Positions 1 to 64,000 of a stretch of 64,000 nucleotides of DNA are shown one piece after another; the first letter of the stretch is position 1, and each line of letters starts with the position of its first letter. The notes under the pieces are model-generated. The model did not search any database. It saw nothing but the letters and a program-made list of their open reading frames with translations, and was not told the DNA's origin. The position numbers and the translations under genes are program-made. The DNA is from Pyrococcus sp. NA2 (GTDB taxonomy: Archaea; Methanobacteriota_B; Thermococci; Thermococcales; Thermococcaceae): NCBI RefSeq assembly GCF_000211475.1, contig NC_015474.1, positions 1,240,001 to 1,304,000 on the forward strand, written 5' to 3'.

Positions 1-1226
1 GCAATATACATCGCTGGGATCATCGCGCTAAGGCCAAAGGCAATATCCGCCTGTATGCCAAAGTTCGATGTTACGTATCCCCCTCCAAAACTTCCAATTA
101 TAGCTCCAGTGGAGCATACTAGGTTATAGGAGCCAAACATTTTCCCTCTTTTGCTTTCAGGAGTTTTAGATGAAATTATTGAAGAGGAGGAAACGCTTAC
201 TATGGCCCAGCTGTAACCGAGGATGATGTAGGTGATTATGGATGCTACAAGGAATGTCCCTGGAGGCAATAGTGTTGTAACTAAAATTCCTCCAAGTCCG
301 AGGCCTCTTAGCAGTAAACCCGATGCATAATTTAGTAAACCTGTACCTATTATCGAGTTTGCAACTCTCTGGTACGTTAGGGCAGATGTTATGGAGCTCG
401 AGATGCTGACCAAATACAATGTCTCGCCATCAAGTCCCTTATCCCTGGCTAATGTTGGGAATTGGGTCATGACTGCCATTGAGCCTAGCCAAAATAGAAA
501 CGAAGATAGGAAGACTATTTTGACCTCTTCATCTTTGAAACTGGGTTTGGTGAGTGATATTTTCCGTGGATTAAATGTGAAGAGTGCTGGAAGTGAGAAT
601 CTAGCACCTTTTATGTGCAAAGGGGCCTCTCTAATTACTTTTATCGTTAGGATTCCAGATACAATTCCCATACTTCCCAGGATTAGGATTGCAATTTTCG
701 GATTTGCTAGGGTTATGAGGAGAAGTCCAAGGATTAGACCGCCGACCCATCCCAAACCTCCGAGTTTGTTGAATTTTCCAATTGCTCCATTGACTTCATA
801 TCTCCTGAACTCCCTGGAGATTAAAGCTAAAGGCAAGGGTATTGTTGCCGCCAAGAAGAACATGTAGAGGACGTTCATTAAAATGATCCAGGTTATTGAG
901 GTGTCAATGTTCATAACCAATGCCGAGAATGAACTTCCAAGTATTCCAGCGATTAAAAATATCTTCCTTCTCTTCAATCTATCGCTGAGTCTGCCCCAGA
1001 ATACACCTCCAATCATTGAGGCGAGGCTTCCTAACCCACTTGCAAGTCCAATATCTCCAGGACTTCCTCCTTCATTAACGATCATCGTTGGTATCAAGGG
1101 GGCCATTCCACCCGAAAATACCTTGAATGGAATGAATGAATAAAACCACTTACCCTTCTTTGTGGCCTTATGGGAATATTTTGCCTTTTCCCTTGATTTA
1201 AGCATGACTATAGTCTGCTTCCTCAT
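1..1226 (-). CDS. Major facilitator superfamily permease (3' end cut by window edge)
   Basis: Integral membrane transporter of unknown substrate. About 408 codons are visible and the C-terminus runs off the left edge. Reading the minus strand gives a Lys-rich N-terminus of about 27 residues, then hydrophobic helices. The loop after helix 2 has GRLSDRLKRRK (residues about 78-88), the MFS motif A. A second hydrophobic half follows, with its own short basic loop (SKRGKMFG). The ATG at 1226 is preceded by GGTGG, and a TATA box (1266-1273) lies at a suitable distance upstream. It is divergently separated from nothing: mtnA upstream is on the same strand but about 150 bp away and apparently has its own promoter. 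Family is sure; substrate is not. Confidence 0.85.
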   Translation of the reverse strand, partial: MRKQTIVMLKSREKAKYSHKATKKGKWFYSFIPFKVFSGGMAPLIPTMIVNEGGSPGDIGLASGLGSLASMIGGVFWGRLSDRLKRRKIFLIAGILGSSFSALVMNIDTSITWIILMNVLYMFFLAATIPLPLALISREFRRYEVNGAIGKFNKLGGLGWVGGLILGLLLITLANPKIAILILGSMGIVSGILTIKVIREAPLHIKGARFSLPALFTFNPRKISLTKPSFKDEEVKIVFLSSFLFWLGSMAVMTQFPTLARDKGLDGETLYLVSISSSITSALTYQRVANSIIGTGLLNYASGLLLRGLGLGGILVTTLLPPGTFLVASIITYIILGYSWAIVSVSSSSIISSKTPESKRGKMFGSYNLVCSTGAIIGSFGGGYVTSNFGIQADIAFGLSAMIPAMYI

Positions 1227-1265
1227 ATTTTCCACCAGTGTTGAAGGGGGCCGATGTCATCTGAG

Positions 1266-1273
1266 TATATAAA
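1266..1273 (-). promoter_or_regulatory. TATA box of the MFS permease gene
   Basis: TATATAAA on the plus strand reads TTTATATA on the minus strand. It lies about 40 bp upstream of the permease ATG, which predicts a transcript start near 1240 and a leader of about 15 nt carrying the GGTGG ribosome site. Confidence 0.5.
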
Positions 1274-1375
1274 CTCTTCGAAAGAGGTATTAAAAATGAA
1301 TGACTTTATAAAGAAGAGAAGCCATTTCAACAACGTTAATTGAAAAATAATAAAGAAGGTGGCACAGCTGGATAT

Positions 1376-2455
1376 TTAAGGTTTTGCAAGATCATTAAAT
1401 AGTTTTCTCAAGTTCCTCTTAAATGGAGGCCAAACGACACCTCTATCGGTTATTATTCCAGTTAAATACTTATGAGGCGTCACATCGAATGCTGGGTTAT
1501 AAACTGGAACGTCAGGAGCTATCTTGCAGCCCCCACATGTCAAAACTTCCTCTGGAGACCTCTCTTCAATGGGTATCTCCTTTCCGTTCTTCAGATTCAT
1601 GTCTATACTTGAGAGCGGAGCAACGGCAAAGAATGGTATTCCATGTTCCCTAGCTAACACCGCTAGCATGTACGTTCCTATCTTATTTGCAAAGTCACCA
1701 TTAGCAACTATTCTATCTGCTCCAACTATTACCGCATCAACCAACCCCTGTTGCATTACGAATGCTGCTGCATTGTCAACTATCAACTTAACGTTCAGGC
1801 CATCGTAGCTATATTCCCAAGCTGATAGTCTGGCTCCCTGGAGAACGGGTCTCGTCTCGTCTAGCCATAGAAGTTTTAGCGTTCCCTCTTTATGCATCAC
1901 TCTCACGACGGCTCCAACTGTTCCAAGATGGACTGTAGCTAAGCTACCCGCATTACAGTGCGTTAGAATATTACCTTCTGGAAGAACTTCAGCTCCATAG
2001 TGTCCCATTCTCAAATTAGCTTCGACGTCTTCATCCGCTATCTTTCTTGCCTCCTTGACTATTAGCTTCTTTATTTCCTCTAGTGGATCTTCTTTGTGCT
2101 CCTCAACAAGTCTTTTAATCCTGTTGAGGGCCCAGAAGAGATTAACTGCTGTGGGTCTTGTATTCTTTAAGGTCTCATAGGCCCTTTCGAGTCCTTCAAA
2201 GAACTCTTCCTTGGTCTTTGCTTTTGACGTCTCTGCATAAAGCGCCAACCCGAATGCCGCTGCTGCACCGATTGCTGGTGCCCCTCTCACTGTCATATTC
2301 TTTATTGCTTCCGCGACTTCTTCAACAGTTTTGAAAGCTTCAACTTTGAATTCTCTGGGTAATAACCTCTGGTTTATCATGTATACTGCCTTATCCCTGT
2401 ATTCTACACTCCTTGGAAGTCTTGTGAGATCTTGGGGCTTGTACTTTACATTCAT
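1376..2455 (-). CDS. mtnA: S-methyl-5-thioribose-1-phosphate isomerase
   Basis: Cytosolic isomerase converting 5-methylthioribose-1-phosphate to methylthioribulose-1-phosphate in recycling of methylthioadenosine, a by-product of polyamine synthesis. The 359-residue protein has the aIF2B/MtnA/R15P-isomerase fold, with RGAPAIG near residue 57, catalytic Cys167 in THCNAGSLAT and catalytic Asp247 in GADRI. Its length and long N-terminal domain fit MtnA better than the shorter R15P isomerase or aIF2B subunits. The ATG at 2455 has GGTGAG upstream. The MgtE-like gene lies 35 bp upstream on the same strand, so the two may be co-transcribed. A role in MTA recycling fits the presence of bpsA in this window. 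Confidence 0.9.
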   Translation of the reverse strand: MNVKYKPQDLTRLPRSVEYRDKAVYMINQRLLPREFKVEAFKTVEEVAEAIKNMTVRGAPAIGAAAAFGLALYAETSKAKTKEEFFEGLERAYETLKNTRPTAVNLFWALNRIKRLVEEHKEDPLEEIKKLIVKEARKIADEDVEANLRMGHYGAEVLPEGNILTHCNAGSLATVHLGTVGAVVRVMHKEGTLKLLWLDETRPVLQGARLSAWEYSYDGLNVKLIVDNAAAFVMQQGLVDAVIVGADRIVANGDFANKIGTYMLAVLAREHGIPFFAVAPLSSIDMNLKNGKEIPIEERSPEEVLTCGGCKIAPDVPVYNPAFDVTPHKYLTGIITDRGVVWPPFKRNLRKLFNDLAKP

Positions 2456-2490
2456 CTATCTCACCTTAACACCTTTAGAGACCCCTCTTA

Positions 2491-3684
2491 TTAAACTATA
2501 TGAACCATGAAAACTATGAACAGTGTTGAGAACACGTCTGAGAGCGTTGTTATCGTCGGAACAGTTACATTGTCCGGATCGAGATTTGCCTTTTCTGCAA
2601 GTATTGCGAGGAAGTAGGCTATCCACATGACCCCAAATGCAAATAAGGGGTACAGCAGGATAAACTGTGGGATTATAGTTGCCTTAACCTTCAGTATTGC
2701 CCTTGTGAGACTCATCCCAATTACGTTGCCTATTAGTCCAAGGGGAAATGCCAGGATAGAGTAAACAGTGATCTCCTTGAGAATCCTTGAGTTGAATATC
2801 CTCTCTATTCCCTCCAAGTGGAGTCTAGTGGATGTCTTAGCCCCAATTATGGAACTAAGATTTCCCGTTGTATCGAGAACCATTGGGTACATCACGCTGA
2901 ATATTGCGACTTTCTCTATGAGTTCACTGTAGCTCTCCAAGATGGAACCCGTGATGCTGGATAAAACTGCCAATCCTCCAATTATTGTAAGGAGCTCCTT
3001 GAATAGCCTTAAATCTTCTCTCTCAATTTTTGAAATTAGCTTTAACGCGATAACAATCAATAAAGCACCTATCGTAAATCCGAGGAATATGGATCTATAG
3101 GGGTATAGGAGTATAAAGGCAACGAGCAAGGGAATTGTAACAAGATCGGCAATTGACGTTATCACAGGAGCCGCAATTGCATCTGGATCTAATCCTTTTC
3201 TGTACGGGATTATCGTTGTAAATGCGGTAGCAACACCAAGGAGCAGGCTTGTATATATAGTCGAAACAATTATTATCAATAGGACAGCGATCGCAACCTC
3301 AACTTCTCTAACCTTTATCGTGCCTATAAACCATAGGAGCATGACTGGAATTAGGGATATGAGGATGCTCATAAGTACATTCTTCCAAACATTTCTATCC
3401 ATAATCTTGGGCTCTACTTCACCGAGGTAAAGTAAGGTCGAAAAGCGTGATGCCATTGCACCAAATATGTTTCCCCTCATTCCCATAAGGCCCGGTAAAA
3501 TTACCAAAATTATAGGGTACTTAGTCCTTATCAAATTAAAAAACTTGCCTAAAAATGCTCCTGCAAAGAAATCAAGCAATATACACACAACTAATGCTGG
3601 GAATGAAACTAGGAAGGCATTTCTTATTAATCCAGACTCCGTTGTATCTTCTAGCTTTATTTGGAGGCCCATTCTCATCACCAT
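2491..3684 (-). CDS. MgtE/SLC41-type divalent cation transporter
   Basis: Membrane protein of 397 residues with about ten hydrophobic segments arranged as two homologous halves. Each half contains the MgtE integral-membrane signature: LDPDAIAAPVITSIADLVTIP in the first and LDPDNVTVPTITTLSDVFST in the second. The soluble MgtE N-domain and CBS domains are absent, as in SLC41-like and archaeal two-repeat members. It probably moves Mg2+ or another divalent cation. The start at 3684 has GGTGAG about 9 bp upstream, but ATGs at codons 3 and 5 are also possible. It faces the divergent KH-domain gene. Confidence 0.8.
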   Translation of the reverse strand: MVMRMGLQIKLEDTTESGLIRNAFLVSFPALVVCILLDFFAGAFLGKFFNLIRTKYPIILVILPGLMGMRGNIFGAMASRFSTLLYLGEVEPKIMDRNVWKNVLMSILISLIPVMLLWFIGTIKVREVEVAIAVLLIIIVSTIYTSLLLGVATAFTTIIPYRKGLDPDAIAAPVITSIADLVTIPLLVAFILLYPYRSIFLGFTIGALLIVIALKLISKIEREDLRLFKELLTIIGGLAVLSSITGSILESYSELIEKVAIFSVMYPMVLDTTGNLSSIIGAKTSTRLHLEGIERIFNSRILKEITVYSILAFPLGLIGNVIGMSLTRAILKVKATIIPQFILLYPLFAFGVMWIAYFLAILAEKANLDPDNVTVPTITTLSDVFSTLFIVFMVHIV

Positions 3685-3815
3685 CCATCTTTCTCACCTG
3701 TCTGCATCTAGCTGGGTTTCGGTTTTTAATGTTTCTACACTAAGGAAAGATTTTTAAGTGGTCTCTATGTAGTGGTTTTAGCTTTCATTTTGATTCTTAA
3801 AATGGAGGTGAGAAG

Positions 3816-4328
3816 ATGAAGGCCCCGATCTGTGAGGTTTGTTTAAAGACCGACGGAATTCTTTGTCCTGCTGATGAAAAGAAGCTTGAACAGGGAATTA
3901 TAACTGAGTTGGATGTTAAAATCTCCAGGATGCTCTATAAGCTACTTGGGGACGCTGATATCGAATTTAAGAAGGCAGTGGAAGCCGGAGATCTTGTCGT
4001 TCTTATTGTGGGGGAAGGAGACGTCCCAATCGTAATAGGAAAGGGCGGTAAGAACATAAAGTTTCTCACAAGAGAACTCGGAAAAAGAGTTAGGGTCATA
4101 GAGGGAAGGGAAATCAAGGGGACTGAAGATGTTAAGAAGTTGGCAATAGATCTTCTCTATCCAGCTGGAGTCTTTGGAGTGAACATCGTCTACAAGCCTG
4201 ATGGTGGAAAGTATTACAAGATACTTGTGTTCGGCAGGGACAGGAACAAATTGCCAGAGAAGGCTGAAGTCCTTGAGAGTATACTCAGTCAGATAACTGG
4301 CGTTGAAGCGAAGATATTCTTCATTTAA
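3816..4328 (+). CDS. KH-domain RNA-binding protein (NusA-like)
   Basis: Protein of 170 residues with a KH domain whose GXXG loop is GKGG at residues 75-78, followed by a second NusA-like KH half (LLYPAGVFGVNIVYKPDGGKYYKILVFGRD). The N-terminus holds Cys6, Cys9 and Cys17, a possible metal site. It resembles the archaeal NusA/KH family that binds RNA. Archaeal NusA itself is somewhat shorter, so I do not assign nusA. The ATG is preceded by GGAGGTGAG, and an AT-rich promoter lies near 3750. It is followed 15 bp later by a small coiled-coil gene, probably in one operon. Confidence 0.75.
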   Translation: MKAPICEVCLKTDGILCPADEKKLEQGIITELDVKISRMLYKLLGDADIEFKKAVEAGDLVVLIVGEGDVPIVIGKGGKNIKFLTRELGKRVRVIEGREIKGTEDVKKLAIDLLYPAGVFGVNIVYKPDGGKYYKILVFGRDRNKLPEKAEVLESILSQITGVEAKIFFI

Positions 4329-4343
4329 ATTTATTCCTGGGCG

Positions 4344-4742
4344 ATGAGGATTATCATAAAACCAGATAAGGGTTTTGGAAGGATAAAGGTTGAGCTTGGG
4401 AAAGATGTGACTAGGGAAATCTTGAGAATAAGTGAAGAGTTTGGAATTCCAATTGAAGAAGTAATAAAGTTGGCGATTCTTGGGGAGTTTAAGGAGCCCT
4501 CTTCTAATGTTGACGAACTTGAGAGAGAGGTTAAAGAGCTTGAGAGAAAAGTCTGGATGCTTGAAAAGGAGTTTGCACCCCTTAAATTTAAAGCGTACAA
4601 TCTAACTCAGGAGAATAAGTTGCTGGCAATAGAACTTTCTGGATTATTGGCAGAAAATGTTCAGCTCAAAAGATTCTTGAAGAGAAAGGTTGAGTATAAC
4701 AAGGAGTTAAGGAAGATAATCTCTTATTATATGGGGATATAA
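4344..4742 (+). CDS. Small coiled-coil protein, function unknown
   Basis: I do not recognise this 132-residue protein. It starts with a basic beta-like segment (about residues 1-20), then a helical part rich in Glu and Lys with heptad-like leucines from about residue 52 to 110, consistent with a coiled coil. It ends with a basic tail. It follows the KH-domain gene by 15 bp, so it may share its transcript and be an RNA- or DNA-associated partner. That is only context. The ribosome site before the ATG is weak. Confidence 0.65.
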   Translation: MRIIIKPDKGFGRIKVELGKDVTREILRISEEFGIPIEEVIKLAILGEFKEPSSNVDELEREVKELERKVWMLEKEFAPLKFKAYNLTQENKLLAIELSGLLAENVQLKRFLKRKVEYNKELRKIISYYMGI

Positions 4743-4803
4743 TTTTTGGGTTTGTTTCTCAAAGAAAGTTAAACCTTATATACCTTCCTTAAAATCTCCT
4801 ATA

Positions 4804-4887
4804 GGCGCATGATGAAAGGGACTGGCCCTGAGCGGATGATGAAATTATTTGTGCGGAGTTGATGAAGAGCCCTATGAGCGCTGACGC
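4804..4887 (+). ncRNA. C/D-box guide RNA with three C-like and three D-like boxes
   Basis: The sequence shows C box ATGATGA (4809-4815), a 12-nt spacer, D' CTGA (4828-4831), C' ATGATGA (4836-4842), an 11-nt spacer, CGGA (4854-4857), a third TGATGA (4860-4865), a 15-nt spacer and D CTGA (4881-4884). Spacers of 11-15 nt fit 2'-O-methylation guides that pair with rRNA or tRNA. GCG before the first C box can pair with CGC after the last D box. AGCG/CGCT can alternatively close a second, downstream C/D unit. A TATA box, TTATATA at 4776-4782, places the transcript start near 4804. The RNA overlaps the 3' end of nob1 on the other strand. It could be two tandem guides (a short one then a standard one). 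Targets were not identified. Confidence 0.65.
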
Positions 4888-5360
4888 TTTCTTGGTATTA
4901 ACTTAACTGGACTTCCACAATCTGGGCATATTCCCTCAGGAGGTTTCTCTCTGAATTTCCTTCCACAACCAATGCAAATGTATTGCCACTTTATGACCTT
5001 TTTAATTCCTCTCTTAAGGGTTCTGAATCTAAGTCCCAGGATTCTAGCTATGTTCTGTACATTGTAATCATCAGTGAATATTTCAGCTTTAAGCTCATAG
5101 GCAAGGGCAAGAACTTCTATATCTGCCTCGCTTAACTCTTCAAGCTCTCCAGTTTTGATTGCAATATCTTTTATTATCTTAATGGCCTCCCTAGATGGTT
5201 CAACAACCTTAACCTTGCCTGCAGATATTAGACTTTCCAGGAAGATTCTTGATTCCCTATCTCTAACCTCCTCAATCACCCTTGGGGTTGTGTATCCTTC
5301 GACCTCTACACCTTGAATAAAAACTGAAGAATCTAGAACGAGCCTCAAGTTGAACAACAC
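4872..5360 (-). CDS. nob1: Ribosome-biogenesis endonuclease Nob1 (PIN domain plus zinc ribbon)
   Basis: Archaeal Nob1 homologue that cleaves pre-16S rRNA at the 3' end of the small subunit RNA. The N-terminal PIN domain has the first acidic residue in LVLDSS (Asp10), more acidic residues in [14 protein letters not shown] and [11 protein letters not shown], and a C-terminal zinc ribbon of two CxxC pairs (CIGC and CPDC) near residues 130-152. Length of 162 is typical. The start is uncertain: GTG at 5360 overlaps the end of serS by 16 bp, and TTG at 5348, with AGGTG about 9 bp upstream, is an alternative. It is translationally coupled to serS. Its 3' end is overlapped by a C/D-box RNA on the opposite strand. 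Confidence 0.85.
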
Positions 5361-6715
5361 CTACCCTTCTTTTTCTCAACAGGAACGATTTCCTTGAATC
5401 CAGTATACTTCCATAGAACCTTTGGTATCTTCACGGTTCCATCTTCTTCCTGATGGTTCTCGAGGATCGCGACTATTGCCCTCGACGTTGCTATCGCCGT
5501 TGAGTTCAGAGTGTGCACGTACCTTGGCTTTTCATCAGTTCTGTCCCTGAACCTTATGTTGAGCCTTCTTGCCTGCCAATCGGTACAATTGCTTGCCGAG
5601 ACTACCTCTCTAAACCTTCCCTGTCCCGGCATCCAAGCTTCAATGTCATACTTCTTAGCAGCGACGTATCCAAGATCTCCCGTACATATATTGACAACCC
5701 TGTAAGGTATTTCAAGCTCCTGGAATAGCTCCTCAGCATTCCTTATGATCCTTTCATGCCATTCCCAACTCTCCTCTGGTCGAGAATAGACAAACTGTTC
5801 AACCTTGTGGAACTGGTGAACCCTGAATATTCCTTTAGTATCCTTTCCAGCCGTTCCGGCCTCCTTTCTGAAGCATGGGCTAACTCCAACGTAGAGGAGG
5901 GGAAGATCCTTTCCATCCAGTATCTCGTTTGCGTGCATTCCAGCTAAGGGGTGTTCCGCTGTTGGAATTAGGTAGAGGTCTTCACCTTCAACTTTGTATA
6001 TCACGTCTTCAAAGTCCTCAAATGTAGTTGATCCCTCCTCAACGAATCTCCTTACCATGTATGGAGGAATTACTGGGGTGAATCCTTTCTCTATTAGCCT
6101 ATCAAGTGCGAATCTTATCAGAGCGAGGTCTAATATTACTATCTCATTGAGGAGATAGTAGAACCTTGAACCGCTAACTTTTGCGGCTCTAGCAAAATCT
6201 GCCCCACCTAGGATCTCAAGTAGGTCAACGTGAAGCCTTGGCTTCCACTCTAAAACCTCGTATTCCATTTTTCCTTGGCTCTGCTCAAGAAATCTCTCTA
6301 AATGTCCTTTCCACACCTTGGCCTTTCCCCAAAATCTTATTGGAACGTTGTCATTTTCATCCTTTCCCACTGGAACCGTTGGGTGGGTTATGTTTGGCAA
6401 TCTCCATAGGTAGTAATCTATTCTCTTCCTTAGCTCTTCTACCTCCTTTTCAAGGGTCTCTATCCTTCTAACGATCTCTTTGCTCTTCGCGAGTAGATCA
6501 TCAATTGGCTCTCCTCTTTTTCTCTTATTTCCTATCTCTATTGCTATCTTGTTTCTCTCATGCCTTAGCTTATTTATTTCCTTCAATTTTGCTCTCCACT
6601 CGGCATCCAACTTAAGGATCTCATCTATCCACTTTACCTTCTCAAGCTCTCCTCTCTTTATGAGATCATTCTTTACGAGATCCGGATTTTCACGAATGAG
6701 TTTTATGTCCAGCAT
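5345..6715 (-). CDS. serS: Seryl-tRNA synthetase
   Basis: Class II aminoacyl-tRNA synthetase that charges tRNA-Ser. The 456-residue protein has the N-terminal long antiparallel coiled-coil arm (about residues 30-110, rich in Lys and Glu) that grips the tRNA variable arm. Motif 2 is [17 protein letters not shown] followed by HQFHKVEQF, and motif 3 is near the C-terminus ([17 protein letters not shown]). It is the ordinary bacterial/eukaryal-type SerRS rather than the methanogen type. The ATG at 6715 has GGAGGGG upstream. Downstream nob1 overlaps its stop. Confidence 0.95.
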
Positions 6716-6763
6716 ATTCGAGCCCCTCCATAATTAATTCGGGAACTAAAAATCATTTTTGGT

Positions 6764-7873
6764 TCAACAATTATAGCAGAGCAATGCAGCCCTTTTAAGT
6801 AATATCACCCTCTTCCCACCACTTTTGTCCAACCTATAAATTGATATCTTGTTCAGATGGTGAATCCTTTTCCTCTCAAGTGCAACAATACCAGTCTCTC
6901 TGAGAACCTTAACAAAATCTTCCCACCTTATGTTCAACCACTCCTTTAGCTCATCAAAAAGCTCCTTTTCAACCACTAGGTACAGTTTACCATCTATGAG
7001 ATACCTTATTTTTCTCTTTGGAATTTCTTTTCTGAGCCTCCACCTTGCGTGAGTGGGTGCCTGAACTGCAAGAATTGCCTTTTCCATCGGCTCACCATAG
7101 AGCATTCTGAGGAGAATCTCTGCTATATGATTTATTCTATTTGGGACTCCGACTATGTCTCCCCTGAGAACTATCTTCCTTCTTAGAACCTCTATTCCCT
7201 CTTCTTCCAATTTATCCCCTATCAATCCAGTTGTGCCCTTCTTGTCTCCTTTCATGTCTACTATCCCACCGATTATGAAGGCTTTTTCTTTGAGATCTCT
7301 CTCCGATAAAACTTCTTTAGCGTGAGGATCCAATAAGATAACTCTGCTTATTCCTTTCTCTCTTAAGAAATTTGATGTCTCCCCCCTATATCCGACAATT
7401 TTATTGAGGGGTAATTTGCTTCTACGTTCAAATTCTTCATTTAACCATGTTATAACGAGCTTTCTTGGTAGCATCATTCTCCTCATTACAGCGTATGTTT
7501 CCCTTGTCTGGAGCAGAATTTTGTCTTTCTCCTTTGGAATGTGCCTATCCCACAGCATTAGGTCAATTATTATGTAGGGATAATCGGGTAATCTACCCTC
7601 TAACTCTTTACCTGTCACCACGGGTTTAAACTTATCGAGCATGCAGGGCCTTACGTAAGCGAACTTTGAGCCTTCAACTTTTCTCCCATTTAGATCCCAG
7701 GCCTCAACAGTCGGTTCGTCAAGTTCAACTATGGCCCCGTCTCCCTCCAAAAGTAGTAGTGCCAGCTCTTGGTAGATATCCTTACCGGAGGGCCACTTCC
7801 TTGAGAGTGTTCCAACTTTCTCAATGCCCTTCTCCTGTAGTATCTCTCTTAAAACGTCTCCTGGCTTCTTCAT
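6764..7873 (-). CDS. trm10: tRNA (position 9 purine N1) methyltransferase Trm10
   Basis: SPOUT-fold methyltransferase that makes m1A9 and/or m1G9 in tRNA using SAM. The 369-residue protein has an archaeal N-terminal domain (about 1-105), the catalytic SPOUT domain (about 110-270) with FIIGGIVDMKGDKKGTTG and PNRINHIAEILL, and a C-terminal extension, as in the Thermococcus kodakarensis enzyme. The ATG at 7873 has only a weak ribosome site. The gene stands alone between serS and yjbQ on the same strand. Substrate choice (A or G) cannot be read from sequence alone. Confidence 0.8.
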   Translation of the reverse strand: MKKPGDVLREILQEKGIEKVGTLSRKWPSGKDIYQELALLLLEGDGAIVELDEPTVEAWDLNGRKVEGSKFAYVRPCMLDKFKPVVTGKELEGRLPDYPYIIIDLMLWDRHIPKEKDKILLQTRETYAVMRRMMLPRKLVITWLNEEFERRSKLPLNKIVGYRGETSNFLREKGISRVILLDPHAKEVLSERDLKEKAFIIGGIVDMKGDKKGTTGLIGDKLEEEGIEVLRRKIVLRGDIVGVPNRINHIAEILLRMLYGEPMEKAILAVQAPTHARWRLRKEIPKRKIRYLIDGKLYLVVEKELFDELKEWLNIRWEDFVKVLRETGIVALERKRIHHLNKISIYRLDKSGGKRVILLKRAALLCYNC

Positions 7874-7913
7874 CGTTCCGGAGCTGGAAACTTAACTTTT
7901 AAATGTTCCGGCT

Positions 7914-8327
7914 TTACTCTCCAACTATCTGGAGAATGACCCTCCTTCTCCTTGGTCTTGTGTCAAGTTCCACAAAGAATATTTGTTGCCACGTTCCTCT
8001 GACAAGCTTTCCGTCTATTATTGGGAAAGTTAAGCTTGGTCCTAGGAGTGTTGCCCTCAAGTGCGAATGTGCATTATCGTCGAATCGATTGTGAAGGTAC
8101 TCCCTGTCTTTTGGAATTATTTCCCTTAAAAATCTTCTAAAATCCTCGAGGAGTCCTTCTTCATGTTCTATGGCAACTATTGCTCCTGTTGCACCGGGGA
8201 TGAATACTGTTATCATTCCGTTCTTAACTCCACTCTCCTCAACGAACTTCTCAACTTCTCTGGTTATGTCAACTAGATCTATCTCGCCCCTAGTTGAAAA
8301 GTGAAGCTCTTTGCTAACGACTACCAT
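7914..8327 (-). CDS. YjbQ/UPF0047 family protein
   Basis: Small cytosolic protein of the YjbQ family, some members of which show weak thiamine-phosphate synthase activity. The family signature is at the C-terminus: LLGPSLTFPIIDGKLVRGTWQQI followed by FVELDTRPRRRRV, preceded by the conserved NAHSHLRAT histidines. I place the start at ATG 8327 because AGGTG lies six bases upstream; an in-frame GTG at 8336 overlaps that ribosome site. It sits 12 bp after thiR, which supports a thiamine-related role, though the true substrate is unsettled. Confidence 0.8.
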   Translation of the reverse strand: MVVVSKELHFSTRGEIDLVDITREVEKFVEESGVKNGMITVFIPGATGAIVAIEHEEGLLEDFRRFLREIIPKDREYLHNRFDDNAHSHLRATLLGPSLTFPIIDGKLVRGTWQQIFFVELDTRPRRRRVILQIVGE

Positions 8328-8338
8328 CTCTTTCACCT

Positions 8339-9229
8339 CTACAGGTAATTTTCTATTTTCTTTAACTTTCCTATCACCTCTAAAGGACTGCTACCAAAGA
8401 TGTAAACACAGGGTTCAACACCATGTCTTCCTGGATCTACGATGACATCAACTTCCTCCTTCATAAATACCTTAGATACTTCATTCTCAACTTCCTCTAT
8501 TGACTTGAGGTTTTGAGGGAGATACCTTACTTTGAGTTTTGCCATCTCTATAGCCCTCTTTACGTCCTCCCCGAATCTTATATTAATTACACTCCTTATC
8601 TTTGGATTGTATCTTGAAATCTTTACTAGTAATCGAGCTGTGTGCCTACTAACTCCAAATTCAGGTGGCATCGCATATGGTCTTCCCTTTATTACTGTTA
8701 TTCTCCCCGGAATTGCTGCTACTTCACTTTCGTCTCTTGGATTTGGTAAAGAATAAGCGAAATTGCTTCTTATTTCAGGTATCAGCTCTGCAAACTTTTC
8801 ATCTCTGAGAAGGATATCAAGAGCCCTAGATAGCTCTTCTATGACAACGTTCCTATCCGAGCTAATGATTATCTCTCTGCAGACATTCCTTGATATTCCA
8901 GAGTATCTTTCATAAGCTTCACAGAATTTGTCTTTTGTTAGGAATTCTAGGAAGCTCCTTTCTAAAATCTTCACTATTTCTTCTCTTTTTGCACCTTTCT
9001 TTATCATCTCCGCTATTGAAATTGCAAGGTTTTCAATGTCCTCTTCAATTTCCTTTAGAACCTGTGGGGGAGCATATCTTGTGATGTACTTACTAACCAT
9101 TGCCTGCGTTATCCCGAGTTCTCTCGCTATCTTGCTCTGTGAGAATCCCTGAGAGTTCAATATTCTAGCAACTTTTGCCCTTATCGCTGGTAAAACCACC
9201 TCCGCCCAAAATGTCGTCGGTGTCTTCAC
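8339..9229 (-). CDS. thiR: ThiR-type regulator: HTH plus ThiN domain
   Basis: Predicted transcription factor of thiamine metabolism. The N-terminus has a helix-turn-helix (about residues 10-50 with GFSQSKIARELGITQAMVSKY). The C-terminal ThiN domain (about 135-296) resembles thiamine-phosphate synthase and is expected to bind thiamine phosphate as effector. ThiN occurs fused to ThiD as an enzyme or to an HTH as regulator; here it is the HTH form. I place the start at GTG 9229, with GGAGGGAG 5-12 bases upstream; a TTG at 9244 is in frame. The start still overlaps the end of the upstream surface-protein gene by about 65 bp. yjbQ follows 12 bp later. Confidence 0.75.
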   Translation of the reverse strand: MKTPTTFWAEVVLPAIRAKVARILNSQGFSQSKIARELGITQAMVSKYITRYAPPQVLKEIEEDIENLAISIAEMIKKGAKREEIVKILERSFLEFLTKDKFCEAYERYSGISRNVCREIIISSDRNVVIEELSRALDILLRDEKFAELIPEIRSNFAYSLPNPRDESEVAAIPGRITVIKGRPYAMPPEFGVSRHTARLLVKISRYNPKIRSVINIRFGEDVKRAIEMAKLKVRYLPQNLKSIEEVENEVSKVFMKEEVDVIVDPGRHGVEPCVYIFGSSPLEVIGKLKKIENYL

Positions 9230-10319
9230 GCCTTCTCCCTCCAAGTGCTACTATGAGACTGATAAGGGCCAACAATCCAATTCCACATGTGCCCTTTGAA
9301 GGGGGATCTTTGGGTAGTTTTTCCTCATATTCCCTGAAGTTCGTTCCTATGCATCTCACGAGTGTAGCATTTGATGCATTAAAGTATGGCTTCCATTTCC
9401 CATCATAGAACCCTATTCTTGCGTTGTATCCAGCGTACCCCCACCTAGCAATGTTGCTTATTTCTCTTATGTCATTATCATTTATTTTTATTACTCCAAT
9501 GCTTCTCAGCCATTTAAGTTCTTCTGATATTGCAATACTTGCGTTCAACTCCTTGGGATCAATCTTTGGTACTATAGCTTCTCTAGTTATCTCTCTAAAT
9601 TTCCGAGATGTATTGCACCCGAATAATTCTGAAATTTCTTTGAGGGTTTGATTAGTTAGCTTTCCTTTAACCTCAATCCTAACGTGAGTTCTTACTCCTA
9701 CGATGTTCTCAATGCTAACATTATGGTTCTTCAGACATTCAATGAAAGGCTTCGTTGGTTTCCATGTGCAGTATCCATTGTAGCAACCACAGGTTGTTAG
9801 TTTTAGGCACTTATACCATTCCTTGTATATGCAAGTTGAGAACACCGTCTCATTTTTAGATACGCAAAGTTCACCTGAGCATCCTTGAATTTTACAATCT
9901 GCATCTGTTTTGCACTCCTTGCCACTCTCTGGAAATGCAAAGACACTCACATTGTCCTTGTAGAAGTGGTAACCCTCTATGTTCCATCCTTTAGCCTCTG
10001 CCTTCTCTAAGATGATTTCAATTGGAATAATTGCCGTGAACTCGTTGACATATATCTTCTCGCTTTTAAATTCAGTTGGAATCTGAATTCGTACGTGTAA
10101 CTTTGAATCGTTCCAGATCATAACTATAAGCCTTGAGTCATAATGAGATCTGTAAATTACCTTATCTCCCTCGATTATGATGTTTCTCATGTGAAACAGA
10201 GGTTCCAAGTTGTAGTTACTTAGCTCAACTTCGACGGCATAAGTGTCCTGGGGGAAGAAACATGCATTTGCCCTTGGAACTAATAATAAAAGGAAAAGTA
10301 TGGGGATTATTCTTTTCAT
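9165..10319 (-). CDS. Secreted Cys-rich surface protein with CGP-CTERM-like anchor
   Basis: Exported protein with a signal peptide (MKRIIPILFLLLLVPRANAC, residues 1-20). A cysteine cluster near residues 130-175 (several Cys, with CGCYNGYC) recalls the heavy-Cys domain of Thermococcales surface proteins. Near the C-terminus TCGIG is followed by a hydrophobic helix and GGRRRE, which matches the layout of CGP-CTERM anchors but with CGI instead of CGP. Oddly, the frame continues about 18 residues past the Arg cluster into thiR. I choose ATG 10319 because GGTGA lies just upstream. Function is unknown. Confidence 0.7.
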   Translation of the reverse strand: MKRIIPILFLLLLVPRANACFFPQDTYAVEVELSNYNLEPLFHMRNIIIEGDKVIYRSHYDSRLIVMIWNDSKLHVRIQIPTEFKSEKIYVNEFTAIIPIEIILEKAEAKGWNIEGYHFYKDNVSVFAFPESGKECKTDADCKIQGCSGELCVSKNETVFSTCIYKEWYKCLKLTTCGCYNGYCTWKPTKPFIECLKNHNVSIENIVGVRTHVRIEVKGKLTNQTLKEISELFGCNTSRKFREITREAIVPKIDPKELNASIAISEELKWLRSIGVIKINDNDIREISNIARWGYAGYNARIGFYDGKWKPYFNASNATLVRCIGTNFREYEEKLPKDPPSKGTCGIGLLALISLIVALGGRRREDTDDILGGGGFTSDKGKSC

Positions 10320-10349
10320 ATAGTTCACCATTGAATGTTCGGTCTCCCT

Positions 10350-11522
10350 CTATTTAACTATGGTCATCATCAGTAGCATTGCCAGGAAGTTCATTATTGC
10401 CGCATATAGGAAACCAACTCCCAGGGAATACACTTGCCACAGGTATCCAACTATGAGGGAGGCTGGAAAGACGAAGATTCCAAAGACAGTGTGGTATGCC
10501 CCAATTATTGTTCCCTTTTCGTATTCCTTTGCGAGATCTGCCATGTAAGCCCTTGGAATTGTATCCTCGATTGCCATGTATATCCCATAGAGGAGGAATG
10601 CCAAGATGAGGGTGTATATGTTCTTGGAGTATGCAAAGAGTAGTGATGCGAGTCCCGCAACGCCAAATCCTATTGTTATGACTTTCTTCTTCCCAATTTT
10701 GTCTGAATAACTACCTATTGGGTAAGCGGACAGTGCGTACATAACGTTAAAGAGTGCATAAAATTCAAGGCCCTGGAGAGTTGAATAACCAAGCTCTTTT
10801 GCCTTCCATAATGTGAAAGCATAGCTATAACGTCCAAGGGCTGCTATAGCAATTACAAGCAAAAACTTTTTGAGATAAGGATCTCTAAGCGAAGAAATTC
10901 CCTTAATTTTCTTTTTAACTTCCCCTCCTTTATCTCTGACCAATAAGAGGACTATTAAGACCCCTATAGCTCCAGGGATCGCTGAGATAATGAATATATA
11001 CTTATAGGCGATTTCCTTTGGATAACTGGATAGGAATGCAAGAAGGGTAACGGCAACTAATGGCCCTGCAACGGCTCCAAGTGTATCCATCATTCTGTGA
11101 AATCCAAAGGATCTTCCACTTTTTCCTTTTTCGCTGGATTCCGCTATGAGTGCATCTCTCGGAGCGGTTCTTATTCCTTTTCCAACTCTATCAAGTATTC
11201 TCAATGTCAGAAAATCCCACCATGAGTGCGTAATTGCTAGAGCTCCTTTTGCCACTGTGGAAAGTGCATACCCCAAGGCAACAAATGCTTTTCTCTTCTT
11301 AAATACATCACTTATATAGCCAAATACAACTTTAAAGAGCGAACTTAGGCTTTCGATGAGTCCCATTATTGAGCCGCTTGCAAGCTTGCCTATTCTAAGA
11401 ACATCCGTTAGATACGTGGGAACTATTGGGGCTATCATTTCGCTGCTCATGTCATTGAGAAAGCTGACTAGACCTAAGAGAAAGACATTCCAGCTTACAC
11501 CAAGTATCTTTCTCTCTTTCAT
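10350..11522 (-). CDS. Major facilitator superfamily efflux-type transporter
   Basis: A 390-residue membrane permease with about 12 hydrophobic segments. The motif A region after helix 2 reads FGYISDVFKKRK (about residues 66-77), and the equivalent loop in the second half is GSYSDKIGKKK. It also has RVGKGIRTAPRDALIAES after helix 4, typical of drug/small-molecule efflux MFS proteins. Its ATG overlaps the stop of padR by 4 bp with GGTGAG before it, so it is translationally coupled to a PadR regulator. This suggests an inducible exporter. Substrate unknown. Confidence 0.85.
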   Translation of the reverse strand: MKERKILGVSWNVFLLGLVSFLNDMSSEMIAPIVPTYLTDVLRIGKLASGSIMGLIESLSSLFKVVFGYISDVFKKRKAFVALGYALSTVAKGALAITHSWWDFLTLRILDRVGKGIRTAPRDALIAESSEKGKSGRSFGFHRMMDTLGAVAGPLVAVTLLAFLSSYPKEIAYKYIFIISAIPGAIGVLIVLLLVRDKGGEVKKKIKGISSLRDPYLKKFLLVIAIAALGRYSYAFTLWKAKELGYSTLQGLEFYALFNVMYALSAYPIGSYSDKIGKKKVITIGFGVAGLASLLFAYSKNIYTLILAFLLYGIYMAIEDTIPRAYMADLAKEYEKGTIIGAYHTVFGIFVFPASLIVGYLWQVYSLGVGFLYAAIMNFLAMLLMMTIVK

Positions 11523-11824
11523 TTCTTCTCACCTAGAATTTCATTACAAAGCTCTCTAACTTTCTTCCTTCCCTCTTCGAGAAGTTTGAGGCCTTCTTGG
11601 GTTATCTCATAGATCCTGACTTTTCTTCCATTCCTAACTTCCCACCTACTTTTCAGGAGGCCCGAACTTTCCATTTTTCTTAGTAGAGGATAAATTGTTC
11701 CTGGACTCACGTTATATCCATGTCTTTCTAGTTCTTTCATTATAAAGGCTCCCGTTATTGGCTCCCTGCTTGCGTGATATAGAATGTGAAGACCCATGAA
11801 TCCGAGGATAATTCGCCTTAACAT
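11519..11824 (-). CDS. PadR-family transcriptional regulator
   Basis: Winged-helix repressor of 101 residues. It has the PadR pattern LRRIILGFMGLHILYHA, then GAFIMKELERHGYNVSPGTIYPLLRKMESSGLLKSRWE, followed by a short C-terminal dimer helix. It forms an operon with the MFS permease. The predicted start ATG lies inside a large dyad that also covers the predicted transcript start, so the mRNA probably has a very short leader and the gene is likely autoregulated. PadR proteins usually respond to phenolic or drug-like ligands; the ligand here is unknown. Confidence 0.85.
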   Translation of the reverse strand: MLRRIILGFMGLHILYHASREPITGAFIMKELERHGYNVSPGTIYPLLRKMESSGLLKSRWEVRNGRKVRIYEITQEGLKLLEEGRKKVRELCNEILGEKK

Positions 11825-11853
11825 ATCGAATCACGATATCGAATTTCGATATG
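11822..11853. promoter_or_regulatory. Operator-like 32-bp dyad at the padR-MFS promoter
   Basis: CATATCGAA (11822-11830) and TTCGATATG (11845-11853) form perfect 9-bp outer arms. CGATATCG (11834-11841) is a perfect inner palindrome on the same centre. The left arm contains the padR start codon, and a TATA box (ATATATAAG on the minus strand, about 11857-11865) lies just upstream. Repressor binding here would block transcription of padR and the permease. The pyrB promoter begins about 25 bp away, so pyrB could also be touched. Confidence 0.75.
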
Positions 11854-11878
11854 GTACTTATATATGTTTGCCTAAAAC

Positions 11879-11886
11879 TTTAAATA
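11879..11886 (+). promoter_or_regulatory. TATA box of pyrB
   Basis: TTTAAATA lies about 31 bp upstream of the pyrB ATG, predicting a transcript start near 11908 and a short leader. Confidence 0.5.
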
Positions 11887-11904
11887 CCATCGATCCATCA
11901 GTGA

Positions 11905-12843
<939 letters not shown>

Positions 12844-13302
12844 ATGCCAGAATTGAAGGTTTCGGCCATTAAAGAGGGAACCGTCATAGATCATATTCCA
12901 GCGGGTAAGGGATTAAAGGTGATAGAGATTCTCAAGCTTGAAAAACTCAGCAATGGGGGGGCAGTTCTCCTAGCTATGAACGTTCCAAGCAAGAAGCTTG
13001 GAAGGAAGGATATAGTTAAGGTCGAGGGAAGATTCCTTAGTGAGGAGGAGGTTAACAAGATAGCCCTTGTGGCTCCAACTGCAACAGTCAACATAATAAA
13101 GGAATATAGGGTTGTTGAAAAGTTCAAGGTTGAAGTTCCTGAGGTTATCGAGGGAATTCTAAGGTGTGGGAATCCGAATTGCATAACAAATCATGAGTAT
13201 GTGACTACGAAGTTCTACGTTATAAGCAGGAATCCATTGAAGGTTCGCTGTCATTACTGTGAAAGAACAATGGAAGAGGAGGAGATCTTGGCTAACCTTT
13301 AA
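12844..13302 (+). CDS. pyrI: Aspartate carbamoyltransferase regulatory subunit
   Basis: Regulatory chain that binds nucleotide effectors in its N-terminal domain (residues about 1-100) and contacts PyrB through a C-terminal zinc domain. Four zinc-binding cysteines are visible as CGNPNC and CHYC near residues 103-140. Length of 152 is normal. Its ATG immediately follows the pyrB stop, so synthesis is coupled. The 3' end overlaps the end of the convergent M20 amidohydrolase gene by 11 bp. Confidence 0.97.
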   Translation: MPELKVSAIKEGTVIDHIPAGKGLKVIEILKLEKLSNGGAVLLAMNVPSKKLGRKDIVKVEGRFLSEEEVNKIALVAPTATVNIIKEYRVVEKFKVEVPEVIEGILRCGNPNCITNHEYVTTKFYVISRNPLKVRCHYCERTMEEEEILANL

Positions 13303-14443
13303 AGTTGAAGGCGATGGCAACTTCAAGGGCAGTTCCCAGGTGTAGCACATCTTCATCAACATCGAACTTTGGATGGTGGTGTGGGTACACTATTCCCTTC
13401 TTCTCATTTCTTATCCCAAGGGCTATGAACGCTCCTGGAACTTTTTGTAGATAAAACGCAAAGTCTTCTCCTCCTAAGGTCTTCCTAACTTCACCCACCC
13501 TTAGGTTCAACGATCTCGCAACGTTCTCAACGAACTCTGCCATCCTTGCGTCATTTATCGTTGGTGGGTCTAGAATCTTTGTCCCTACTTCGGTAGTACA
13601 TTTGTGAGCCTTTGCAACGTTTTCAATTATCTCTTTTATCCTGCTCTCCAGGAACTTTCCAAGTTCTTCCGTGAAGAACCTAAATGTCCCTTCGAGTTCA
13701 ACATATTGAGGAATAACATTGAAGGCAGTTCCGCCATTTATTCTTCCAACCGTGACTACTGCATTCTCTAGGGGGTCGACTTCCCTGGCAACTATTCTCT
13801 GAAGGGCCAAAACAATGTCAGCGACTGCAGGAATTGGATCTATTGAGAGATGGGGAGCAGCTCCGTGTCCGCCTTTTCCAATTACTTTGGCATAGAACTT
13901 TCCAACTCCTGCCAGGAACGGCCCCTCTCTGATTCCTATAACTCCAGACTCAAGTTCAGCCCATACATGAATTCCAAAGATTGCATCAACTCCATCTATT
14001 CCTCCGCCTTCTATTATCTTTAATGCTCCCTCTCCTACCTCCTCAGCTGGCTGGAATATGAGGCGAACCTTGTTCGATAACTCATCTGCATGGTTGGCTA
14101 TTATCTTTGCAGCTCCTAGGAGCATTGCCGTGTGTGCATCGTGACCACAAGCGTGCATCTTCCCTGGGATCTTTGACTTATAGGGAACGTCGTTTTCCTC
14201 CTGAATAGGAAGGGCATCCATATCAGCTCTTAGAGCAACGGTTCTTTCTCCCTCCCCTATCTCAGCCACTATTCCAGTTCCTATCCTCTTTACCTTGTAT
14301 CCCCATTCTTTTAGATGTTCTTCAACTATCTTTGACGTCCTTTCCTCTTCAAATCCAAGCTCTGGATGCATATGGAAATCCCTTCTCCAGGCTATAATCT
14401 CATCTTTAATTCTTTCAGCTTCTTCTAATGGGTTGAAGTTCAT
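13292..14443 (-). CDS. M20 family amidohydrolase/carboxypeptidase
   Basis: Zinc-dependent hydrolase of the M20D group (N-acyl-amino acid amidohydrolase, hippurate hydrolase or thermostable carboxypeptidase). The 383-residue protein has the metal motifs ALRADMDALP, HACGHDAHTAMLLG and the catalytic/metal EEVGEG, plus HGAAPH in the dimer domain and HHHPKFDVDE near the end. It probably releases amino acids from acylated or peptide substrates in the cytoplasm. The ATG has GGTGAT about 5 bases upstream. It shares a short 50-bp promoter region with the divergent metallo-hydrolase gene. Confidence 0.88.
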   Translation of the reverse strand: MNFNPLEEAERIKDEIIAWRRDFHMHPELGFEEERTSKIVEEHLKEWGYKVKRIGTGIVAEIGEGERTVALRADMDALPIQEENDVPYKSKIPGKMHACGHDAHTAMLLGAAKIIANHADELSNKVRLIFQPAEEVGEGALKIIEGGGIDGVDAIFGIHVWAELESGVIGIREGPFLAGVGKFYAKVIGKGGHGAAPHLSIDPIPAVADIVLALQRIVAREVDPLENAVVTVGRINGGTAFNVIPQYVELEGTFRFFTEELGKFLESRIKEIIENVAKAHKCTTEVGTKILDPPTINDARMAEFVENVARSLNLRVGEVRKTLGGEDFAFYLQKVPGAFIALGIRNEKKGIVYPHHHPKFDVDEDVLHLGTALEVAIAFNFKG

Positions 14444-14458
14444 AATTGATCACCGAAA

Positions 14459-14467
14459 CTTATTTTT
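14459..14467 (+). promoter_or_regulatory. TATA-like box of the metallo-hydrolase gene
   Basis: CTTATTTTT lies about 30 bp upstream of ATG 14493 in a 50-bp divergent intergenic gap. With no ribosome site visible, the transcript is probably nearly leaderless. Confidence 0.4.
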
Positions 14468-14492
14468 GATCGTTGACCTTATTTCATTTTCG

Positions 14493-15329
14493 ATGAGAAT
14501 CTCAGCGATAGGTCTTGATGGAAGTGGAATTGTATCTTTCCAGTCTCATGCTCATACGGATCACTTCGCAAGTGGTAGGATAATCTATGCAACGAAACCT
14601 ACGATATACCTGAGTCACCTGAGGAACTCAAAGTTGTACTCGGAGGTTAAATTTGGAAAGAAGTTTTATATTGGAGAATTTAAGGCGAAATTATATCCCT
14701 CGGGGCACATGCTTGGTTCTTCTGGAATTAAGATCTGGATTGACATTGGAACAATATATTACACAGGAGATGTTAAATTTGAAAAGCTAAGGACGGCTGA
14801 AGAGATCAAGATTCCCAAGTCAGATTTTCTCGTAATAGAGGCTACCTTTGGAATTCCAAGATTTAGATTTCCCAAGCCTAGGGAGGCTGAAAAGATAATC
14901 CTTGGAATAGTTGAGGATGCCTTGGACAAAGGAAAAACTCCAGTTTTCTCGGCGAATCCTTATGGAAAAGCCCAGGAATTAATTAAGATCCTCAATGTGC
15001 ACGGTTATTCGGCCAAAATTGATGGGGAAATTTCCAAGGTCTCTAAAATATATTCCAAGTTCGGAATTAAGCTTAAAGTTGATGACGATGGAGAAATCGT
15101 TGTATCCAAGAAACATGGAATAAAGGTTTCCGGGTTCGGAAATGTTAAGTTGAGCAACCATGCTGACTTTTGGGAACTCCTAGAGATCGTTGAAAAGGTA
15201 AATCCAGAGAAAGTTTTCACGGTCTATGGTTACTCTGAACAGTTTGCGAGGATATTGAGGGCTTTTGGATACGATGCAAGTAGTCTAGATAGGAACGTTG
15301 ACCTGTGGGAGGTTTTAAATAGCTTATGA
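14493..15329 (+). CDS. Metallo-beta-lactamase fold nuclease-like protein
   Basis: Cytosolic hydrolase of the beta-CASP/SNM1-like branch of the metallo-beta-lactamase superfamily. The metal motif SHAHTDH occurs near residues 18-24, with GHMLGSSG and YTGD later, and SNHADFWELL near the C-terminus. The frame extends upstream to 14295 but the real start is most likely ATG 14493 (MRISAIGLDG), because upstream codons lie in the divergent M20 gene. At 278 residues it is shorter than the CPSF-type archaeal nucleases and probably acts on nucleic-acid ends. dphB follows in an overlapping arrangement. Substrate unknown. Confidence 0.75.
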   Translation: MRISAIGLDGSGIVSFQSHAHTDHFASGRIIYATKPTIYLSHLRNSKLYSEVKFGKKFYIGEFKAKLYPSGHMLGSSGIKIWIDIGTIYYTGDVKFEKLRTAEEIKIPKSDFLVIEATFGIPRFRFPKPREAEKIILGIVEDALDKGKTPVFSANPYGKAQELIKILNVHGYSAKIDGEISKVSKIYSKFGIKLKVDDDGEIVVSKKHGIKVSGFGNVKLSNHADFWELLEIVEKVNPEKVFTVYGYSEQFARILRAFGYDASSLDRNVDLWEVLNSL

Positions 15330-15352
15330 TCACTCCAATTTCGGTGAGACAA

Positions 15353-16153
15353 ATGGCCTTGTACTTCATAGGTTTGGGACTCTACGATGAGAAGGATTTA
15401 ACGCTTAAGGGGTTGGAAATTGCAAGGAGGTGTGAACACGTATTTGCAGAGTTTTACACATCCTTAATGGCTGGAACGAACTTAGAGAAAATCGAAAGAC
15501 TAATTGGGAAAAAGATAAGAATTTTAAATAGGGAAGACGTTGAACTCAATTTTGAGAGAATAGTTCTACCTTTGGCCAGAGATAGTGACGTTGCATTCCT
15601 GACAGCAGGTGATCCACTTGTAGCCACAACTCATGCCGAACTTAGGATAAGGGCCAAGAGATTTGGGGTCAAGAGCTACGTCATTCATGCTCCAAGCATA
15701 TACTCAGCGGTTGCAATAACCGGATTACATATATATAAATTTGGAAGGAGTGCAACGGTTGCTTATCCCGAGGATTCGTGGTTTCCAACAAGTTATTATG
15801 ACGTTATAAAGGAGAACAAGGAGAGAGGTCTTCATACACTTCTTTTCCTTGATATAAAGGCTGAAGAAAAAAGGTACATGAAGGCCAATGAAGCAATGGA
15901 TCTATTGCTAAAGATCGAGGAAATGAGAAAGGAAGGTGTGTTTACGAAAGAAACCTTCGTAGTTGTTCTAGCTAGGGCTGGTTCCCTGGAGCCAACGATA
16001 AGAGCTGGCTATGTTAAAGATTTAATTAGGGAAGACTTTGGCAGTCCCCCTCATGTGTTGATAGTCCCTGGGAGATTGCATGTGGTTGAGGCGGAATATC
16101 TAGTTGAAATAGCTGGAGCTCCACAGGAAATTCTTGAAAGTTTTAAGGTGTGA
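15353..16153 (+). CDS. dphB: Diphthine synthase
   Basis: SAM-dependent methyltransferase that methylates the modified histidine of elongation factor 2 during diphthamide synthesis. The 266-residue protein matches the Pyrococcus Dph5 structure family. It starts MALYFIGLGLYD, with GDPLVATTHAELRIRAK and the ITGLHIYKFGRSATVAYPE segment forming the tetrapyrrole-methylase-like fold. Upstream in-frame codons exist to 15326, but ATG 15353 matches the family and has GGTGAG before it. It begins 24 bp after the end of the metallo-hydrolase gene. Confidence 0.95.
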   Translation: MALYFIGLGLYDEKDLTLKGLEIARRCEHVFAEFYTSLMAGTNLEKIERLIGKKIRILNREDVELNFERIVLPLARDSDVAFLTAGDPLVATTHAELRIRAKRFGVKSYVIHAPSIYSAVAITGLHIYKFGRSATVAYPEDSWFPTSYYDVIKENKERGLHTLLFLDIKAEEKRYMKANEAMDLLLKIEEMRKEGVFTKETFVVVLARAGSLEPTIRAGYVKDLIREDFGSPPHVLIVPGRLHVVEAEYLVEIAGAPQEILESFKV

Positions 16154-16210
16154 CAAGCTTGAACCTTGAATTTTCTTTCCTCGAACCTTTGCTAATGTGA
16201 TAGAAAGGAT

Positions 16211-16218
16211 TATTAAAA
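16211..16218 (+). promoter_or_regulatory. TATA box of argF
   Basis: TATTAAAA lies about 33 bp upstream of the argF start, with GGTTGGTGAT following as ribosome site. Confidence 0.45.
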
Positions 16219-16250
16219 CTCCAAAAAGAAAATTAGGTTGGTGATTTAAG

Positions 16251-17204
16251 ATGGTGGTTAGCTTAAAGGGTAGGGACCTTCTCTGTTTGCAAGACTATAC
16301 GCCTGAGGAGATATGGACTATACTAGAGACCGCGAAGATGTTGAAGATATGGCAAAAGATAGGAAAGCCCCATAGGCTCCTTGAGGGTAAAACTCTGGCA
16401 ATGATATTCCAAAAACCCTCAACTAGGACGAGGGTTAGCTTTGAGGTTGCAATGGCACACCTTGGAGGACATGCCCTCTACCTAAATGCTCAGGATCTAC
16501 AGCTCAGGCGTGGAGAAACGATAGCTGATACCGCTAGAGTTCTAAGCAGGTACGTCGATGCAATAATGGCTAGAGTTTATGCTCATAAGGATGTTGAGGA
16601 TCTGGCCAAGTACGCTAGCGTTCCGGTCATAAACGGTCTAAGCGACTTCTCTCATCCATGCCAAGCCCTTGCAGATTACATGACTATATGGGAGAAGAAG
16701 GGAACGATAAAGGGAGTCAAGGTGGTTTACGTTGGCGATGGAAACAATGTCTGCCACTCCTTGATGATAGCCGGAACTAAGCTCGGTGCAGATGTCATCG
16801 TTGCAACCCCAGAGGGTTACGAGCCAGATGAGAAGGTCATAAAGTGGGCCGAGCAAAACGCAGCAGAGAGTGGAGGTAGCTTTGAGCTTCTTCACGATCC
16901 AGTGAAGGCAGTGAAAGATGCTGACGTGATATACACTGATGTCTGGGCTTCAATGGGACAGGAGGCTGAAGCCGAAGAGAGAAGAAAGGTATTCAGGCCG
17001 TTCCAAGTCAACAAGGATTTGGTTAAGCATGCGAAGCCAGACTACATGTTCATGCACTGCCTACCAGCTCACAGGGGAGAGGAGGTTACTGACGACGTCA
17101 TAGATTCCCCGAACAGCGTTGTCTGGGACCAGGCTGAAAACAGATTACATGCACAGAAAGCAGTTCTCGTTCTCCTTCTTGGTGGAATTAAGACTGGCTT
17201 CTGA
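16251..17204 (+). CDS. argF: Ornithine carbamoyltransferase
   Basis: Transfers a carbamoyl group to ornithine to give citrulline in arginine synthesis; the Pyrococcus enzyme is a known dodecamer. The 317-residue protein has STRTRVSFE near residue 55-63 for carbamoyl phosphate, HPCQALADY, and the ornithine-binding HCLPAHRGEEV. A TATA box lies at 16211 and GGTGAT ends about 7 bases before the ATG. It is distinguished from PyrB by the HCLPAHRG motif. Other arg genes are not in the window. A P-loop ATPase gene of unknown role follows by 32 bp. Confidence 0.97.
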   Translation: MVVSLKGRDLLCLQDYTPEEIWTILETAKMLKIWQKIGKPHRLLEGKTLAMIFQKPSTRTRVSFEVAMAHLGGHALYLNAQDLQLRRGETIADTARVLSRYVDAIMARVYAHKDVEDLAKYASVPVINGLSDFSHPCQALADYMTIWEKKGTIKGVKVVYVGDGNNVCHSLMIAGTKLGADVIVATPEGYEPDEKVIKWAEQNAAESGGSFELLHDPVKAVKDADVIYTDVWASMGQEAEAEERRKVFRPFQVNKDLVKHAKPDYMFMHCLPAHRGEEVTDDVIDSPNSVVWDQAENRLHAQKAVLVLLLGGIKTGF

Positions 17205-17236
17205 TACTCAATTTCCTTCTTTTTGGGTGATTTTGA

Positions 17237-18064
17237 ATGATCTCAGTTCTGATAGTAGGTGTATTACCTTATGATTCAGGAAAAACGACATTCGCTGTTA
17301 GACTAATTAAGGAAGCCATTGAGGAGGGATTTGATGTTGGAGTATCGAAGCCATTTGGAGGATTTAACGGCTGGTATCAACATGAATACGTCATTAAGAG
17401 CAGGGAGATCAAGATGTTGGTGGGAGAGGATGCCTACAAACTGCACACGTCTGCTAAAAGTATTGATCCAATAGAAATTGAAAGTCCAATAACGACGCTC
17501 CTGATGCCTCCAGATCCTGAAAGGCTTGGATGGAGAGTTAGCTACTATACAAGTGTTGGCTCCTCAACTCAGATAGTTCTTGCCAGAATAACGAGTCCAA
17601 GATCTACAACTCACTACTATGTTCCAGAGAACGTCAATAAGTTAACTCCTCCACTCAGAGAGGAGGTTAAGAAGTTGATAACCACTTTAAGTGCTGAGCC
17701 GATATCAATGACAGAGCTTGGCGACTTGCTAATAAAATCAAGAAGCTTAGCCGATGAATGCTTGAGGTATATAAAGAGGTTGCATGATTTTGTTGTAATA
17801 GAGTCCTATGGAAATTATGCCGCCCCGACCTTTGGATCTCTTAACTCCGACCTTGTTATCGCCGTTGCTCCAAGTAAGGCCGTTATCTTTAGAGGAAAGG
17901 ATTATAAAAATGCAATCTCTGTGTACTCAAACATAAAGAGTCCTTGGATGATAACTACTGAAGATATCCTTCCTGCATTGAGACCAATAAAAAAGATTGA
18001 ATTTGGGCCAGAGGGGCCTAAAGATATCTTAAATTATGTCGTCGAGGCCTCTTCGTCATTGTAG
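17237..18064 (+). CDS. Predicted P-loop ATPase of unknown function
   Basis: A 275-residue protein with an N-terminal GVLPYDSGKTTFAVRL segment (residues about 8-23), a Walker A variant resembling dethiobiotin-synthetase/MinD-like P-loops, followed by DVGVSKPFGGFNGW. A Walker B-like stretch DFVVIESYGNYA lies near residue 178. No specific enzyme is recognised; the fold suggests an ATP-dependent ligase or maturation ATPase. It lies 32 bp after argF and may share its transcript. Its 3' end overlaps the convergent bpsA by 31 bp. Confidence 0.65.
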   Translation: MISVLIVGVLPYDSGKTTFAVRLIKEAIEEGFDVGVSKPFGGFNGWYQHEYVIKSREIKMLVGEDAYKLHTSAKSIDPIEIESPITTLLMPPDPERLGWRVSYYTSVGSSTQIVLARITSPRSTTHYYVPENVNKLTPPLREEVKKLITTLSAEPISMTELGDLLIKSRSLADECLRYIKRLHDFVVIESYGNYAAPTFGSLNSDLVIAVAPSKAVIFRGKDYKNAISVYSNIKSPWMITTEDILPALRPIKKIEFGPEGPKDILNYVVEASSSL

Positions 18065-19083
18065 ATGTCCTCGTCAGTTATCTCCTCCTCATAACCTCTT
18101 GAACCGTCAAGGGTTTCAATTCTGAACATGTAACTCTTGTACCAGTTGTACTCAGGCAACTTCTTGATTGGAATTAATCTCCATGCCCTTGTTTCCTGGA
18201 CATAGCCCCAGTTAACGTACTCATTGAAGTTTCTTATTATGTCGGTTATCACGACGTTGAACTCGTTTATCAGTAACCTCTGTATCTCCCTCCACTTGTT
18301 TAATGAACTCTCTCTTCTAGTTATTCCAAAGTATCCGGCACATCTTGGGCCCTTTAAGGTGGCTATTCCCCTTCCAACGAAGGCCCTTATTGCTTTTATC
18401 GTTTCGGGTGGATCGGTAATGAATGTGTCAAACTTGTGAAGGGCATACTCTGGGAGTGGTTTTCTTAGATCGAACGTGAATATTTCTATGTCACTGTACC
18501 CGATTTCATCGGCAACCTTCTCTATGAACTTTATCAACCTCTCATCTATGTCGAGAACGGCTATCCTCTTTGGAAGGCCTGAGAGCATTAGGGCTACGCT
18601 CGTGAGGTCATCGTCACCAAGAACGAATATCTCCTTGTTCTCTATGTCTCCTCTGGTATGCATAAGTATTACTCTAGCGACGGTTGTCTCTGGGGTTACA
18701 TATCCCTGATCGAACTCATGAACTGGTTCTGGCCTTCCCTTAACTATCTCTCTGAACTGCTCAAGTAAATCTGCAAAGGCTTGCAAATCTACAGTTTTGC
18801 CCTGACAGTGGGGGCATGTATAGTCATATCTTTTTCCAATTCCATATTCGGCAACTAAACTCTCTCCTTTTTCTGTCAACTTGACTCCTTCTCCAAACTC
18901 AACATATCCAAGCTCATGAAGAGCTTCAAGTATTGAAACCACAAGTGGAAGTGGCTCTTCACTTAAATCGACAATTCTCCATATGTCATTACTTGCTAAG
19001 ATTGCTGAAAGAACATTCTCTACGCTTCTCTCATACACCGGTATCTTTGTCTTAGCCTTAACCCTCTCCACGATCTCTTTCAT
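18034..19083 (-). CDS. bpsA: N4-bis(aminopropyl)spermidine synthase
   Basis: Branched-chain polyamine synthase that adds aminopropyl groups from decarboxylated SAM to spermidine, giving polyamines important for growth at extreme temperature. The 349-residue protein has an N-terminal winged-helix-like region, a CPHCQGKT segment, the nucleotide/substrate motif VLGDDDLTSVALMLSG near residue 155, and a C-terminal acidic tail. It matches the Thermococcus enzyme in order of motifs. The ATG follows GGAGGTGATTTGAG. Methylthioadenosine released by it can be recycled through MtnA, also in this window. Confidence 0.85.
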   Translation of the reverse strand: MKEIVERVKAKTKIPVYERSVENVLSAILASNDIWRIVDLSEEPLPLVVSILEALHELGYVEFGEGVKLTEKGESLVAEYGIGKRYDYTCPHCQGKTVDLQAFADLLEQFREIVKGRPEPVHEFDQGYVTPETTVARVILMHTRGDIENKEIFVLGDDDLTSVALMLSGLPKRIAVLDIDERLIKFIEKVADEIGYSDIEIFTFDLRKPLPEYALHKFDTFITDPPETIKAIRAFVGRGIATLKGPRCAGYFGITRRESSLNKWREIQRLLINEFNVVITDIIRNFNEYVNWGYVQETRAWRLIPIKKLPEYNWYKSYMFRIETLDGSRGYEEEITDEDIYNDEEASTT

Positions 19084-19203
19084 CTCAAATCACCTCCAGA
19101 AGTGTTCTTTTTTACACTCAATTTTACTCCCTTTTAAAGATTTCTAAAGGCTAAGCAAAACTTATTTAGCTTTTAAATTAAGGATAAAGTGGTGGTGAAG
19201 ATA

Positions 19204-19794
19204 ATGGATAGGAAGCGTGGTGCCTACCCCGAATACACGATTGAAGATGTTCTGGCAGTGATTCTTCTTCTCAAGACACCTTTGGGAAGGAAACAGCTTG
19301 CCGAAAAGCTGGAACTTGGGGAAGGTACCGTTAGAACATTGCTTCGTAAGCTCTCCATAGCTGGTATTATAACGTCTAGACAAAGAGGACACTTCTTAAC
19401 TAAACTTGGAAATGAAGTTAGAGAAAAGTTGCTTGAGCTCTTCTCAGAACCAATTGGTCTCTCAATAGATGGATATCCGGCCATCGCGCTCGTTATTAGA
19501 AACCCTCCAGAATTTAAATCAATAGAATTAAGGGATGAAGCGATAAGATTTGAGGCAAGGGGGGCAATGATACTTATCGTTAAGAACGGAGAGATAGTAT
19601 TTCCAGAAGATTTAAGGCCCTTAAAAGAGATGTATCCTGAGGTTGTTAGGAAGATTTACGATTACGATGAGGGCGATGCGATTGTAATAACATGGGCTGA
19701 AACACCTCCAAAGGCATTTAAGAGTGCTCTTCATGTGGCTTATGTTCTCAAAAAGGATGAAATTCCTGAGGAGTTATTGGAGGTGGTTAGGTGA
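19204..19794 (+). CDS. Winged-helix protein of the DUF4443 type
   Basis: Predicted DNA-binding protein. An N-terminal helix-turn-helix (about residues 12-60: LLLKTPLGRKQLAEKLELGEGTVRTLLRKL) is followed by a ligand-like domain of about 130 residues containing EGDAIVITWAETP. The frame opens at GTG 19189, but ATG 19204 has GGTGGTG six bases upstream and is the likely start. Its stop overlaps the pyrF GTG start, so it is translationally coupled to pyrF and may sense a nucleotide or regulate this operon. That role is inference. Confidence 0.75.
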   Translation: MDRKRGAYPEYTIEDVLAVILLLKTPLGRKQLAEKLELGEGTVRTLLRKLSIAGIITSRQRGHFLTKLGNEVREKLLELFSEPIGLSIDGYPAIALVIRNPPEFKSIELRDEAIRFEARGAMILIVKNGEIVFPEDLRPLKEMYPEVVRKIYDYDEGDAIVITWAETPPKAFKSALHVAYVLKKDEIPEELLEVVR

Positions 19795-20417
19795 TTATCC
19801 TCGCTCTTGACGTTTATGAGGAGGATAAAGCGTTGAACATAGCTAAGGAGGTAGAGGATTATGTATCAATGATAAAGGTTAACTGGCCCCTAATTCTTGG
19901 TAGTGGTCTTGGGATTATAGGGAAGCTTAAGGAAGAGACAGGACTTAAGATAATAGCCGATTTAAAACTTGCTGACATCCCAAATACTAATAAGCTAATC
20001 GCAAAGAAGGTGTTTGAGGCTGGCGCAGATTACATAATAGTTCATCCTTTCGTTGGTAAGGATAGTGTTAATGCCGTAAAGGAACTCGGTGAGATAATAA
20101 TGGTCGTCGAAATGAGTCATCCTGGAGCTCTCGAGTTCATAAATCCCTTAACGGACAAGTTCATTGAAATGGCAAATCAGATTAAACCTTTTGGGGTAAT
20201 AGCCCCAGGTACGAGGCCTGAGAGGATTAGGTACATAAGGGAGAGGCTCAATGACTCCATAAAAATCTTGGCCCCAGGAATTGGAGCTCAGGGGGGAAAG
20301 GCAAGAGATGCTATAGAGGCAGGTGCCGATTACATTATCGTTGGGAGGGCAATCTACAATGCTGAAAACCCAAAGGAAGTTGCAAGAAGGATTTACAACG
20401 AAGTGGGAGGGATATGA
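19791..20417 (+). CDS. pyrF: Orotidine 5'-phosphate decarboxylase
   Basis: Decarboxylates OMP to UMP, the last step of de novo UMP synthesis. The 208-residue TIM-barrel protein has the catalytic DLKLADIPNT (Lys-Asp pair near residue 58-62), ALDVYEE at the N-terminus and APGIGAQGGKARDAI phosphate-binding loop near the C-terminus. It starts with GTG overlapping the stop of the DUF4443 gene and is followed without a gap by a PUA-domain gene. Family assignment is firm. Confidence 0.95.
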   Translation: MIILALDVYEEDKALNIAKEVEDYVSMIKVNWPLILGSGLGIIGKLKEETGLKIIADLKLADIPNTNKLIAKKVFEAGADYIIVHPFVGKDSVNAVKELGEIIMVVEMSHPGALEFINPLTDKFIEMANQIKPFGVIAPGTRPERIRYIRERLNDSIKILAPGIGAQGGKARDAIEAGADYIIVGRAIYNAENPKEVARRIYNEVGGI

Positions 20418-20936
20418 ATGGAGCTTAGAGTAAAACATCCTCTTAGCAAGAAAGAGATAAAGGAGATCATAGGGCAACTTTCCCAAATGTTTGGGGAGGA
20501 AATAGCGAAGAAAATGATTAACAAGAAAGATGATGTTAAGGTTGCAGAATTTGATAAGACAACAGAGATAATACTGGTAAACGATAAGCCAATGTTCATT
20601 AGAAGAAAGGATCTCATATTCCCACTTGTCATTGCCCTCTATAATATCTCCGACGAGGAGGACTTGAGGAAGTGGCCTAGAAGGGTTGTCGTTGATGAAG
20701 GTGCAGTACCTCACATTCTAAACGGGGCTGATGTCATGGCTCCAGGAATCGTTGATGCTGATGAGAACATAAAAGAAGGAGATTTCGTATTCGTGGTAGA
20801 GGAGAACTATGGGAGGCCAATCGCAATAGGCATAGCTCTTATGAATGGAAAATCAATGAAAGAAAGAGACAGGGGGAAGGCCGTTAAGGTAATTCATCAT
20901 GCGAGGGATAAAATATGGGAAGTAACCGCAAGGTGA
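20418..20936 (+). CDS. PUA-domain RNA-binding protein (MCT-1/Tma20-like)
   Basis: A 172-residue protein with an N-terminal DUF1947-like domain (about 1-75) and a C-terminal PUA domain (about 80-160: [23 protein letters not shown] and [10 protein letters not shown]). The layout matches archaeal relatives of MCT-1/Tma20, translation-associated RNA-binding proteins. The ATG directly follows the pyrF stop with GGGAGGGAT upstream. The end overlaps ribL by 22 bp. Molecular target unknown. Confidence 0.8.
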
Positions 20937-21361
20937 GGGTGGTTGTTGGTGGAGTTTTTGACATAATTCATGTTGGCCACATTCATTTTTTGAAGATGGC
21001 AAAGGAACTTGGAGATGAGCTGATAGTTATAGTTGCTCACGATGAAACTGTCAAGAAAAGAAAGGGAAGACCGCCAATAAATCCTGCAGAGGATAGGGCA
21101 GAAGTCTTAAGAGCGATAAGATATGTTGACGACGTCGTCATTGGTGAACCCGGTGAGATAAGTTTAGAGTTGATAAAAAAGCTTAAACCTGATGTAATAG
21201 CGTTGGGTCCAGATCAGGACTTTGACTGTAGAAGGTTGAAGGAGATGTTAAAGAAAGAGGGGCTGGATGTTGAGGTCATAAGGTTGCCATATCTCTACAA
21301 GGAGGATAGGGCGAAGACAAGTAAAATAATAAGAAGGATAATTGAAATATTTTGTGACTAG
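20915..21361 (+). CDS. ribL: Archaeal FAD synthase (nucleotidyltransferase)
   Basis: Cytidylyltransferase-fold enzyme expected to transfer AMP to FMN, making FAD. The 148-residue protein has [23 protein letters not shown] (HxGH motif near residues 19-22) and KTSKIIRRI near the C-terminus, the equivalent of the ISSTxIR motif. FAD synthase RibL and glycerol-3-phosphate cytidylyltransferase look alike; the archaeal 148-residue form with two near-C-terminal variable Cys fits RibL. It overlaps the PUA gene and ends 4 bp into the convergent GNAT gene. Confidence 0.8.
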
Positions 21362-21897
21362 CCTTCTAAGATTACAAATTCCTTGTACCTCATGACTTCC
21401 CTGAATCCTCTCTTTATGTAATATTCATAGGCTCTAAGGTTGGGAAATGTGATCACATAAGGTTTCTTTCCTAGGGCTCTTAGCCTATTCCTTGCAAAAC
21501 TGAGTAATTTTGAACCTATTCCTCTCCCCTGGAAATCAGGATGAACAATGAAAAATTCTATTAACCCAGTTTTCTCGTTGGCAAGTTCCTCCGGGATCCA
21601 CCATATTCCCTTTTTCCCTAGATTCCTGTAAACAAGGGCTACCGTGCCAAGAATCTTTTCCCTCTCTCTCGCTATGTATAATTCATCGAACTCTTTAGTC
21701 AGCCGGAACTCTAGAAAGGGCTCGTATACTTTCCTGAATCCTTCGAAATCATTTGGTTCTGGTTTTTTCTCTACCCATTCAAGAGCGGGATAGCCTCCCT
21801 TGGTTGCTTTATAGACTTCGGACACCAGCTTTAACAGATTATCCTTTAGTTTAAGTGGTTCCTTAACGAGTTCTATCTCCAAGTCCACCTCTGACAC
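21358..21897 (-). CDS. GNAT-family N-acetyltransferase
   Basis: A 179-residue acetyltransferase. The acetyl-CoA site is [28 protein letters not shown] (about residues 115-142), followed by a typical [19 protein letters not shown]-terminus. Substrate cannot be read. Start codon is GTG at 21897; GTG or TTG codons a few positions later are possible. It faces ribL at its 3' end and follows the M42 peptidase gene on the same strand by 30 bp. Confidence 0.8.
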
Positions 21898-21926
21898 CTT
21901 TTATGGATTGTGCCTTAAGAGCTTTC

Positions 21927-22937
21927 TTAGAACCTTTCCTCTATGTAAGCCCTAATCAAGTCCTTAGTAGCCAAAAGGCCTTTCACATGGGTTCTCTCCA
22001 TTCCATGGCTGGCATGAACTCCTGGGCCTATTAGAGCCACTCTGAAGTCCCATCCGGCCCTCAATGCCGCTGATCCATCGGAGCCATAGTATGGGAACAC
22101 ATCAACAACGTATGGGATGTTTCTCTCCTCAGCTATCTCTATGAGCCTTGTCGTCATCTCATAATCATAAGGCCCAGTCGTGTCTTTTGCAGCTATTGAA
22201 ACTTTAGTTTCCTTTCCAGATACCCCTTCTCCAACTACTCCCATATCAACAACAAGTAACTCCTTAGTGCTCTTTGGATATCCTGCTGAGCCCCCATGTC
22301 CAACTTCCTCATATGGTGAGAAGAAGAACGCTATTGGCAACTTATCCAATTCATCCTTTAGGTCTATTATCAAATCAAGGAGCACTGCAACACTAGCCTT
22401 GTCATCTAGGAAGTGGGCCTTGATGAAGCCATTCACGTACTCGAACTTTGGATCAAATGCTATGAAATCTCCCGGCCTTATGCCGAGCTTTTCAGTGTCC
22501 TCTTTTTTCTCAACGAGCTCATCAAGCCTTATATACATGTTTTCTTCCTTTCTTTCCTTCTTCCCTATTTCCCTGTTAACGTGAAGGCTTGGATTCTTCA
22601 TGAGTAGAGTTCCCCTGAACTTCTTTCCCTTCCTCGTTATTATCGTGCAGTACTCTCCTTCAAACGTTGGGAGAACTAATGCCCCTATGCTTGAGAACGC
22701 TAAATGGCCATCTGGAAGTATTTCCTTCACCATAGCTCCCAGAGTATCGACGTGGGCTATCATTACGAGCTCGGGCTCGGGGTGGTTTCCAGCTATTAGT
22801 GCACCTTTATTCGTGTAGTGAAACTTCACTCCATGCTCTTTCATAAAGTTTTCCAAATAGGCCATTATCTCCTTGGTGTATCCCGTAGGTGAGGGAATCT
22901 CTAGTATCTCCTTTAATATCTTAACGATTCTCTCCAT
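21927..22937 (-). CDS. M42-family metallo-aminopeptidase
   Basis: Cytosolic peptidase of the M42/TET group, probably forming large dodecameric shells that degrade peptides. Metal and catalytic motifs visible are AHVDTLGAMV, HFLDDKASVAVL, the catalytic EEVGHGGSAG and GPGVHASHGMERTH. I choose ATG 22937 with GGTGAT upstream; the frame extends six codons further to 22955. Specificity among TET paralogues is not assignable. A divergent Mut7-C gene starts about 50 bp away. Confidence 0.88.
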   Translation of the reverse strand: MERIVKILKEILEIPSPTGYTKEIMAYLENFMKEHGVKFHYTNKGALIAGNHPEPELVMIAHVDTLGAMVKEILPDGHLAFSSIGALVLPTFEGEYCTIITRKGKKFRGTLLMKNPSLHVNREIGKKERKEENMYIRLDELVEKKEDTEKLGIRPGDFIAFDPKFEYVNGFIKAHFLDDKASVAVLLDLIIDLKDELDKLPIAFFFSPYEEVGHGGSAGYPKSTKELLVVDMGVVGEGVSGKETKVSIAAKDTTGPYDYEMTTRLIEIAEERNIPYVVDVFPYYGSDGSAALRAGWDFRVALIGPGVHASHGMERTHVKGLLATKDLIRAYIEERF

Positions 22938-22989
22938 GCTATCACCGTTGGACAAAACGTTTATCGGCTAATAAAATCTATTGGTCTTG

Positions 22990-23457
22990 ATGAAGTTCAT
23001 AGCCGATATGATGCTTGGAAGGCTCGCTAGGTGGTTGAGGCTTTATGGATATGACACCGTGTATGGGATTAACGATGACGATGAGATACTTAATATTGCG
23101 AGGAAAGAGAATAGGGTCATTCTGAGCAGAGATCTTGAACTCGTGAGGAGGGCAAGGAAACTTGGCATTGAAGCGATATTCATAAAATCTAACTCCCTGG
23201 AAGAACAAGTGTCTCAACTGATGCACCTTGGAGTTAGCTTTGATGAATTGTTCCCCGAGAATGCTAGGTGTCCTAAGTGTAACGGCAGGATAATTAGGGT
23301 TGACAAGGAGCATGTGAAGGGAAAGGTTCCTGAAGCCGTTTACAATGCGTACGAGGAATTCTATGTGTGTACAAACTGTGGTCAAATATACTGGCCCGGA
23401 AGACAATGGAGAGAGATGTTGAAGATGGATAAGAAGTTTAAAACTAACAGACCCTAG
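22990..23457 (+). CDS. Mut7-C RNase domain protein (DUF82)
   Basis: A 155-residue protein with a PIN-like Mut7-C domain: MKFIADMMLGRLARWLRLYGYD at the start, acidic SRDLELVRRARKLG, then a zinc ribbon with CPKC and CTNC near residues 97-135 and WPGRQWREM. The family is predicted to be an RNase. ATG 22990 is chosen because the frame's TTG at 22981 has no ribosome site; the gene may be leaderless after a TATA-like TAATAAAAT. Its 3' end overlaps the convergent hypE end by 14 bp. Confidence 0.8.
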   Translation: MKFIADMMLGRLARWLRLYGYDTVYGINDDDEILNIARKENRVILSRDLELVRRARKLGIEAIFIKSNSLEEQVSQLMHLGVSFDELFPENARCPKCNGRIIRVDKEHVKGKVPEAVYNAYEEFYVCTNCGQIYWPGRQWREMLKMDKKFKTNRP

Positions 23458-24454
23458 GCACTGGATCTCCAATTGGAGGTTCTAAAAATCTTTTTCCCCC
23501 GATTCCTGTTTCCAATATAACTCTCCCTGGATACTCCTTTATAACTTCTCCAATTATCGCGGCATCCTTTCCTTTTTCCGTTTTCTTCATGGCCTCAAGG
23601 GCATCCTCAGCGTACTCCTTATCGACTATCATTATTACCTTACCTTCGTTTGCAACTTCATATGGACTTATGCCGAGCATTTCTCCAGCAGCTTTCACCT
23701 CAGGCTTCACTGGGATATCACTTTCCCTAACAATGATGCCAACATTAGCTTTCCTGGCGATCTCATTCAATGCATTGCTCAATCCTCCTCTCGTTGGATC
23801 CTTCATTGCGTGTATATTCTCCCACCCTATCTCATCAGCAACAGCTTTTACAACATCCCAGATTGGAGAGACATCGCTTTTTAGTTCTGTTTCAAATGTT
23901 ATGCCCTCACGGTGGCTCATTAGGGCTATGCCATGATCACCAATCGTTCCACTTACCAAAACAACATCGCCAATCTTTGCTCCAGAATCACTTATTGGCC
24001 TCTCGGCGATTCCTATTCCGGCAGTGATGACGAATATCTCAATGTTATCTTCAACGACTTTTGTATCTCCAGTGATTATTGGAACTGGAACTTCCTTTGC
24101 CGTTTCATCCATTGACCTTATTACCCTCTCAAGATCGTCACTATCAAATCCCTCTCCTATAATTAATGAGCTCGCTAAGGCTAGAGGTCTTGCTCCCATC
24201 ACCGCTAAATCGTTTACCGTCCCACTAACAGCCAACCTTCCGATATCTCCCCCAGGGAAAAATATCGGCTTAATTGTATGCCCATCTATTGTAAATACGA
24301 GATGTCGATCTCCCAGAGGTATCGTTGCACCATCGTCTAAGGCCTCAAGCCCAATGCCTCCAGCGGATGTTAAAGTTAGATTTTTGAGAATAACATCTTT
24401 TATTAATTCCGCCATTAACTCCCCGCCAGCCCCATGTTCGAGTCTTATCTTCAT
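23444..24454 (-). CDS. hypE: Hydrogenase maturation protein HypE
   Basis: Carries out ATP-dependent dehydration of the carbamoylated C-terminal cysteine to a thiocyanate, supplying cyanide ligands to the NiFe hydrogenase centre together with HypF. The 336-residue PurM-like protein has HGAGGELMAEL near the start, DGATIPLGDRHLVFTIDGH, GDTKVVED, and ends in the diagnostic PRVC with the terminal cysteine. The ATG follows GGGGGAGGAAAT. Soluble and membrane hydrogenases are typical of Pyrococcus. Confidence 0.95.
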   Translation of the reverse strand: MKIRLEHGAGGELMAELIKDVILKNLTLTSAGGIGLEALDDGATIPLGDRHLVFTIDGHTIKPIFFPGGDIGRLAVSGTVNDLAVMGARPLALASSLIIGEGFDSDDLERVIRSMDETAKEVPVPIITGDTKVVEDNIEIFVITAGIGIAERPISDSGAKIGDVVLVSGTIGDHGIALMSHREGITFETELKSDVSPIWDVVKAVADEIGWENIHAMKDPTRGGLSNALNEIARKANVGIIVRESDIPVKPEVKAAGEMLGISPYEVANEGKVIMIVDKEYAEDALEAMKKTEKGKDAAIIGEVIKEYPGRVILETGIGGKRFLEPPIGDPVPRVC

Positions 24455-24573
24455 ATTTCCTCCCCCATTCTAAGAGGATCTTTAGGGAATTAAAAATCCA
24501 CCGGGCTTTCTTTAAAAGTTTTTTCGAGAATGTTTATTAATGCATGCAAAAAATTCCTCTAGAGGGGTAAGCA

Positions 24574-25239
24574 ATGAGATTTGAGGAGCTTGATGAGAAG
24601 GTGAAAAAGGTCTACGCGAAAGTGAGAACATTGGATGACTTCTACTGGTACATTGATGATGATCGAATAATTGGCATTCATAAGAAGAGCGGAATGAGAG
24701 TAAGAATAAGGATAGTGGGAAGCAAAGAAGAGGCGGACAAATTGGCCAGGGAAAAGGAAGTTGGGATAGATGTAATAGTTGTTCCTGGTAAGGGAACCTT
24801 CTATGTCAACAATGGCGCATTTATAATGTCACTTAAATATGTAAGACCAACAATCCAGGACATATCTGATCACATAGTTTGGTCTGGATTCAAGGTTGTT
24901 GAGGAGAAGGGGAGGCTTAAGCAGGAGGACTTGTATGAGTACCTTGGTGGTAGGTTGATAGAGCACTTAAAACAGGGGCAAATAAACGGTAGAGATTACG
25001 TCTTCTGGCAGTTCTTTAAGTGCAAGCATTGCGATAAGTACGTGGACATAGACAACTTTGCAAGGCACATGAAGAAGCATGGGGAAGATGTTAAGGAGTG
25101 GGGTGAGGAGAAGTATGAGGTGTTCGAGATAAGCTTCGTTGATAAGAAGGTGTACAACAAGTTTGGTGAGGAGATACCCTTAGATAGATTCAGCGAAGAA
25201 GCTCAGGACTTCATAAAAGAAAGCTTTGAAGGTGAGTAA
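24574..25239 (+). CDS. TIP26-like (TBP-interacting) protein with zinc finger
   Basis: A 221-residue protein with a nuclease-like alpha/beta N-terminal half (about residues 20-130) and a C2H2-type finger CKHCDKYVDIDNFARHMKKH near residues 150-169. Size and layout recall the Thermococcus TBP-interacting protein TIP26, whose N-terminal part resembles Holliday junction resolvases. I recall this only from family knowledge, so the name is tentative. The ATG has AGGGG about 8 bp upstream. The alcohol dehydrogenase gene follows 2 bp later. Confidence 0.55.
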   Translation: MRFEELDEKVKKVYAKVRTLDDFYWYIDDDRIIGIHKKSGMRVRIRIVGSKEEADKLAREKEVGIDVIVVPGKGTFYVNNGAFIMSLKYVRPTIQDISDHIVWSGFKVVEEKGRLKQEDLYEYLGGRLIEHLKQGQINGRDYVFWQFFKCKHCDKYVDIDNFARHMKKHGEDVKEWGEEKYEVFEISFVDKKVYNKFGEEIPLDRFSEEAQDFIKESFEGE

Positions 25240-25241
25240 TC

Positions 25242-26369
25242 ATGAGATTTTTCCTTAGGACTACGATATTCTTTGGGAGAGGGTCAATGGGAGAAGTTAA
25301 GAAGCTTATATCAGAGGGAGAAAAAGTTTTAATATTTTCATCTAAATCGATGGAAAGACTTGGATTTCTTAAGGAACTAACAGGATACATAGAGGAAGCA
25401 GGAGGTTTATATGAGACCATCGTGGGCGTTCCTCCAGAACCTACCGTTGAAAATGTTGAGGAAGTCCTTCCAAAGGTTAGAGAATTTTCTCCAGATACAA
25501 TAATTGCCCTCGGGGGAGGTAGTGTTATAGACACCGCGAAGGCCGTTAAGGTCTTCTATGACGTTCCAGACTTGGACTTTGATAGCGTTGCAATATTCAG
25601 TAGGTTCAAAAAAGCCCAACCACTTCCAAAACTAAAGACGAGATTCATAGCAATTCCTTCAACCAGTGGAGCTGGGAGTGAGGTTTCAGCTGCAAGCGTG
25701 ATAAAGAAGGGGGATACAAAGTACACAATAGTTTCACCTGACCTCTGTCCACAGTATGCTATCCTTGATCCAAGGTTGCCAGAGAACATGCCTAGGGAAG
25801 TTGCCAGGAACTCTGGTATGGATGTTTTAGTTCACGCAATAGAGGCTTACGTTTCCAAGGCATCAACACCCTTCACGGATGCTTTGGCTGTTAAGTCGAT
25901 TAAGATTGTATTCTCCTACCTAGAGGATAGTTTAAGAGGAGATAGCGAGGCCAGAGAGAAGATACATTATGCAGCTACAATGGCTGGAATAGCCTTTCTA
26001 AATGCAAGACTCGGACTTGTTCATGCAATGAGCCACAAAGCTGCTTGGGTTGGCCCTCACGGGTTGGTGAATGCAATACTATTACCATACGTCATGGAGT
26101 TCAACATAACAAAGGCCAAAGAGAGATATGACCTCCTTGCAAAGGAGCTTGGGCTCTCAAATGCAATGGAACTCCTAAATAAAATCAAGGAATTCAACGA
26201 GAGGGTTGGCGTTCCGAAGCTAGCTGACATTGTTGATAGGGATGAGTTCATGAAAAAATTGGATGAGATGAGCAGGAAAGCCTATGAAGATCCATTGACT
26301 GCCTTTAATCCAGTTGAGCCGAGCGTGGAAGAAATTAAGAAGATCTATCTGAGGGCTCTCCATGGTTGA
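25242..26369 (+). CDS. Iron-containing alcohol dehydrogenase
   Basis: Group III NAD(P)-dependent dehydrogenase reducing aldehydes or oxidising alcohols in the cytoplasm. The 375-residue protein has the [11 protein letters not shown] nucleotide loop near residue 89 and the metal ligands in [36 protein letters not shown]. The ATG has GGTGAG upstream and follows the TIP26-like gene. The RNase III-like gene overlaps its end by 8 bp. Exact substrate unknown. Confidence 0.88.
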
Positions 26370-26739
26370 TAAGGGACTTGCAAAGTTTGGCGATTCTCTA
26401 ATAAACTTCCTCTATTCCCTCGCATTGACCGAATACCTAGGCAGACCCACGGGCGATAGAGTTCCGAATGCATCCTTGGCAATTGCCCTCGATATCGCTG
26501 GTCTATCAAAGAATCTAAGGAGAATGGATAAGCATGCTAAAGGAGATTATGCGGAGGCTTTGATAGCTGAGGCTTGGCTTAAGGGTTTAATAACGGAAAG
26601 AGAGGCCATTGATATAATAAAGGCGAATCTTAGTGAGGATGTTTTAGATTTCTCTAAGAAGAAAGAGGCTATAGGAAAGGCCCTTGCCCCTCTCCTTAAG
26701 CTTGTCGCTGAGAGACTATCTACTTCCTCTCGAGCTTAA
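26362..26739 (+). CDS. Ribonuclease III-like small protein
   Basis: A 125-residue helical protein resembling the archaeal RNase III-like family (PF11469), which lacks a separate double-stranded RNA-binding domain. [21 protein letters not shown] near residues 8-28 and [15 protein letters not shown] near 58-72 correspond to the conserved acidic helices of the RNase III fold. It overlaps the end of adh by 8 bp. Its 3' end overlaps the convergent HTH-zinc ribbon gene by 20 bp. Activity is inferred. Confidence 0.7.
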
Positions 26740-27013
26740 ACCTTGGCTCTTCTATCCATTCACTCTTGCACCTGGGACATCTCGAGGGAATGTTTATCTC
26801 TGGCCTAAAGATGAAGCCACACTTCCTACACTGGGCTGGCCTTACAAGTAACACCATCCCTTCTCTCTTGGCTATTCTTGCTATAACCTTTAGATCTTCC
26901 AATATTATCTTCTTTGCCCCTTTCCCCCTTATATCTAGAATTCTGGCAAGTTCAGTGGGACTGTAGTCTCTCTCAAGAAGCAATTCAATAATTTTCTCTC
27001 TCCTTGATCCCAT
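26720..27013 (-). CDS. HTH plus zinc-ribbon transcriptional regulator
   Basis: A 97-residue protein starting [13 protein letters not shown]. The N-terminal winged helix ([25 protein letters not shown]) is followed by a zinc ribbon with CRKC and CPRC near residues 62-82. The layout fits the archaeal COG3357-type predicted regulators. ATG 27013 is preferred over an upstream start at 27037, which would add a hydrophobic stub. It shares a narrow divergent promoter with the DUF763 gene. Confidence 0.75.
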
Positions 27014-27062
27014 GTTAACCAAATTTAAGGTAATCAATTTAAAGTTGTGGGTTTAAGATTGA

Positions 27063-28205
27063 ATGATGAGAACAGGCATTGCGGAGTTACCCTTGCATAC
27101 GGGCAAGGTGCCTCCATGGTTAGCTCAAAGGATGAGAAAGCTAGCGAGGTTAGTGCTCAAAATACTCGTTGAGGAGTATGGTACCAAGGGAACCCTGGAG
27201 AGGCTGGCTGATCCAATATGGTTTCAAGCCTTTAATAACCTAATTGGGATGGATTGGGATTCATCGGGAAGCACAACCGTGACTACGGGGATAATAAAGG
27301 AGGCTCTTAGTGATCTCAATCTCGGAATAGGTGTAGCGGGTGGAAAGGGTAAGCTAAGTAGAAAAACTCCAGAAGAGATACGAATAATCTCCGAAAAGTT
27401 TGATTTAGATCATGGAAGATATGTGGAAGCTTCCAGACTCGTTGCAAAGGTCGATAATGTTGCCCTTCAAGCCGGATATCAGCTTTACCATCACACCTTT
27501 TTCCTCGATGAAGAGGGAAACTGGGCAGTTATACAACAGGGCATGAACATTGAGAGAAAAGTTGCCAGAAGATATCACTGGTTCAATGCAGATCTAGACA
27601 AGCTTATAGATCCTCACTCAGGAATATCCGGGATAAGGGAAAACTTTGCCTTAAACACAATAGATAGAGGCACTGAGGAGTTTCAGAAGACAATAATCGA
27701 GCTTTCTCAGGAGGGAAAGAGAGTTGCCAGGGACTTAAAGCTTGCAGAATCAATTGCCAAAGGCTATGCAGTATTCTACAAGCCTAGAGATGTTAACGTT
27801 AAGGAAATCGTTAAGAGGTATGAGAGCTTGGGGAAGATAGAGCTAAACCTCAAAGCCCTTGAATTTGTTAAGGAGCTTTCGATAAGTGATTACAGGACCT
27901 TCCTCTTGGTAAAGGGAATAGGACCCAGCACACTTAGGGCCCTCTCCCTCGTTGCAGAGCTAGTTTATGATGTTAAGCCCAGCTGGAGGGATCCAGTGAC
28001 ACATCCCCCAGATCCTTTCAAGTTTGCCTATGCTGTTGGAGGTAAGGATAGGGTTCCCTTTAGAATTGAAAAGGGAACCTACGACGATTTGATAAACTTT
28101 CTCCAGAGATTAAGTGAAAGTGGAAATAGGGAGGTTCTTAAAGTTATAAAGAGGATAAGTGAGAAGTGGAACTTTCCAGAAGATGAAAAGGTGCCAACAT
28201 TTTAA
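27063..28205 (+). CDS. DUF763 protein
   Basis: A 380-residue protein of the widespread thermophile family DUF763. The start (RTGIAELPLHTGKVPPWLA) and the middle HTFFLDEEGNWAVIQQGMN are typical. Later it has an HhH-like LLVKGIGPSTLRALSLVAEL near residue 283, suggesting nucleic-acid binding, and WRDPVTHPPDPFKFAYAVGGKDRVPF. Function is not established. The gene is probably leaderless: an AATTTAAAG box lies about 25 bp before the tandem ATGATG. Its 3' end overlaps the LigB-like gene. Confidence 0.8.
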   Translation: MMRTGIAELPLHTGKVPPWLAQRMRKLARLVLKILVEEYGTKGTLERLADPIWFQAFNNLIGMDWDSSGSTTVTTGIIKEALSDLNLGIGVAGGKGKLSRKTPEEIRIISEKFDLDHGRYVEASRLVAKVDNVALQAGYQLYHHTFFLDEEGNWAVIQQGMNIERKVARRYHWFNADLDKLIDPHSGISGIRENFALNTIDRGTEEFQKTIIELSQEGKRVARDLKLAESIAKGYAVFYKPRDVNVKEIVKRYESLGKIELNLKALEFVKELSISDYRTFLLVKGIGPSTLRALSLVAELVYDVKPSWRDPVTHPPDPFKFAYAVGGKDRVPFRIEKGTYDDLINFLQRLSESGNREVLKVIKRISEKWNFPEDEKVPTF

Positions 28206-28993
28206 TACTCTCGAGTGAAGAGTGCCGAGGCCATCCCGTAGTAAGTTGGACAAGCATAAGTTACAAGTTCCGACTTCATTGGAAATTCTCGGAGCACTCC
28301 AAGTGCCATCAACAGAGACCAATAGCTGTCGGGCTTTGCTTTATTTATGAACTCATCCCTTAAGTTGAGTAGCACTTCAAGGTTCGAAGTCTTCAGGGCT
28401 TCAACAACGATCTCATCATACTCCCTGGACTCCTTTGCATATCCGTAGGGGCCTTTTTCATCGTGTGCATGTCCATGATCTGCACTTATTATTAGAGCAA
28501 TCTTCCTGTTTTCTTTCTCAAGGTAATTAGCTAGAAATCTTCCAAATTCAACTAAAATTTCCCTTTTGATTCTTGCTGGGGTTATGAGAACGAGCTTTCT
28601 CTTTTCCAGGAAGTGTAGGGGAATTATCTCTCCCCAGCTTAGCGGAAATCTTGAGTACCTTCCCTTCATGCTTGCGAAGTTCACATCAACTACCGGAAAC
28701 TTCCCCCTAGCCTCGTCATAAATTCTCTCAGCTAGCTCTCTATCAGTCTCATATTCTGAGTCGCAAGGGACATTAACATTATTGAAATACAGCCAGGGGA
28801 TTAGATGTTCCGCAAGTATTATCCCAATCTTATCGCTCATCCTAATGTTGTGTGGACTTATTAGCACGTAAACTTCAGCATCTCTGAGTTTCTTCCCTAT
28901 TTCCCTTAATGCCTCGTTTAACTTTCTGCTTTCTTCGTCCGGAGGGTAAACTGCCTCATTTCCGTGGGGCATCACGGCCATTCCAACTAACAT
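28202..28993 (-). CDS. LigB-like class III extradiol dioxygenase-fold protein
   Basis: A 263-residue protein of the LigB/Memo superfamily. The metal-site candidates are MPHGNEAV near the N-terminus, ISPHNIR (residue about 46) and ISADHGHAHDEKGPYGY near residue 168. In archaea such proteins occur in Memo-like or uncharacterised roles rather than aromatic degradation, so substrate is unknown. The start at 28993 has GGTGGTTGA upstream; ATG at codon 5 is an alternative. It is convergent with DUF763 and divergent from fbp. Confidence 0.7.
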   Translation of the reverse strand: MLVGMAVMPHGNEAVYPPDEESRKLNEALREIGKKLRDAEVYVLISPHNIRMSDKIGIILAEHLIPWLYFNNVNVPCDSEYETDRELAERIYDEARGKFPVVDVNFASMKGRYSRFPLSWGEIIPLHFLEKRKLVLITPARIKREILVEFGRFLANYLEKENRKIALIISADHGHAHDEKGPYGYAKESREYDEIVVEALKTSNLEVLLNLRDEFINKAKPDSYWSLLMALGVLREFPMKSELVTYACPTYYGMASALFTREY

Positions 28994-29058
28994 TCAACCA
29001 CCATTCAAGTATTCTCCACTCCCCTGATAAACATTAGGTGAAAATTAGCCAAGGCAAA

Positions 29059-29068
29059 TTTTTTTAAA
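29059..29068 (+). promoter_or_regulatory. TATA box of the FBP aldolase/phosphatase gene
   Basis: TTTTTTTAAA lies 46-55 bp before the ATG, within a long AT-rich tract, predicting a leader of about 20-25 nt that carries the GGAGGTGG site. Confidence 0.5.
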
Positions 29069-29113
29069 CAAGGGTAAATAATATAGATACGGCTTTTTTG
29101 GAGGTGGTTGGAG

Positions 29114-30241
29114 ATGGCAGTTGGAGAAAAGATAACGATTAGCGTTATCAAGGCGGACGTTGGAGGATGGCCAGGTCACTCAAGGGTACATCCAGCGCTA
29201 ATAGAGAAGGCAAAGGAAGTTCTCAGCGAAGCCCAAAAGGAGGGAACGATAATAGACTTCTACGTTACCTACGCTGGAGATGACCTACAGCTGATAATGA
29301 CCCACAAGAAGGGAGTTGACAGTCCGGAGGTTCATGGACTTGCTTGGGAAGCATTCAAGAAGGCCACTGAAGTGGCTAAGGAGTTGGCACTTTACGGAGC
29401 TGGTCAGGATCTACTCAAGGATGCATTCAGCGGTAACGTTAGGGGACTTGGGCCGAGTGTCGCTGAGATGGAGATAACCCTTAGGAAGAGCGAGCCAATA
29501 GTTACGTTCCACCTTGACAAGACCGAGCCAGGAGCATTTAACTTGCCAATCTTCAGAATGTTCGCAGATCCCTTCAACACCGCTGGGCTAGTTATAGACC
29601 CGAAGATGCACATGGGATTCCGCTTTGAGATCTGGGACATTCTTGAGCACAAGAGGGTTATAATGAACTCACCAGAGGAGATGTACGATATACTTGCCCT
29701 AATAGGTGCCAAGGGTAGGTATGTCATTAAGAGGGTCTATCCAAAGGAGGGTCATCCAATTCCAAAGGACGAGCCAGTTGCTGTTGTGTCAACTGAGAAG
29801 CTCTATGAGGTTGCTGGAGAGTACGTGGGTAAGGACGATCCGGTGGCAATAGTTAGAGCTCAGAGTGGTCTTCCAGCCTTAGGTGAGGTTCTAGAGCCAT
29901 TTGCATTCCCACACCTGGTCAGCGGTTGGATGAGAGGTTCCCACAACGGCCCACTGATGCCGGTGCCGCTTAAGTACGCAACCCCAACAAGATTCGACGG
30001 ACCACCAAGGGCAGTTGCTCTGGGATGGCAGATAAGCCCAGAAGGAAAGCTAATAGGCCCAGTTGATCTCTTCGATGATCCAGCCTTTGACTGGGCAAGA
30101 CAGAAGGCCCTAGAGATAACTGACTACATGAGGAGGCACGGACCATTCGAGCCCCACAGACTACCTCTCGAGGAGATGGAGTACACAACCCTACCAGGAG
30201 TCTTAGAAAAGTTAAAGGACAGATTCGAGCCAATTGAGTGA
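29114..30241 (+). CDS. fbp: Fructose-1,6-bisphosphate aldolase/phosphatase
   Basis: Bifunctional gluconeogenic enzyme that condenses triose phosphates to FBP and dephosphorylates it to fructose-6-phosphate, making gluconeogenesis unidirectional. The 375-residue protein begins ISVIKADVGGWPGHSRVHP, then has YAGDDLQLIMTH with the metal-binding Asp pair, and GSHNGPLMPV near residue 276. These are class V FBPase signatures. ATG 29114 is chosen with GGAGGTGG upstream; a TTG two codons earlier is in frame. The family is confined mainly to archaea and deep bacteria. Confidence 0.95.
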   Translation: MAVGEKITISVIKADVGGWPGHSRVHPALIEKAKEVLSEAQKEGTIIDFYVTYAGDDLQLIMTHKKGVDSPEVHGLAWEAFKKATEVAKELALYGAGQDLLKDAFSGNVRGLGPSVAEMEITLRKSEPIVTFHLDKTEPGAFNLPIFRMFADPFNTAGLVIDPKMHMGFRFEIWDILEHKRVIMNSPEEMYDILALIGAKGRYVIKRVYPKEGHPIPKDEPVAVVSTEKLYEVAGEYVGKDDPVAIVRAQSGLPALGEVLEPFAFPHLVSGWMRGSHNGPLMPVPLKYATPTRFDGPPRAVALGWQISPEGKLIGPVDLFDDPAFDWARQKALEITDYMRRHGPFEPHRLPLEEMEYTTLPGVLEKLKDRFEPIE

Positions 30242-30242
30242 T

Positions 30243-30848
30243 TCAGATTCCAAATGCCCCTTTTATTCCATTTATTATCATCTGGATTGCCATTGAAGTT
30301 AAGATTAATCCCATCATTCTCGTCGTGACCTTTATCCCGACTCTTCCAAGCTTTTCCGTGATCTTGTTTCCGGAGATTAAGATAACGTAAACGGATATTC
30401 CTATCGCTATTATAGTGGCTATGACTATTGGCGGAGATTCCCTCGTCATGTAGAGCATCACCGTGGTTATCGCACCTGGGCCAGATATAAGCGGAATCGC
30501 AAGGGGAATAACCGCAACTTCCTCGAGGGTGACCTCTTCCTCATCAATCTTAACCGATGATAGCTTTCCTGAGAGCATCTCCATTCCCATTCTGAACAGG
30601 AGTATTCCTCCAGCTATCGCAAAGGCGTCAACGCTAGACCCAAAGAACTTGAAGATCCATTTCCCGATCAAGGCGAACGTGAGCAATGTAACTAAGACCG
30701 TTATTGACACCTTCTCAGCAACCTCATGTCTCTTCTCTGGAGCCAAATGACTGACAACTCCCATGAATACTGGCACGGCTCCTATTGGGTTGGTTATCGC
30801 GAATAGCCCAACGTACAGAACGGCAAATGTTTTCAACACCTCAAGCAT
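30243..30848 (-). CDS. MarC/UPF0056 family membrane protein
   Basis: A membrane protein of about 201 residues with six hydrophobic segments. It has the family opening LYVGLFAITNPIGAVPVFMGVV and the repeat-like IPLAIPLISGPGAITTVMLY. The MarC family has no settled function. I choose ATG 30848 (MLEVLKTFAV) because relatives begin there; the frame opens at 30860. It lies convergent with fbp, one base apart. Confidence 0.85.
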   Translation of the reverse strand: MLEVLKTFAVLYVGLFAITNPIGAVPVFMGVVSHLAPEKRHEVAEKVSITVLVTLLTFALIGKWIFKFFGSSVDAFAIAGGILLFRMGMEMLSGKLSSVKIDEEEVTLEEVAVIPLAIPLISGPGAITTVMLYMTRESPPIVIATIIAIGISVYVILISGNKITEKLGRVGIKVTTRMMGLILTSMAIQMIINGIKGAFGI

Positions 30849-30886
30849 CTTGCATCCCATTCCAGTAAGGAGTGGCTTTAAAAAGG

Positions 30887-31969
30887 TTATCGAAGGTTTG
30901 CAACGACTTCTTTAACAAGTGGATCTGGGATAACATACTCTCCATCTCGTTTTTCAAGGTATCCGTATTTCACTAAGTTCTTCAAGAGATTTGAAAACTT
31001 GGCATCGTTAATTTTTCCCGTCCTGAACTCTACATATTCCTTTATGTTCTTCCATCTCTTGTTTCCCAGGGCTACCGCCTTCAAGATGAACTTGTACCTC
31101 TTACTGTGCGAAAATATGTGCGAGAGTTCCTCCTTTATTAAGGCCTTAGCCTTGGAGTAGAGGCTTCTCAATGTTTCTTCCTTTTCAAGCTTCTTAACTC
31201 CCCTCAGGTAGCCGTATAGGGTTAACCATCCGACAATCCCGTCAATCCTGTTAACCACTTCATCAATTTCATCCTCTGGGATATCCATGCCAAGTTCCTC
31301 AAATCCCACCCTCAGAAAATCGAAGCTCTCACTCCTTGTGAATCTCTCAAGTATTATCTCTGTGGATTGTCTTCCAAAGAGGGGCTTCTTTGGGTCATCT
31401 AGTCCCAGGAAATCATGTAGCATTCCAACTTCCGACCCCGTTAGGACGAACACTAAGTTGGGGAGGTTATCAACAGCATAAGCTATCAATCCGTCGTACC
31501 TAACTCCAGACAATCTAAGGTATTGGGCCTCGTCCAGTGCTATTATCACCCTTCTTCCCTCTTTTTCTGCCCAGAGATCTATCCTTTCAAGTATGCTTGG
31601 GAGATCTTGTCTTCTTTCGAACTCTACATGAATTCCAGATATCCTTATCCCTCTTATTGATTCGAATATCTCCCTAAGGGTTAAGGATAGGGATCTCTCA
31701 TTCGCAAGTAGTGACTCTATGATCTTCCTTGCCAATATTTCTTGTGGAATCGTTCCGTAGGTGAAATAAAGGGATCTCACGTCGATCTTTGAATATGGCA
31801 AACCACTTTCCTTGAGTCCAACATTTAAGAGGGAGCTCTTTCCAAGTCTCCTTATTCCTAATAATAGGACGAGACTTTCCCTCTTTACGCTCTCTTGAAA
31901 CTCTTCTAACTCACGCTCCCTATCATATAAATCCTTTCTGTCAGTCTTTGGTTTGGGATCAAAAAGCAA
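30887..31969 (-). CDS. Archaeal AAA-type ATPase (PF01637 family) with winged helix
   Basis: A STAND/AAA ATPase of 360 residues. Walker A is LGIRRLGKSSLL near residues 38-49, Walker B is VIIALDEAQYL near 140, and a winged-helix region follows (about 280-350). Unlike its relative at 35152 it lacks an obvious C-terminal nuclease domain. Such ATPases are numerous in Thermococcales and their role is unknown. The start codon TTG at 31969 lies in the left arm of a striking dyad operator, and a TATA box on the minus strand lies near 32005-32013 inside the end of thyX. This suggests autoregulation. Confidence 0.75.
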   Translation of the reverse strand: MLFDPKPKTDRKDLYDRERELEEFQESVKRESLVLLLGIRRLGKSSLLNVGLKESGLPYSKIDVRSLYFTYGTIPQEILARKIIESLLANERSLSLTLREIFESIRGIRISGIHVEFERRQDLPSILERIDLWAEKEGRRVIIALDEAQYLRLSGVRYDGLIAYAVDNLPNLVFVLTGSEVGMLHDFLGLDDPKKPLFGRQSTEIILERFTRSESFDFLRVGFEELGMDIPEDEIDEVVNRIDGIVGWLTLYGYLRGVKKLEKEETLRSLYSKAKALIKEELSHIFSHSKRYKFILKAVALGNKRWKNIKEYVEFRTGKINDAKFSNLLKNLVKYGYLEKRDGEYVIPDPLVKEVVANLR

Positions 31970-32006
31970 CTTACCCCACCGTAAGTTACTTACCCTGGGG
32001 TAAGTT
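31968..32006. promoter_or_regulatory. Tandem dyad operator at the ATPase promoter
   Basis: A 39-bp symmetric element centred on 31987. The outer arms AACTTACCCCA (31968-31978) and TGGGGTAAGTT (31996-32006) are perfect over 11 bp. The inner GTAAGT/ACTTAC arms share the same centre. It can equally be read as two copies of CTTAC-N6-GTAAG (31970-31985 and 31989-32004) with a 19-bp period. It overlaps the ATPase start codon and the predicted transcript start. Confidence 0.7.
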
Positions 32007-32739
32007 ATAAGTATTTCTCAAGGAGGCTCTTCCACTTCTCCCTTGTTCTCTTCCAGCATCCTGGGGGCATTAATTCTCCCTCTGGACAATAGCCAAGCTG
32101 AATGCATCTAGGTCCGAGTTTGGCCCACTTTATTATTGGCCTTATGTCATCCCTCTTCGCCATCTCCTCAAGCATCTTCCATGCAACTTCCCTAATCTCC
32201 CACTGGGCCCTTTCGCACAGTCTAAGGCCAAAGAAATGCTTCAATTCTCTCAAGTTCATCGTCACAATTATCTTCGTCTTCACAGCCTGGGGTAGAATGA
32301 AGCGGGCATCTTCCTGGTGAATTCCCCTCTTTATGCTCTCCCTGTAAAGGCTTATTGTCTCGGCCATGACCTTCTTCCATCTCTCATAAAGTTCCTTATC
32401 TTTCTTTATCGATTCTGGAATTACGAACGTTTCCTCAACGTTCTCCTCGTTAAGAACGATGTAACGCTGGCTTTGCTGGGTATAGCTGGCTATTCTATGC
32501 CTCACAAGTTGATGAGTGCAGACCCTACTGCAACCTTCGATCGAAAATGTGAAGGTTGCATGCTCCAAGATGCTCTCGTGACCATAGCCCAATATCCTGG
32601 GAAGGTGATTTTTCACGTCTTCCTCGCTTATCCTTTCAAACGATTCCGTGCTCCACTCCTCCCAGTAGCTTACAAGGGCAGCCCAGGTTATTGTTTCCAA
32701 TGGCCTCTTCGTATAATTAACGAGCGTAACTCGAACCAT
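32005..32739 (-). CDS. thyX: Flavin-dependent thymidylate synthase
   Basis: Makes dTMP from dUMP using methylene-tetrahydrofolate-type carbon and reduced FAD, replacing ThyA. The 244-residue protein carries the ThyX motif RHRIASYTQQSQR at residues 80-92, plus GHESILEHATFTFSIEGCSR upstream of it and the C-terminal GPRCIQLGYCPEGELMPPGC. The ATG at 32739 matches the family N-terminus. A TATA-like ATTATTATACC lies upstream near 32812. Its last codons contain the promoter of the neighbouring ATPase gene. Confidence 0.95.
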   Translation of the reverse strand: MVRVTLVNYTKRPLETITWAALVSYWEEWSTESFERISEEDVKNHLPRILGYGHESILEHATFTFSIEGCSRVCTHQLVRHRIASYTQQSQRYIVLNEENVEETFVIPESIKKDKELYERWKKVMAETISLYRESIKRGIHQEDARFILPQAVKTKIIVTMNLRELKHFFGLRLCERAQWEIREVAWKMLEEMAKRDDIRPIIKWAKLGPRCIQLGYCPEGELMPPGCWKRTREKWKSLLEKYL

Positions 32740-32915
32740 CTCTTACCCCATTCCATGTCCCTTAGTATCTTGATATGGTTTTCCATGCCGATCCCTATGA
32801 AACGGTCATGAGTGGTATAATAATCCACTAAGTAAACTTTTGCCATTATTATGATTAATTGACAATCAAAAATTGTATATAATTTTGTTGTCATTCTTGA
32901 TTTGGTGGATGCACT

Positions 32916-34277
32916 ATGTTTGGAAGGAAATTCTTGGTTGGAGTCTTGCTATTGATCACCTTGAGCGGAATCATTGTAAGCGCTCTGAATTATTTGGCGA
33001 GCAATGAAGATTCGATAACCAGAATACTGGGCTACGATGTTTACAAGATCGAAGGCTCTGGAGATTACATTATCTATTATCCACTCCCCAATGGGAGCAT
33101 TAAAGTCTTAAAGAGGGGAAGAGCAGGGAGCTTTTTCCCAGTTTTCGTTAAAGTTCCTAGGGAAGAGTGGACAGAAAAACTTTCGACATCTGGAAAAGTC
33201 CTTTATGCTCCTCCAACTCCCCTAATCCTATACATTACCGAAGATGGAAGGTTGGGAGTTAGGAGCATTACCGCGAGTAGGATTAGGCTTGAAGATGGAG
33301 AGAGTTTAGACTTGAAAGGGAGTCAAGTCAAATCCCCATGTCCAGATGGTTGGATCGACTTTGGAGGGAGGTATTGCTTAAGCCCCCAATGGGATCTCCA
33401 CTTTGAAAGCAACGCAAAAACAAAAACCTTTGACGAGTGGATCACAGTAATGGGGCTAAAAATAGAGAATAACGTGGCAGAAGAAGTTGAGTATCATTGG
33501 ACTCTTGTTCTTAGTGGGAGTACTTATAGTTATTGGATGATTGGGATTGATGTTGGCCCTTTCACAGTGCTTAGCGTGTCTAAGGGACATAGGTTTGAAG
33601 GACAAGCGCTAAATATAGGCTACGCGTCTGAGGGGCCTTTGATGGTTGATTCAGACACTTGGGAGCGTTATCTTAATGTTAGGGCTGAGTATATCATAGT
33701 TCATGCCAAGGTTCCTGCTTATGATAAACTTACTGGAGAACATGTGTGGATAGAAATTGCGCAGACATATCCACTCAAAATACACAGCACTGGGGAATAC
33801 ACGATATGGGAGTCTTCTACAAGGGGGATTTACTTTACCGAGTCTAACGGAAATAATCCCCCGAAGATTACTACAACTCCCAATATCTGGAGCCTCCCAA
33901 AAGAAGCGGAGTGGAAGAGGAAGCGGATTAGCAATACTGGAAATTGGGAGGGTGCTATTTATATTAGGCAAAGTAATGCGTTCTCTTCGACTTCCAGCTT
34001 AAGTATTCCGATTGGTTATGCTGGTGGTAGGTATCTCTCAAGTATTAGCCCAACTCTTGGAAGGCTTGCAAGTGCATTGAGCTTGACATTCGGATTCTCG
34101 TTTGTAAAATATAGTGTCGATATTAAGCCTAGAAGGGATTGTTATGCTATGCACAGTGTTTTGAATGTTAAAGTTGGGGAGAGGGATGGCGAAGTGGAGG
34201 TTCCACTCATGTTTGGCATCATTACCGATGCACCCTGTAATCCAAAAACAGGCTTATGCACAAGCAAAGAAACGTAA
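32916..34277 (+). CDS. Exported protein of unknown function
   Basis: I do not recognise this 453-residue protein. A signal or anchor segment (residues 6-24, VGVLLLITLSGIIVSAL) is followed by a mainly beta-like ectodomain with four or more cysteines (CPDGWIDFGGRYCLS near residue 142, CYAMHS and CNPKTGLC near the end). There is no C-terminal membrane helix. It likely sits outside the membrane. The ATG is preceded by GGTGGATG, and a TATA box (GTATATAAT, about 32874) fits. It ends exactly where a convergent exported protein gene begins its 3' end. Confidence 0.7.
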   Translation: MFGRKFLVGVLLLITLSGIIVSALNYLASNEDSITRILGYDVYKIEGSGDYIIYYPLPNGSIKVLKRGRAGSFFPVFVKVPREEWTEKLSTSGKVLYAPPTPLILYITEDGRLGVRSITASRIRLEDGESLDLKGSQVKSPCPDGWIDFGGRYCLSPQWDLHFESNAKTKTFDEWITVMGLKIENNVAEEVEYHWTLVLSGSTYSYWMIGIDVGPFTVLSVSKGHRFEGQALNIGYASEGPLMVDSDTWERYLNVRAEYIIVHAKVPAYDKLTGEHVWIEIAQTYPLKIHSTGEYTIWESSTRGIYFTESNGNNPPKITTTPNIWSLPKEAEWKRKRISNTGNWEGAIYIRQSNAFSSTSSLSIPIGYAGGRYLSSISPTLGRLASALSLTFGFSFVKYSVDIKPRRDCYAMHSVLNVKVGERDGEVEVPLMFGIITDAPCNPKTGLCTSKET

Positions 34278-35033
34278 TCACCCCCGTGGAAGCTGAGCGT
34301 AGTGAAAGACCTCAAGTGGCATCTCTTCAATCTCCTCTCTTCTTCCTATTTTGTATATGAGGAGTGGTTTAATAATGTATAATTCATTCAGTTCGCTTGT
34401 ATTCTCAATTATAACCGTGAGATTAGCTGTTTTTCCTGGGGGTATCTCCTTTGGTTCAAAGTCCAAAACCTTCAAACCAGGAACTCTAAACGTCACGTTA
34501 ACGATTTCAACACTCTCATTTAAAGGATTCAGAATCGTGTACATAAGCTTTGGGACTGCAGGTTCTGATCCTATGGAGGCTTCAATCGAGGCTATCACCT
34601 TTAGGTTTCTCTCTGAGGGATTTAAGATGGTGAACTCAATCTCTCCCAGTGAGGCCTTCCTAGTAAAGTTTCCTTGTCTAATTTCAAGGTATGCATTTTT
34701 TAGAGTGCATTTTCCAGCTTTTTTGAGCCTCAGCAAAATGCTAATGCTTTCAACCCTCACTTTCGAGTTGGTATCTATCGAGCTCGTATCTATTCCTTCC
34801 ACTTCCAGACAATCCGGCAGGTTCCTGACTCCATAGACACCTCCAAAGTTGTCATAACTTCTCAGCCAGTATACGGTAAGGACAATCGTATCATTCACGT
34901 AGCCAGCGACGTAGCCTTCATAATTTGATATGAAAACATCAACTTCCTGGGACTCTTGATTTTTAGTGTAGTAAAAAATGGCTGTAGTGAGGATAACGAT
35001 CACCACTATTAGGGATATATACTTACTCTTCAT
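34278..35033 (-). CDS. Membrane-anchored protein of unknown function
   Basis: A 251-residue protein with one N-terminal membrane segment (ISLIVVIVILTTAIFYYT, about residues 5-22) and an extracellular part that appears to contain immunoglobulin-like beta domains, with PPGKTANLTVIIENTSEL near residue 210 typical of CARDB/NEW3-like segments. I place the start at ATG 35033 with AGAGGGAAC upstream. The frame opens at 35108 but the extra residues are basic and unlikely. It abuts the end of the exported protein gene at 34277; the two may act together at the surface. Confidence 0.65.
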   Translation of the reverse strand: MKSKYISLIVVIVILTTAIFYYTKNQESQEVDVFISNYEGYVAGYVNDTIVLTVYWLRSYDNFGGVYGVRNLPDCLEVEGIDTSSIDTNSKVRVESISILLRLKKAGKCTLKNAYLEIRQGNFTRKASLGEIEFTILNPSERNLKVIASIEASIGSEPAVPKLMYTILNPLNESVEIVNVTFRVPGLKVLDFEPKEIPPGKTANLTVIIENTSELNELYIIKPLLIYKIGRREEIEEMPLEVFHYAQLPRG

Positions 35034-35119
35034 TTGGAGTTCCCTCTCTACTTTGTTCACTTTGAGAAATATAACTTTTCTGCTAAATTCAAAACTGCGA
35101 GCCATCATCCTTAAATAGT

Positions 35120-35148
35120 TTACTTACAAGTAAATTACTGGTGAGTAA
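35120..35148. promoter_or_regulatory. Two tandem TTACT-N4-AGTAA dyads before the DUF234 ATPase gene
   Basis: TTACT-TACA-AGTAA (35120-35133) and TTACT-GGTG-AGTAA (35135-35148) lie side by side with a 15-bp period, ending 3 bp before the ATG. The first is extended to 7-bp arms (TTTACTT/AAGTAAA). It is placed like the dyad before the other PF01637 ATPase gene, with TTAC/GTAA half-sites. The simplest reading is an operator for autoregulation. Confidence 0.7.
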
Positions 35149-35151
35149 ATA

Positions 35152-36540
35152 ATGTTTATCAACAGGGAGGAAGAGCTAAGTCTTTTGAGAGAGCGAGTGA
35201 AAAGCGGGAAAGCCGAGTTTGTTGTGATTTATGGATGGCGGAGAATAGGAAAAACTGCACTTATATTAGAACTAATTCGGCAATATAGGGGAATTTATCT
35301 CTTGGCCAGAGAAACAAGTGAAGCAGATAATTTAAGACGCTTCTCAGAGAGAATTGCAGATTATTTTGATGATGACTTTCTTAGAAAAAACCCATTTCAG
35401 AACTGGGATGCATTCTTTGAGTATCTGTATCAAAAATCAGATGAAAGGCTTATAGTTGCCATAGATGAGTTCCCATACTTATTAAAGGGTAATAGGGCTT
35501 TGCCATCAATTCTTCAGGAGTATTGGGATCTAAAGCTCTCCAAAAGCAAGATCTTCTTAATAATCTGCGGTTCATCGGTGGCCATGATGGAGAAACTTCT
35601 AGGTTACAAAAGCCCAATCTATGGGAGAAGAACCGGCCAACTTAAGCTTAAACCAATGGATTTCTTCAGTGCAAGAAAGTTCTTCCCCAGATACTCTATC
35701 GAGGACTCTTTGAAGGCCTATGGGATACTTGGAGGAACTCCAGCATATCTACTTAACTTCGACGATGAAAGGAGCATTGAGGAGAATCTCCTGAGTTACT
35801 TCAGGCCAGATTCTTTCTTGTATCAAGATGCCCTATTTGTCCTACGAGAAGAGCTTGATGAGCCCAGGAACTACTTCGCCATTATGGAAGCGATAGCGAA
35901 AGGAAATACTTCCCTTGGAGAGATTATGAATGAAACCGGCCTCGATAGGTCAACCGTTGGTAAGTATCTTTCAGTTCTCATTGATCTTGACCTCGTGAGA
36001 CGTGAAGTGCCGATAACGGCGAGCTGGAAGAGCAGGAAAGGAAGGTATTATATAAACGATCCATACTTCGCGTTTTGGTTTCGGTATGTGCTACCCAATG
36101 TTGATCTAATCGAGACGAGGCAAGGAGATTTGTTAGTGAAAATTGTCATGGAGGACTTTGATCAATATCTTGGCTGGATATTTGAAGACGTTGCCAGGCA
36201 ATTTTTAATTAAACTCAATGAGGCTTTCACCAAAATAGGGAGATGGTGGCATAAGAACGAGGAAATTGACCTCGTTGCTATGAATAAGCATGAAAAGAGT
36301 GTTTTGTTTGTTGAAGTTAAGTGGAAAGAACTGAGCGAGAACGAAAGTAGGAAAATTTTGAAGAGGCTTATGAAAAAGGCCCAGCTTGTCGGGTTGGACA
36401 ATTGGAAGGAATATTATGGCCTAATCGGGAAAAAGATTCATGGAAAGAAAGAATTGAGAAGTGAAGGGTGGTTGGTGTGGGATTTAGAGGATTTTGAGGC
36501 TTTGAATCAAGAGTCTCGCCAAAAGCATCACCCTGGTTGA
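35152..36540 (+). CDS. Archaeal AAA ATPase with C-terminal DUF234 nuclease-like domain
   Basis: A 462-residue protein with Walker A VIYGWRRIGKTALI (residues about 26-39), Walker B VAIDEFPYL near 103, a winged helix near 250-300 (NTSLGEIMNETGLDRSTVGKYLS), and a C-terminal DUF234 domain. The latter has WHKNEEIDLVAMN and VLFVEVKWKE (D and ExK, about residues 368-392), the PD-(D/E)XK nuclease pattern. Such ATPases are abundant in Thermococcales and behave like selfish or defence-related modules, though the role is unproven. Its 5' flank carries a tandem dyad. Confidence 0.8.
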   Translation: MFINREEELSLLRERVKSGKAEFVVIYGWRRIGKTALILELIRQYRGIYLLARETSEADNLRRFSERIADYFDDDFLRKNPFQNWDAFFEYLYQKSDERLIVAIDEFPYLLKGNRALPSILQEYWDLKLSKSKIFLIICGSSVAMMEKLLGYKSPIYGRRTGQLKLKPMDFFSARKFFPRYSIEDSLKAYGILGGTPAYLLNFDDERSIEENLLSYFRPDSFLYQDALFVLREELDEPRNYFAIMEAIAKGNTSLGEIMNETGLDRSTVGKYLSVLIDLDLVRREVPITASWKSRKGRYYINDPYFAFWFRYVLPNVDLIETRQGDLLVKIVMEDFDQYLGWIFEDVARQFLIKLNEAFTKIGRWWHKNEEIDLVAMNKHEKSVLFVEVKWKELSENESRKILKRLMKKAQLVGLDNWKEYYGLIGKKIHGKKELRSEGWLVWDLEDFEALNQESRQKHHPG

Positions 36541-36602
36541 AGAGGTTAAAACTTCTATCTGGGAGAGTCATTAATCAAAAAGTCATGTGACGAGGTAAAG
36601 GG

Positions 36603-36710
36603 ATGAAAACTATCAAAATCATTGATAAAAATTGACGAATTCGTGGAAGAGAGTGAATTCGCTAACAGGGGCAAATTTAGGAGTACCTAAAGGCCAGCCG
36701 AGGAAGAGGG
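36603..36710 (+). pseudogene. Decayed ribbon-helix-helix antitoxin-like gene
   Basis: A start MKTIKIIDKN is followed in other frames by KIDEFVEESEFANRGKF and then EYLKASRG, pieces which together resemble an RHH antitoxin N-terminal half (about 45 residues). Frameshifts and small deletions break the frame at least twice. No toxin gene remains next to it. The stretch 36541-36823 holds no other gene. Confidence 0.5.
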
Positions 36711-36787
36711 GAGGCTCTCCATCACTCCCTGTAGCGGACAACCATAACTTATACCTATGATACTATCCTGACAATCTCACCGCAAGG

Positions 36788-36796
36788 TTTAAAAAT
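36788..36796 (+). promoter_or_regulatory. TATA box of tRNA-Arg(CCT)
   Basis: TTTAAAAAT lies about 28-36 bp upstream of the tRNA 5' end, the normal archaeal spacing. Confidence 0.55.
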
Positions 36797-36823
36797 TCTC
36801 AGTAAGCATAGAGTTTCGGGCAT

Positions 36824-36901
36824 GGACCGGTAGCCTAGCCAGGACAGGGCGGCGGCCTCCTAAGCCGCAGGTCCGGGGTTCAAATCCCCGCCGGTCCGCC
36901 A
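36824..36901 (+). tRNA. tRNA-Arg (anticodon CCT)
   Basis: A full cloverleaf is visible. The acceptor stem is GGACCGG/CCGGTCC, the anticodon stem GCGGC/GCCGC encloses CTCCTAA, so the anticodon is CCT and reads AGG. The T-loop is GGTTCAAAT, the discriminator is G and CCA is encoded. No intron is seen. A T-rich stretch at 36910-36935 follows as likely terminator. The 3' half is a common integration target in archaea. Confidence 0.95.
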
Positions 36902-37054
36902 GATATTCATAGTTTTTTCTTTCTCTGTATCCCTTTTCTTGACAATATACTGAGCAAACCAGCGATAGTTACCCCCAAGAATGTTCTTTCTCATCAGGTC
37001 TTTTCCTTTGGTGAGTTTCACTATTGAGGAGAGAGCGACACTTATGGTTCTCAT
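36902..37054 (-). pseudogene. Possible int(N)-like integrase fragment reading into the tRNA
   Basis: A minus-strand open frame starts at 37054 with a basic segment (about 48 residues, including LGGNYRWFAQYIVKKR) and runs into the antisense of the tRNA 3' half, giving the usual antisense peptide GGDLNPGPAA. In SSV-type integration the integrase gene is split and its N-terminal fragment lies against the tRNA in just this way. No catalytic Arg/His/Tyr is in this piece, so identity is inferred from position. Confidence 0.35.
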
Positions 37055-37509
37055 CGAGACCTCTTGTGTGTTACTTCCTTCTAGGTTTACTATTTATGAA
37101 AGTAATATTTGTGGCAGATCTAAGTTTAGTTCAACACATTTTTCCCTTATTATGATGTAAAATCGGATATACAATCAAGGACAATGAAGAGCTTTTGAGT
37201 TCGAAAGTGCTTTCGAGAGTAGAGAAACAATGGCAATAATTGGAAAGGGAATAGATAGGCGATCACTTGAACATTGAGAGGGCTAATCAAAATCTTCGCT
37301 AACCTTATCGATGCCTTTCGTGAACACATATCTCGAATTTCACAACTTTCATTTTATACTTCACTCTTTCTAAACTTCATTAATAGTAATTTTGCTTTGT
37401 ATTGCAATTCTTTTTAGTATTATTGCTTCGTAAAATTTTGTTGAATTATCAACTCAAGAATAAAACTTATTTTATGAAGATTCTGAAGTTATAATAGTGG
37501 TGATTGTCG
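37055..37509. other. Intergenic stretch without an intact gene
   Basis: AT-rich region between the tRNA/integrase-like fragment and the first paralogue. Short open fragments (for example one with IKIFANLIDAFREHISRI near 37287-37400) look like broken coding sequence but cannot be assigned. A possible promoter for the downstream gene lies near 37465-37480. Confidence 0.4.
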
Positions 37510-38958
37510 ATGAATCATGAGTTTATAAAAAGAGAAATAAAAAATATCCTCCAGTTTTATGGATTTACTGCGAGGGAGGAAGCTCCTGCAATGATCCATG
37601 ACAAAAGCGGTGTAGGCAGGGTTGACGTTGTCGGTTACAAAGATGGTGTCTCAATTGGTGTTGAAGTTGTGGAGAGTGGAGACGTTGCTAGGGACGCCAA
37701 AAAGCTTGCAGTGAACAATTATACTTACAAATACATTGTAGTTCTTGAGCACTCGAAGAAGGTAGGCGAGATCATCGTTGATGGGCAGAAAATCAAAGTC
37801 CTCGATCCAGAATCTTTCGAGCACGAGCTGAGGAGGGACTTGGGAATCCCACCCACGCACCCGTATTATTCCTTTACGAAAATTCCTGAGGTCTATAAGC
37901 CTTTGAGGAGCGGTAAGCTAGAGGAGTTGTTGGAAGAGCTTGAAGAGAGTGGTCTTGAGAACTTCGCCGACGATGTCATAAAATATCTTGCAATAATATA
38001 TATCCCAGGGCGCTTGCCTGTCAAGGTTAGCTATCCTGCCACTAAATCGATAGGGCAGGAGTATAAGTCTGTGAATGTTCCACCACAAATCCTCTCAATT
38101 CTCACAAAGTTCAATCTCGTGGATACATATGGAGAAGGATCAGGGTATTACAGGAAGTGGTTTGCATATCCAACTAAGAAGGGTGAGGAAATTGCACATG
38201 AAATCATATTGCGTCGCATTGAGGAGAACAGGCACATTCTTGGAGACATGATTCACCAGCACGGAGAAAAAATCTGGATTGTTTTGCAGGGTTCAGTGGA
38301 TTATGTGGCTGGCTGGATTGGGGCAAGATATCCAATAGAAAGTATTAAACCTCCAATAGGGGATCTTAGGCAATCCAAACATGAGGAGGATATTGTTGAC
38401 ATTGCTGAACATAGTAGGTTGCCGGGGTGGGGGATACCCGGAATCCTTCCACAACAAGTTAGATATGTTCCAGACCTTATTGCACTGTTCTGCAACTTCT
38501 TGGCCAGAAGTGCACTAAGAGACTTTGCCCTGCAGTTCTTTGGAGAACTTGAACACCTAGGCTTGGCAGTCCAAGAGTATAGTTATACCTCGGCGGGGGA
38601 GGCTTTTGAACTTGACTACTTTGCTCCCAAGGAGATTGTAGATTTCTTCCTTGCCAGAACAAAGCCACCAGCAAACCTCAGCTATTACGCCCAGCGCTTC
38701 GGTGCCTACTACGTGCTGATTGAAGTGGGTCAAATTGTGCACCCACCAACTGCTAGGCAGAAATATGAGAAGTTGATGAGAACTCTTGAACTGCCAGAGG
38801 AGATCGTTGCAGAAGTTCTTAGTGATATGAATAAGAGGGGGATAACTTCAAAGCTAATAACTAAGAAGGACAAGGCGCCGTTTATAATCCTTGATGAAAA
38901 GAGCTTCAGGGAGTACTTGAAGTTTGGCCTCTCCACAATCGTTAACTACTTCCGCTGA
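37510..38958 (+). CDS. Unrecognised protein with PD-(D/E)XK-like N-terminus, paralogue A
   Basis: A 482-residue protein of a family I do not recognise. The N-terminal region has GVGRVDVVG (Asp39) then GVEVVESGD (Glu52) and RDAKKL, resembling the PD-(D/E)XK fold with an altered ExK motif (Lys replaced by Val). A winged-helix-like part (about residues 175-235) follows, then a helical C-terminal half rich in aromatics and ending with KAPFIILDEKSFREYLKFGLS. ATG 37510 has GGTGAT six bases upstream. A close relative lies at 41951-43429 on the opposite strand and a broken third copy at 40040-40175. Function is unknown; nucleic-acid cleavage or binding is a guess. Confidence 0.75.
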   Translation: MNHEFIKREIKNILQFYGFTAREEAPAMIHDKSGVGRVDVVGYKDGVSIGVEVVESGDVARDAKKLAVNNYTYKYIVVLEHSKKVGEIIVDGQKIKVLDPESFEHELRRDLGIPPTHPYYSFTKIPEVYKPLRSGKLEELLEELEESGLENFADDVIKYLAIIYIPGRLPVKVSYPATKSIGQEYKSVNVPPQILSILTKFNLVDTYGEGSGYYRKWFAYPTKKGEEIAHEIILRRIEENRHILGDMIHQHGEKIWIVLQGSVDYVAGWIGARYPIESIKPPIGDLRQSKHEEDIVDIAEHSRLPGWGIPGILPQQVRYVPDLIALFCNFLARSALRDFALQFFGELEHLGLAVQEYSYTSAGEAFELDYFAPKEIVDFFLARTKPPANLSYYAQRFGAYYVLIEVGQIVHPPTARQKYEKLMRTLELPEEIVAEVLSDMNKRGITSKLITKKDKAPFIILDEKSFREYLKFGLSTIVNYFR

Positions 38959-39140
38959 ATTTCTTCTTGTTTTTAATTTTTTCTTTTCTCGGTATGTCCA
39001 ATTAAAGGAGAATAATAAAAATAAGCTTAAAGGACAAAGGTTGAAAAGGTCACCGAACAACCATTCACCTTATATTATAACTTCATATAACAATCGAGGT
39101 AACCTTCTCTTCCAAGAAGTTATTGGGGTAACTCAATAAT
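38959..39140. other. Intergenic stretch with no recognised feature
   Basis: AT-rich DNA after paralogue A with a T-rich run (38960-38990) that could terminate its transcript. I see no gene in it. Confidence 0.4.
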
Positions 39141-39330
39141 ATTATGCTTCAGCAGTCTCAGACCTAAGAAAATTGCCACAAGGAACAGCAGTCTATACTC
39201 CTTCGACTTGTCCTTGCTGATATGTTCGTAAAGTTCTCTCACGTATTTTTCCGTATAGAAGTGTATCAATCCCTGTTCTATGCAAAGGGGTACTTTTCCT
39301 CTTCCTTGTTAGTCTCATAAAAGGAAACAT
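39141..39330 (-). pseudogene. Broken gene fragment of unknown family
   Basis: A minus-strand frame of about 60 codons without a start encodes CIEQGLIHFYTEKYVRELYE and ends LLFLVAIFLGLRLLKHNII before a stop. Just upstream another frame continues with MFPFMRLTRKRK, consistent with one frameshift near 39295. It looks like the tail of a degraded gene. I cannot name it. The stretch from 39331 to 39590 holds only short scraps. Confidence 0.4.
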
Positions 39331-39590
39331 AAAGAGATGTTCATAAAGCCAATGCAAGCTACCAACATGCTTTATATAATCACCTTCAGGTTTTCGATTG
39401 TGATGGAGGATAGCATTCTCAGACCAGTCATGACAACTTCTGCATATACGTTTGCCATGTTTGTGGCTGGAAAGGGATAATTGTCAGTCAAATTTCTCTT
39501 TGTGCAAAGATTCATATTTCTGAGTTGATAATAAGGCGATCCTAGAAGCTTCCAAGTTGCAGATCCAAGTTTAAATACTTGTCGGTTTAC

Positions 39591-39714
39591 TAAATTTTTT
39601 ATGAAGTGATGTTTTTTATGATTAAATTCCATTTCTTTACGCGACTGGTTTGGTTTCAGAGGAACACATTGAAATAAATAATATAATAAAGCTGGCATCA
39701 AGGAATATCCTCAT
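39591..39714 (-). pseudogene. Truncated vapC toxin remnant (PIN start only)
   Basis: At 39714 a minus-strand ATG begins MRIFLDASFII, the characteristic start of a Thermococcales VapC PIN-domain toxin including its first catalytic Asp. It overlaps the end of the vapB frame as in intact vapBC operons. After about 11 residues the resemblance ends and stops follow, so the toxin is lost. Confidence 0.5.
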
Positions 39715-39966
39715 CGAACTCATCCTCCAAGTCTACATCTCTTAGATCACCAAGCTTTGCCTGAATCCCAACCCCTTCATCTTTTTTCTCCTTTCTTTTA
39801 GTTTTTCCATTAATGTTTTAACGTCGATTGGAGCTTTGATCACTAGCCCTTCATCCGTTGGTTCAACTATTACTTCGCCCCCCTCTTTAATTCCATACGC
39901 TTCCCTGAAAATCTTTGGAATGACTATCTGTCCCTTAGGCCCTACCTTTAGTCTAATACTAACCAT
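39698..39966 (-). pseudogene. Frameshifted vapB antitoxin (SpoVT-AbrB type)
   Basis: The first 65 or so codons encode a swapped-hairpin AbrB domain (MVSIRLKVGPKGQIVIPKIF) and a linker. The frame then stops after KGLGFRQSLVI, at 39742. In the next frame the expected VapB tail continues as QAKLGDLRDVDLEDEFDED up to a stop at 39698, just overlapping the vapC remnant start. A one-base change near 39765 explains this. The DNA-binding half may still be made. AGTAAAACTACTAGTA-type half-sites lie upstream. Confidence 0.65.
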
Positions 39967-40039
39967 GATTATCCCTGTGTTATACTAGTAGTTTTACTAT
40001 TTGAAATTTTTTAATGAACTTCTCTAATGACTTATCGCC

Positions 40040-40175
40040 CTAAGTTTTTTCTTTCCTCCCCCTAATCCATGGCATATAAGCATCCAATCTCATGAAGTAT
40101 CTTTTCTTTCAGCACAATGTTAACCAGGAAATTCGATGCCAGGAAAAAGTATTTTGTGATGGTGATTCTTTCAGT
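40040..40175 (-). pseudogene. Relic third copy of the paralogue A/B family
   Basis: The minus strand encodes ITKYFFLASNFLVNIVLKE, matching LFLMFSNFLTNTVLKEDA in paralogue B, and after a frameshift RYFMRLDAYMPW, matching RFFKRLETYGLA. Nothing else of the family remains on either side. This is the remnant of a third member. Confidence 0.6.
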
Positions 40176-40208
40176 ATCCCTTACTAAGCCTTGAGATGTT
40201 TATCACCC

Positions 40209-40255
40209 TTTTCTACGGTAGAAAAGTTTATAAGGTGGGCTCTTCTACTGTATAA
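40209..40255 (+). promoter_or_regulatory. Promoter with two palindromic operators before a bicistron
   Basis: TTTTCTAC-G-GTAGAAAA (40209-40225) is a perfect palindrome just upstream of the TATA box TTTATAAGG (40227-40235). A second, one-mismatch copy TTCTAC-T-GTATAA (40243-40255) covers the expected transcript start. Sites flanking the TATA box on both sides are typical of tight autorepression such as in toxin-antitoxin operons. Confidence 0.7.
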
Positions 40256-40266
40256 TGGTGGGGATA

Positions 40267-40467
40267 ATGCTCAAGGTTAAGATTCACAGGCAGGTCAAGA
40301 GGCAGAGGAAGAGGGGTAAAGTCTATAACATCGAGCAGAGGGTTATCTACATTCCTTCGAAGGCCGAACTTCCGGAAGAAGTTTACATACTTAGTCCACA
40401 AGAACTTCAAGAGCTAGTTGAACTAATTCCAGAGGAGAAAAGGCCAGACTGGCTGGTGGTGGAATGA
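40267..40467 (+). CDS. Small basic protein, putative antitoxin or regulator
   Basis: A 66-residue protein with a strongly basic start (MLKVKIHRQVKRQRKRGKVYN), a beta-like RVIYIPSKAELPEEVYIL and an acidic C-terminus. No family is recognised. ATG 40267 has GGTGGGG just upstream; the frame opens at 40255. Its stop overlaps the start of the next gene by 4 bp. The layout (small DNA-binding-like protein first, autoregulatory operators, coupled second gene) suggests an antitoxin or repressor, but this is inference. Confidence 0.6.
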   Translation: MLKVKIHRQVKRQRKRGKVYNIEQRVIYIPSKAELPEEVYILSPQELQELVELIPEEKRPDWLVVE

Positions 40468-41015
40468 AACGCTTCAAGAATCTCATCGTTGTAATAGATA
40501 GGAGCATGGAACACAAAAGCAAAAAAGGCTTTACAGTGCTCGCCCTAATTGGAGTTTGGGACTCAGAGATAGGCTCTCTTAAGCGGATAGTATTCAAGGA
40601 ACTCAATCTTAAGCATGCCAAGAAGTATGGGAGTTCCAAGAGAGTTAAAATGGACATGTTAAAAGCAGCACTTAAAGGAGAACGTACGGATTTAATAAGC
40701 CATATTTACTTCGTCGGAATCTACAGGATTCCTGTGACCGGAAGAATCCGTGAAAAGGATCTTCCAAATCGCTTTTATGAGGACTTTAAAAAATTGTACC
40801 CTGACTGTAAATTTGTGCTAGGAGACAAAGATATAATATCAATTCTTAAAAAATACTTTCCAGACTTGAGGATCATAGAAGAAAAAGAAAGTAGGATCAC
40901 TATCCGCCAGTATAAACATCTAATGATCCTCGCCGACAATATAGCATACTTTGCAAGAATTGCTTACCTCGAGAATGACTTTGAGTTCTTAGAACTCCTT
41001 AGAAGAGGACCATAA
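40464..41015 (+). CDS. DUF3800-like RNase H-fold protein, putative toxin or nuclease
   Basis: A 183-residue protein whose pattern recalls DUF3800-type RNase H folds: an N-terminal strand with Asp12 (LIVVIDRS), FVLGDKD with Asp121 and ILADNIAYFAR with Asp158 on a C-terminal helix. These three acidic residues could form a metal site. The family name is tentative. It is translationally coupled to the 66-residue protein (ATGA overlap), under the twin operators, and its end is followed directly by a strong stem and T-tract. Confidence 0.6.
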   Translation: MKRFKNLIVVIDRSMEHKSKKGFTVLALIGVWDSEIGSLKRIVFKELNLKHAKKYGSSKRVKMDMLKAALKGERTDLISHIYFVGIYRIPVTGRIREKDLPNRFYEDFKKLYPDCKFVLGDKDIISILKKYFPDLRIIEEKESRITIRQYKHLMILADNIAYFARIAYLENDFEFLELLRRGP

Positions 41016-41016
41016 A

Positions 41017-41099
41017 GGCGTCCCTTTTCATATTCATCGGGTACGGTCGCTCATCGCCCGCACCCTCTCGGGACGCCTCATTTTTAAATTTTCATTTTT
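41017..41099 (+). terminator. Long stem with inner hairpin and T-tract (terminator or structured RNA)
   Basis: GGCGTCCC (41017-41024) pairs perfectly with GGGACGCC (41070-41077). Inside, GGGTACGG (41039-41046) and its partner CCGCACCC (41058-41065) make a second stem; on the minus strand this stem has a G-U pair in place of an A-C mismatch. Two T-rich runs follow on the plus strand (41081-41099). It begins 2 bp after the stop of the 183-residue gene. It may end that transcript, or be a structured RNA expressed from either strand. Confidence 0.6.
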
Positions 41100-41565
41100 G
41101 ATATATAAACATTGCTGTCATGATTCTACCTAAAGCCCAACTTTGTCCATTTAAATTTCTCTTTGAAAAACTTCACCTCATTCTTAAGGAGGAAGAAGGT
41201 CAGTAGTTCCTCCCCCTTAAGGGCAAGGGTTCCAATGGGGGTTTTATGAGCTTTATTAGGTTCAGCCCGAGGGTCCGGTCTTAAGCAATTACTCCTACCG
41301 ATCAAAGCCAACTCAGGTTATCGCCTCTCACGAGTTTCAAACCGCCTTTAGACGGTCTCGAGAGGACACTTAACAGCAAGGCGGGGAACACACAAACCCT
41401 TGTCTCATCGGGTTGTTTTCGAGTAGCAAAGGCCTCATTACACTCCAAAGTCTTAGATTACCAATTACTGCATCTTACCCCAAAGGGCAAGGCTTCCACC
41501 CGCAGAGGAGGTAAAATCTTTTTCCTCAATTGTTTCGGTCTTTTGAAGTCGCCGCGGATCTATAA
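41100..41565 (-). pseudogene. GC-rich structured stretch, possibly an IS200/IS605 TnpB tail
   Basis: This part is much richer in G and C than its surroundings but has no intact gene. On the minus strand short frames (for example LNLIKLIKPPLEPLPLRGRNY near 41200-41260 and LPPLRVEALPFG near 41490) recall the low-complexity C-terminal tails of TnpB proteins, whose 3' ends overlap the guide RNA. A hairpin with arms about CCTCTCaCGAG (41324-41334) and CTCGAGAGG (41357-41365) lies between them. No Cys-rich TnpB motif remains. A structured RNA unrelated to TnpB is equally possible. Confidence 0.3.
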
Positions 41566-41950
41566 GGGCCTAAAAAGGATCTTCAAGAATCATATTAGGA
41601 AAACATAACTGAGAGTTAAGAAAGCCATAATTAGGAAAAACTGGTTCTATATTTAGTTACGTTTAAGGCTATGGAGAACCTTAAACTCGTACAAAGAGAG
41701 AATTTTGTCGAGTTGTTCAAGTGGAGGAAGTCAGGAAAACCCTCTCAATGTTTTTGAGTGAGAATACAAAAGAGAAATAAACCCAATTAACAATTTTTAT
41801 CAACTCTTTATCTTATCATTTCCCAAGACTACATTACTTTTCTAAAAGCTACACCTTTATAAGGTATTTAGTAACTTAACATGACACTATCCATTGAGTT
41901 AGTTCATTGTAGCATTTTATCAAGAACCTCGAACTAACTACTCCCCCTTC
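41566..41950. other. AT-rich intergenic stretch
   Basis: No convincing gene. A 28-codon plus-strand frame starting at 41671 (MENLKLVQRENFVELFKWRK) may be a scrap of a lost gene. Otherwise the region holds T-rich runs that could terminate the paralogue B transcript. Confidence 0.4.
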
Positions 41951-43429
41951 TCACCCCTCTTGGAATTTTTCTGCTATTGCTGTGAGACTGAACTTGATGT
42001 ACTCCTCAAACCCCTTCTTATCGAGAATGATAAACGGGGCCTTCTCTGGATCCTTTACTAGCCTCGATGTGATGCCACGCTTGTTCATCTCAGCAAGCAC
42101 TTCAGCTATCAAATTCTCGTCTAACTCCAGTGTTCGGACAAGCTTCTCATACTCCTCCCTTGCAGTTGGTGGGTGGTAGATATCTCCAACATGTAGGAGG
42201 GTATAGTATACCCCGAACTTCTGGGCATAATAAGCAAAGTTTCCTGGGCGTTTTGTCTTGTAAAGGAAGAACTTGAAAACTTCAATTGGAGCCTTGATGA
42301 CATCCCATATTGGCCTAGCACGAGAATCTCGCTCCACATCGGAGATTGCAAGGCCGTAAGTCTCCAACCTCTTGAAGAACCTAATGGCATCCTCTTTCAA
42401 CACAGTATTAGTCAGGAAGTTTGAGAACATCAGGAATAGTGGATGCTCTGGTAAGCTCATGTAATCCAAGTCGAAGTGCGAATACCTTCCTAATATTCTA
42501 ATATACCTCGCGGTCTTTAGTATTGGATCCTCTTTTTCCTTTTCAAAAGCGCTTGAATAGTCTCTAGTAATTATTTCGAGTGAGTAGTAGTCTGGAGTGT
42601 ACCACAATGAGCCATGCAGTATTATCCATAGTTTATCCCCATACTCCCTCGCAATCTCCTCGAGCTTAGACTTGTGTTCCCTAATACGTTTGAGAATAAG
42701 TTCATGGCCAACTTTCAATCCCCTCTGGGTTGGATAGGCAATTGTTTTTCTCCATTCACCACTCCCAATCCTCTCAGTATTTACGAGGTTCAGCCTCTGT
42801 AGGATTGATAGTATTTGGGGTTTTATATTTACACTCTCGTATTCATACCGAGTTGGAGGGCCAAAGGGATTATAATGAACACGAAGCTCAACAGCCAGCG
42901 CTCTCGAGATGTAGACCATTCCGAGTGCATCCAGAACCTCCTCGGTAAAGTTCTCGAGCCCATACTCTTCAAGCTCCTCGATGACCTTATTCAGCTCTTT
43001 CTCGCTTGATTCAAGAAAAACTTCTGGTGGCTTCTCAACTCTTGACTGGAAGAAGTATGGGTAGTCTGGTGGTATGCCAAGGTCCTTGCGGAGTTCATGC
43101 TCGAAGGCCCTAACGCTGTCGAGAACTTTCACTCTCTTCCCATCAACAATAATCTCATCAACTTTCTTCGAGGGGTTTAGGACGATTATATACCTGTAAT
43201 CATAGTTATTCATCGTCAGCTTCTTGGCATCCCTGGCAACGTCTCCACTGTCCACAATCTCGACACCAATCGTTATGCTCCCCTTCTTACCTACAACATC
43301 AGCACGGCCAACGCCACCTTCAGGTTTTATCCCATAAACCTCTGCCCTTGCACTAAAACCATAGAAACGAAGCACCTCTACAACTTCTTTCTTCTTAATC
43401 TCATGCTCATTATTCTTGGTATCCTCCAT
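41951..43429 (-). CDS. Unrecognised protein with PD-(D/E)XK-like N-terminus, paralogue B
   Basis: A 492-residue relative of the protein at 37510, pointing toward it. It shares GGVGRADVVG, GVEIVDSGDVARDAKKL, VNIKPQILSIL, PPTAREEYEKL and AEVLAEMNKRGITSRL in the same order. The catalytic-like Asp and Glu are conserved and the ExK Lys is again replaced by Val, so both copies share the altered motif. ATG 43429 is chosen, with GGTGGTG just upstream; GTG codons up to 43441 are in frame. Function unknown. The intervening DNA contains a broken third copy. Confidence 0.75.
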   Translation of the reverse strand: MEDTKNNEHEIKKKEVVEVLRFYGFSARAEVYGIKPEGGVGRADVVGKKGSITIGVEIVDSGDVARDAKKLTMNNYDYRYIIVLNPSKKVDEIIVDGKRVKVLDSVRAFEHELRKDLGIPPDYPYFFQSRVEKPPEVFLESSEKELNKVIEELEEYGLENFTEEVLDALGMVYISRALAVELRVHYNPFGPPTRYEYESVNIKPQILSILQRLNLVNTERIGSGEWRKTIAYPTQRGLKVGHELILKRIREHKSKLEEIAREYGDKLWIILHGSLWYTPDYYSLEIITRDYSSAFEKEKEDPILKTARYIRILGRYSHFDLDYMSLPEHPLFLMFSNFLTNTVLKEDAIRFFKRLETYGLAISDVERDSRARPIWDVIKAPIEVFKFFLYKTKRPGNFAYYAQKFGVYYTLLHVGDIYHPPTAREEYEKLVRTLELDENLIAEVLAEMNKRGITSRLVKDPEKAPFIILDKKGFEEYIKFSLTAIAEKFQEG

Positions 43430-43657
43430 CCGCACCACCACTCAAGTTATTACTTTAAGGCAATATAATAGTTTTCGGAGAAAATCCAATAAGAAAATGT
43501 TATCAAATATGGGTAATAATGAACAAAAATGGACATAACACTCTTTGGGAGTCATTTTTGTGCAAAAAGTTCATTTGAAAAAACTTTCCTAAGGATATGC
43601 TAAACCGTCACGGAGTTAATTAACTGATAATGCCTTTACAAAGAATCTAGTTTTGGA

Positions 43658-44347
43658 TTAGTTCTTTCTTAATTTTCTTAAGAAGTTAGCAGGTGGAAAC
43701 TCTATTCCCCTAAGTTTATATCCGAGTTTCAATGTACTTAGTATGACTAGACATTCTACTTCATATTTAGAAGGTTGTACATCATCTAATTTGATTGCTT
43801 TTCCATATGCAACCCCTTCTATCAGCTTTCTTATAGCCCTGTATAGAAGTTTTTTTGGAGGAGTTTCTAGGTAACAGAGATATCCAATATATAAGTCTCC
43901 ATATTTAGCTCTCCAGTACAATCCTTCAAATGCTCTATTATATTTCCTTTTTCTAATAGCCTCCCAGTTTGCATATTTTTCTAGGTCATCTGGAACTCTG
44001 AAAAAGGCCATTAGATACTCATTTGCTGTTGCAACAAAATCGATAGTGTAGCCCTCTTTTTTAGCGAGGAGAGCATAAGTGTAAACTTGTCCTATTGGAA
44101 ATTCATTCCAGGGAGAATAATCAATAGCCCTCTTTAGTTCGATGATTAATAGTGGCTTCCCTGCAAAAAATACTGTTATATCGGGTGTTCTTCCTCCAAC
44201 ACTCCAAGATGTTGTTACATCAATTAGGGTTTTCGCAAGTCTGTAGGATTTTTTAATATCATTTAACACTCTAACGAATTCTTCTTGGAGTTTCTTTTCA
44301 TCAACAACTATGGATGGTGGCAAGTATTGTGGATTCCTTTTTCCCAT
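43658..44347 (-). CDS. PD-(D/E)XK nuclease-like protein
   Basis: A 229-residue protein with a clear PD-(D/E)XK core: TPDITVF (Asp56), 13 residues later LLIIELKRA (Glu70-x-Lys72), then a conserved-looking Gln in GQVYTYALLAKKEG. The C-terminal half is helical and basic. ATG 44347 is chosen because GGAGGT lies 9 bases upstream; an upstream extension to 44416 would overlap the helicase gene. It follows the helicase gene by 28 bp and is surely in its operon. I infer a DNase partnered with the helicase. Confidence 0.75.
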   Translation of the reverse strand: MGKRNPQYLPPSIVVDEKKLQEEFVRVLNDIKKSYRLAKTLIDVTTSWSVGGRTPDITVFFAGKPLLIIELKRAIDYSPWNEFPIGQVYTYALLAKKEGYTIDFVATANEYLMAFFRVPDDLEKYANWEAIRKRKYNRAFEGLYWRAKYGDLYIGYLCYLETPPKKLLYRAIRKLIEGVAYGKAIKLDDVQPSKYEVECLVILSTLKLGYKLRGIEFPPANFLRKLRKN

Positions 44348-44375
44348 TTCTAAACAACCTCCCATGAAGATTGGT

Positions 44376-46574
44376 CTAGTTTGTGCTCTCATAGAATTCC
44401 AGGAATTTTTCCACACCCCTATATCCTATTGCAAGAAGGTTGAGCTTCACTAGCTCAAGGATCTTCTGATAAGTGCTTTCGTCATTTCTGGTTACGTTAT
44501 AGTAATTTATTTGAGCCTCTAGACGTATCCCCACTCCAACGTCCAAGGATATTACCACCTTAGGGGAAAGTGACATGTTTCTCTCATTATATCTGCTGAG
44601 GTCCACATATATCAAAAGGCGTTTTGACTCCTTGAGACTCCTAAAGTTTTCTTCAAACATGAACACTTTATTCCTAATTCTCTCCAAGATGTTATCAATG
44701 TGCTTGAATGGAAACACTCTCATGAACAGCCTCAATATTGACTTCCTGTCTATCCTAAAGAACACATTTTCACAGAAACCTTTCTTCTCTGAAATGCAGT
44801 AATAGTATAATCCTTTCAGTTCTTCTGAGATTAGATCAGACATCATCTCAATATCATAAACATAGAATACACGGTTCTCTCTCATCGACTTGTCAAGAAC
44901 TTTAGTAAAGCTACCCTTGTTAATGAGCTTTTCTATCCTGTTTAAGGCGTCCTTAACATCGTCCAACCACCTTCGGAATGGATTGGTGATTATTAGGGAC
45001 AATACAGCACTGAGCATCTCGTCGGACTCTACTCTAAATCCCCTGTCCTCAAGGATCTTCAGGAATTCTCTGTCGCTTTTTGCAAGTTTCGTAAGGTAAT
45101 TTATTGGATCACTCAGCTCTCTACCCTGGGTCATTAGCGTGAACGGAACTGCAACATCATTGTAAATGCTCGAAAACTTGTCGAGAACATCTAGCACCTT
45201 TGACTCGGGACCCTTTTCACCTAAATTGTATATGATATAGCTTACATCAACCCCTTCACTGTATAAGTTCCATAGTGCCTCTTCAAGACTGTAGTACTCC
45301 CTAGTCTTCGGAGTCATTGAGATCACTAGGTACTTTATCCTCCTTGGACTTGCCACTCGGATTAACCTGCCTAAACGCTGATAAAACCTCAATGGACTCT
45401 TTGGAATGTCAGTCATCACGAGCAGTCCAGCCTCTGGAATGTCCACACCCTCTTCGCCAACAAGTGTGGAAATTATGATATCAACGAGTCCCTCCTTAAC
45501 TCTTTTAATTAGGTCCAGCCTCTCATCCTTACTCATATCGCTGGTTAATACTTCAACTCTGTCCTGTGAAAAGCCTAAGAGCTTCACGATCACATCTTTG
45601 AACTCGTAAGCGGTGGCCTTGCGTGACGTGAACACTATAACTGGTTTCAGCTCATCATTGTCTTTGACATCGTATACTGTGAGCACTTCGCACAACACTC
45701 GAGCCTTATGAGAAGGCTCACTAGAATTGCACAGTCTCTCAAAATCTAGCTCATATAAAACCTTATTTTTTGCTATTGCCTTCCCTAAACTTTCACAAAA
45801 TGCCATCTTGCCATAATTAGCCAGTGTGTTCTCGAGGAATTTTACTGTCCTCGAGTCTCCATCAACCATACCCAAGAACAGCTTCTCATACACCCTCTCC
45901 TCTAACTCGTTCATGTCGGCATCAAACAAGTCGGCAATCGCCCTCGGGGGTTGGAATGAGGTAGAGATCTCGGATAACCTCTTAAAATCGTATGTAAGCA
46001 TTTTTGGCACTCCTAAAAGTAGTTCAACTCTAAAGTCTAATAGACGTCTCTTTTTACTTGGGAGTAGAGCTGTAAAGCCGAATACATAAGATGGATCTAG
46101 GTTGATAAGTAATTCGGTGTAATACTTTCCACCAAATGCGTGATGTATTTCATCAATTATCACGACGTTGAACTTTTCCCTTATTGTAGATACACATTTT
46201 AAAGCCGTCTGAGGTGTTGATATAATCACCTTCTTGTTCGGATCTAAGAAGCTGTGGCAATTTCCCTCATACTCTTTCCCCACAAGATCACCAAAGACTC
46301 TGTTCCACAGCTTGGAATACATCTGATCACACAGGAATCTAGTGGGTTCAAGCACTAGAACACGTGAATTGAGGAGTTTAAGACTGTAGTATGCCATAAA
46401 TATCTCGATCAACGTCTTGCCACTTCCAGTAGGCATTGACACTACAATGAACCTGTCTCCTCGGGTTGTAGAGTTAATTATGTCATTAATTACATATTCT
46501 TGGTATGGCCTAAGAGAGAAATCAAGCTTCTCCTTGAGCATGGCATTAAACTCTTCTATAATAGTTGCACTCAT
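44376..46574 (-). CDS. Hef/RIG-I-like superfamily 2 helicase
   Basis: A 732-residue ATPase with two RecA domains. Motif I is MPTGSGKT (47-54), motif II is DEIH (141-144), motif III is FTALL near 170. The second RecA domain has STLVGEEGVDIPEAGLLV and motif VI FYQRLGRLIR. The EEGxDIP...QRxGR style fits the FANCM/Hef/RIG-I/MDA5 branch that moves on duplex nucleic acid. About 300 C-terminal residues of unknown type follow. It lacks the fused XPF nuclease of Hef; a separate PD-(D/E)XK gene follows instead. ATG 46574 has GGGGAG upstream. Not the housekeeping Hef, by length and divergence. Confidence 0.8.
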   Translation of the reverse strand: MSATIIEEFNAMLKEKLDFSLRPYQEYVINDIINSTTRGDRFIVVSMPTGSGKTLIEIFMAYYSLKLLNSRVLVLEPTRFLCDQMYSKLWNRVFGDLVGKEYEGNCHSFLDPNKKVIISTPQTALKCVSTIREKFNVVIIDEIHHAFGGKYYTELLINLDPSYVFGFTALLPSKKRRLLDFRVELLLGVPKMLTYDFKRLSEISTSFQPPRAIADLFDADMNELEERVYEKLFLGMVDGDSRTVKFLENTLANYGKMAFCESLGKAIAKNKVLYELDFERLCNSSEPSHKARVLCEVLTVYDVKDNDELKPVIVFTSRKATAYEFKDVIVKLLGFSQDRVEVLTSDMSKDERLDLIKRVKEGLVDIIISTLVGEEGVDIPEAGLLVMTDIPKSPLRFYQRLGRLIRVASPRRIKYLVISMTPKTREYYSLEEALWNLYSEGVDVSYIIYNLGEKGPESKVLDVLDKFSSIYNDVAVPFTLMTQGRELSDPINYLTKLAKSDREFLKILEDRGFRVESDEMLSAVLSLIITNPFRRWLDDVKDALNRIEKLINKGSFTKVLDKSMRENRVFYVYDIEMMSDLISEELKGLYYYCISEKKGFCENVFFRIDRKSILRLFMRVFPFKHIDNILERIRNKVFMFEENFRSLKESKRLLIYVDLSRYNERNMSLSPKVVISLDVGVGIRLEAQINYYNVTRNDESTYQKILELVKLNLLAIGYRGVEKFLEFYESTN

Positions 46575-46740
46575 AATACTCCCCAAAAGTTTATTGAAAT
46601 AAAGAAGAAATATAAAGTTTTTCTGCCTTGGAATCAAATTCATCATTATGAGTGGAAGTGTTATAGTAGCTTGATGTTGTAGGAATTAGTAAGAGCTCTT
46701 CTTGAAACGAAAAAGAATTTAACGTAGCATGAAAACTTAA

Positions 46741-46800
46741 GCTGGCGATGACGAGGGGTGGCGTCCCTGAGTGGTGATGATGCCTGCGATGGCCGAGCAA
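46741..46800 (+). ncRNA. C/D-box guide RNA candidate
   Basis: Boxes visible are C GCGATGA (46745-46751), a 15-nt spacer, D' CTGA (46767-46770), C' GTGATGA (46774-46780), a 12-nt spacer and a D-like CCGA (46793-46796). The 3-nt gap between D' and C' and the spacer sizes are as in Pyrococcus C/D RNAs, though C and D deviate by one base each. GC-rich in an AT-rich gap, with an AATTTAACG box about 25 bp before and T-runs after. Targets were not identified. Confidence 0.55.
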
Positions 46801-46844
46801 GACATTTTTAACTTTACGATCTTATGTAAGCAAGGGTGCTTATC

Positions 46845-47297
46845 ATGAAAACATTCCTCACCGAACAACAGATCAAGGTTCTCGTTCTTAGGGCAAAGGG
46901 GCTCAAGCAGAGTGAAATTGCTCGAATCCTTAAGACCACGAGGGCCAATGTGAGTATACTTGAGAAGAGGGCCCTTGAGAAGATAGAGAAGGCCAGAAAT
47001 ACCCTCCTTCTCTGGGAACAGATAAACTCGAAGGTCAGCGTAAGCGTTAGGGCTGGAGAGGATATATTCACCATCCCGGAGAGACTGTTCAGGGAAGCTG
47101 ACAAGGCAGGAGTTAAGGTTCCGTACAGCACTGCTGAGATAATAGCATTTCTGGTCGAGCATGCTCCCATAGAGGATAGGCTGGCGAAGAGGGACTTCGT
47201 AATATTTTTAGACTCAAAGAATAGACTGAGGATCAGCGAATGCCTAATAGAGCTCAACATAGAAGGGAGGGAAAATGATAGAATCAGCGATTGCTGA
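46845..47297 (+). CDS. Tfx-family DNA-binding regulator
   Basis: A 150-residue protein with an N-terminal helix-turn-helix (LTEQQIKVLVLRAKGLKQSEIARILKTTRANVSILEKRA, residues 4-43) like Tfx regulators, then a C-terminal domain of about 90 residues containing VPYSTAEIIAFLVEHAP. ATG 46845 is chosen (MKTFLTEQQIK). It overlaps the following antiporter gene by 23 bp, so the two are co-translated and this protein may control ion homeostasis genes. It lies just beyond the accessory island. Confidence 0.8.
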   Translation: MKTFLTEQQIKVLVLRAKGLKQSEIARILKTTRANVSILEKRALEKIEKARNTLLLWEQINSKVSVSVRAGEDIFTIPERLFREADKAGVKVPYSTAEIIAFLVEHAPIEDRLAKRDFVIFLDSKNRLRISECLIELNIEGRENDRISDC

Positions 47298-48606
47298 GTC
47301 CCTCTTCCTCGTCCTGTTCATAGGAGTAATATCCATGCTTATAAGCAGGAGAACTGGGATCTCGTACGTTCCTATTTTCATTGTTGCGGGCTTAGTAATT
47401 GGGCCTTTATTGAAGCTAATTCCCAGGGATTTAGCTCACGAGATATTCGACTTCATCAGGATATTCGGGCTCGTGATAATCCTCTTCACGGAGGGCCACA
47501 ACCTAAGCTTGAAGATATTAAGGAGGCACATGAAGACGATAGTTACACTGGATACCGTTGGTCTCCTCTTTACGGCTATCATCGCGGGCTTTGTGTTTGA
47601 GCTCGTCTTTCACTCCAGTTTCTTGCTCGGCTTCCTATTCGGCTCGATAATCGGAGCAACGGACCCAGCTACTCTAATCCCGCTGTTCAGGCAGTACCAG
47701 GTTAAGCAGGACATAGAGACGATAATAGTTACTGAATCCATATTCAACGATCCCCTTGGAATAGTGCTCACCCTTGTAGCAATATCAATGCTAGTTCCAG
47801 GGTATGGTGGAGGCGTTTTCTCTCTTTTCTCCTCAAAGCTAGGGCTGTACGCTGGGGGAGTTGTCTACTTCCTCTACAATGTTTCCCTCTCAATAGGGCT
47901 TGGAATACTCCTTGGAATCCTGGGAGCTTGGTTCATAGTTAGATTTGAGATCTTTGATTTCCCCGAGATAGAGGCGTTTTCCCTGGCCTTAGCTTTCCTG
48001 GGATTCTTCGCTGGAGAGAGGCTAAGTGCTTCAGGCTATCTGGTTGCGACTGTAACTGGAATAATGCTTGGAAATTACAAGGTGCTGAAGCTAAGAAAGA
48101 GGAATATAAGGATTCTGAAAAGGCTTCAAAAGGCAATAGAAAAGGAAGTTCACTTCAATGATACGCTAGCTGCATTAGCAACCATCTTCATCTTTATTCT
48201 GCTTGGGGCCGAGATGAACCTCAAGGTGATCTTTGATAACCTCGGAAAGGGGCTTCTGGTGGCTCTGGGAGTTATGCTACTTGCAAGGCCCATAGCTTTA
48301 CTCCCGCTGTTAAAGTGGTGGAGCCCCAGGGAGTACCTCTTCATAGCATTGGAGGGGCCGAGAGGTGTTGTTCCGTCAGCTTTGGCTTCCCTACCAATAA
48401 CGTTGGCGATGAAGTACAAGAACTCGATATCCCTCTACTGGGGAGAAGTAATTATGGCAAGCGTCATAATAACGGTTCTAACGAGCGTGATCGTTGAAAC
48501 TCTTTGGCTCCCATTCCTGAGGGATAAGCTTGGAGTCAGCGAGACCCCCGAGGAAAGGTTGAAAAGGAAAGAAGTCGAGAAAGAAAGGAGGAAGGCTAAA
48601 GGTTGA
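47275..48606 (+). CDS. CPA1-family Na+/H+ antiporter
   Basis: A 443-residue membrane protein with about 12-13 helices. It has the CPA1 signature [12 protein letters not shown] (helix 5) and [13 protein letters not shown] with the ND ion-binding pair, and [14 protein letters not shown] in the later helix. The C-terminal tail is highly charged. It exchanges Na+ or K+ for H+ at the cytoplasmic membrane. It is not the structurally known P. abyssi NhaP but a paralogue. Its start overlaps the tfx-like gene. It is convergent with iorB, overlapping by 11 bp. Confidence 0.88.
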
Positions 48607-49204
48607 GCATCTCCCTGGCAGCTTTAACTCCAAGCTCAAAGGCCTTCATGTTGACATCAACTGCCTTTGGCGGAACACTCAGCCTTATTACCTCTTTTAC
48701 TAGTTCTGCTGAAAGTGGGAATCCTGGGGTTTGGGTAAGTGCCCCTATCAAAACGACGTTAGTTGTTATGACGTTTCCAGCTTCTAAGGCTAACTTCTCA
48801 GCGTCAAATGCTAAGAACTTGCCACCGAACTCCTCCTCGACTATCCTCCTTATCTCCTCCATGCTTGGATAAGTTGCCAATCCCATTGAGACCTGAACTG
48901 GTGGAATTGGCCTGGCATTCGTGAATACTAGCCCTCCTCTCTTAAGATAGTTGATGTATCTTAGGGCTTCAACTGGCTCAAAGCTTAAGATGACGTCGGC
49001 CTTACCCTCTGGGACCATCGCTCCGTAAACATCTTCGCCAAAGCGAACGTAAGCTATAACGCTTCCAAACCTCTGGCTCATTCCGTGAACTTCACCAACC
49101 CTAACCTTGTATCCAGCCCTAAGTGCGGCCCATCCCAATAGGTTCGCTGCCGTTAAGATACCCTGTCCACCAACTCCAGTGATAACTATGTTGTACTCCC
49201 TCAT
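48596..49204 (-). CDS. iorB: Indolepyruvate ferredoxin oxidoreductase, beta subunit
   Basis: Beta subunit of the enzyme that oxidatively decarboxylates aryl pyruvates, from transamination of Trp, Tyr and Phe, to aryl-acetyl-CoA with ferredoxin reduction. The 202-residue protein is the gamma-type domain of pyruvate oxidoreductases: [24 protein letters not shown] near the start and [22 protein letters not shown]. Its ATG overlaps the iorA stop by 4 bp. It completes the cluster acd alpha-iorA-iorB. Confidence 0.93.
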
Positions 49205-51147
49205 AGCTCTCCCTCCCTAACCTTCTCGAACGCACCAAATGGACAGACTTGTGCACAACCTCCACATCCCCAGCACATGAGGGGATCAACTCTGGCTTTC
49301 TTCTTCTCTGGATCCCAGTAGATCGCTGGACAACCATAGGCGTTGATACAGATCTTACATCCAGTACACTTCTCTTCATTGACCTGGTAGATTGGCCACT
49401 GCTTTCCAGCCCTCCTCAGCTGTCCAATCCTGTAGAGTGCACATGCCCTCCTTGAGACCACTACACTGACTCCTTCAACCTGTAGTGCCTTCTTGAACGT
49501 TTCATATGTTGCCTTTATATCATAGGGATCAACCACGGCAACGAAGTCAGCTCCCATTGCCTTTGCAACCTCTTCTATGAGGATCCTCTTTCCTGGGCCA
49601 TGAGGTGTCTCTCCCGTTCCTGGATTTGGCTGATCTCCAGTCATTGCCGTGACTAAGTTATCTAACACAACTATGAGGACGTTTGATCTGTTGTAGATGG
49701 CGTTGGCCAGTGCCGGCAATCCTGTGTGGAAGAAGGTTGAGTCACCTATCGTTGCCACTATCACCTTCTTCTCCTTTCCTGTCTTCCTCTGCTCTTCAAC
49801 TACTGATCCGTTCAAAGCTATGCTCAATCCATGGGCGATTCCGATTGAGCCACCCATTGCTATTGTTGTATCAACGGTCTTCAGTGGAGGGAGGACTGCC
49901 AATGTGTAACAACCGATGTCGCTTGGGTATATGGCCTTGGGTGTTGCAGCCTTCCTTAATGCGTAGTAGGTGTTCCTGTGCGGACATGCTGGACACAGTG
50001 AGGGTGGCCTTGGAGGAACTATCTCCTGAACCTTCTTGTACTTCTCATCTATCTCCTGGAAGTTTATTGGTGTCTCAACTCCCAAGAACTTTGCTATGGC
50101 TTCTACAGCCCTTCTTGTCGTCATTTCATATACCCTTGGAACCAGATCCTTTCCATGTATCTTCACTTCGATTCCCCTGTCAAAGGCCCAGACCTTCACC
50201 TGCTCCTCTACTACTGGTTCAAGCTCCTCGACTATGAGAACCTTCTCGAGTCCCTCGAAGAACTTTTCAAGCAATCCGTATGGAACTGGGAATGGCGTTC
50301 CAAGCTTGAGAATCTTTACATTTCCAATTCCAAGCCATGCAAGGGCTTCCTTGACGTAAGCATATGCAAGTCCTGGGGCTATTATTCCCACCTTTGCATC
50401 TTCATCTCCCTCTATCCAGTTGAATGGAGAGTTATTGAACTCTTCCCTGAACTTCTCGATTGTTTCGAGTAGCCAGGGATGCTTTGGCCTCTGGAATGCT
50501 GGTATATCTACATATCTCTGTGGATCCTTCTTGAAGTCTCCGAATTTCCTCTTACCTTCCTTGATCTCCTCTGGCAACTCTCCCAGAACCACATCTCCCC
50601 TCATATGAGAAGTTCTTGTGGTTGTTCTTAGGATGACCATCTGCTTGTACTTCTCGCTTATCTCGAATCCGTACTTCACCATGTCCTTTGCCTCTTGGAC
50701 GCTTGAAGGTTCTAAGACGGGAATGCTTGCGAACTTAGCTATGGCTCTAGTATCCTGCTCGTTCTGTGAGGACCACATGCTTGGATCATCTGCAACCACA
50801 ACCACAAACCCACCGTTTACGCCCATGTAGCTCACGGTCATGAAGCTGTCCATGGCAACGTTCAGTCCAACGTGCTTCATTGCCGTCATTGCCCTTAGAC
50901 CAGCCCAGGAAGCACTTAATGCAGTCTCGAAAGCTACCTTCTCGTTGGTTGAATACTCCATGTAGACTCCAGCTTTACTTGCAACTGCCGCCATCGTATC
51001 CGTTATCTCAGAGCTAGGGGTTCCAGGATATGCAGCGTAAACGGCTACATTCCCTTCTAATGCACCTCTAACTATCGCCTGATTCCCTAAGAGTAGAACC
51101 CTTTCTCCGGGCTTATCCCATAAAACTATGTCGGTAACCTTAACCAT
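49201..51147 (-). CDS. iorA: Indolepyruvate ferredoxin oxidoreductase, alpha subunit
   Basis: Large subunit of 648 residues that binds thiamine diphosphate and iron-sulfur clusters. The N-terminal half is the pyruvate-oxidoreductase domain I/II ([26 protein letters not shown]). The TPP-binding part has GDSTFFHTG near 459, then [13 protein letters not shown]. The C-terminal ferredoxin domain has two 4Fe-4S motifs, [13 protein letters not shown] and [11 protein letters not shown]. The ATG follows GGAGGTGGAATGA directly after the acd alpha stop. Anaerobic, cytosolic, with ferredoxin as acceptor. Confidence 0.96.
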
Positions 51148-52524
51148 TCATTCCACCTCCTTCAAAATTCCAACATTCTTGGCCTGTTCAACAAGGGCAT
51201 AAGCCGCTGCCGCAACGTCCTCTGGCCTTTCATAAGTTGGTATCCCGTTCTTCTCAAGTAGCTCCTTTGCCTTCTCACTAATGTAGCCAGCCATGAACAT
51301 AGCTAGAACGGGCTTTCCATTGTTGACCTCCTTCATGGCCCTGATTATGCCTTCAGCATGCTCCGTTGGGGACATTCCAGCGAATGTCGGGACGACACAG
51401 ATGGCTATTAGCATGTCAACGTTAGGATCCTGGAGAAGTAACTTGGCCGTTCTATAGTAATCTTCACCTCTTGCGGAAGCTATCATATCTACGGGATTCT
51501 TAACAGCAGCCATAGGTGGTAAGAATGATCTTAACTCTTCGATCGTCTTCTCTTCTAGATTTGCCAATTTAAGTCCTCTCTTGTCAAGCTCATCCGCTGT
51601 TAGAACTCCTGGGCCTCCAGCGTTTGTCATTATTGCAACCCTCTTACCCCTTGGCAGTGGCTGGGTGAAAGCACGGGCCATGCTTAGCATCTCATCTATG
51701 GTGTTCGCTATTAACACTCCAGTCTGCTTGAATGCTGCCTCGTATATCCTCCAGCTACCCGCTAATGATCCTGTGTGGCTTGATGCTGCTCTGGCACCGC
51801 TCTCGCTCTTTCCTGCTTTCAACGCTATTATTGGCTTTTTCTTTGAAACCTTCTTGGCAATCTCCATGAATCTCTTTCCGTCCCTAATTCCCTCAATGTA
51901 AAGGGCTATTGCCTTATCCTCCTCGGTCTCAGCTAGGTATTCCATTAGCTCTGCGAAGTCCACATCCGCCATGTTACCGACGCTGATAAACTTTGAGAAT
52001 CCTATGTCCTCTTTTATCGTCTTATAGACTATGCCTGCTCCGAGAGCTCCGCTCTGGCTGATGAATGCAACGTTGCCCTTCTTCGCGACTGTTATGAACG
52101 TCGCATTTAGATCCGCATGGGTATTCATTATTCCAACGCAATTCGGCCCAATGATTCTCATCCCATATTTGTGAGCTATCTCGACGAGCTCTCTCTCCTC
52201 CTTCTTACCTTCTTCTCCAGTTTCTCCAAATCCTGCCGTTATTATGATCACACCCTTGACTCCTTTCTCTCCGCACTGGATCAATGTATCCTTAACGAAC
52301 CTCTTTGGAACAACTATTATGGCAAGGTCTACCTCCTCTGGGATATCCTTAACGCTTTTATAGGCCTTTACTCCTTGAACCTCCTCTTCTCTGATGTTCA
52401 CTGGGTATACTTTGCCTCCTTTGTATTTCTTTAAGTTTTTAAAAACTTCATAACCAAGTTTTTTTGGATCATTAGAAGCTCCAATGACTGCTATACTCTT
52501 CGGATTAAAGAAATAGTCAAACAC
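51148..52524 (-). CDS. Acyl-CoA synthetase (ADP-forming), alpha subunit
   Basis: Alpha subunit of the archaeal ADP-forming acetyl/aryl-CoA synthetase that converts acyl-CoA, ADP and phosphate to acid, CoA and ATP. The 458-residue protein has the CoA-binding SIAVIGASNDPKKLGYEVF, SQSGALGAG and the SHTGSLAGS phosphohistidine region. It corresponds to the isoform II alpha subunit that in P. furiosus lies next to iorAB and accepts aryl-CoA; I rely on memory for that. GTG 52524 is chosen because relatives begin there (FDYFFNPKSIAVIG). The beta subunit is not in the window. Confidence 0.9.
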   Translation of the reverse strand: MFDYFFNPKSIAVIGASNDPKKLGYEVFKNLKKYKGGKVYPVNIREEEVQGVKAYKSVKDIPEEVDLAIIVVPKRFVKDTLIQCGEKGVKGVIIITAGFGETGEEGKKEERELVEIAHKYGMRIIGPNCVGIMNTHADLNATFITVAKKGNVAFISQSGALGAGIVYKTIKEDIGFSKFISVGNMADVDFAELMEYLAETEEDKAIALYIEGIRDGKRFMEIAKKVSKKKPIIALKAGKSESGARAASSHTGSLAGSWRIYEAAFKQTGVLIANTIDEMLSMARAFTQPLPRGKRVAIMTNAGGPGVLTADELDKRGLKLANLEEKTIEELRSFLPPMAAVKNPVDMIASARGEDYYRTAKLLLQDPNVDMLIAICVVPTFAGMSPTEHAEGIIRAMKEVNNGKPVLAMFMAGYISEKAKELLEKNGIPTYERPEDVAAAAYALVEQAKNVGILKEVE

Positions 52525-52617
52525 CTGCTCCACCCATCTGATGCTTACATCCCTACCTTATAAGGTTTCTTAGGCCATAATAACCTTTAAGATACATCAA
52601 TGAACAAGAAAGAAAGG

Positions 52618-52950
52618 TCATGGTCTAAATTTCTGAGCCAAATACTCCCTGAGAGCCTCCACATTCTCTCTTTTAACTACTTCCATTAGCTCGTCAAACT
52701 TTCTCTCGCCAAGAGCTTTCTTAAGATAATAATATAGGTCAACTGCATCCTCTATTATCCTACTTTGTCTTCTGCCCTCTTCTCCGTAAAGTTCTATGAG
52801 CTTTCTATTTGTATCAAGGGATATGTAAAGAGTTTTCTGCTTCTTCTCAGCTTTCGAATCTTTCTTATCGTCTTTCATTTTCCCTGGTTTTGTTAGGTCT
52901 TCTATTGATCCAGAGAACAACTTTGGAATCTTTTTATTTTCCTTCGACAA
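52618..52950 (-). CDS. Putative ParA partner protein (RHH-like)
   Basis: A 110-residue protein with a basic, Lys-rich disordered N-terminus (about 1-38) and a C-terminal helical part beginning TLYISLDTNRKLIELYGEEGRRQSRIIEDAVDLYYYL, which looks like a ribbon-helix-helix. It starts with TTG at 52950, with a strong GGAGGTGAT seven bases upstream inside the end of parA, so it is coupled to parA. By position it may be the DNA-binding partner of ParA, as in bacterial and plasmid partition modules. No family name is certain. Confidence 0.6.
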   Translation of the reverse strand: MSKENKKIPKLFSGSIEDLTKPGKMKDDKKDSKAEKKQKTLYISLDTNRKLIELYGEEGRRQSRIIEDAVDLYYYLKKALGERKFDELMEVVKRENVEALREYLAQKFRP

Positions 52951-53707
52951 TTGAGATCACCTCCTTTGCAAGTCTTTCAAATGCTTTGCTGGCCTTGTTC
53001 CCTGGGTCGTACTCTAAGATGCTCTTTCCTTCGGCCTGGGCTTTCTCTATTGCAACGGCTTTTGGTATCTTTGGTAATATTGGGGCTTCGGGATAGAGCT
53101 CTTTCAGTTCTTTAAGCCTTGTTTCAGGCACTTTTGTTTGTCTTGTAAACTTATTTGGCACTATTCCAAGTAATCTGAGGCCATCATTGGTCTCTTCCCT
53201 AATCATCTTCATTAGGTTGAACATCAGTTGCATTCCTATGACACCGAAGTAGCTGAGTTCAAGGGGTATTATCACGTAGTCTGAGGCAGTTAGTGAGTTC
53301 ACTAGGAATATTCCCATACTTGGAGGATTGTCGATTATGATGTAATCATAATCAGGAAATATTGGCTTGAGAGCCTTTTCTAGTCTTCTTTCCCTGTTGT
53401 AAGCGTTTAATATCTCAATTTCCTTTGCCGAAAGCGTCAAATGGCTTGGAATTAGGTGTAAGTTTTCATCTATCCTAACGAGCACGTCCTCTATAGAACT
53501 TTCCCTTGTCATTAAAGTTCCCACGTTTCTATTTTCATGATTGATGACATCCATCCCTATTAGTGCAAACGTTAGGTTGAATTGTGGATCGATATCTACG
53601 AGAAGAACCCTTTTACCTAATTTTGAAAGTGTGTATCCTAGATTTAATGCTATGGTTGTTTTTCCTACGCCCCCTTTTTGATTTGCTATGCTAATAACAA
53701 CTCCCAT
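52934..53707 (-). CDS. parA: ParA/Soj-like partition ATPase
   Basis: A 257-residue MinD/ParA ATPase with the deviant Walker A KGGVGKTTIALNLGYTL (residues about 11-27), switch/Walker B DIDPQFNLTF and DYIIIDNPPSMG near 120. It is typical of ParA proteins that move DNA or large complexes along the nucleoid. It sits in a cluster with FtsZ and RHH proteins. A short coupled gene with RHH-like features overlaps its end. The cargo is unknown. Confidence 0.85.
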   Translation of the reverse strand: MGVVISIANQKGGVGKTTIALNLGYTLSKLGKRVLLVDIDPQFNLTFALIGMDVINHENRNVGTLMTRESSIEDVLVRIDENLHLIPSHLTLSAKEIEILNAYNRERRLEKALKPIFPDYDYIIIDNPPSMGIFLVNSLTASDYVIIPLELSYFGVIGMQLMFNLMKMIREETNDGLRLLGIVPNKFTRQTKVPETRLKELKELYPEAPILPKIPKAVAIEKAQAEGKSILEYDPGNKASKAFERLAKEVISIVEGK

Positions 53708-53764
53708 TTAATCACCTAGCAGAAAAATTTGCCCAGGATAGTTAAAAATTTTTAGAACGAAGGA

Positions 53765-55000
53765 TCAAAGCTCGTAGAATCCAAGATCCCTAAATATTCT
53801 GTTGATCTTATTTGAGTTCTTCTTACGTAACTTACTCGATCTTGGGTCTATTGAGTCAAAGATTTCATCAATCTTACTCTCACTCATCCTCTCTTCCTCG
53901 GGTAATATCAGGGAGGAGGAGGTCTGAAGAGCATTAACATCTGTGCCGCCCAAGATTTGTGGGCTCTTAACTCCGGTCATGATGACCATGGCTCTTACAG
54001 TTTTGCCCATGTCCTCCTCTATCATTGCACCCCACTTGATCTCGCTCTTCTCTCCTAGTCTTTCATAGACTATCTCCATGGCTTTTGTCATCTCTTCCAG
54101 ACTAACGTCTGGACCTACTGTAAAGTGCACGAGTGCCTTGTCTCCAGAACCAAACTCTATATCCAGCATTTTGTTATTGAGGGCTTCCATTACGGCGTCA
54201 ACTGCTCTATTGTTTGAATCGCTCTCTCCAATTCCAATTAATGCTGGCCCTCCTCCTTTCATGACACTATAAATGTCAGCGTAATCTATGTTCACCATTG
54301 AGGGGAGCTTTATCGTCTCGACTATGCCCTTTACCATTCTCGCGATTATCTCATCAGCAAAACGGAATGCTACCTTTATTGGCAACTTGGGAACGAGTTC
54401 AATTAACTTGTCATTTTGAATAATTATCACGGTGTCCGAGTACTCCAGGAGCATTTCAATACCTGCTCTCGCCTTTTCAATTCTAACTTTACCTTCCATT
54501 TTGAAGGGAAATGTTACAACACTGATGACTAGTGGTTCTTGTGTGAGCCCATCATTTCTGGCGGTTTCCTTTATTATCCTTGCTATTACTGGAGTTGCTC
54601 CAGTTCCAGTTCCGTTTCCCATTCCTGCCGTCAGGAACACTAGATCATATCCCCTAACAATTTCGGCAATTTCGCTTGCACTCGCTTCAGCTGCTCTATA
54701 TCCAATTCTTGGATCTCCTCCAGATCCCTTTCCATGTGTTATTGATTTACCTAAGAGTAATTTTTTGTGAGCTTTTACCTGATATAGGTGCTGGGCATCT
54801 GTATTCATAGCTATTAAGTCGGCTCCTTGAACTCCAAGGTCATATAGCCTTGTTATGGTATTATTCCCAGAGCCTCCAACCCCAATAACCGCTATTTTTA
54901 TCAGGTTCGAAATGTCACCTAGATATTCAGAATCTTGCTCCCTTCTTTCGTCAAAATCTAGGTTTATGCCCGCTTGTTCCAACAATTTGTCAAATACCAT
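53765..55000 (-). CDS. ftsZ: FtsZ-family tubulin-like GTPase
   Basis: A 411-residue cell-division GTPase. The GTP-binding G-box is [12 protein letters not shown] (residues 126-137), NTDAQHL near 66 and the T7-type loop [11 protein letters not shown]. It has a C-terminal extension of about 60 residues ending [11 protein letters not shown], longer than FtsZ1. Archaea often carry FtsZ1 and FtsZ2 and CetZ; this is a true FtsZ, not CetZ, but I do not assign the number. A short RHH gene lies 21 bp upstream and parA lies downstream on the same strand. Confidence 0.9.
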
Positions 55001-55020
55001 CTCCTTCTCCTCCTACTAAA

Positions 55021-55209
55021 TTATCTTATAACATACTCAGGAACTTCCTCTTGAATTTCCTCTTTGTATAACTCTTTTTTGAGAAGCTCTCTGATGGCTG
55101 CCCTTATGGCTTCGCTTCTATTTTGGTATATTCCCCTCTTAACGAGAGAATCTAGACCATGTATTAAGTTTTGAGGGAGTTGGACACTGATTATTTTCAT
55201 CTTGGCCAT
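55021..55209 (-). CDS. Ribbon-helix-helix (CopG-like) regulator
   Basis: A 62-residue DNA-binding protein: MKIISVQLPQNLIHGLDSL then RGIYQNRSEAIRAAIRELL, the classic RHH beta strand and two helices, with an acidic tail. It lies first in a run with ftsZ, parA and the ParA partner, so it may regulate the division cluster. A promoter box, ATATTTAAC on the minus strand, is at 55262-55270. The start has a weak ribosome site. In bacteria a similar RHH-ParA linkage controls plasmid-like partition; here that is inference. Confidence 0.75.
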   Translation of the reverse strand: MAKMKIISVQLPQNLIHGLDSLVKRGIYQNRSEAIRAAIRELLKKELYKEEIQEEVPEYVIR

Positions 55210-55261
55210 CCTTACAACACCCTTGGGCGAAATTCCCTATTCTAAGCCTACCCTTTAATTA

Positions 55262-55270
55262 GTTAAATAT
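55262..55270 (-). promoter_or_regulatory. TATA box of the RHH-ftsZ-parA cluster
   Basis: GTTAAATAT on the plus strand (ATATTTAAC on the minus strand) lies about 55 bp upstream of the RHH start and is the first good TATA box for the cluster. Confidence 0.4.
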
Positions 55271-55409
55271 TTTTTGGCCTATTTTATTTTCGTGATATTA
55301 TAAATTGCAAAAAATTTTAAATTTTTTAGGCATCTAATTTAAAAATTTTGACCAAAACAATTCAGGACTAGTAGAAACGTATTTATTGTTAAGTATTCTC
55401 AAATATACC

Positions 55410-55841
55410 ATGCTCAAAATAAACACCAAAGTTGGTCCAATATGTATTGCAAAAGTAAATATCAATGAAACTCTTGTAGATAAATTGCTCAATATTTGTG
55501 ATGAAAATTGCCAAATTATTAGAGCAGAGTGTTACGAAGAGGTTGTATTCGCAACTATCTTGGCCATTAAGGCTGTGAAAGAGGGAAGGAACATTGCAAA
55601 GACGATTAAGGGAGAAATCCTCGTTAGACTGGCTGGAGTTAAACAAATTAAAGATGCATTAAAAATAGTTGGGGCATCTGGGGGCGAAAACTTTGTTGTA
55701 GTGTTCGGTGTTGATGATCCCTGTGAGAAGTTAAGGCAAATTCTGTCAATTCCTGGCGTTACCGAGCTGGAACTTACAAAATGTCCTGAGGGGAAAATAA
55801 AGAAGGCCTTTGAAAGGATAGCAATGGTTGAAGCACTTTAG
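55410..55841 (+). CDS. cgi121: KEOPS complex subunit Cgi121
   Basis: A small 143-residue protein of the KEOPS/EKC complex that makes t6A37 in tRNA; Cgi121 helps the kinase Bud32 and binds the tRNA 3' end. It has the family layout: ECYEEVVFATILAIKAVKEGRN, then EILVRLAGVKQIKDALKIVGASGGENFVVVF and CPEGKIKKAFERIAMVEAL. ATG 55410 is chosen over the frame start at 55386 because a TATA-like TTTATTG lies about 25 bp earlier, predicting a leaderless mRNA. Its partners are elsewhere. Confidence 0.8.
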   Translation: MLKINTKVGPICIAKVNINETLVDKLLNICDENCQIIRAECYEEVVFATILAIKAVKEGRNIAKTIKGEILVRLAGVKQIKDALKIVGASGGENFVVVFGVDDPCEKLRQILSIPGVTELELTKCPEGKIKKAFERIAMVEAL

Positions 55842-55889
55842 CTTAAATTTTATAAAATTTTCAACTTACAAACTCCCGAGGTGCCGTAG

Positions 55890-57059
55890 ATGAGGCAGAA
55901 GAAACACTTCATTGCCGAGAGAGCTCTTCTCATCAGAAGGTCTAAAATAAGGGAATTGTTTGAAAGAGCCTCAAAAATTGAAGGGGTAATCTCCCTTGGC
56001 ATCGGTGAACCAGACTTTGATACGCCGAGGAATATAAAAGAGGCTGCAAAGAGAGCCCTTGATGAGGGATGGACCCACTACACTCCAAACGCTGGAATCC
56101 AGGAGCTTAGGGAGGCAATAGTTGAATATTATTCCAACTTTTACAATGTTGACATAGAAGTTGACAACGTCATAATAACGGCTGGAGCATACGAGGGAAC
56201 TTATCTAGCATTTGAGACGTTACTAGAAAGAGGAGATGAAGTGATAATTCCAGATCCGGCTTTCGTCTCCTATGCGGAGGATGCAAAACTGGCAGAGGCC
56301 AACATCGTCAGATTACCCCTAAGGGAAGAAAACGAATTCATGCCCGATCCAGATGAAATAGTTGAGCTCATTACAAAAAGGACAAGGATGATAGTGATAA
56401 ACTATCCAAACAACCCAACTGGAGCAGTTCTTGAAAAGGACGTTGCAAAGGCTATAGCTGATATAGCTAAGGATTATAACATCTACATATTAAGTGATGA
56501 GCCCTATGAACATTTCCTATATGACGATGCAAAACATTATCCAATGATAAAATTTGCTCCTGAGAACACGATACTTGCGAATTCATTCTCAAAGACGTTT
56601 GCAATGACTGGCTGGAGGCTCGGCTTTGTCGTTGCACCCTCCGAGATCATAAAGGCGATGATAAAACTACATGCCTATGTGATAGGTAATGTCGCCTCCT
56701 TCGTTCAGGTCGCTGGAGTCGAGGCCCTCAGGAGCCAGGAAAGTTGGAAAGCTGTCGAGAACATGAGAAAAGAGTACAACGAAAGGAGGAAAATAGTAGT
56801 AAAGAGACTCCAGAAGATGCCAGGAATAAGCGTTAGAGAACCAAAGGGAGCTTTCTATGTGTTTCCGAATATAAAAGAAATTGGAATGTCCAGTGAAAGG
56901 TTTAGCGAATGGTTGCTTGAAAACGCAAGAGTGGTTGTAATTCCTGGAACGGCCTTTGGGGAAAGAGGAGAAGGATACGTAAGGATAAGCTATGCAACGA
57001 GCAAAGAAAAGCTAGTTGAGGCTATGGACAGGATTGAAGAGGCACTGAACAAACTTTAA
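55890..57059 (+). CDS. Class I/II aminotransferase (aspartate/aromatic type)
   Basis: A 389-residue PLP-dependent enzyme. It has the substrate region GEPDFDTP, NYPNNPTGAVL, and the PLP lysine in NSFSKTFAMTGWRLGFVV, plus EGYVRISYAT near the end. Relatives in Pyrococcus include the known aromatic aminotransferase; sequence identity suggests a paralogue acting on aspartate, aromatic or branched substrates. It would feed the iorAB pathway if aromatic, but that is context inference. The ATG has GAGGTG upstream. Confidence 0.85.
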   Translation: MRQKKHFIAERALLIRRSKIRELFERASKIEGVISLGIGEPDFDTPRNIKEAAKRALDEGWTHYTPNAGIQELREAIVEYYSNFYNVDIEVDNVIITAGAYEGTYLAFETLLERGDEVIIPDPAFVSYAEDAKLAEANIVRLPLREENEFMPDPDEIVELITKRTRMIVINYPNNPTGAVLEKDVAKAIADIAKDYNIYILSDEPYEHFLYDDAKHYPMIKFAPENTILANSFSKTFAMTGWRLGFVVAPSEIIKAMIKLHAYVIGNVASFVQVAGVEALRSQESWKAVENMRKEYNERRKIVVKRLQKMPGISVREPKGAFYVFPNIKEIGMSSERFSEWLLENARVVVIPGTAFGERGEGYVRISYATSKEKLVEAMDRIEEALNKL

Positions 57060-57071
57060 GAGGTGGCAAGT

Positions 57072-57335
57072 TTGAAGGAAATTCTCCAAATATTCTTAAT
57101 GATATTCCTGGCTGAGCTTGGTGATAAAACTCAACTAGCAACGATGACATTTGCGGCAAGGTATGGATGGGTAAGGGCCTTCATAGGGGCAATATCTGCT
57201 TTGGCCCTGGTTAATCTAATTGGAGCATTAATTGGAGATAGAATAGGTGAATACATCCCACTCAACATTGTTCAGAAAGCTGCAGGTATAATATTCATAG
57301 TTTTCGGTGTCCTGATATTCCTGGGTAAAATTTAG
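57072..57335 (+). CDS. UPF0016/Gdt1-family single-domain membrane protein
   Basis: A membrane protein of about 88 residues with three hydrophobic segments and the Gdt1/TMEM165 signature AELGDKTQLATM near residue 15. Prokaryotic members often have one E-x-G-D-K-T copy and may dimerise to transport Mn2+ or Ca2+. TTG 57072 is chosen because GAGGTGG lies about 5 bases upstream; the frame's GTG at 57063 sits inside that ribosome site. It follows the aminotransferase by 12 bp. Confidence 0.75.
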   Translation: MKEILQIFLMIFLAELGDKTQLATMTFAARYGWVRAFIGAISALALVNLIGALIGDRIGEYIPLNIVQKAAGIIFIVFGVLIFLGKI

Positions 57336-57347
57336 GAGGTGATATAA

Positions 57348-58541
57348 ATGGGGAGATGGAGGATAGTGGTTCTTGACACCCTCTTAATGGCGGCAGGTTT
57401 CGGAACATTAACATTCATGGGAATAGCCAAGCCAGATGTAATAAGGCATTTTGGAATTTCTGGGGATGAGTTTGAATTACAGCACATAGCCTATGTGTTT
57501 GGTCTGTTTGTGGCCTTCCTCCTAGGACACACTAAAATTTATGAGGGTTCATTTAAGAGAAGCGTTGGAATAGCGATCTCTTGGGCGGCAATTCCACAAA
57601 TTATTATTCCATTCATTTCGAATTGGAATATAGTTGTCTTCCTCAGGTTCATCCAGGGATTCGTGGTTGGTCTAGTACCATTGTTTAGCACTCAGATAGC
57701 TAGGTATTTCGTCTCTGAAAGACCATTTGCAAAGGGCATAATACTCTCTGGAATCTTCTGGGGCGGAGTGTTTGGGAGCATGAGTGCCAACTACATGTTG
57801 AGTAGGTTAACTTGGATTGAGAGCTTTGTGATAACTGGTCTTGTCATGTATCTCGTTTATGTGATTTGGTATCTCCTAACTGAAGACTTCGAGATTAGAC
57901 ACCAAAGGGGGGAAGAGAGTGGAATAAGCATATGGAAACTTCCCTTCACATGGATATTAGGGTTTACATTTTTCCCAGCTCTGTGGGTCATATTCACAAT
58001 AATCGGCTTCTCGGCTAGAATAGGTTATGACCTTGGATGGAGCAGAGACCAAGTTGCAACGCTATCGACCTCCCTCAACATCTCAAAAGCCCTTTGGAGC
58101 ATAGGATTTGGATACCTAGGATACTTGTTATCAAGGAAGAACACGACTCCTAGAGGGCTCTTCAACGCGATAGTGAAGGTAATGATATTAGCTTACTTCA
58201 TAGCTTTCGTAGGATTAGTTGTATATTCCAAGGGTGTATTAGCAGGAAATTATTCAATAGTGCTTGCAAGCGTCATCTTGGTTGGAGCTCTCCAGGGTAC
58301 TGGGCCGGCGTTCTGGACTAGTGCCCCTGCAACTTATCCAGAGAATTTAGTTGCTAGGGCAAACTTTGCCCTGGGCTTAATATCCAATTCAGCCAATGCA
58401 ATAGCTCCAAGCGTTACGGATGTTCTCGCAAGACATTCGGTTGGACTAGCCTTGGCGGAACTTTCGCTAATGCCCCTCCTAGGAATTTTGGCATTGGTCA
58501 TTGTCAGTAGAATGAGGCTTCCCATTGAAGTTAAGGATTAA
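57348..58541 (+). CDS. Major facilitator superfamily transporter
   Basis: A 397-residue permease with about 12 hydrophobic helices. Between helix pairs it has short loops and a long middle loop (EDFEIRHQRGEES) typical of MFS proteins. Substrate unknown. The ATG follows AGGAGGTGATATAA. It lies in an operon-like run after the aminotransferase and Gdt1-like genes. Its 3' end overlaps the convergent small membrane gene by 11 bp. Confidence 0.8.
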   Translation: MGRWRIVVLDTLLMAAGFGTLTFMGIAKPDVIRHFGISGDEFELQHIAYVFGLFVAFLLGHTKIYEGSFKRSVGIAISWAAIPQIIIPFISNWNIVVFLRFIQGFVVGLVPLFSTQIARYFVSERPFAKGIILSGIFWGGVFGSMSANYMLSRLTWIESFVITGLVMYLVYVIWYLLTEDFEIRHQRGEESGISIWKLPFTWILGFTFFPALWVIFTIIGFSARIGYDLGWSRDQVATLSTSLNISKALWSIGFGYLGYLLSRKNTTPRGLFNAIVKVMILAYFIAFVGLVVYSKGVLAGNYSIVLASVILVGALQGTGPAFWTSAPATYPENLVARANFALGLISNSANAIAPSVTDVLARHSVGLALAELSLMPLLGILALVIVSRMRLPIEVKD

Positions 58542-58953
58542 ACACAGAGACTCTAAGGAAGAGGTACAGTAAGAGGGAGAATATTGCAGCAAGCCAAGTG
58601 GCATCTAAAGGAACTCCAACAAGGGATAAGGAACACGCCACTCCATAGGCCCCAATTCCCAAAGTAATTGAAACTAGAAGGAATATGTAGTGATCCAAGG
58701 GTGCTTTATTTCTTTCCATTTCCCTCCATTCTATTAAAAGTAGCCCCAGAGAGATTATGAGAATGCCCAGGATGTTTGTAATTCTAAATAAAATTAGGTA
58801 TATGGCCAGAATTCCTAGTCCGATTATACCCAGGAAATACGATGCCAATGAGAGGCTCATCAATATTATTAATATTACCCCATATGGAAGTGGGTACAGG
58901 AGAAGTGCCAGTAAAAACAAGATCAAAATTGAGAGCCTTGGCTTTTCCATCAT
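58531..58953 (-). CDS. Small multi-span membrane protein
   Basis: An unrecognised 140-residue protein with five or more hydrophobic segments. It lies last in the MoxR-DUF58 operon; its start overlaps the DUF58 gene end (ATGATG). By place it probably supports the membrane-protein/transglutaminase-like system of that operon. It is not similar to a family that I can name. Confidence 0.6.
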   Translation of the reverse strand: MMEKPRLSILILFLLALLLYPLPYGVILIILMSLSLASYFLGIIGLGILAIYLILFRITNILGILIISLGLLLIEWREMERNKAPLDHYIFLLVSITLGIGAYGVACSLSLVGVPLDATWLAAIFSLLLYLFLRVSVFNP

Positions 58954-60182
58954 GACCTTCCCCCTTTAAGGAAGCTCAAGATAGTTCCTTTAAGCGAGTT
59001 TTTAACATTCCAATCTATCACGATGCCCCAATTGCTAACCTTCCTTATTCTTGCCCTTCTCTTCAGTTTAAGTATCCTCAATGCTATCTCTTCCTCTTTC
59101 GTTCTTGGAGTTCTTAGAGAGTATGGATCTGGACTTATGATTATTATTTTGTACCCAAGCTTGTAAAGTTCAAATATTGCCTCTTCACTTTCCTGGGTTA
59201 GCAAGGGAGAGATGAAAATTATTTGGGCCTTTGGCGGTAACCTTGTTTTTGCAAGATGCTCAATCTGATAAGCTATCATGTTGTTTTTATCTGGCTTACT
59301 GACGCTAAGCACGTCTATACACCTGAAAAAGTGTCTCTTTCCATAGTCAACTCTTACCCATACTGGCACGGATTCTGAAATTAATAATCCGAAGCTTGTT
59401 CCGTTTCCGAGGGCATCAAGAAGCAGAGATGCTGCAGCTCTTATCAGATAATCAAATACTTCTTCTCCCCTATAAGTTGCATCAACAACTAAAACGACAT
59501 CGACTTTTCTCTCACTTTCAAATTCATTTGCCATGAGTTCTCCAACTTTTGCAGTTGCCTTCCAGTTAATGATCTTTATTGGATCTCCAGGCCTGTATTC
59601 TCTGATGGCATGAAATTCAAGCCCTTCTCCAAGCCTTGGTGATGGTAATGGGCCGGTTGTTATTTTCGTTCCTTTTGTTGAATATGGAGTAACTATATCC
59701 TCAACCATAGGTACGCCTATGATTTCATCATATGCTTCAATTATTCTATCCTCTTCGAACAGGTCAAAGGGATCCCTGTAAGAAACCTTAATTCCCAGGA
59801 ATTCATGTCTTCCCCTCTTAACTCTAACTTTGTAAGATAATGTCCTCTCTTCTCCATCCTTCAAGGAGATTACCCAATAATTTCTTCCGAGGATTTCAAG
59901 AGAATCAGGGGTTAAATCCTCTACGTAGAGTGCCCTTATATTACTCTTTGACTTTATCTTTATTGTTATCTCAACTTCCTCTCCTTCGATTGCTCTTTTT
60001 CTCTTGATGTCTCTAGTAATCTCAACTTTAATTTCAGGCTTAAAGAACGTTGCTGCAAATGAGAACATTACTATGATTGGTAATGCTAAAACGATCCCCT
60101 CCCACCTAACCAAGAGGTAGGATGAGACTATTATTATCCACATTATCGTCAAAAGTGAATAAGCCTTTCCAGTGACCTTCAT
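58950..60182 (-). CDS. DUF58 protein
   Basis: A 410-residue protein with two membrane segments near the N-terminus, a beta-rich region (about 50-190) and the DUF58 core EGLEFHAIREYRPGDPIKIINWKATAKVGELMANEF (near 193-228), followed by a VWA-like fold with VDVVLVVDATYRG. DUF58 proteins occur with MoxR ATPases and are thought to need their chaperone action. ATG 60182 is preferred with GAGTGAT before it; GTG 60191 overlaps the moxR stop. Confidence 0.8.
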   Translation of the reverse strand: MKVTGKAYSLLTIMWIIIVSSYLLVRWEGIVLALPIIVMFSFAATFFKPEIKVEITRDIKRKRAIEGEEVEITIKIKSKSNIRALYVEDLTPDSLEILGRNYWVISLKDGEERTLSYKVRVKRGRHEFLGIKVSYRDPFDLFEEDRIIEAYDEIIGVPMVEDIVTPYSTKGTKITTGPLPSPRLGEGLEFHAIREYRPGDPIKIINWKATAKVGELMANEFESERKVDVVLVVDATYRGEEVFDYLIRAAASLLLDALGNGTSFGLLISESVPVWVRVDYGKRHFFRCIDVLSVSKPDKNNMIAYQIEHLAKTRLPPKAQIIFISPLLTQESEEAIFELYKLGYKIIIISPDPYSLRTPRTKEEEIALRILKLKRRARIRKVSNWGIVIDWNVKNSLKGTILSFLKGGRS

Positions 60183-60187
60183 CTTAA

Positions 60188-61132
60188 TCACTCAAATTTC
60201 GGGACTGGAACTTTTTCAAGTATCTTTTCTATAACACTTTCCTGACTCACCCTTGTGTACCATAATTCTCTCTTCAATATTATCCTATGACTGAGAGCTG
60301 GAACAGCAACTGCCTTAACATCATCTGGAATTACGTAATCTCTTCCTTCTATGGCTGCGTAGGCTCGGGACAACTTTAATAATGCTAAACTACCCCTTGG
60401 TGATACTCCTATCTCAATCTCTCTCTTATTCTCCCTGGTTGCCCATACAAGGGATGTTATGTATTCTATTATAGCATCGCTCACGTAGACTTCTTCAACC
60501 TCCTTCTGCATTTCCAGGATGTCCTTAGGGGATATCACGGTTCTTATCTCAACGTCATCCTGCTTTCTCTCAATTCTCCTCCTTAATATTTCCTTTTCTT
60601 CTTCTTTGCTTGGATAGCCAATTCTCAACCTCACTAGAAACCTATCAAGTTGAGCCTCAGGTAGAGGATACGTTCCTTCCTGCTCTATTGGGTTCTGAGT
60701 TGCAATTACTATGAATGGTCTTGGAAGTTGATAAGTTACCCCCTCTATGGTTACCTGTCTTTCCTGCATTGCCTCGAGTAAGGCTGATTGCGTCTTTGGA
60801 GGAGCCCTGTTTATTTCATCGGCAAGTAGGATGTTAGTGAAAATGGGGCCCTTCTTGAATTCAAACTCCAAGGTCTTCTGGTTGAATACGTTAACTCCTA
60901 AAATATCACTTGGTAACAGATCTGGTGTGAATTGAACCCTCCTAAACTCAAGCCCAAGAGCCTTTGCAAAGCTTTTTGCCATCAATGTTTTTGCCAATCC
61001 AGGAAGATCTTCAATCAAAATATGACCATCTGCGAGTATTGCCGTCAATATAAGTTTAAGCACATGATCCTTTCCAACTATTGCCTTTTTAACTTCCTCT
61101 ATAACCTTTTGAGCTTTCTTTTGAACGTTCAT
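60188..61132 (-). CDS. MoxR-family AAA+ ATPase
   Basis: A 314-residue AAA+ chaperone-like ATPase. Walker A is [16 protein letters not shown] (about residues 37-52), Walker [24 protein letters not shown], and [26 protein letters not shown] the sensor region. MoxR ATPases assist assembly of VWA-containing or DUF58 partners. It has GGAGGATATAA upstream of its ATG and lies between a small membrane protein and DUF58, the classic gene order. Confidence 0.92.
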
Positions 61133-61496
61133 TTATATCCTCCTCCACAAATGTGAGCACATCCTCAAGCTCTTCAAGGAATTTTTCGGAATCAATATTA
61201 ATTTTGACCCCTTTATCCTGACCCAAGATGGAGTATATCTCTCCTATATAACCTGCAATTATTTTCCTGGAAATTCTACTCCTTTCTGCCATCCTTATTA
61301 TCTTTGCAAGCCTCTCAACTTCGTCGCTTCTGCTTCTCCTAATGTTTATGGGAGGTAGTTGGGGTTCCCATCCCTCTAAAGAGTATGCAAACAATAAGAT
61401 TGTAGTTAGAAGAGCAGATATCCATCTAACCAGGTAGTTTCCGAAAATGAAAACTCCAGATGCAATTACGATTGGGATAACATACTTAATCTTCAC
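61089..61496 (-). CDS. Small membrane-anchored protein of the MoxR operon
   Basis: A 135-residue protein with two hydrophobic N-terminal segments ([17 protein letters not shown] and [13 protein letters not shown]) and a charged C-terminal half. No family is recognised. It begins with a GTG overlapping the preceding DUF4129 gene stop and its own end overlaps moxR by 44 bp. It is the second gene in the DUF4129-moxR-DUF58 operon. Confidence 0.6.
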
Positions 61497-62283
61497 CCCT
61501 AATCACCAGGTATAGATTATAGGCCTTCTTGGCATCATCTACGGTGATTTTTTCAGGAGCGTATTTGGCCTTCTCAAAGAGCCTTGCTAATTCTACGTAT
61601 GCACTCCTTTTATGGGTTACCTTACTTGCATGTTCCCAATGTGTCCAGCTCTCCCTGTATGGAATTCCAAGTATCTCCAACCATAGCACGGCCTTCTTAT
61701 ACAGCTCTACAACAGCCTCCCTTGGATTTGAGAATAGATCTATTCCCTTTTCATCAAGTTTAGAGTCAAAAGCCTTTAGTTCCTTCTTAATTTTTCTCCT
61801 TTCTGAAATCATTACCACCCTCTTAGATGCTGAAAGGGAGAGTATCACAAGCACCATTAAAAAGAGGATTATTGGGATGTAGAGGGTGAACTCGAGCCCG
61901 GAAGTATTTCTCAAGATTCTCGGTGGGACTATTATGTAATTTCTTGGAATATTTTGTTGGGAGAGGTTTGTAATCTCATTTGCTCTTTCTAGGTGGGGAA
62001 GATTGAAAATTATCATGAAATATAAGATTAACATTATGCCTGAGATAATCAGAAAAAGTAAGTTTTTCAGTTGGCCATGCTCAGGGGGCCTTGCCAGGTA
62101 GTCCTTAGTGGAGAGGGCCAGTAGGAGGAAGATTATTGCTATGAATATGTATCCAAATATGAACATTGTTACAACTATATCGACAAACTTAACATTATTG
62201 TACCATACATTTGCTGTACTCCTAAGTATAAGCCCAAGGATCATAATCATCGCAATTAGGAGTACTATTGTCCTAACTTTCAC
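61486..62283 (-). CDS. DUF4129-type membrane protein
   Basis: A membrane protein of 265 residues with four hydrophobic segments in the first 160 and a cytosolic C-terminal domain containing SNPREAVVELYKKAVLWLEILGIPYRESWTHWEHA, the DUF4129 pattern found next to transglutaminase-like and MoxR genes. GTG 62283 is chosen because GAGGTG lies 4-5 bases upstream. It heads the operon that runs down to 58531. A role in envelope protein processing is inferred. Confidence 0.7.
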   Translation of the reverse strand: MKVRTIVLLIAMIMILGLILRSTANVWYNNVKFVDIVVTMFIFGYIFIAIIFLLLALSTKDYLARPPEHGQLKNLLFLIISGIMLILYFMIIFNLPHLERANEITNLSQQNIPRNYIIVPPRILRNTSGLEFTLYIPIILFLMVLVILSLSASKRVVMISERRKIKKELKAFDSKLDEKGIDLFSNPREAVVELYKKAVLWLEILGIPYRESWTHWEHASKVTHKRSAYVELARLFEKAKYAPEKITVDDAKKAYNLYLVIRGED

Positions 62284-62389
62284 ACTTAACACCTCTCTTG
62301 TCTATCAGACAATTATTTGAGGCAAAGAGTTAAAAGATTTTATGGTAAAAAGAAATATTTCACCAGCATCAAATTTTGGACAAGTAAGT

Positions 62390-62398
62390 CTTAAATAG
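62390..62398 (+). promoter_or_regulatory. TATA box of the AGCS symporter gene
   Basis: CTTAAATAG lies 48-56 bp before ATG 62446, predicting a leader of about 25 nt with AGGAGG. Confidence 0.5.
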
Positions 62399-62445
62399 TA
62401 CATCGAGTTATATTAAGGTTGAGTGTACCTCAGGAGGGAACATCG

Positions 62446-63999
62446 ATGGGCGGTATAATGGACTTCATCAATTGGCTCGATGGTGAAGTTTGGGGACCAC
62501 CAATGATAGTTCTCTTGTTGGGTACTGGACTGCTATTGACAATAGTGCTTAAGGGAATACAGTTCAGGAGACTAGGATGGTCAATAAAATTTACATTGTT
62601 TGAGGGAAGAAAGAAGACTGGGGAAGGTGATATTACACCATTTCAGGCGCTAATGGCTACAATATCTGGTACAGTTGGAATAGGAAACATCGCGGGTGTT
62701 GCAACTGCGATACACGCTGGGGGTCCAGGAGCGCTGTTTTGGATGTGGATAACGGCACTGGTAGGGATGGCCACGAGGTATTCTGAAGGTCTTCTAGGAG
62801 TTGCATTCAGAGGTAAGCTACCAGATGGAACAATGATAGGAGGAACGTTCAACTTCTTGGAGAGGGGATTCGCGGAGGTTAGAGGAACAGGGATTAGTAG
62901 AGTTATAGCATCGGTATTCACGATACTATTTGCGATATTCCTGGCTAGAGATGGTCTTGGCTTAACAGGAGGACTCAAGATTCTAGCCTTCATTCTCGCA
63001 ATACTCTTCGCTGCATTGGGATTAGCATTGCTTAAGGAGAATTATCTACCAACAATTGGGAAGATACTTGCAGTACTATTTGCACTATTCGCCGCAATAG
63101 CTGCATTTGGAATAGGAAATATGACTCAAGCAAACTCTGTTGCTGATGCCATAAAGGCGGCGTTTGGAATTCCAGAGTGGGTAACTGGACTCGCTTTAGC
63201 TGTGCTGACGTTCATAGTTGTCATCGGTGGAATAAAGAGGATAGGTGAAGTTGCAGAGATGCTCGTTCCATTCATGGCAATAGTCTACTTCCTCTTCGCA
63301 ATAGGCGTCTGGATCAAGTTTGCTGGACAGATACCAGATGCAATAGCATTGATACTCAGGGACGCATTCACTGGAAGGGCTGTCGCTGGTGGTGCAATCG
63401 GTCAGGTGATAATCTGGGGTGTCAAGAGAGGGCTCTTCTCAAATGAAGCTGGACTTGGAACAGCTACACTTGCCCACGCTGCAGCTAAGACCGATCATCC
63501 TTCAAGACAGGCTCACGTAGCTATGCTTGGCCCATTCATTGATACATTGATTATATGCTCCCTAACTGGAATTAGCATAGTCGTTACTCAGGCTTACGCT
63601 AAATTCCCAGAGCTCAACGGAGCTCCTCTTACCCAGGCAGCATTTGCACAGGCCTTTGGACACCTAGGGGAGATCATGGTGGCTATAGGAATAATACTCT
63701 TTGCATATTCAACGATCCTTGCATGGTCATTCTATGGAAGGCAGAATGTGATGTACCTGGCTAAGTGGATAACTCAGAATCCACAGAAGTTTGCAAACCT
63801 ATATCCAAAGCTTCACCTTGTGTACAACCTCCTATTCGTGATCTTCATATACATAGGTGCGGTTAAGCCATTAGAAGAGGTCTGGAACTTCTCAGACATG
63901 ATGAATGGATTGATGGCAATTCCAAACCTGATAGGACTTATAGTGTTGTATCCGATAATTAAGCAGTACACCGAGGAGTTCATTGCCAAGAATCCATAA
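62446..63999 (+). CDS. AGCS-family sodium:alanine symporter
   Basis: Amino-acid carrier that imports alanine or glycine with Na+. The 517-residue protein has the family pattern: TISGTVGIGNIAGVATAIHAGGPGALFWMW near residue 75, GGTFNFLERGF, and the ion/substrate helices NEAGLGTATLAHAAAKTDHPSRQ. About 11 helices. ATG 62446 is chosen with AGGAGG 8 bases upstream; the frame opens at 62419. The stop lies one base before the right edge. Archaeal relatives such as Methanococcus AgcS transport D/L-alanine and glycine. Confidence 0.93.
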   Translation: MGGIMDFINWLDGEVWGPPMIVLLLGTGLLLTIVLKGIQFRRLGWSIKFTLFEGRKKTGEGDITPFQALMATISGTVGIGNIAGVATAIHAGGPGALFWMWITALVGMATRYSEGLLGVAFRGKLPDGTMIGGTFNFLERGFAEVRGTGISRVIASVFTILFAIFLARDGLGLTGGLKILAFILAILFAALGLALLKENYLPTIGKILAVLFALFAAIAAFGIGNMTQANSVADAIKAAFGIPEWVTGLALAVLTFIVVIGGIKRIGEVAEMLVPFMAIVYFLFAIGVWIKFAGQIPDAIALILRDAFTGRAVAGGAIGQVIIWGVKRGLFSNEAGLGTATLAHAAAKTDHPSRQAHVAMLGPFIDTLIICSLTGISIVVTQAYAKFPELNGAPLTQAAFAQAFGHLGEIMVAIGIILFAYSTILAWSFYGRQNVMYLAKWITQNPQKFANLYPKLHLVYNLLFVIFIYIGAVKPLEEVWNFSDMMNGLMAIPNLIGLIVLYPIIKQYTEEFIAKNP

Positions 64000-64000
64000 C

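Follow-up and report, generated by a model that had tools for sequence, protein, structure and literature searches.

Two open reading frames lie one behind the other on the reverse strand of the window, the 64,000-nucleotide stretch of Pyrococcus sp. NA2 DNA analysed here. The first (44376..46574) encodes an SF2 helicase or translocase of 732 amino acids, counted from its ATG, in which a core (about residues 1-440) is followed by a C-terminal domain (about residues 441-732). The second (43658..44347) encodes a free-standing PD-(D/E)XK protein of 229 amino acids, whose homologues are the N-terminal nuclease domains of type IIG restriction-modification enzymes. Both were found where the preliminary description had placed them, and so was the 28-bp gap between the helicase stop and the nuclease ATG (44348..44375, same strand), which contains an SD-like GGAGGT (44362-44357) nine bases 5' of that ATG. 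Two further signals on the reverse strand were read by eye: an SD-like GGGGAG of the helicase (about 46584-46579) and a TATA-like TTTATAT (46610..46616), a candidate promoter at a plausible distance 5' of the helicase ATG. An alternative in-frame start would give a 756-aa helicase, but because this start sits upstream of the TATA-like box, 732 aa is the better reading. Transcription of the nuclease may start at the helicase promoter.

Both genes occupy a variable spot, bordered on one side by a tRNA-Arg(CCT) gene (36824..36901, forward strand) and on the other by tfx (46836-47297). By blastn, the segment 40006..46706, in which both genes lie together with X2 and two small ORFs, has no counterpart in the nearest genome (L140), where 167 bp are found instead; it is thus a 6.7-kb insertion relative to that genome, and a second one of 2.8 kb lies at 36915-39681. 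The contents of the spot differ elsewhere: in L141 about 65 bp separate tRNA-Arg from tfx, in L140 the spot holds vapBC and in L142 another gene. Compared with the intact vapBC of L140, the window's vapB is frameshifted and of its vapC about 14 codons are left, so that the decayed toxin-antitoxin genes said to fill the island are confirmed for one pair. No tRNA-derived att repeats of 14 bases or more were found at the spot.

Other genes of the spot deserve mention in their own right. Two inverted paralogues, 47% identical, lie at 37504-38958 (forward strand, 484 aa) and 41951-43441 (reverse strand, 496 aa); both sit in segments missing from the nearest genome, and neither has a Pfam or NCBIfam match. 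The inserted segment also carries a 183-aa ORF (40464-41015, forward strand) with a weak PHROG match to phrog_31239, of unknown function (E 7e-6).

In the helicase, Pfam recognises ResIII (E 2e-28) and Helicase_C (E 4e-19). Its SF2 motifs are intact, P48-T54 (Walker A), D141-H144 (DExH) and Q399-R406 (motif VI), and they are conserved across 26 relatives, the alignment of which is also the basis of an AlphaFold model (pLDDT 90, pTM 0.83). When this model was compared with the PDB by Foldseek, the best folds were FANCM (9el5), an LGP2:MDA5 filament, MDA5 and Hef; the matches to FANCM and to RIG-I/MDA5/LGP2 have E values of 1e-19 to 1e-14 and TM-scores of about 0.4-0.5 on the query. The model also places helices 223-300 between both RecA domains, a candidate for the helical insertion that the group has between or within these domains. 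By sequence, the best PDB profile match is Hef (1wp9). Thus, the FANCM/Hef/RIG-I style that had been attributed to the protein is right as a description of its fold, and so is its separation from the housekeeping Hef, an identity that we considered and rejected: against the Hef model NF010337 the helicase scores 84 bits where the cut-off is 610, it has no ERCC4 match, and the same genome encodes a true Hef elsewhere (G000:C1:436369-438615).

The C-terminal domain likewise proved to be as unfamiliar as first supposed. No Pfam family matched residues 441-732, and their profile gave nothing better than E 0.015 against the PDB sequences. In fact, this is the fastest-evolving part of the protein, with a mean pairwise identity of 29% vs 52% and 59% in the two RecA domains. 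No specific model for the family exists in Pfam, NCBIfam or PADLOC, and our literature searches returned no paper that names it; a name may be given in a survey of the SF1/SF2 helicases of archaea from 2016 (Chamieh et al., Gene 576:214), to which PMC10003305 refers. As the best explanation, we propose that the helicase belongs to an uncharacterised archaeal family of FANCM/Hef/RIG-I-type SF2 translocases that are encoded by single genes. Judging from the fold, it most likely spends ATP on moving along duplex nucleic acid or on remodelling branched DNA, and the fast-evolving C-terminal domain would choose the substrate.

How widespread is this family? An alignment profile scan of genome contigs, combined with whole-genome searches, gave 40 further copies, spread over 37 archaeal genomes or records, a count that we tallied from the search tables once entries with the same contig and position had been merged. 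Eight copies belong to the window's genus, eight are Thermococcus-type copies of the same taxonomic family, two are Methanocaldococcus-type and 22 come from Thermoproteota and relatives; matches near E 1e-50 (G087, G512, G523, G602, G662) were left out as more distant helicases. The Thermococcales copies usually adjoin ileS (for example at L019, L020, L024, L025, L174 and L177), and at four Sulfolobales-type loci (L043, L119, L121, L123) the neighbour is an acetyl-CoA synthetase-like gene, which we named from its sequence. The ileS locus of the window's own genome (L143) has no helicase of this family beside it. In most Pyrococcus genomes examined the gene is absent or broken: broken copies occur in G002, G003, G006 (two) and G008 (two), and in the G005 copy a piece of the Walker A region is missing. 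Because G008 was assembled from a metagenome, the breaks there may be errors. Outside Pyrococcus, the family is kept by purifying selection, because dN/dS is 0.03 to 0.13 in four pairs of intact copies, synonymous sites being near saturation in three of them.

The window copy does not follow the phylogeny of its order. In the tree it pairs with a fragment from M. jannaschii (SH-aLRT 95), outside the Thermococcales clade (99). A full-length Methanocaldococcus-type copy (G489), found later and so absent from the tree, comes from the genus group that also includes the genome carrying the M. jannaschii plasmid, and the window helicase is 66% identical to it vs 46-50% to the intact Thermococcales copies. 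Because of this grouping, and because identity to Methanocaldococcus is higher than to its own order, the window helicase looks horizontally transferred. The M. jannaschii fragment is itself plasmid-borne (NC_001732.1; L027 275-1051): it is C-terminal, 51% identical to the window copy and annotated as a hypothetical protein. No relative of the helicase's own family was found in IMG/VR, where the matches were weak, confined to the helicase core and none with the C-terminal domain.

Several copies have neighbours reminiscent of defence, all of which (Argonaute, HerA-NurA, cas and type IIG genes) were chosen by eye without a background rate. In an Acidilobaceae genome (L041), a Piwi-domain protein, a prokaryotic Argonaute of 829 aa (4273-6762, forward strand), is encoded directly upstream of the helicase (7073-9307). 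Both Methanodesulfokora copies (L046 6264-9051, L048 6559-8218) have HerA and NurA genes nearby with a small uncharacterised ORF between, Pfam supporting NurA at both loci and HerA in L046. In G005 (L018 3820-16908), the helicase lies with a fragment of the end of ileS inside a CRISPR-cas locus, the cas genes of which were named by eye; an intact ileS is present elsewhere. Separately, two more distant Hef-kind helicases (L026 7255-9794, L179 6728-9507) directly follow an endonuclease IV-like gene in two genomes and may form a conserved pair with it.

The nuclease has a very different background. Its Pfam result is solely a sub-threshold HSDR_N match (residues 49-75), and E17, D56, E70, K72, Q87 and Y91 are invariant in an eight-row alignment, which includes the Asp56 and Glu70-x-Lys72 that had been singled out. 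Its closest relatives are the N-terminal domains of 950-1240-aa proteins of Thermoproteota and a few other archaea (with L104, 36% identity over 156 residues, E 1e-21); every one of the six large relatives scanned contains N6_Mtase and Eco57I domains. The best PDB fold match of its model (pLDDT 76) is the type IIG enzyme BpuSI (E 1e-4). Relatives, conserved residues and fold therefore agree with the earlier assignment to a PD-(D/E)XK family other than XPF. No free-standing relative turned up in 101 relatives, 115 genomes of the phylum, 300 Thermoproteota and 250 relatives searched by profile (overlapping sets), and no relatives were found in plasmids, phages or IMG/VR. We propose, as the best explanation, that the protein was once the N-terminal nuclease domain of a type IIG restriction-modification enzyme and has become detached from the parts for methylation and specificity. 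If folded and active, it would be an endonuclease without sequence recognition of its own. Disruption in place of a restriction-modification gene was rejected as its origin, since the flanks contain no methyltransferase remnant.

Are these two genes then a system? The preliminary description had proposed a conserved pair acting in defence and had suggested looking for its co-occurrence elsewhere. This part of the proposal did not hold: by tblastn and profile searches of the neighbourhoods (one flank being visible on short contigs), 0 of the 40 other helicase copies adjoin the nuclease gene, the nuclease domain is elsewhere the N-terminus of type IIG enzymes, and no second pair was found. Nor did the outcome that had been named as fatal to the proposal, presence of the pair at a single locus throughout Thermococcales, come true; what recurs in that order, beside ileS, is just the helicase without the nuclease. 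To explain these results we propose that helicase and nuclease are probably two unrelated acquisitions, chance neighbours in the tRNA-Arg/tfx insertion spot, the variability of which would explain how two strangers came to lie side by side. Consistent with this, the G+C contents of the two genes are unlike (35.4% and 41.1%), the 6.7-kb segment that holds them is absent from the nearest genomes, the helicase groups with Methanocaldococcus and not with its own order, and the relatives of the nuclease are type IIG domains.

On the other side of the balance, the genes share one orientation with 28 bp between them, the nuclease is preceded by an SD-like site of its own and has kept all its catalytic residues, and at one locus (L042) the helicase has a complete type IIG enzyme, nuclease domain included, about 2.9 kb away, the nearest approach that we found. 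Together with the intact helicase motifs, the close spacing on one strand, the SD-like site and the preserved active site would suit a young, lineage-specific helicase-nuclease system, in which the translocase would recognise foreign or abnormal DNA and deliver the nuclease to it, as in type I restriction. Such a system seems to us improbable, however, given that the pair in the window is the single example and that none of the searched genomes holds a second.

What the helicase family does on its own is a separate matter, and the readings that follow are compatible with the two genes being chance neighbours. The one that we favour, at somewhat less than even chances, is that of a stand-alone genome-maintenance translocase, non-essential and partly redundant with Hef, that would remodel forks or branched DNA. 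FANCM and Hef are among the closest solved folds, the gene has recurrent chromosomal places next to ileS or the acetyl-CoA synthetase-like gene, and purifying selection acts on it in Thermococcus and Sulfolobales. However, a maintenance function fits less easily with a gene that is missing or broken in most Pyrococcus genomes examined, that was seemingly transferred between orders and that left a fragment on a plasmid. These same features, patchy presence, frequent breakage and transfer, together with the fast-evolving C-terminal domain and the copies beside Argonaute (L041), HerA/NurA (L046, L048) or cas genes (L018), could instead reflect a single-gene defence protein or a RIG-I-like nucleic-acid-sensing ATPase spread by horizontal transfer. 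We regard this as possible though rather unlikely: most copies are surrounded by housekeeping genes, the neighbours of a defence kind are the eye-picked ones described above, and the PADLOC matches are confined to the helicase motifs. Most speculative of all, and very unlikely in our judgement, an undescribed FANCM/RIG-I-type family with a new C-terminal domain might act alone in defence against mobile elements and, in this genome, have recently been coupled to a nuclease domain captured from a type IIG enzyme.

Thus, unless a second example appears, the pair as such no longer belongs among the candidate defence systems. The helicase family still merits attention, as an archaeal relative of the FANCM/Hef/RIG-I/Dicer group that is encoded by a single gene and present in hyperthermophiles of several archaeal lineages. 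In particular, whether its substrate is branched DNA or double-stranded RNA would bear on the origin of the group's sensing helicases in eukaryotes.

Comparison with known systems places the two proteins apart. A named defence system was ruled out when PADLOC gave generic helicase-core matches only and none for the nuclease, and the earlier remark that known helicase-nuclease defences differ is borne out, neither protein having a specific match. As in the window, the helicase gene of Hachiman (HamA-HamB) adjoins a nuclease gene, but the HamB model covers just helicase residues 41-144, at 24 bits. In XPB-Bax1, too, an SF2 helicase of archaea is partnered by a nuclease; XPB matches the window helicase more weakly in profile and fold, and the window pair differs in not being conserved and in having a nuclease of the type IIG kind. 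FANCM and RIG-I/MDA5/LGP2 are the best fold matches of the window helicase, from which it departs in its C-terminal domain, for which neither Pfam nor the PDB holds a sequence match. With Hef, the euryarchaeal FANCM homologue (1wp9, NF010337), it has the SF2 core and overall helicase fold in common, and what it is missing is the XPF-type nuclease domain; its score also falls far below the Hef cut-off. Type IIG enzymes (BpuSI-like, with an Eco57I-type methylase) combine a nuclease with N6-adenine methyltransferase and specificity parts in one protein, whereas the window nuclease, of just 229 aa, is without the latter two; what it shares with them is the nuclease domain, with the conserved E-D-ExK-QxxxY and BpuSI as its best fold match.
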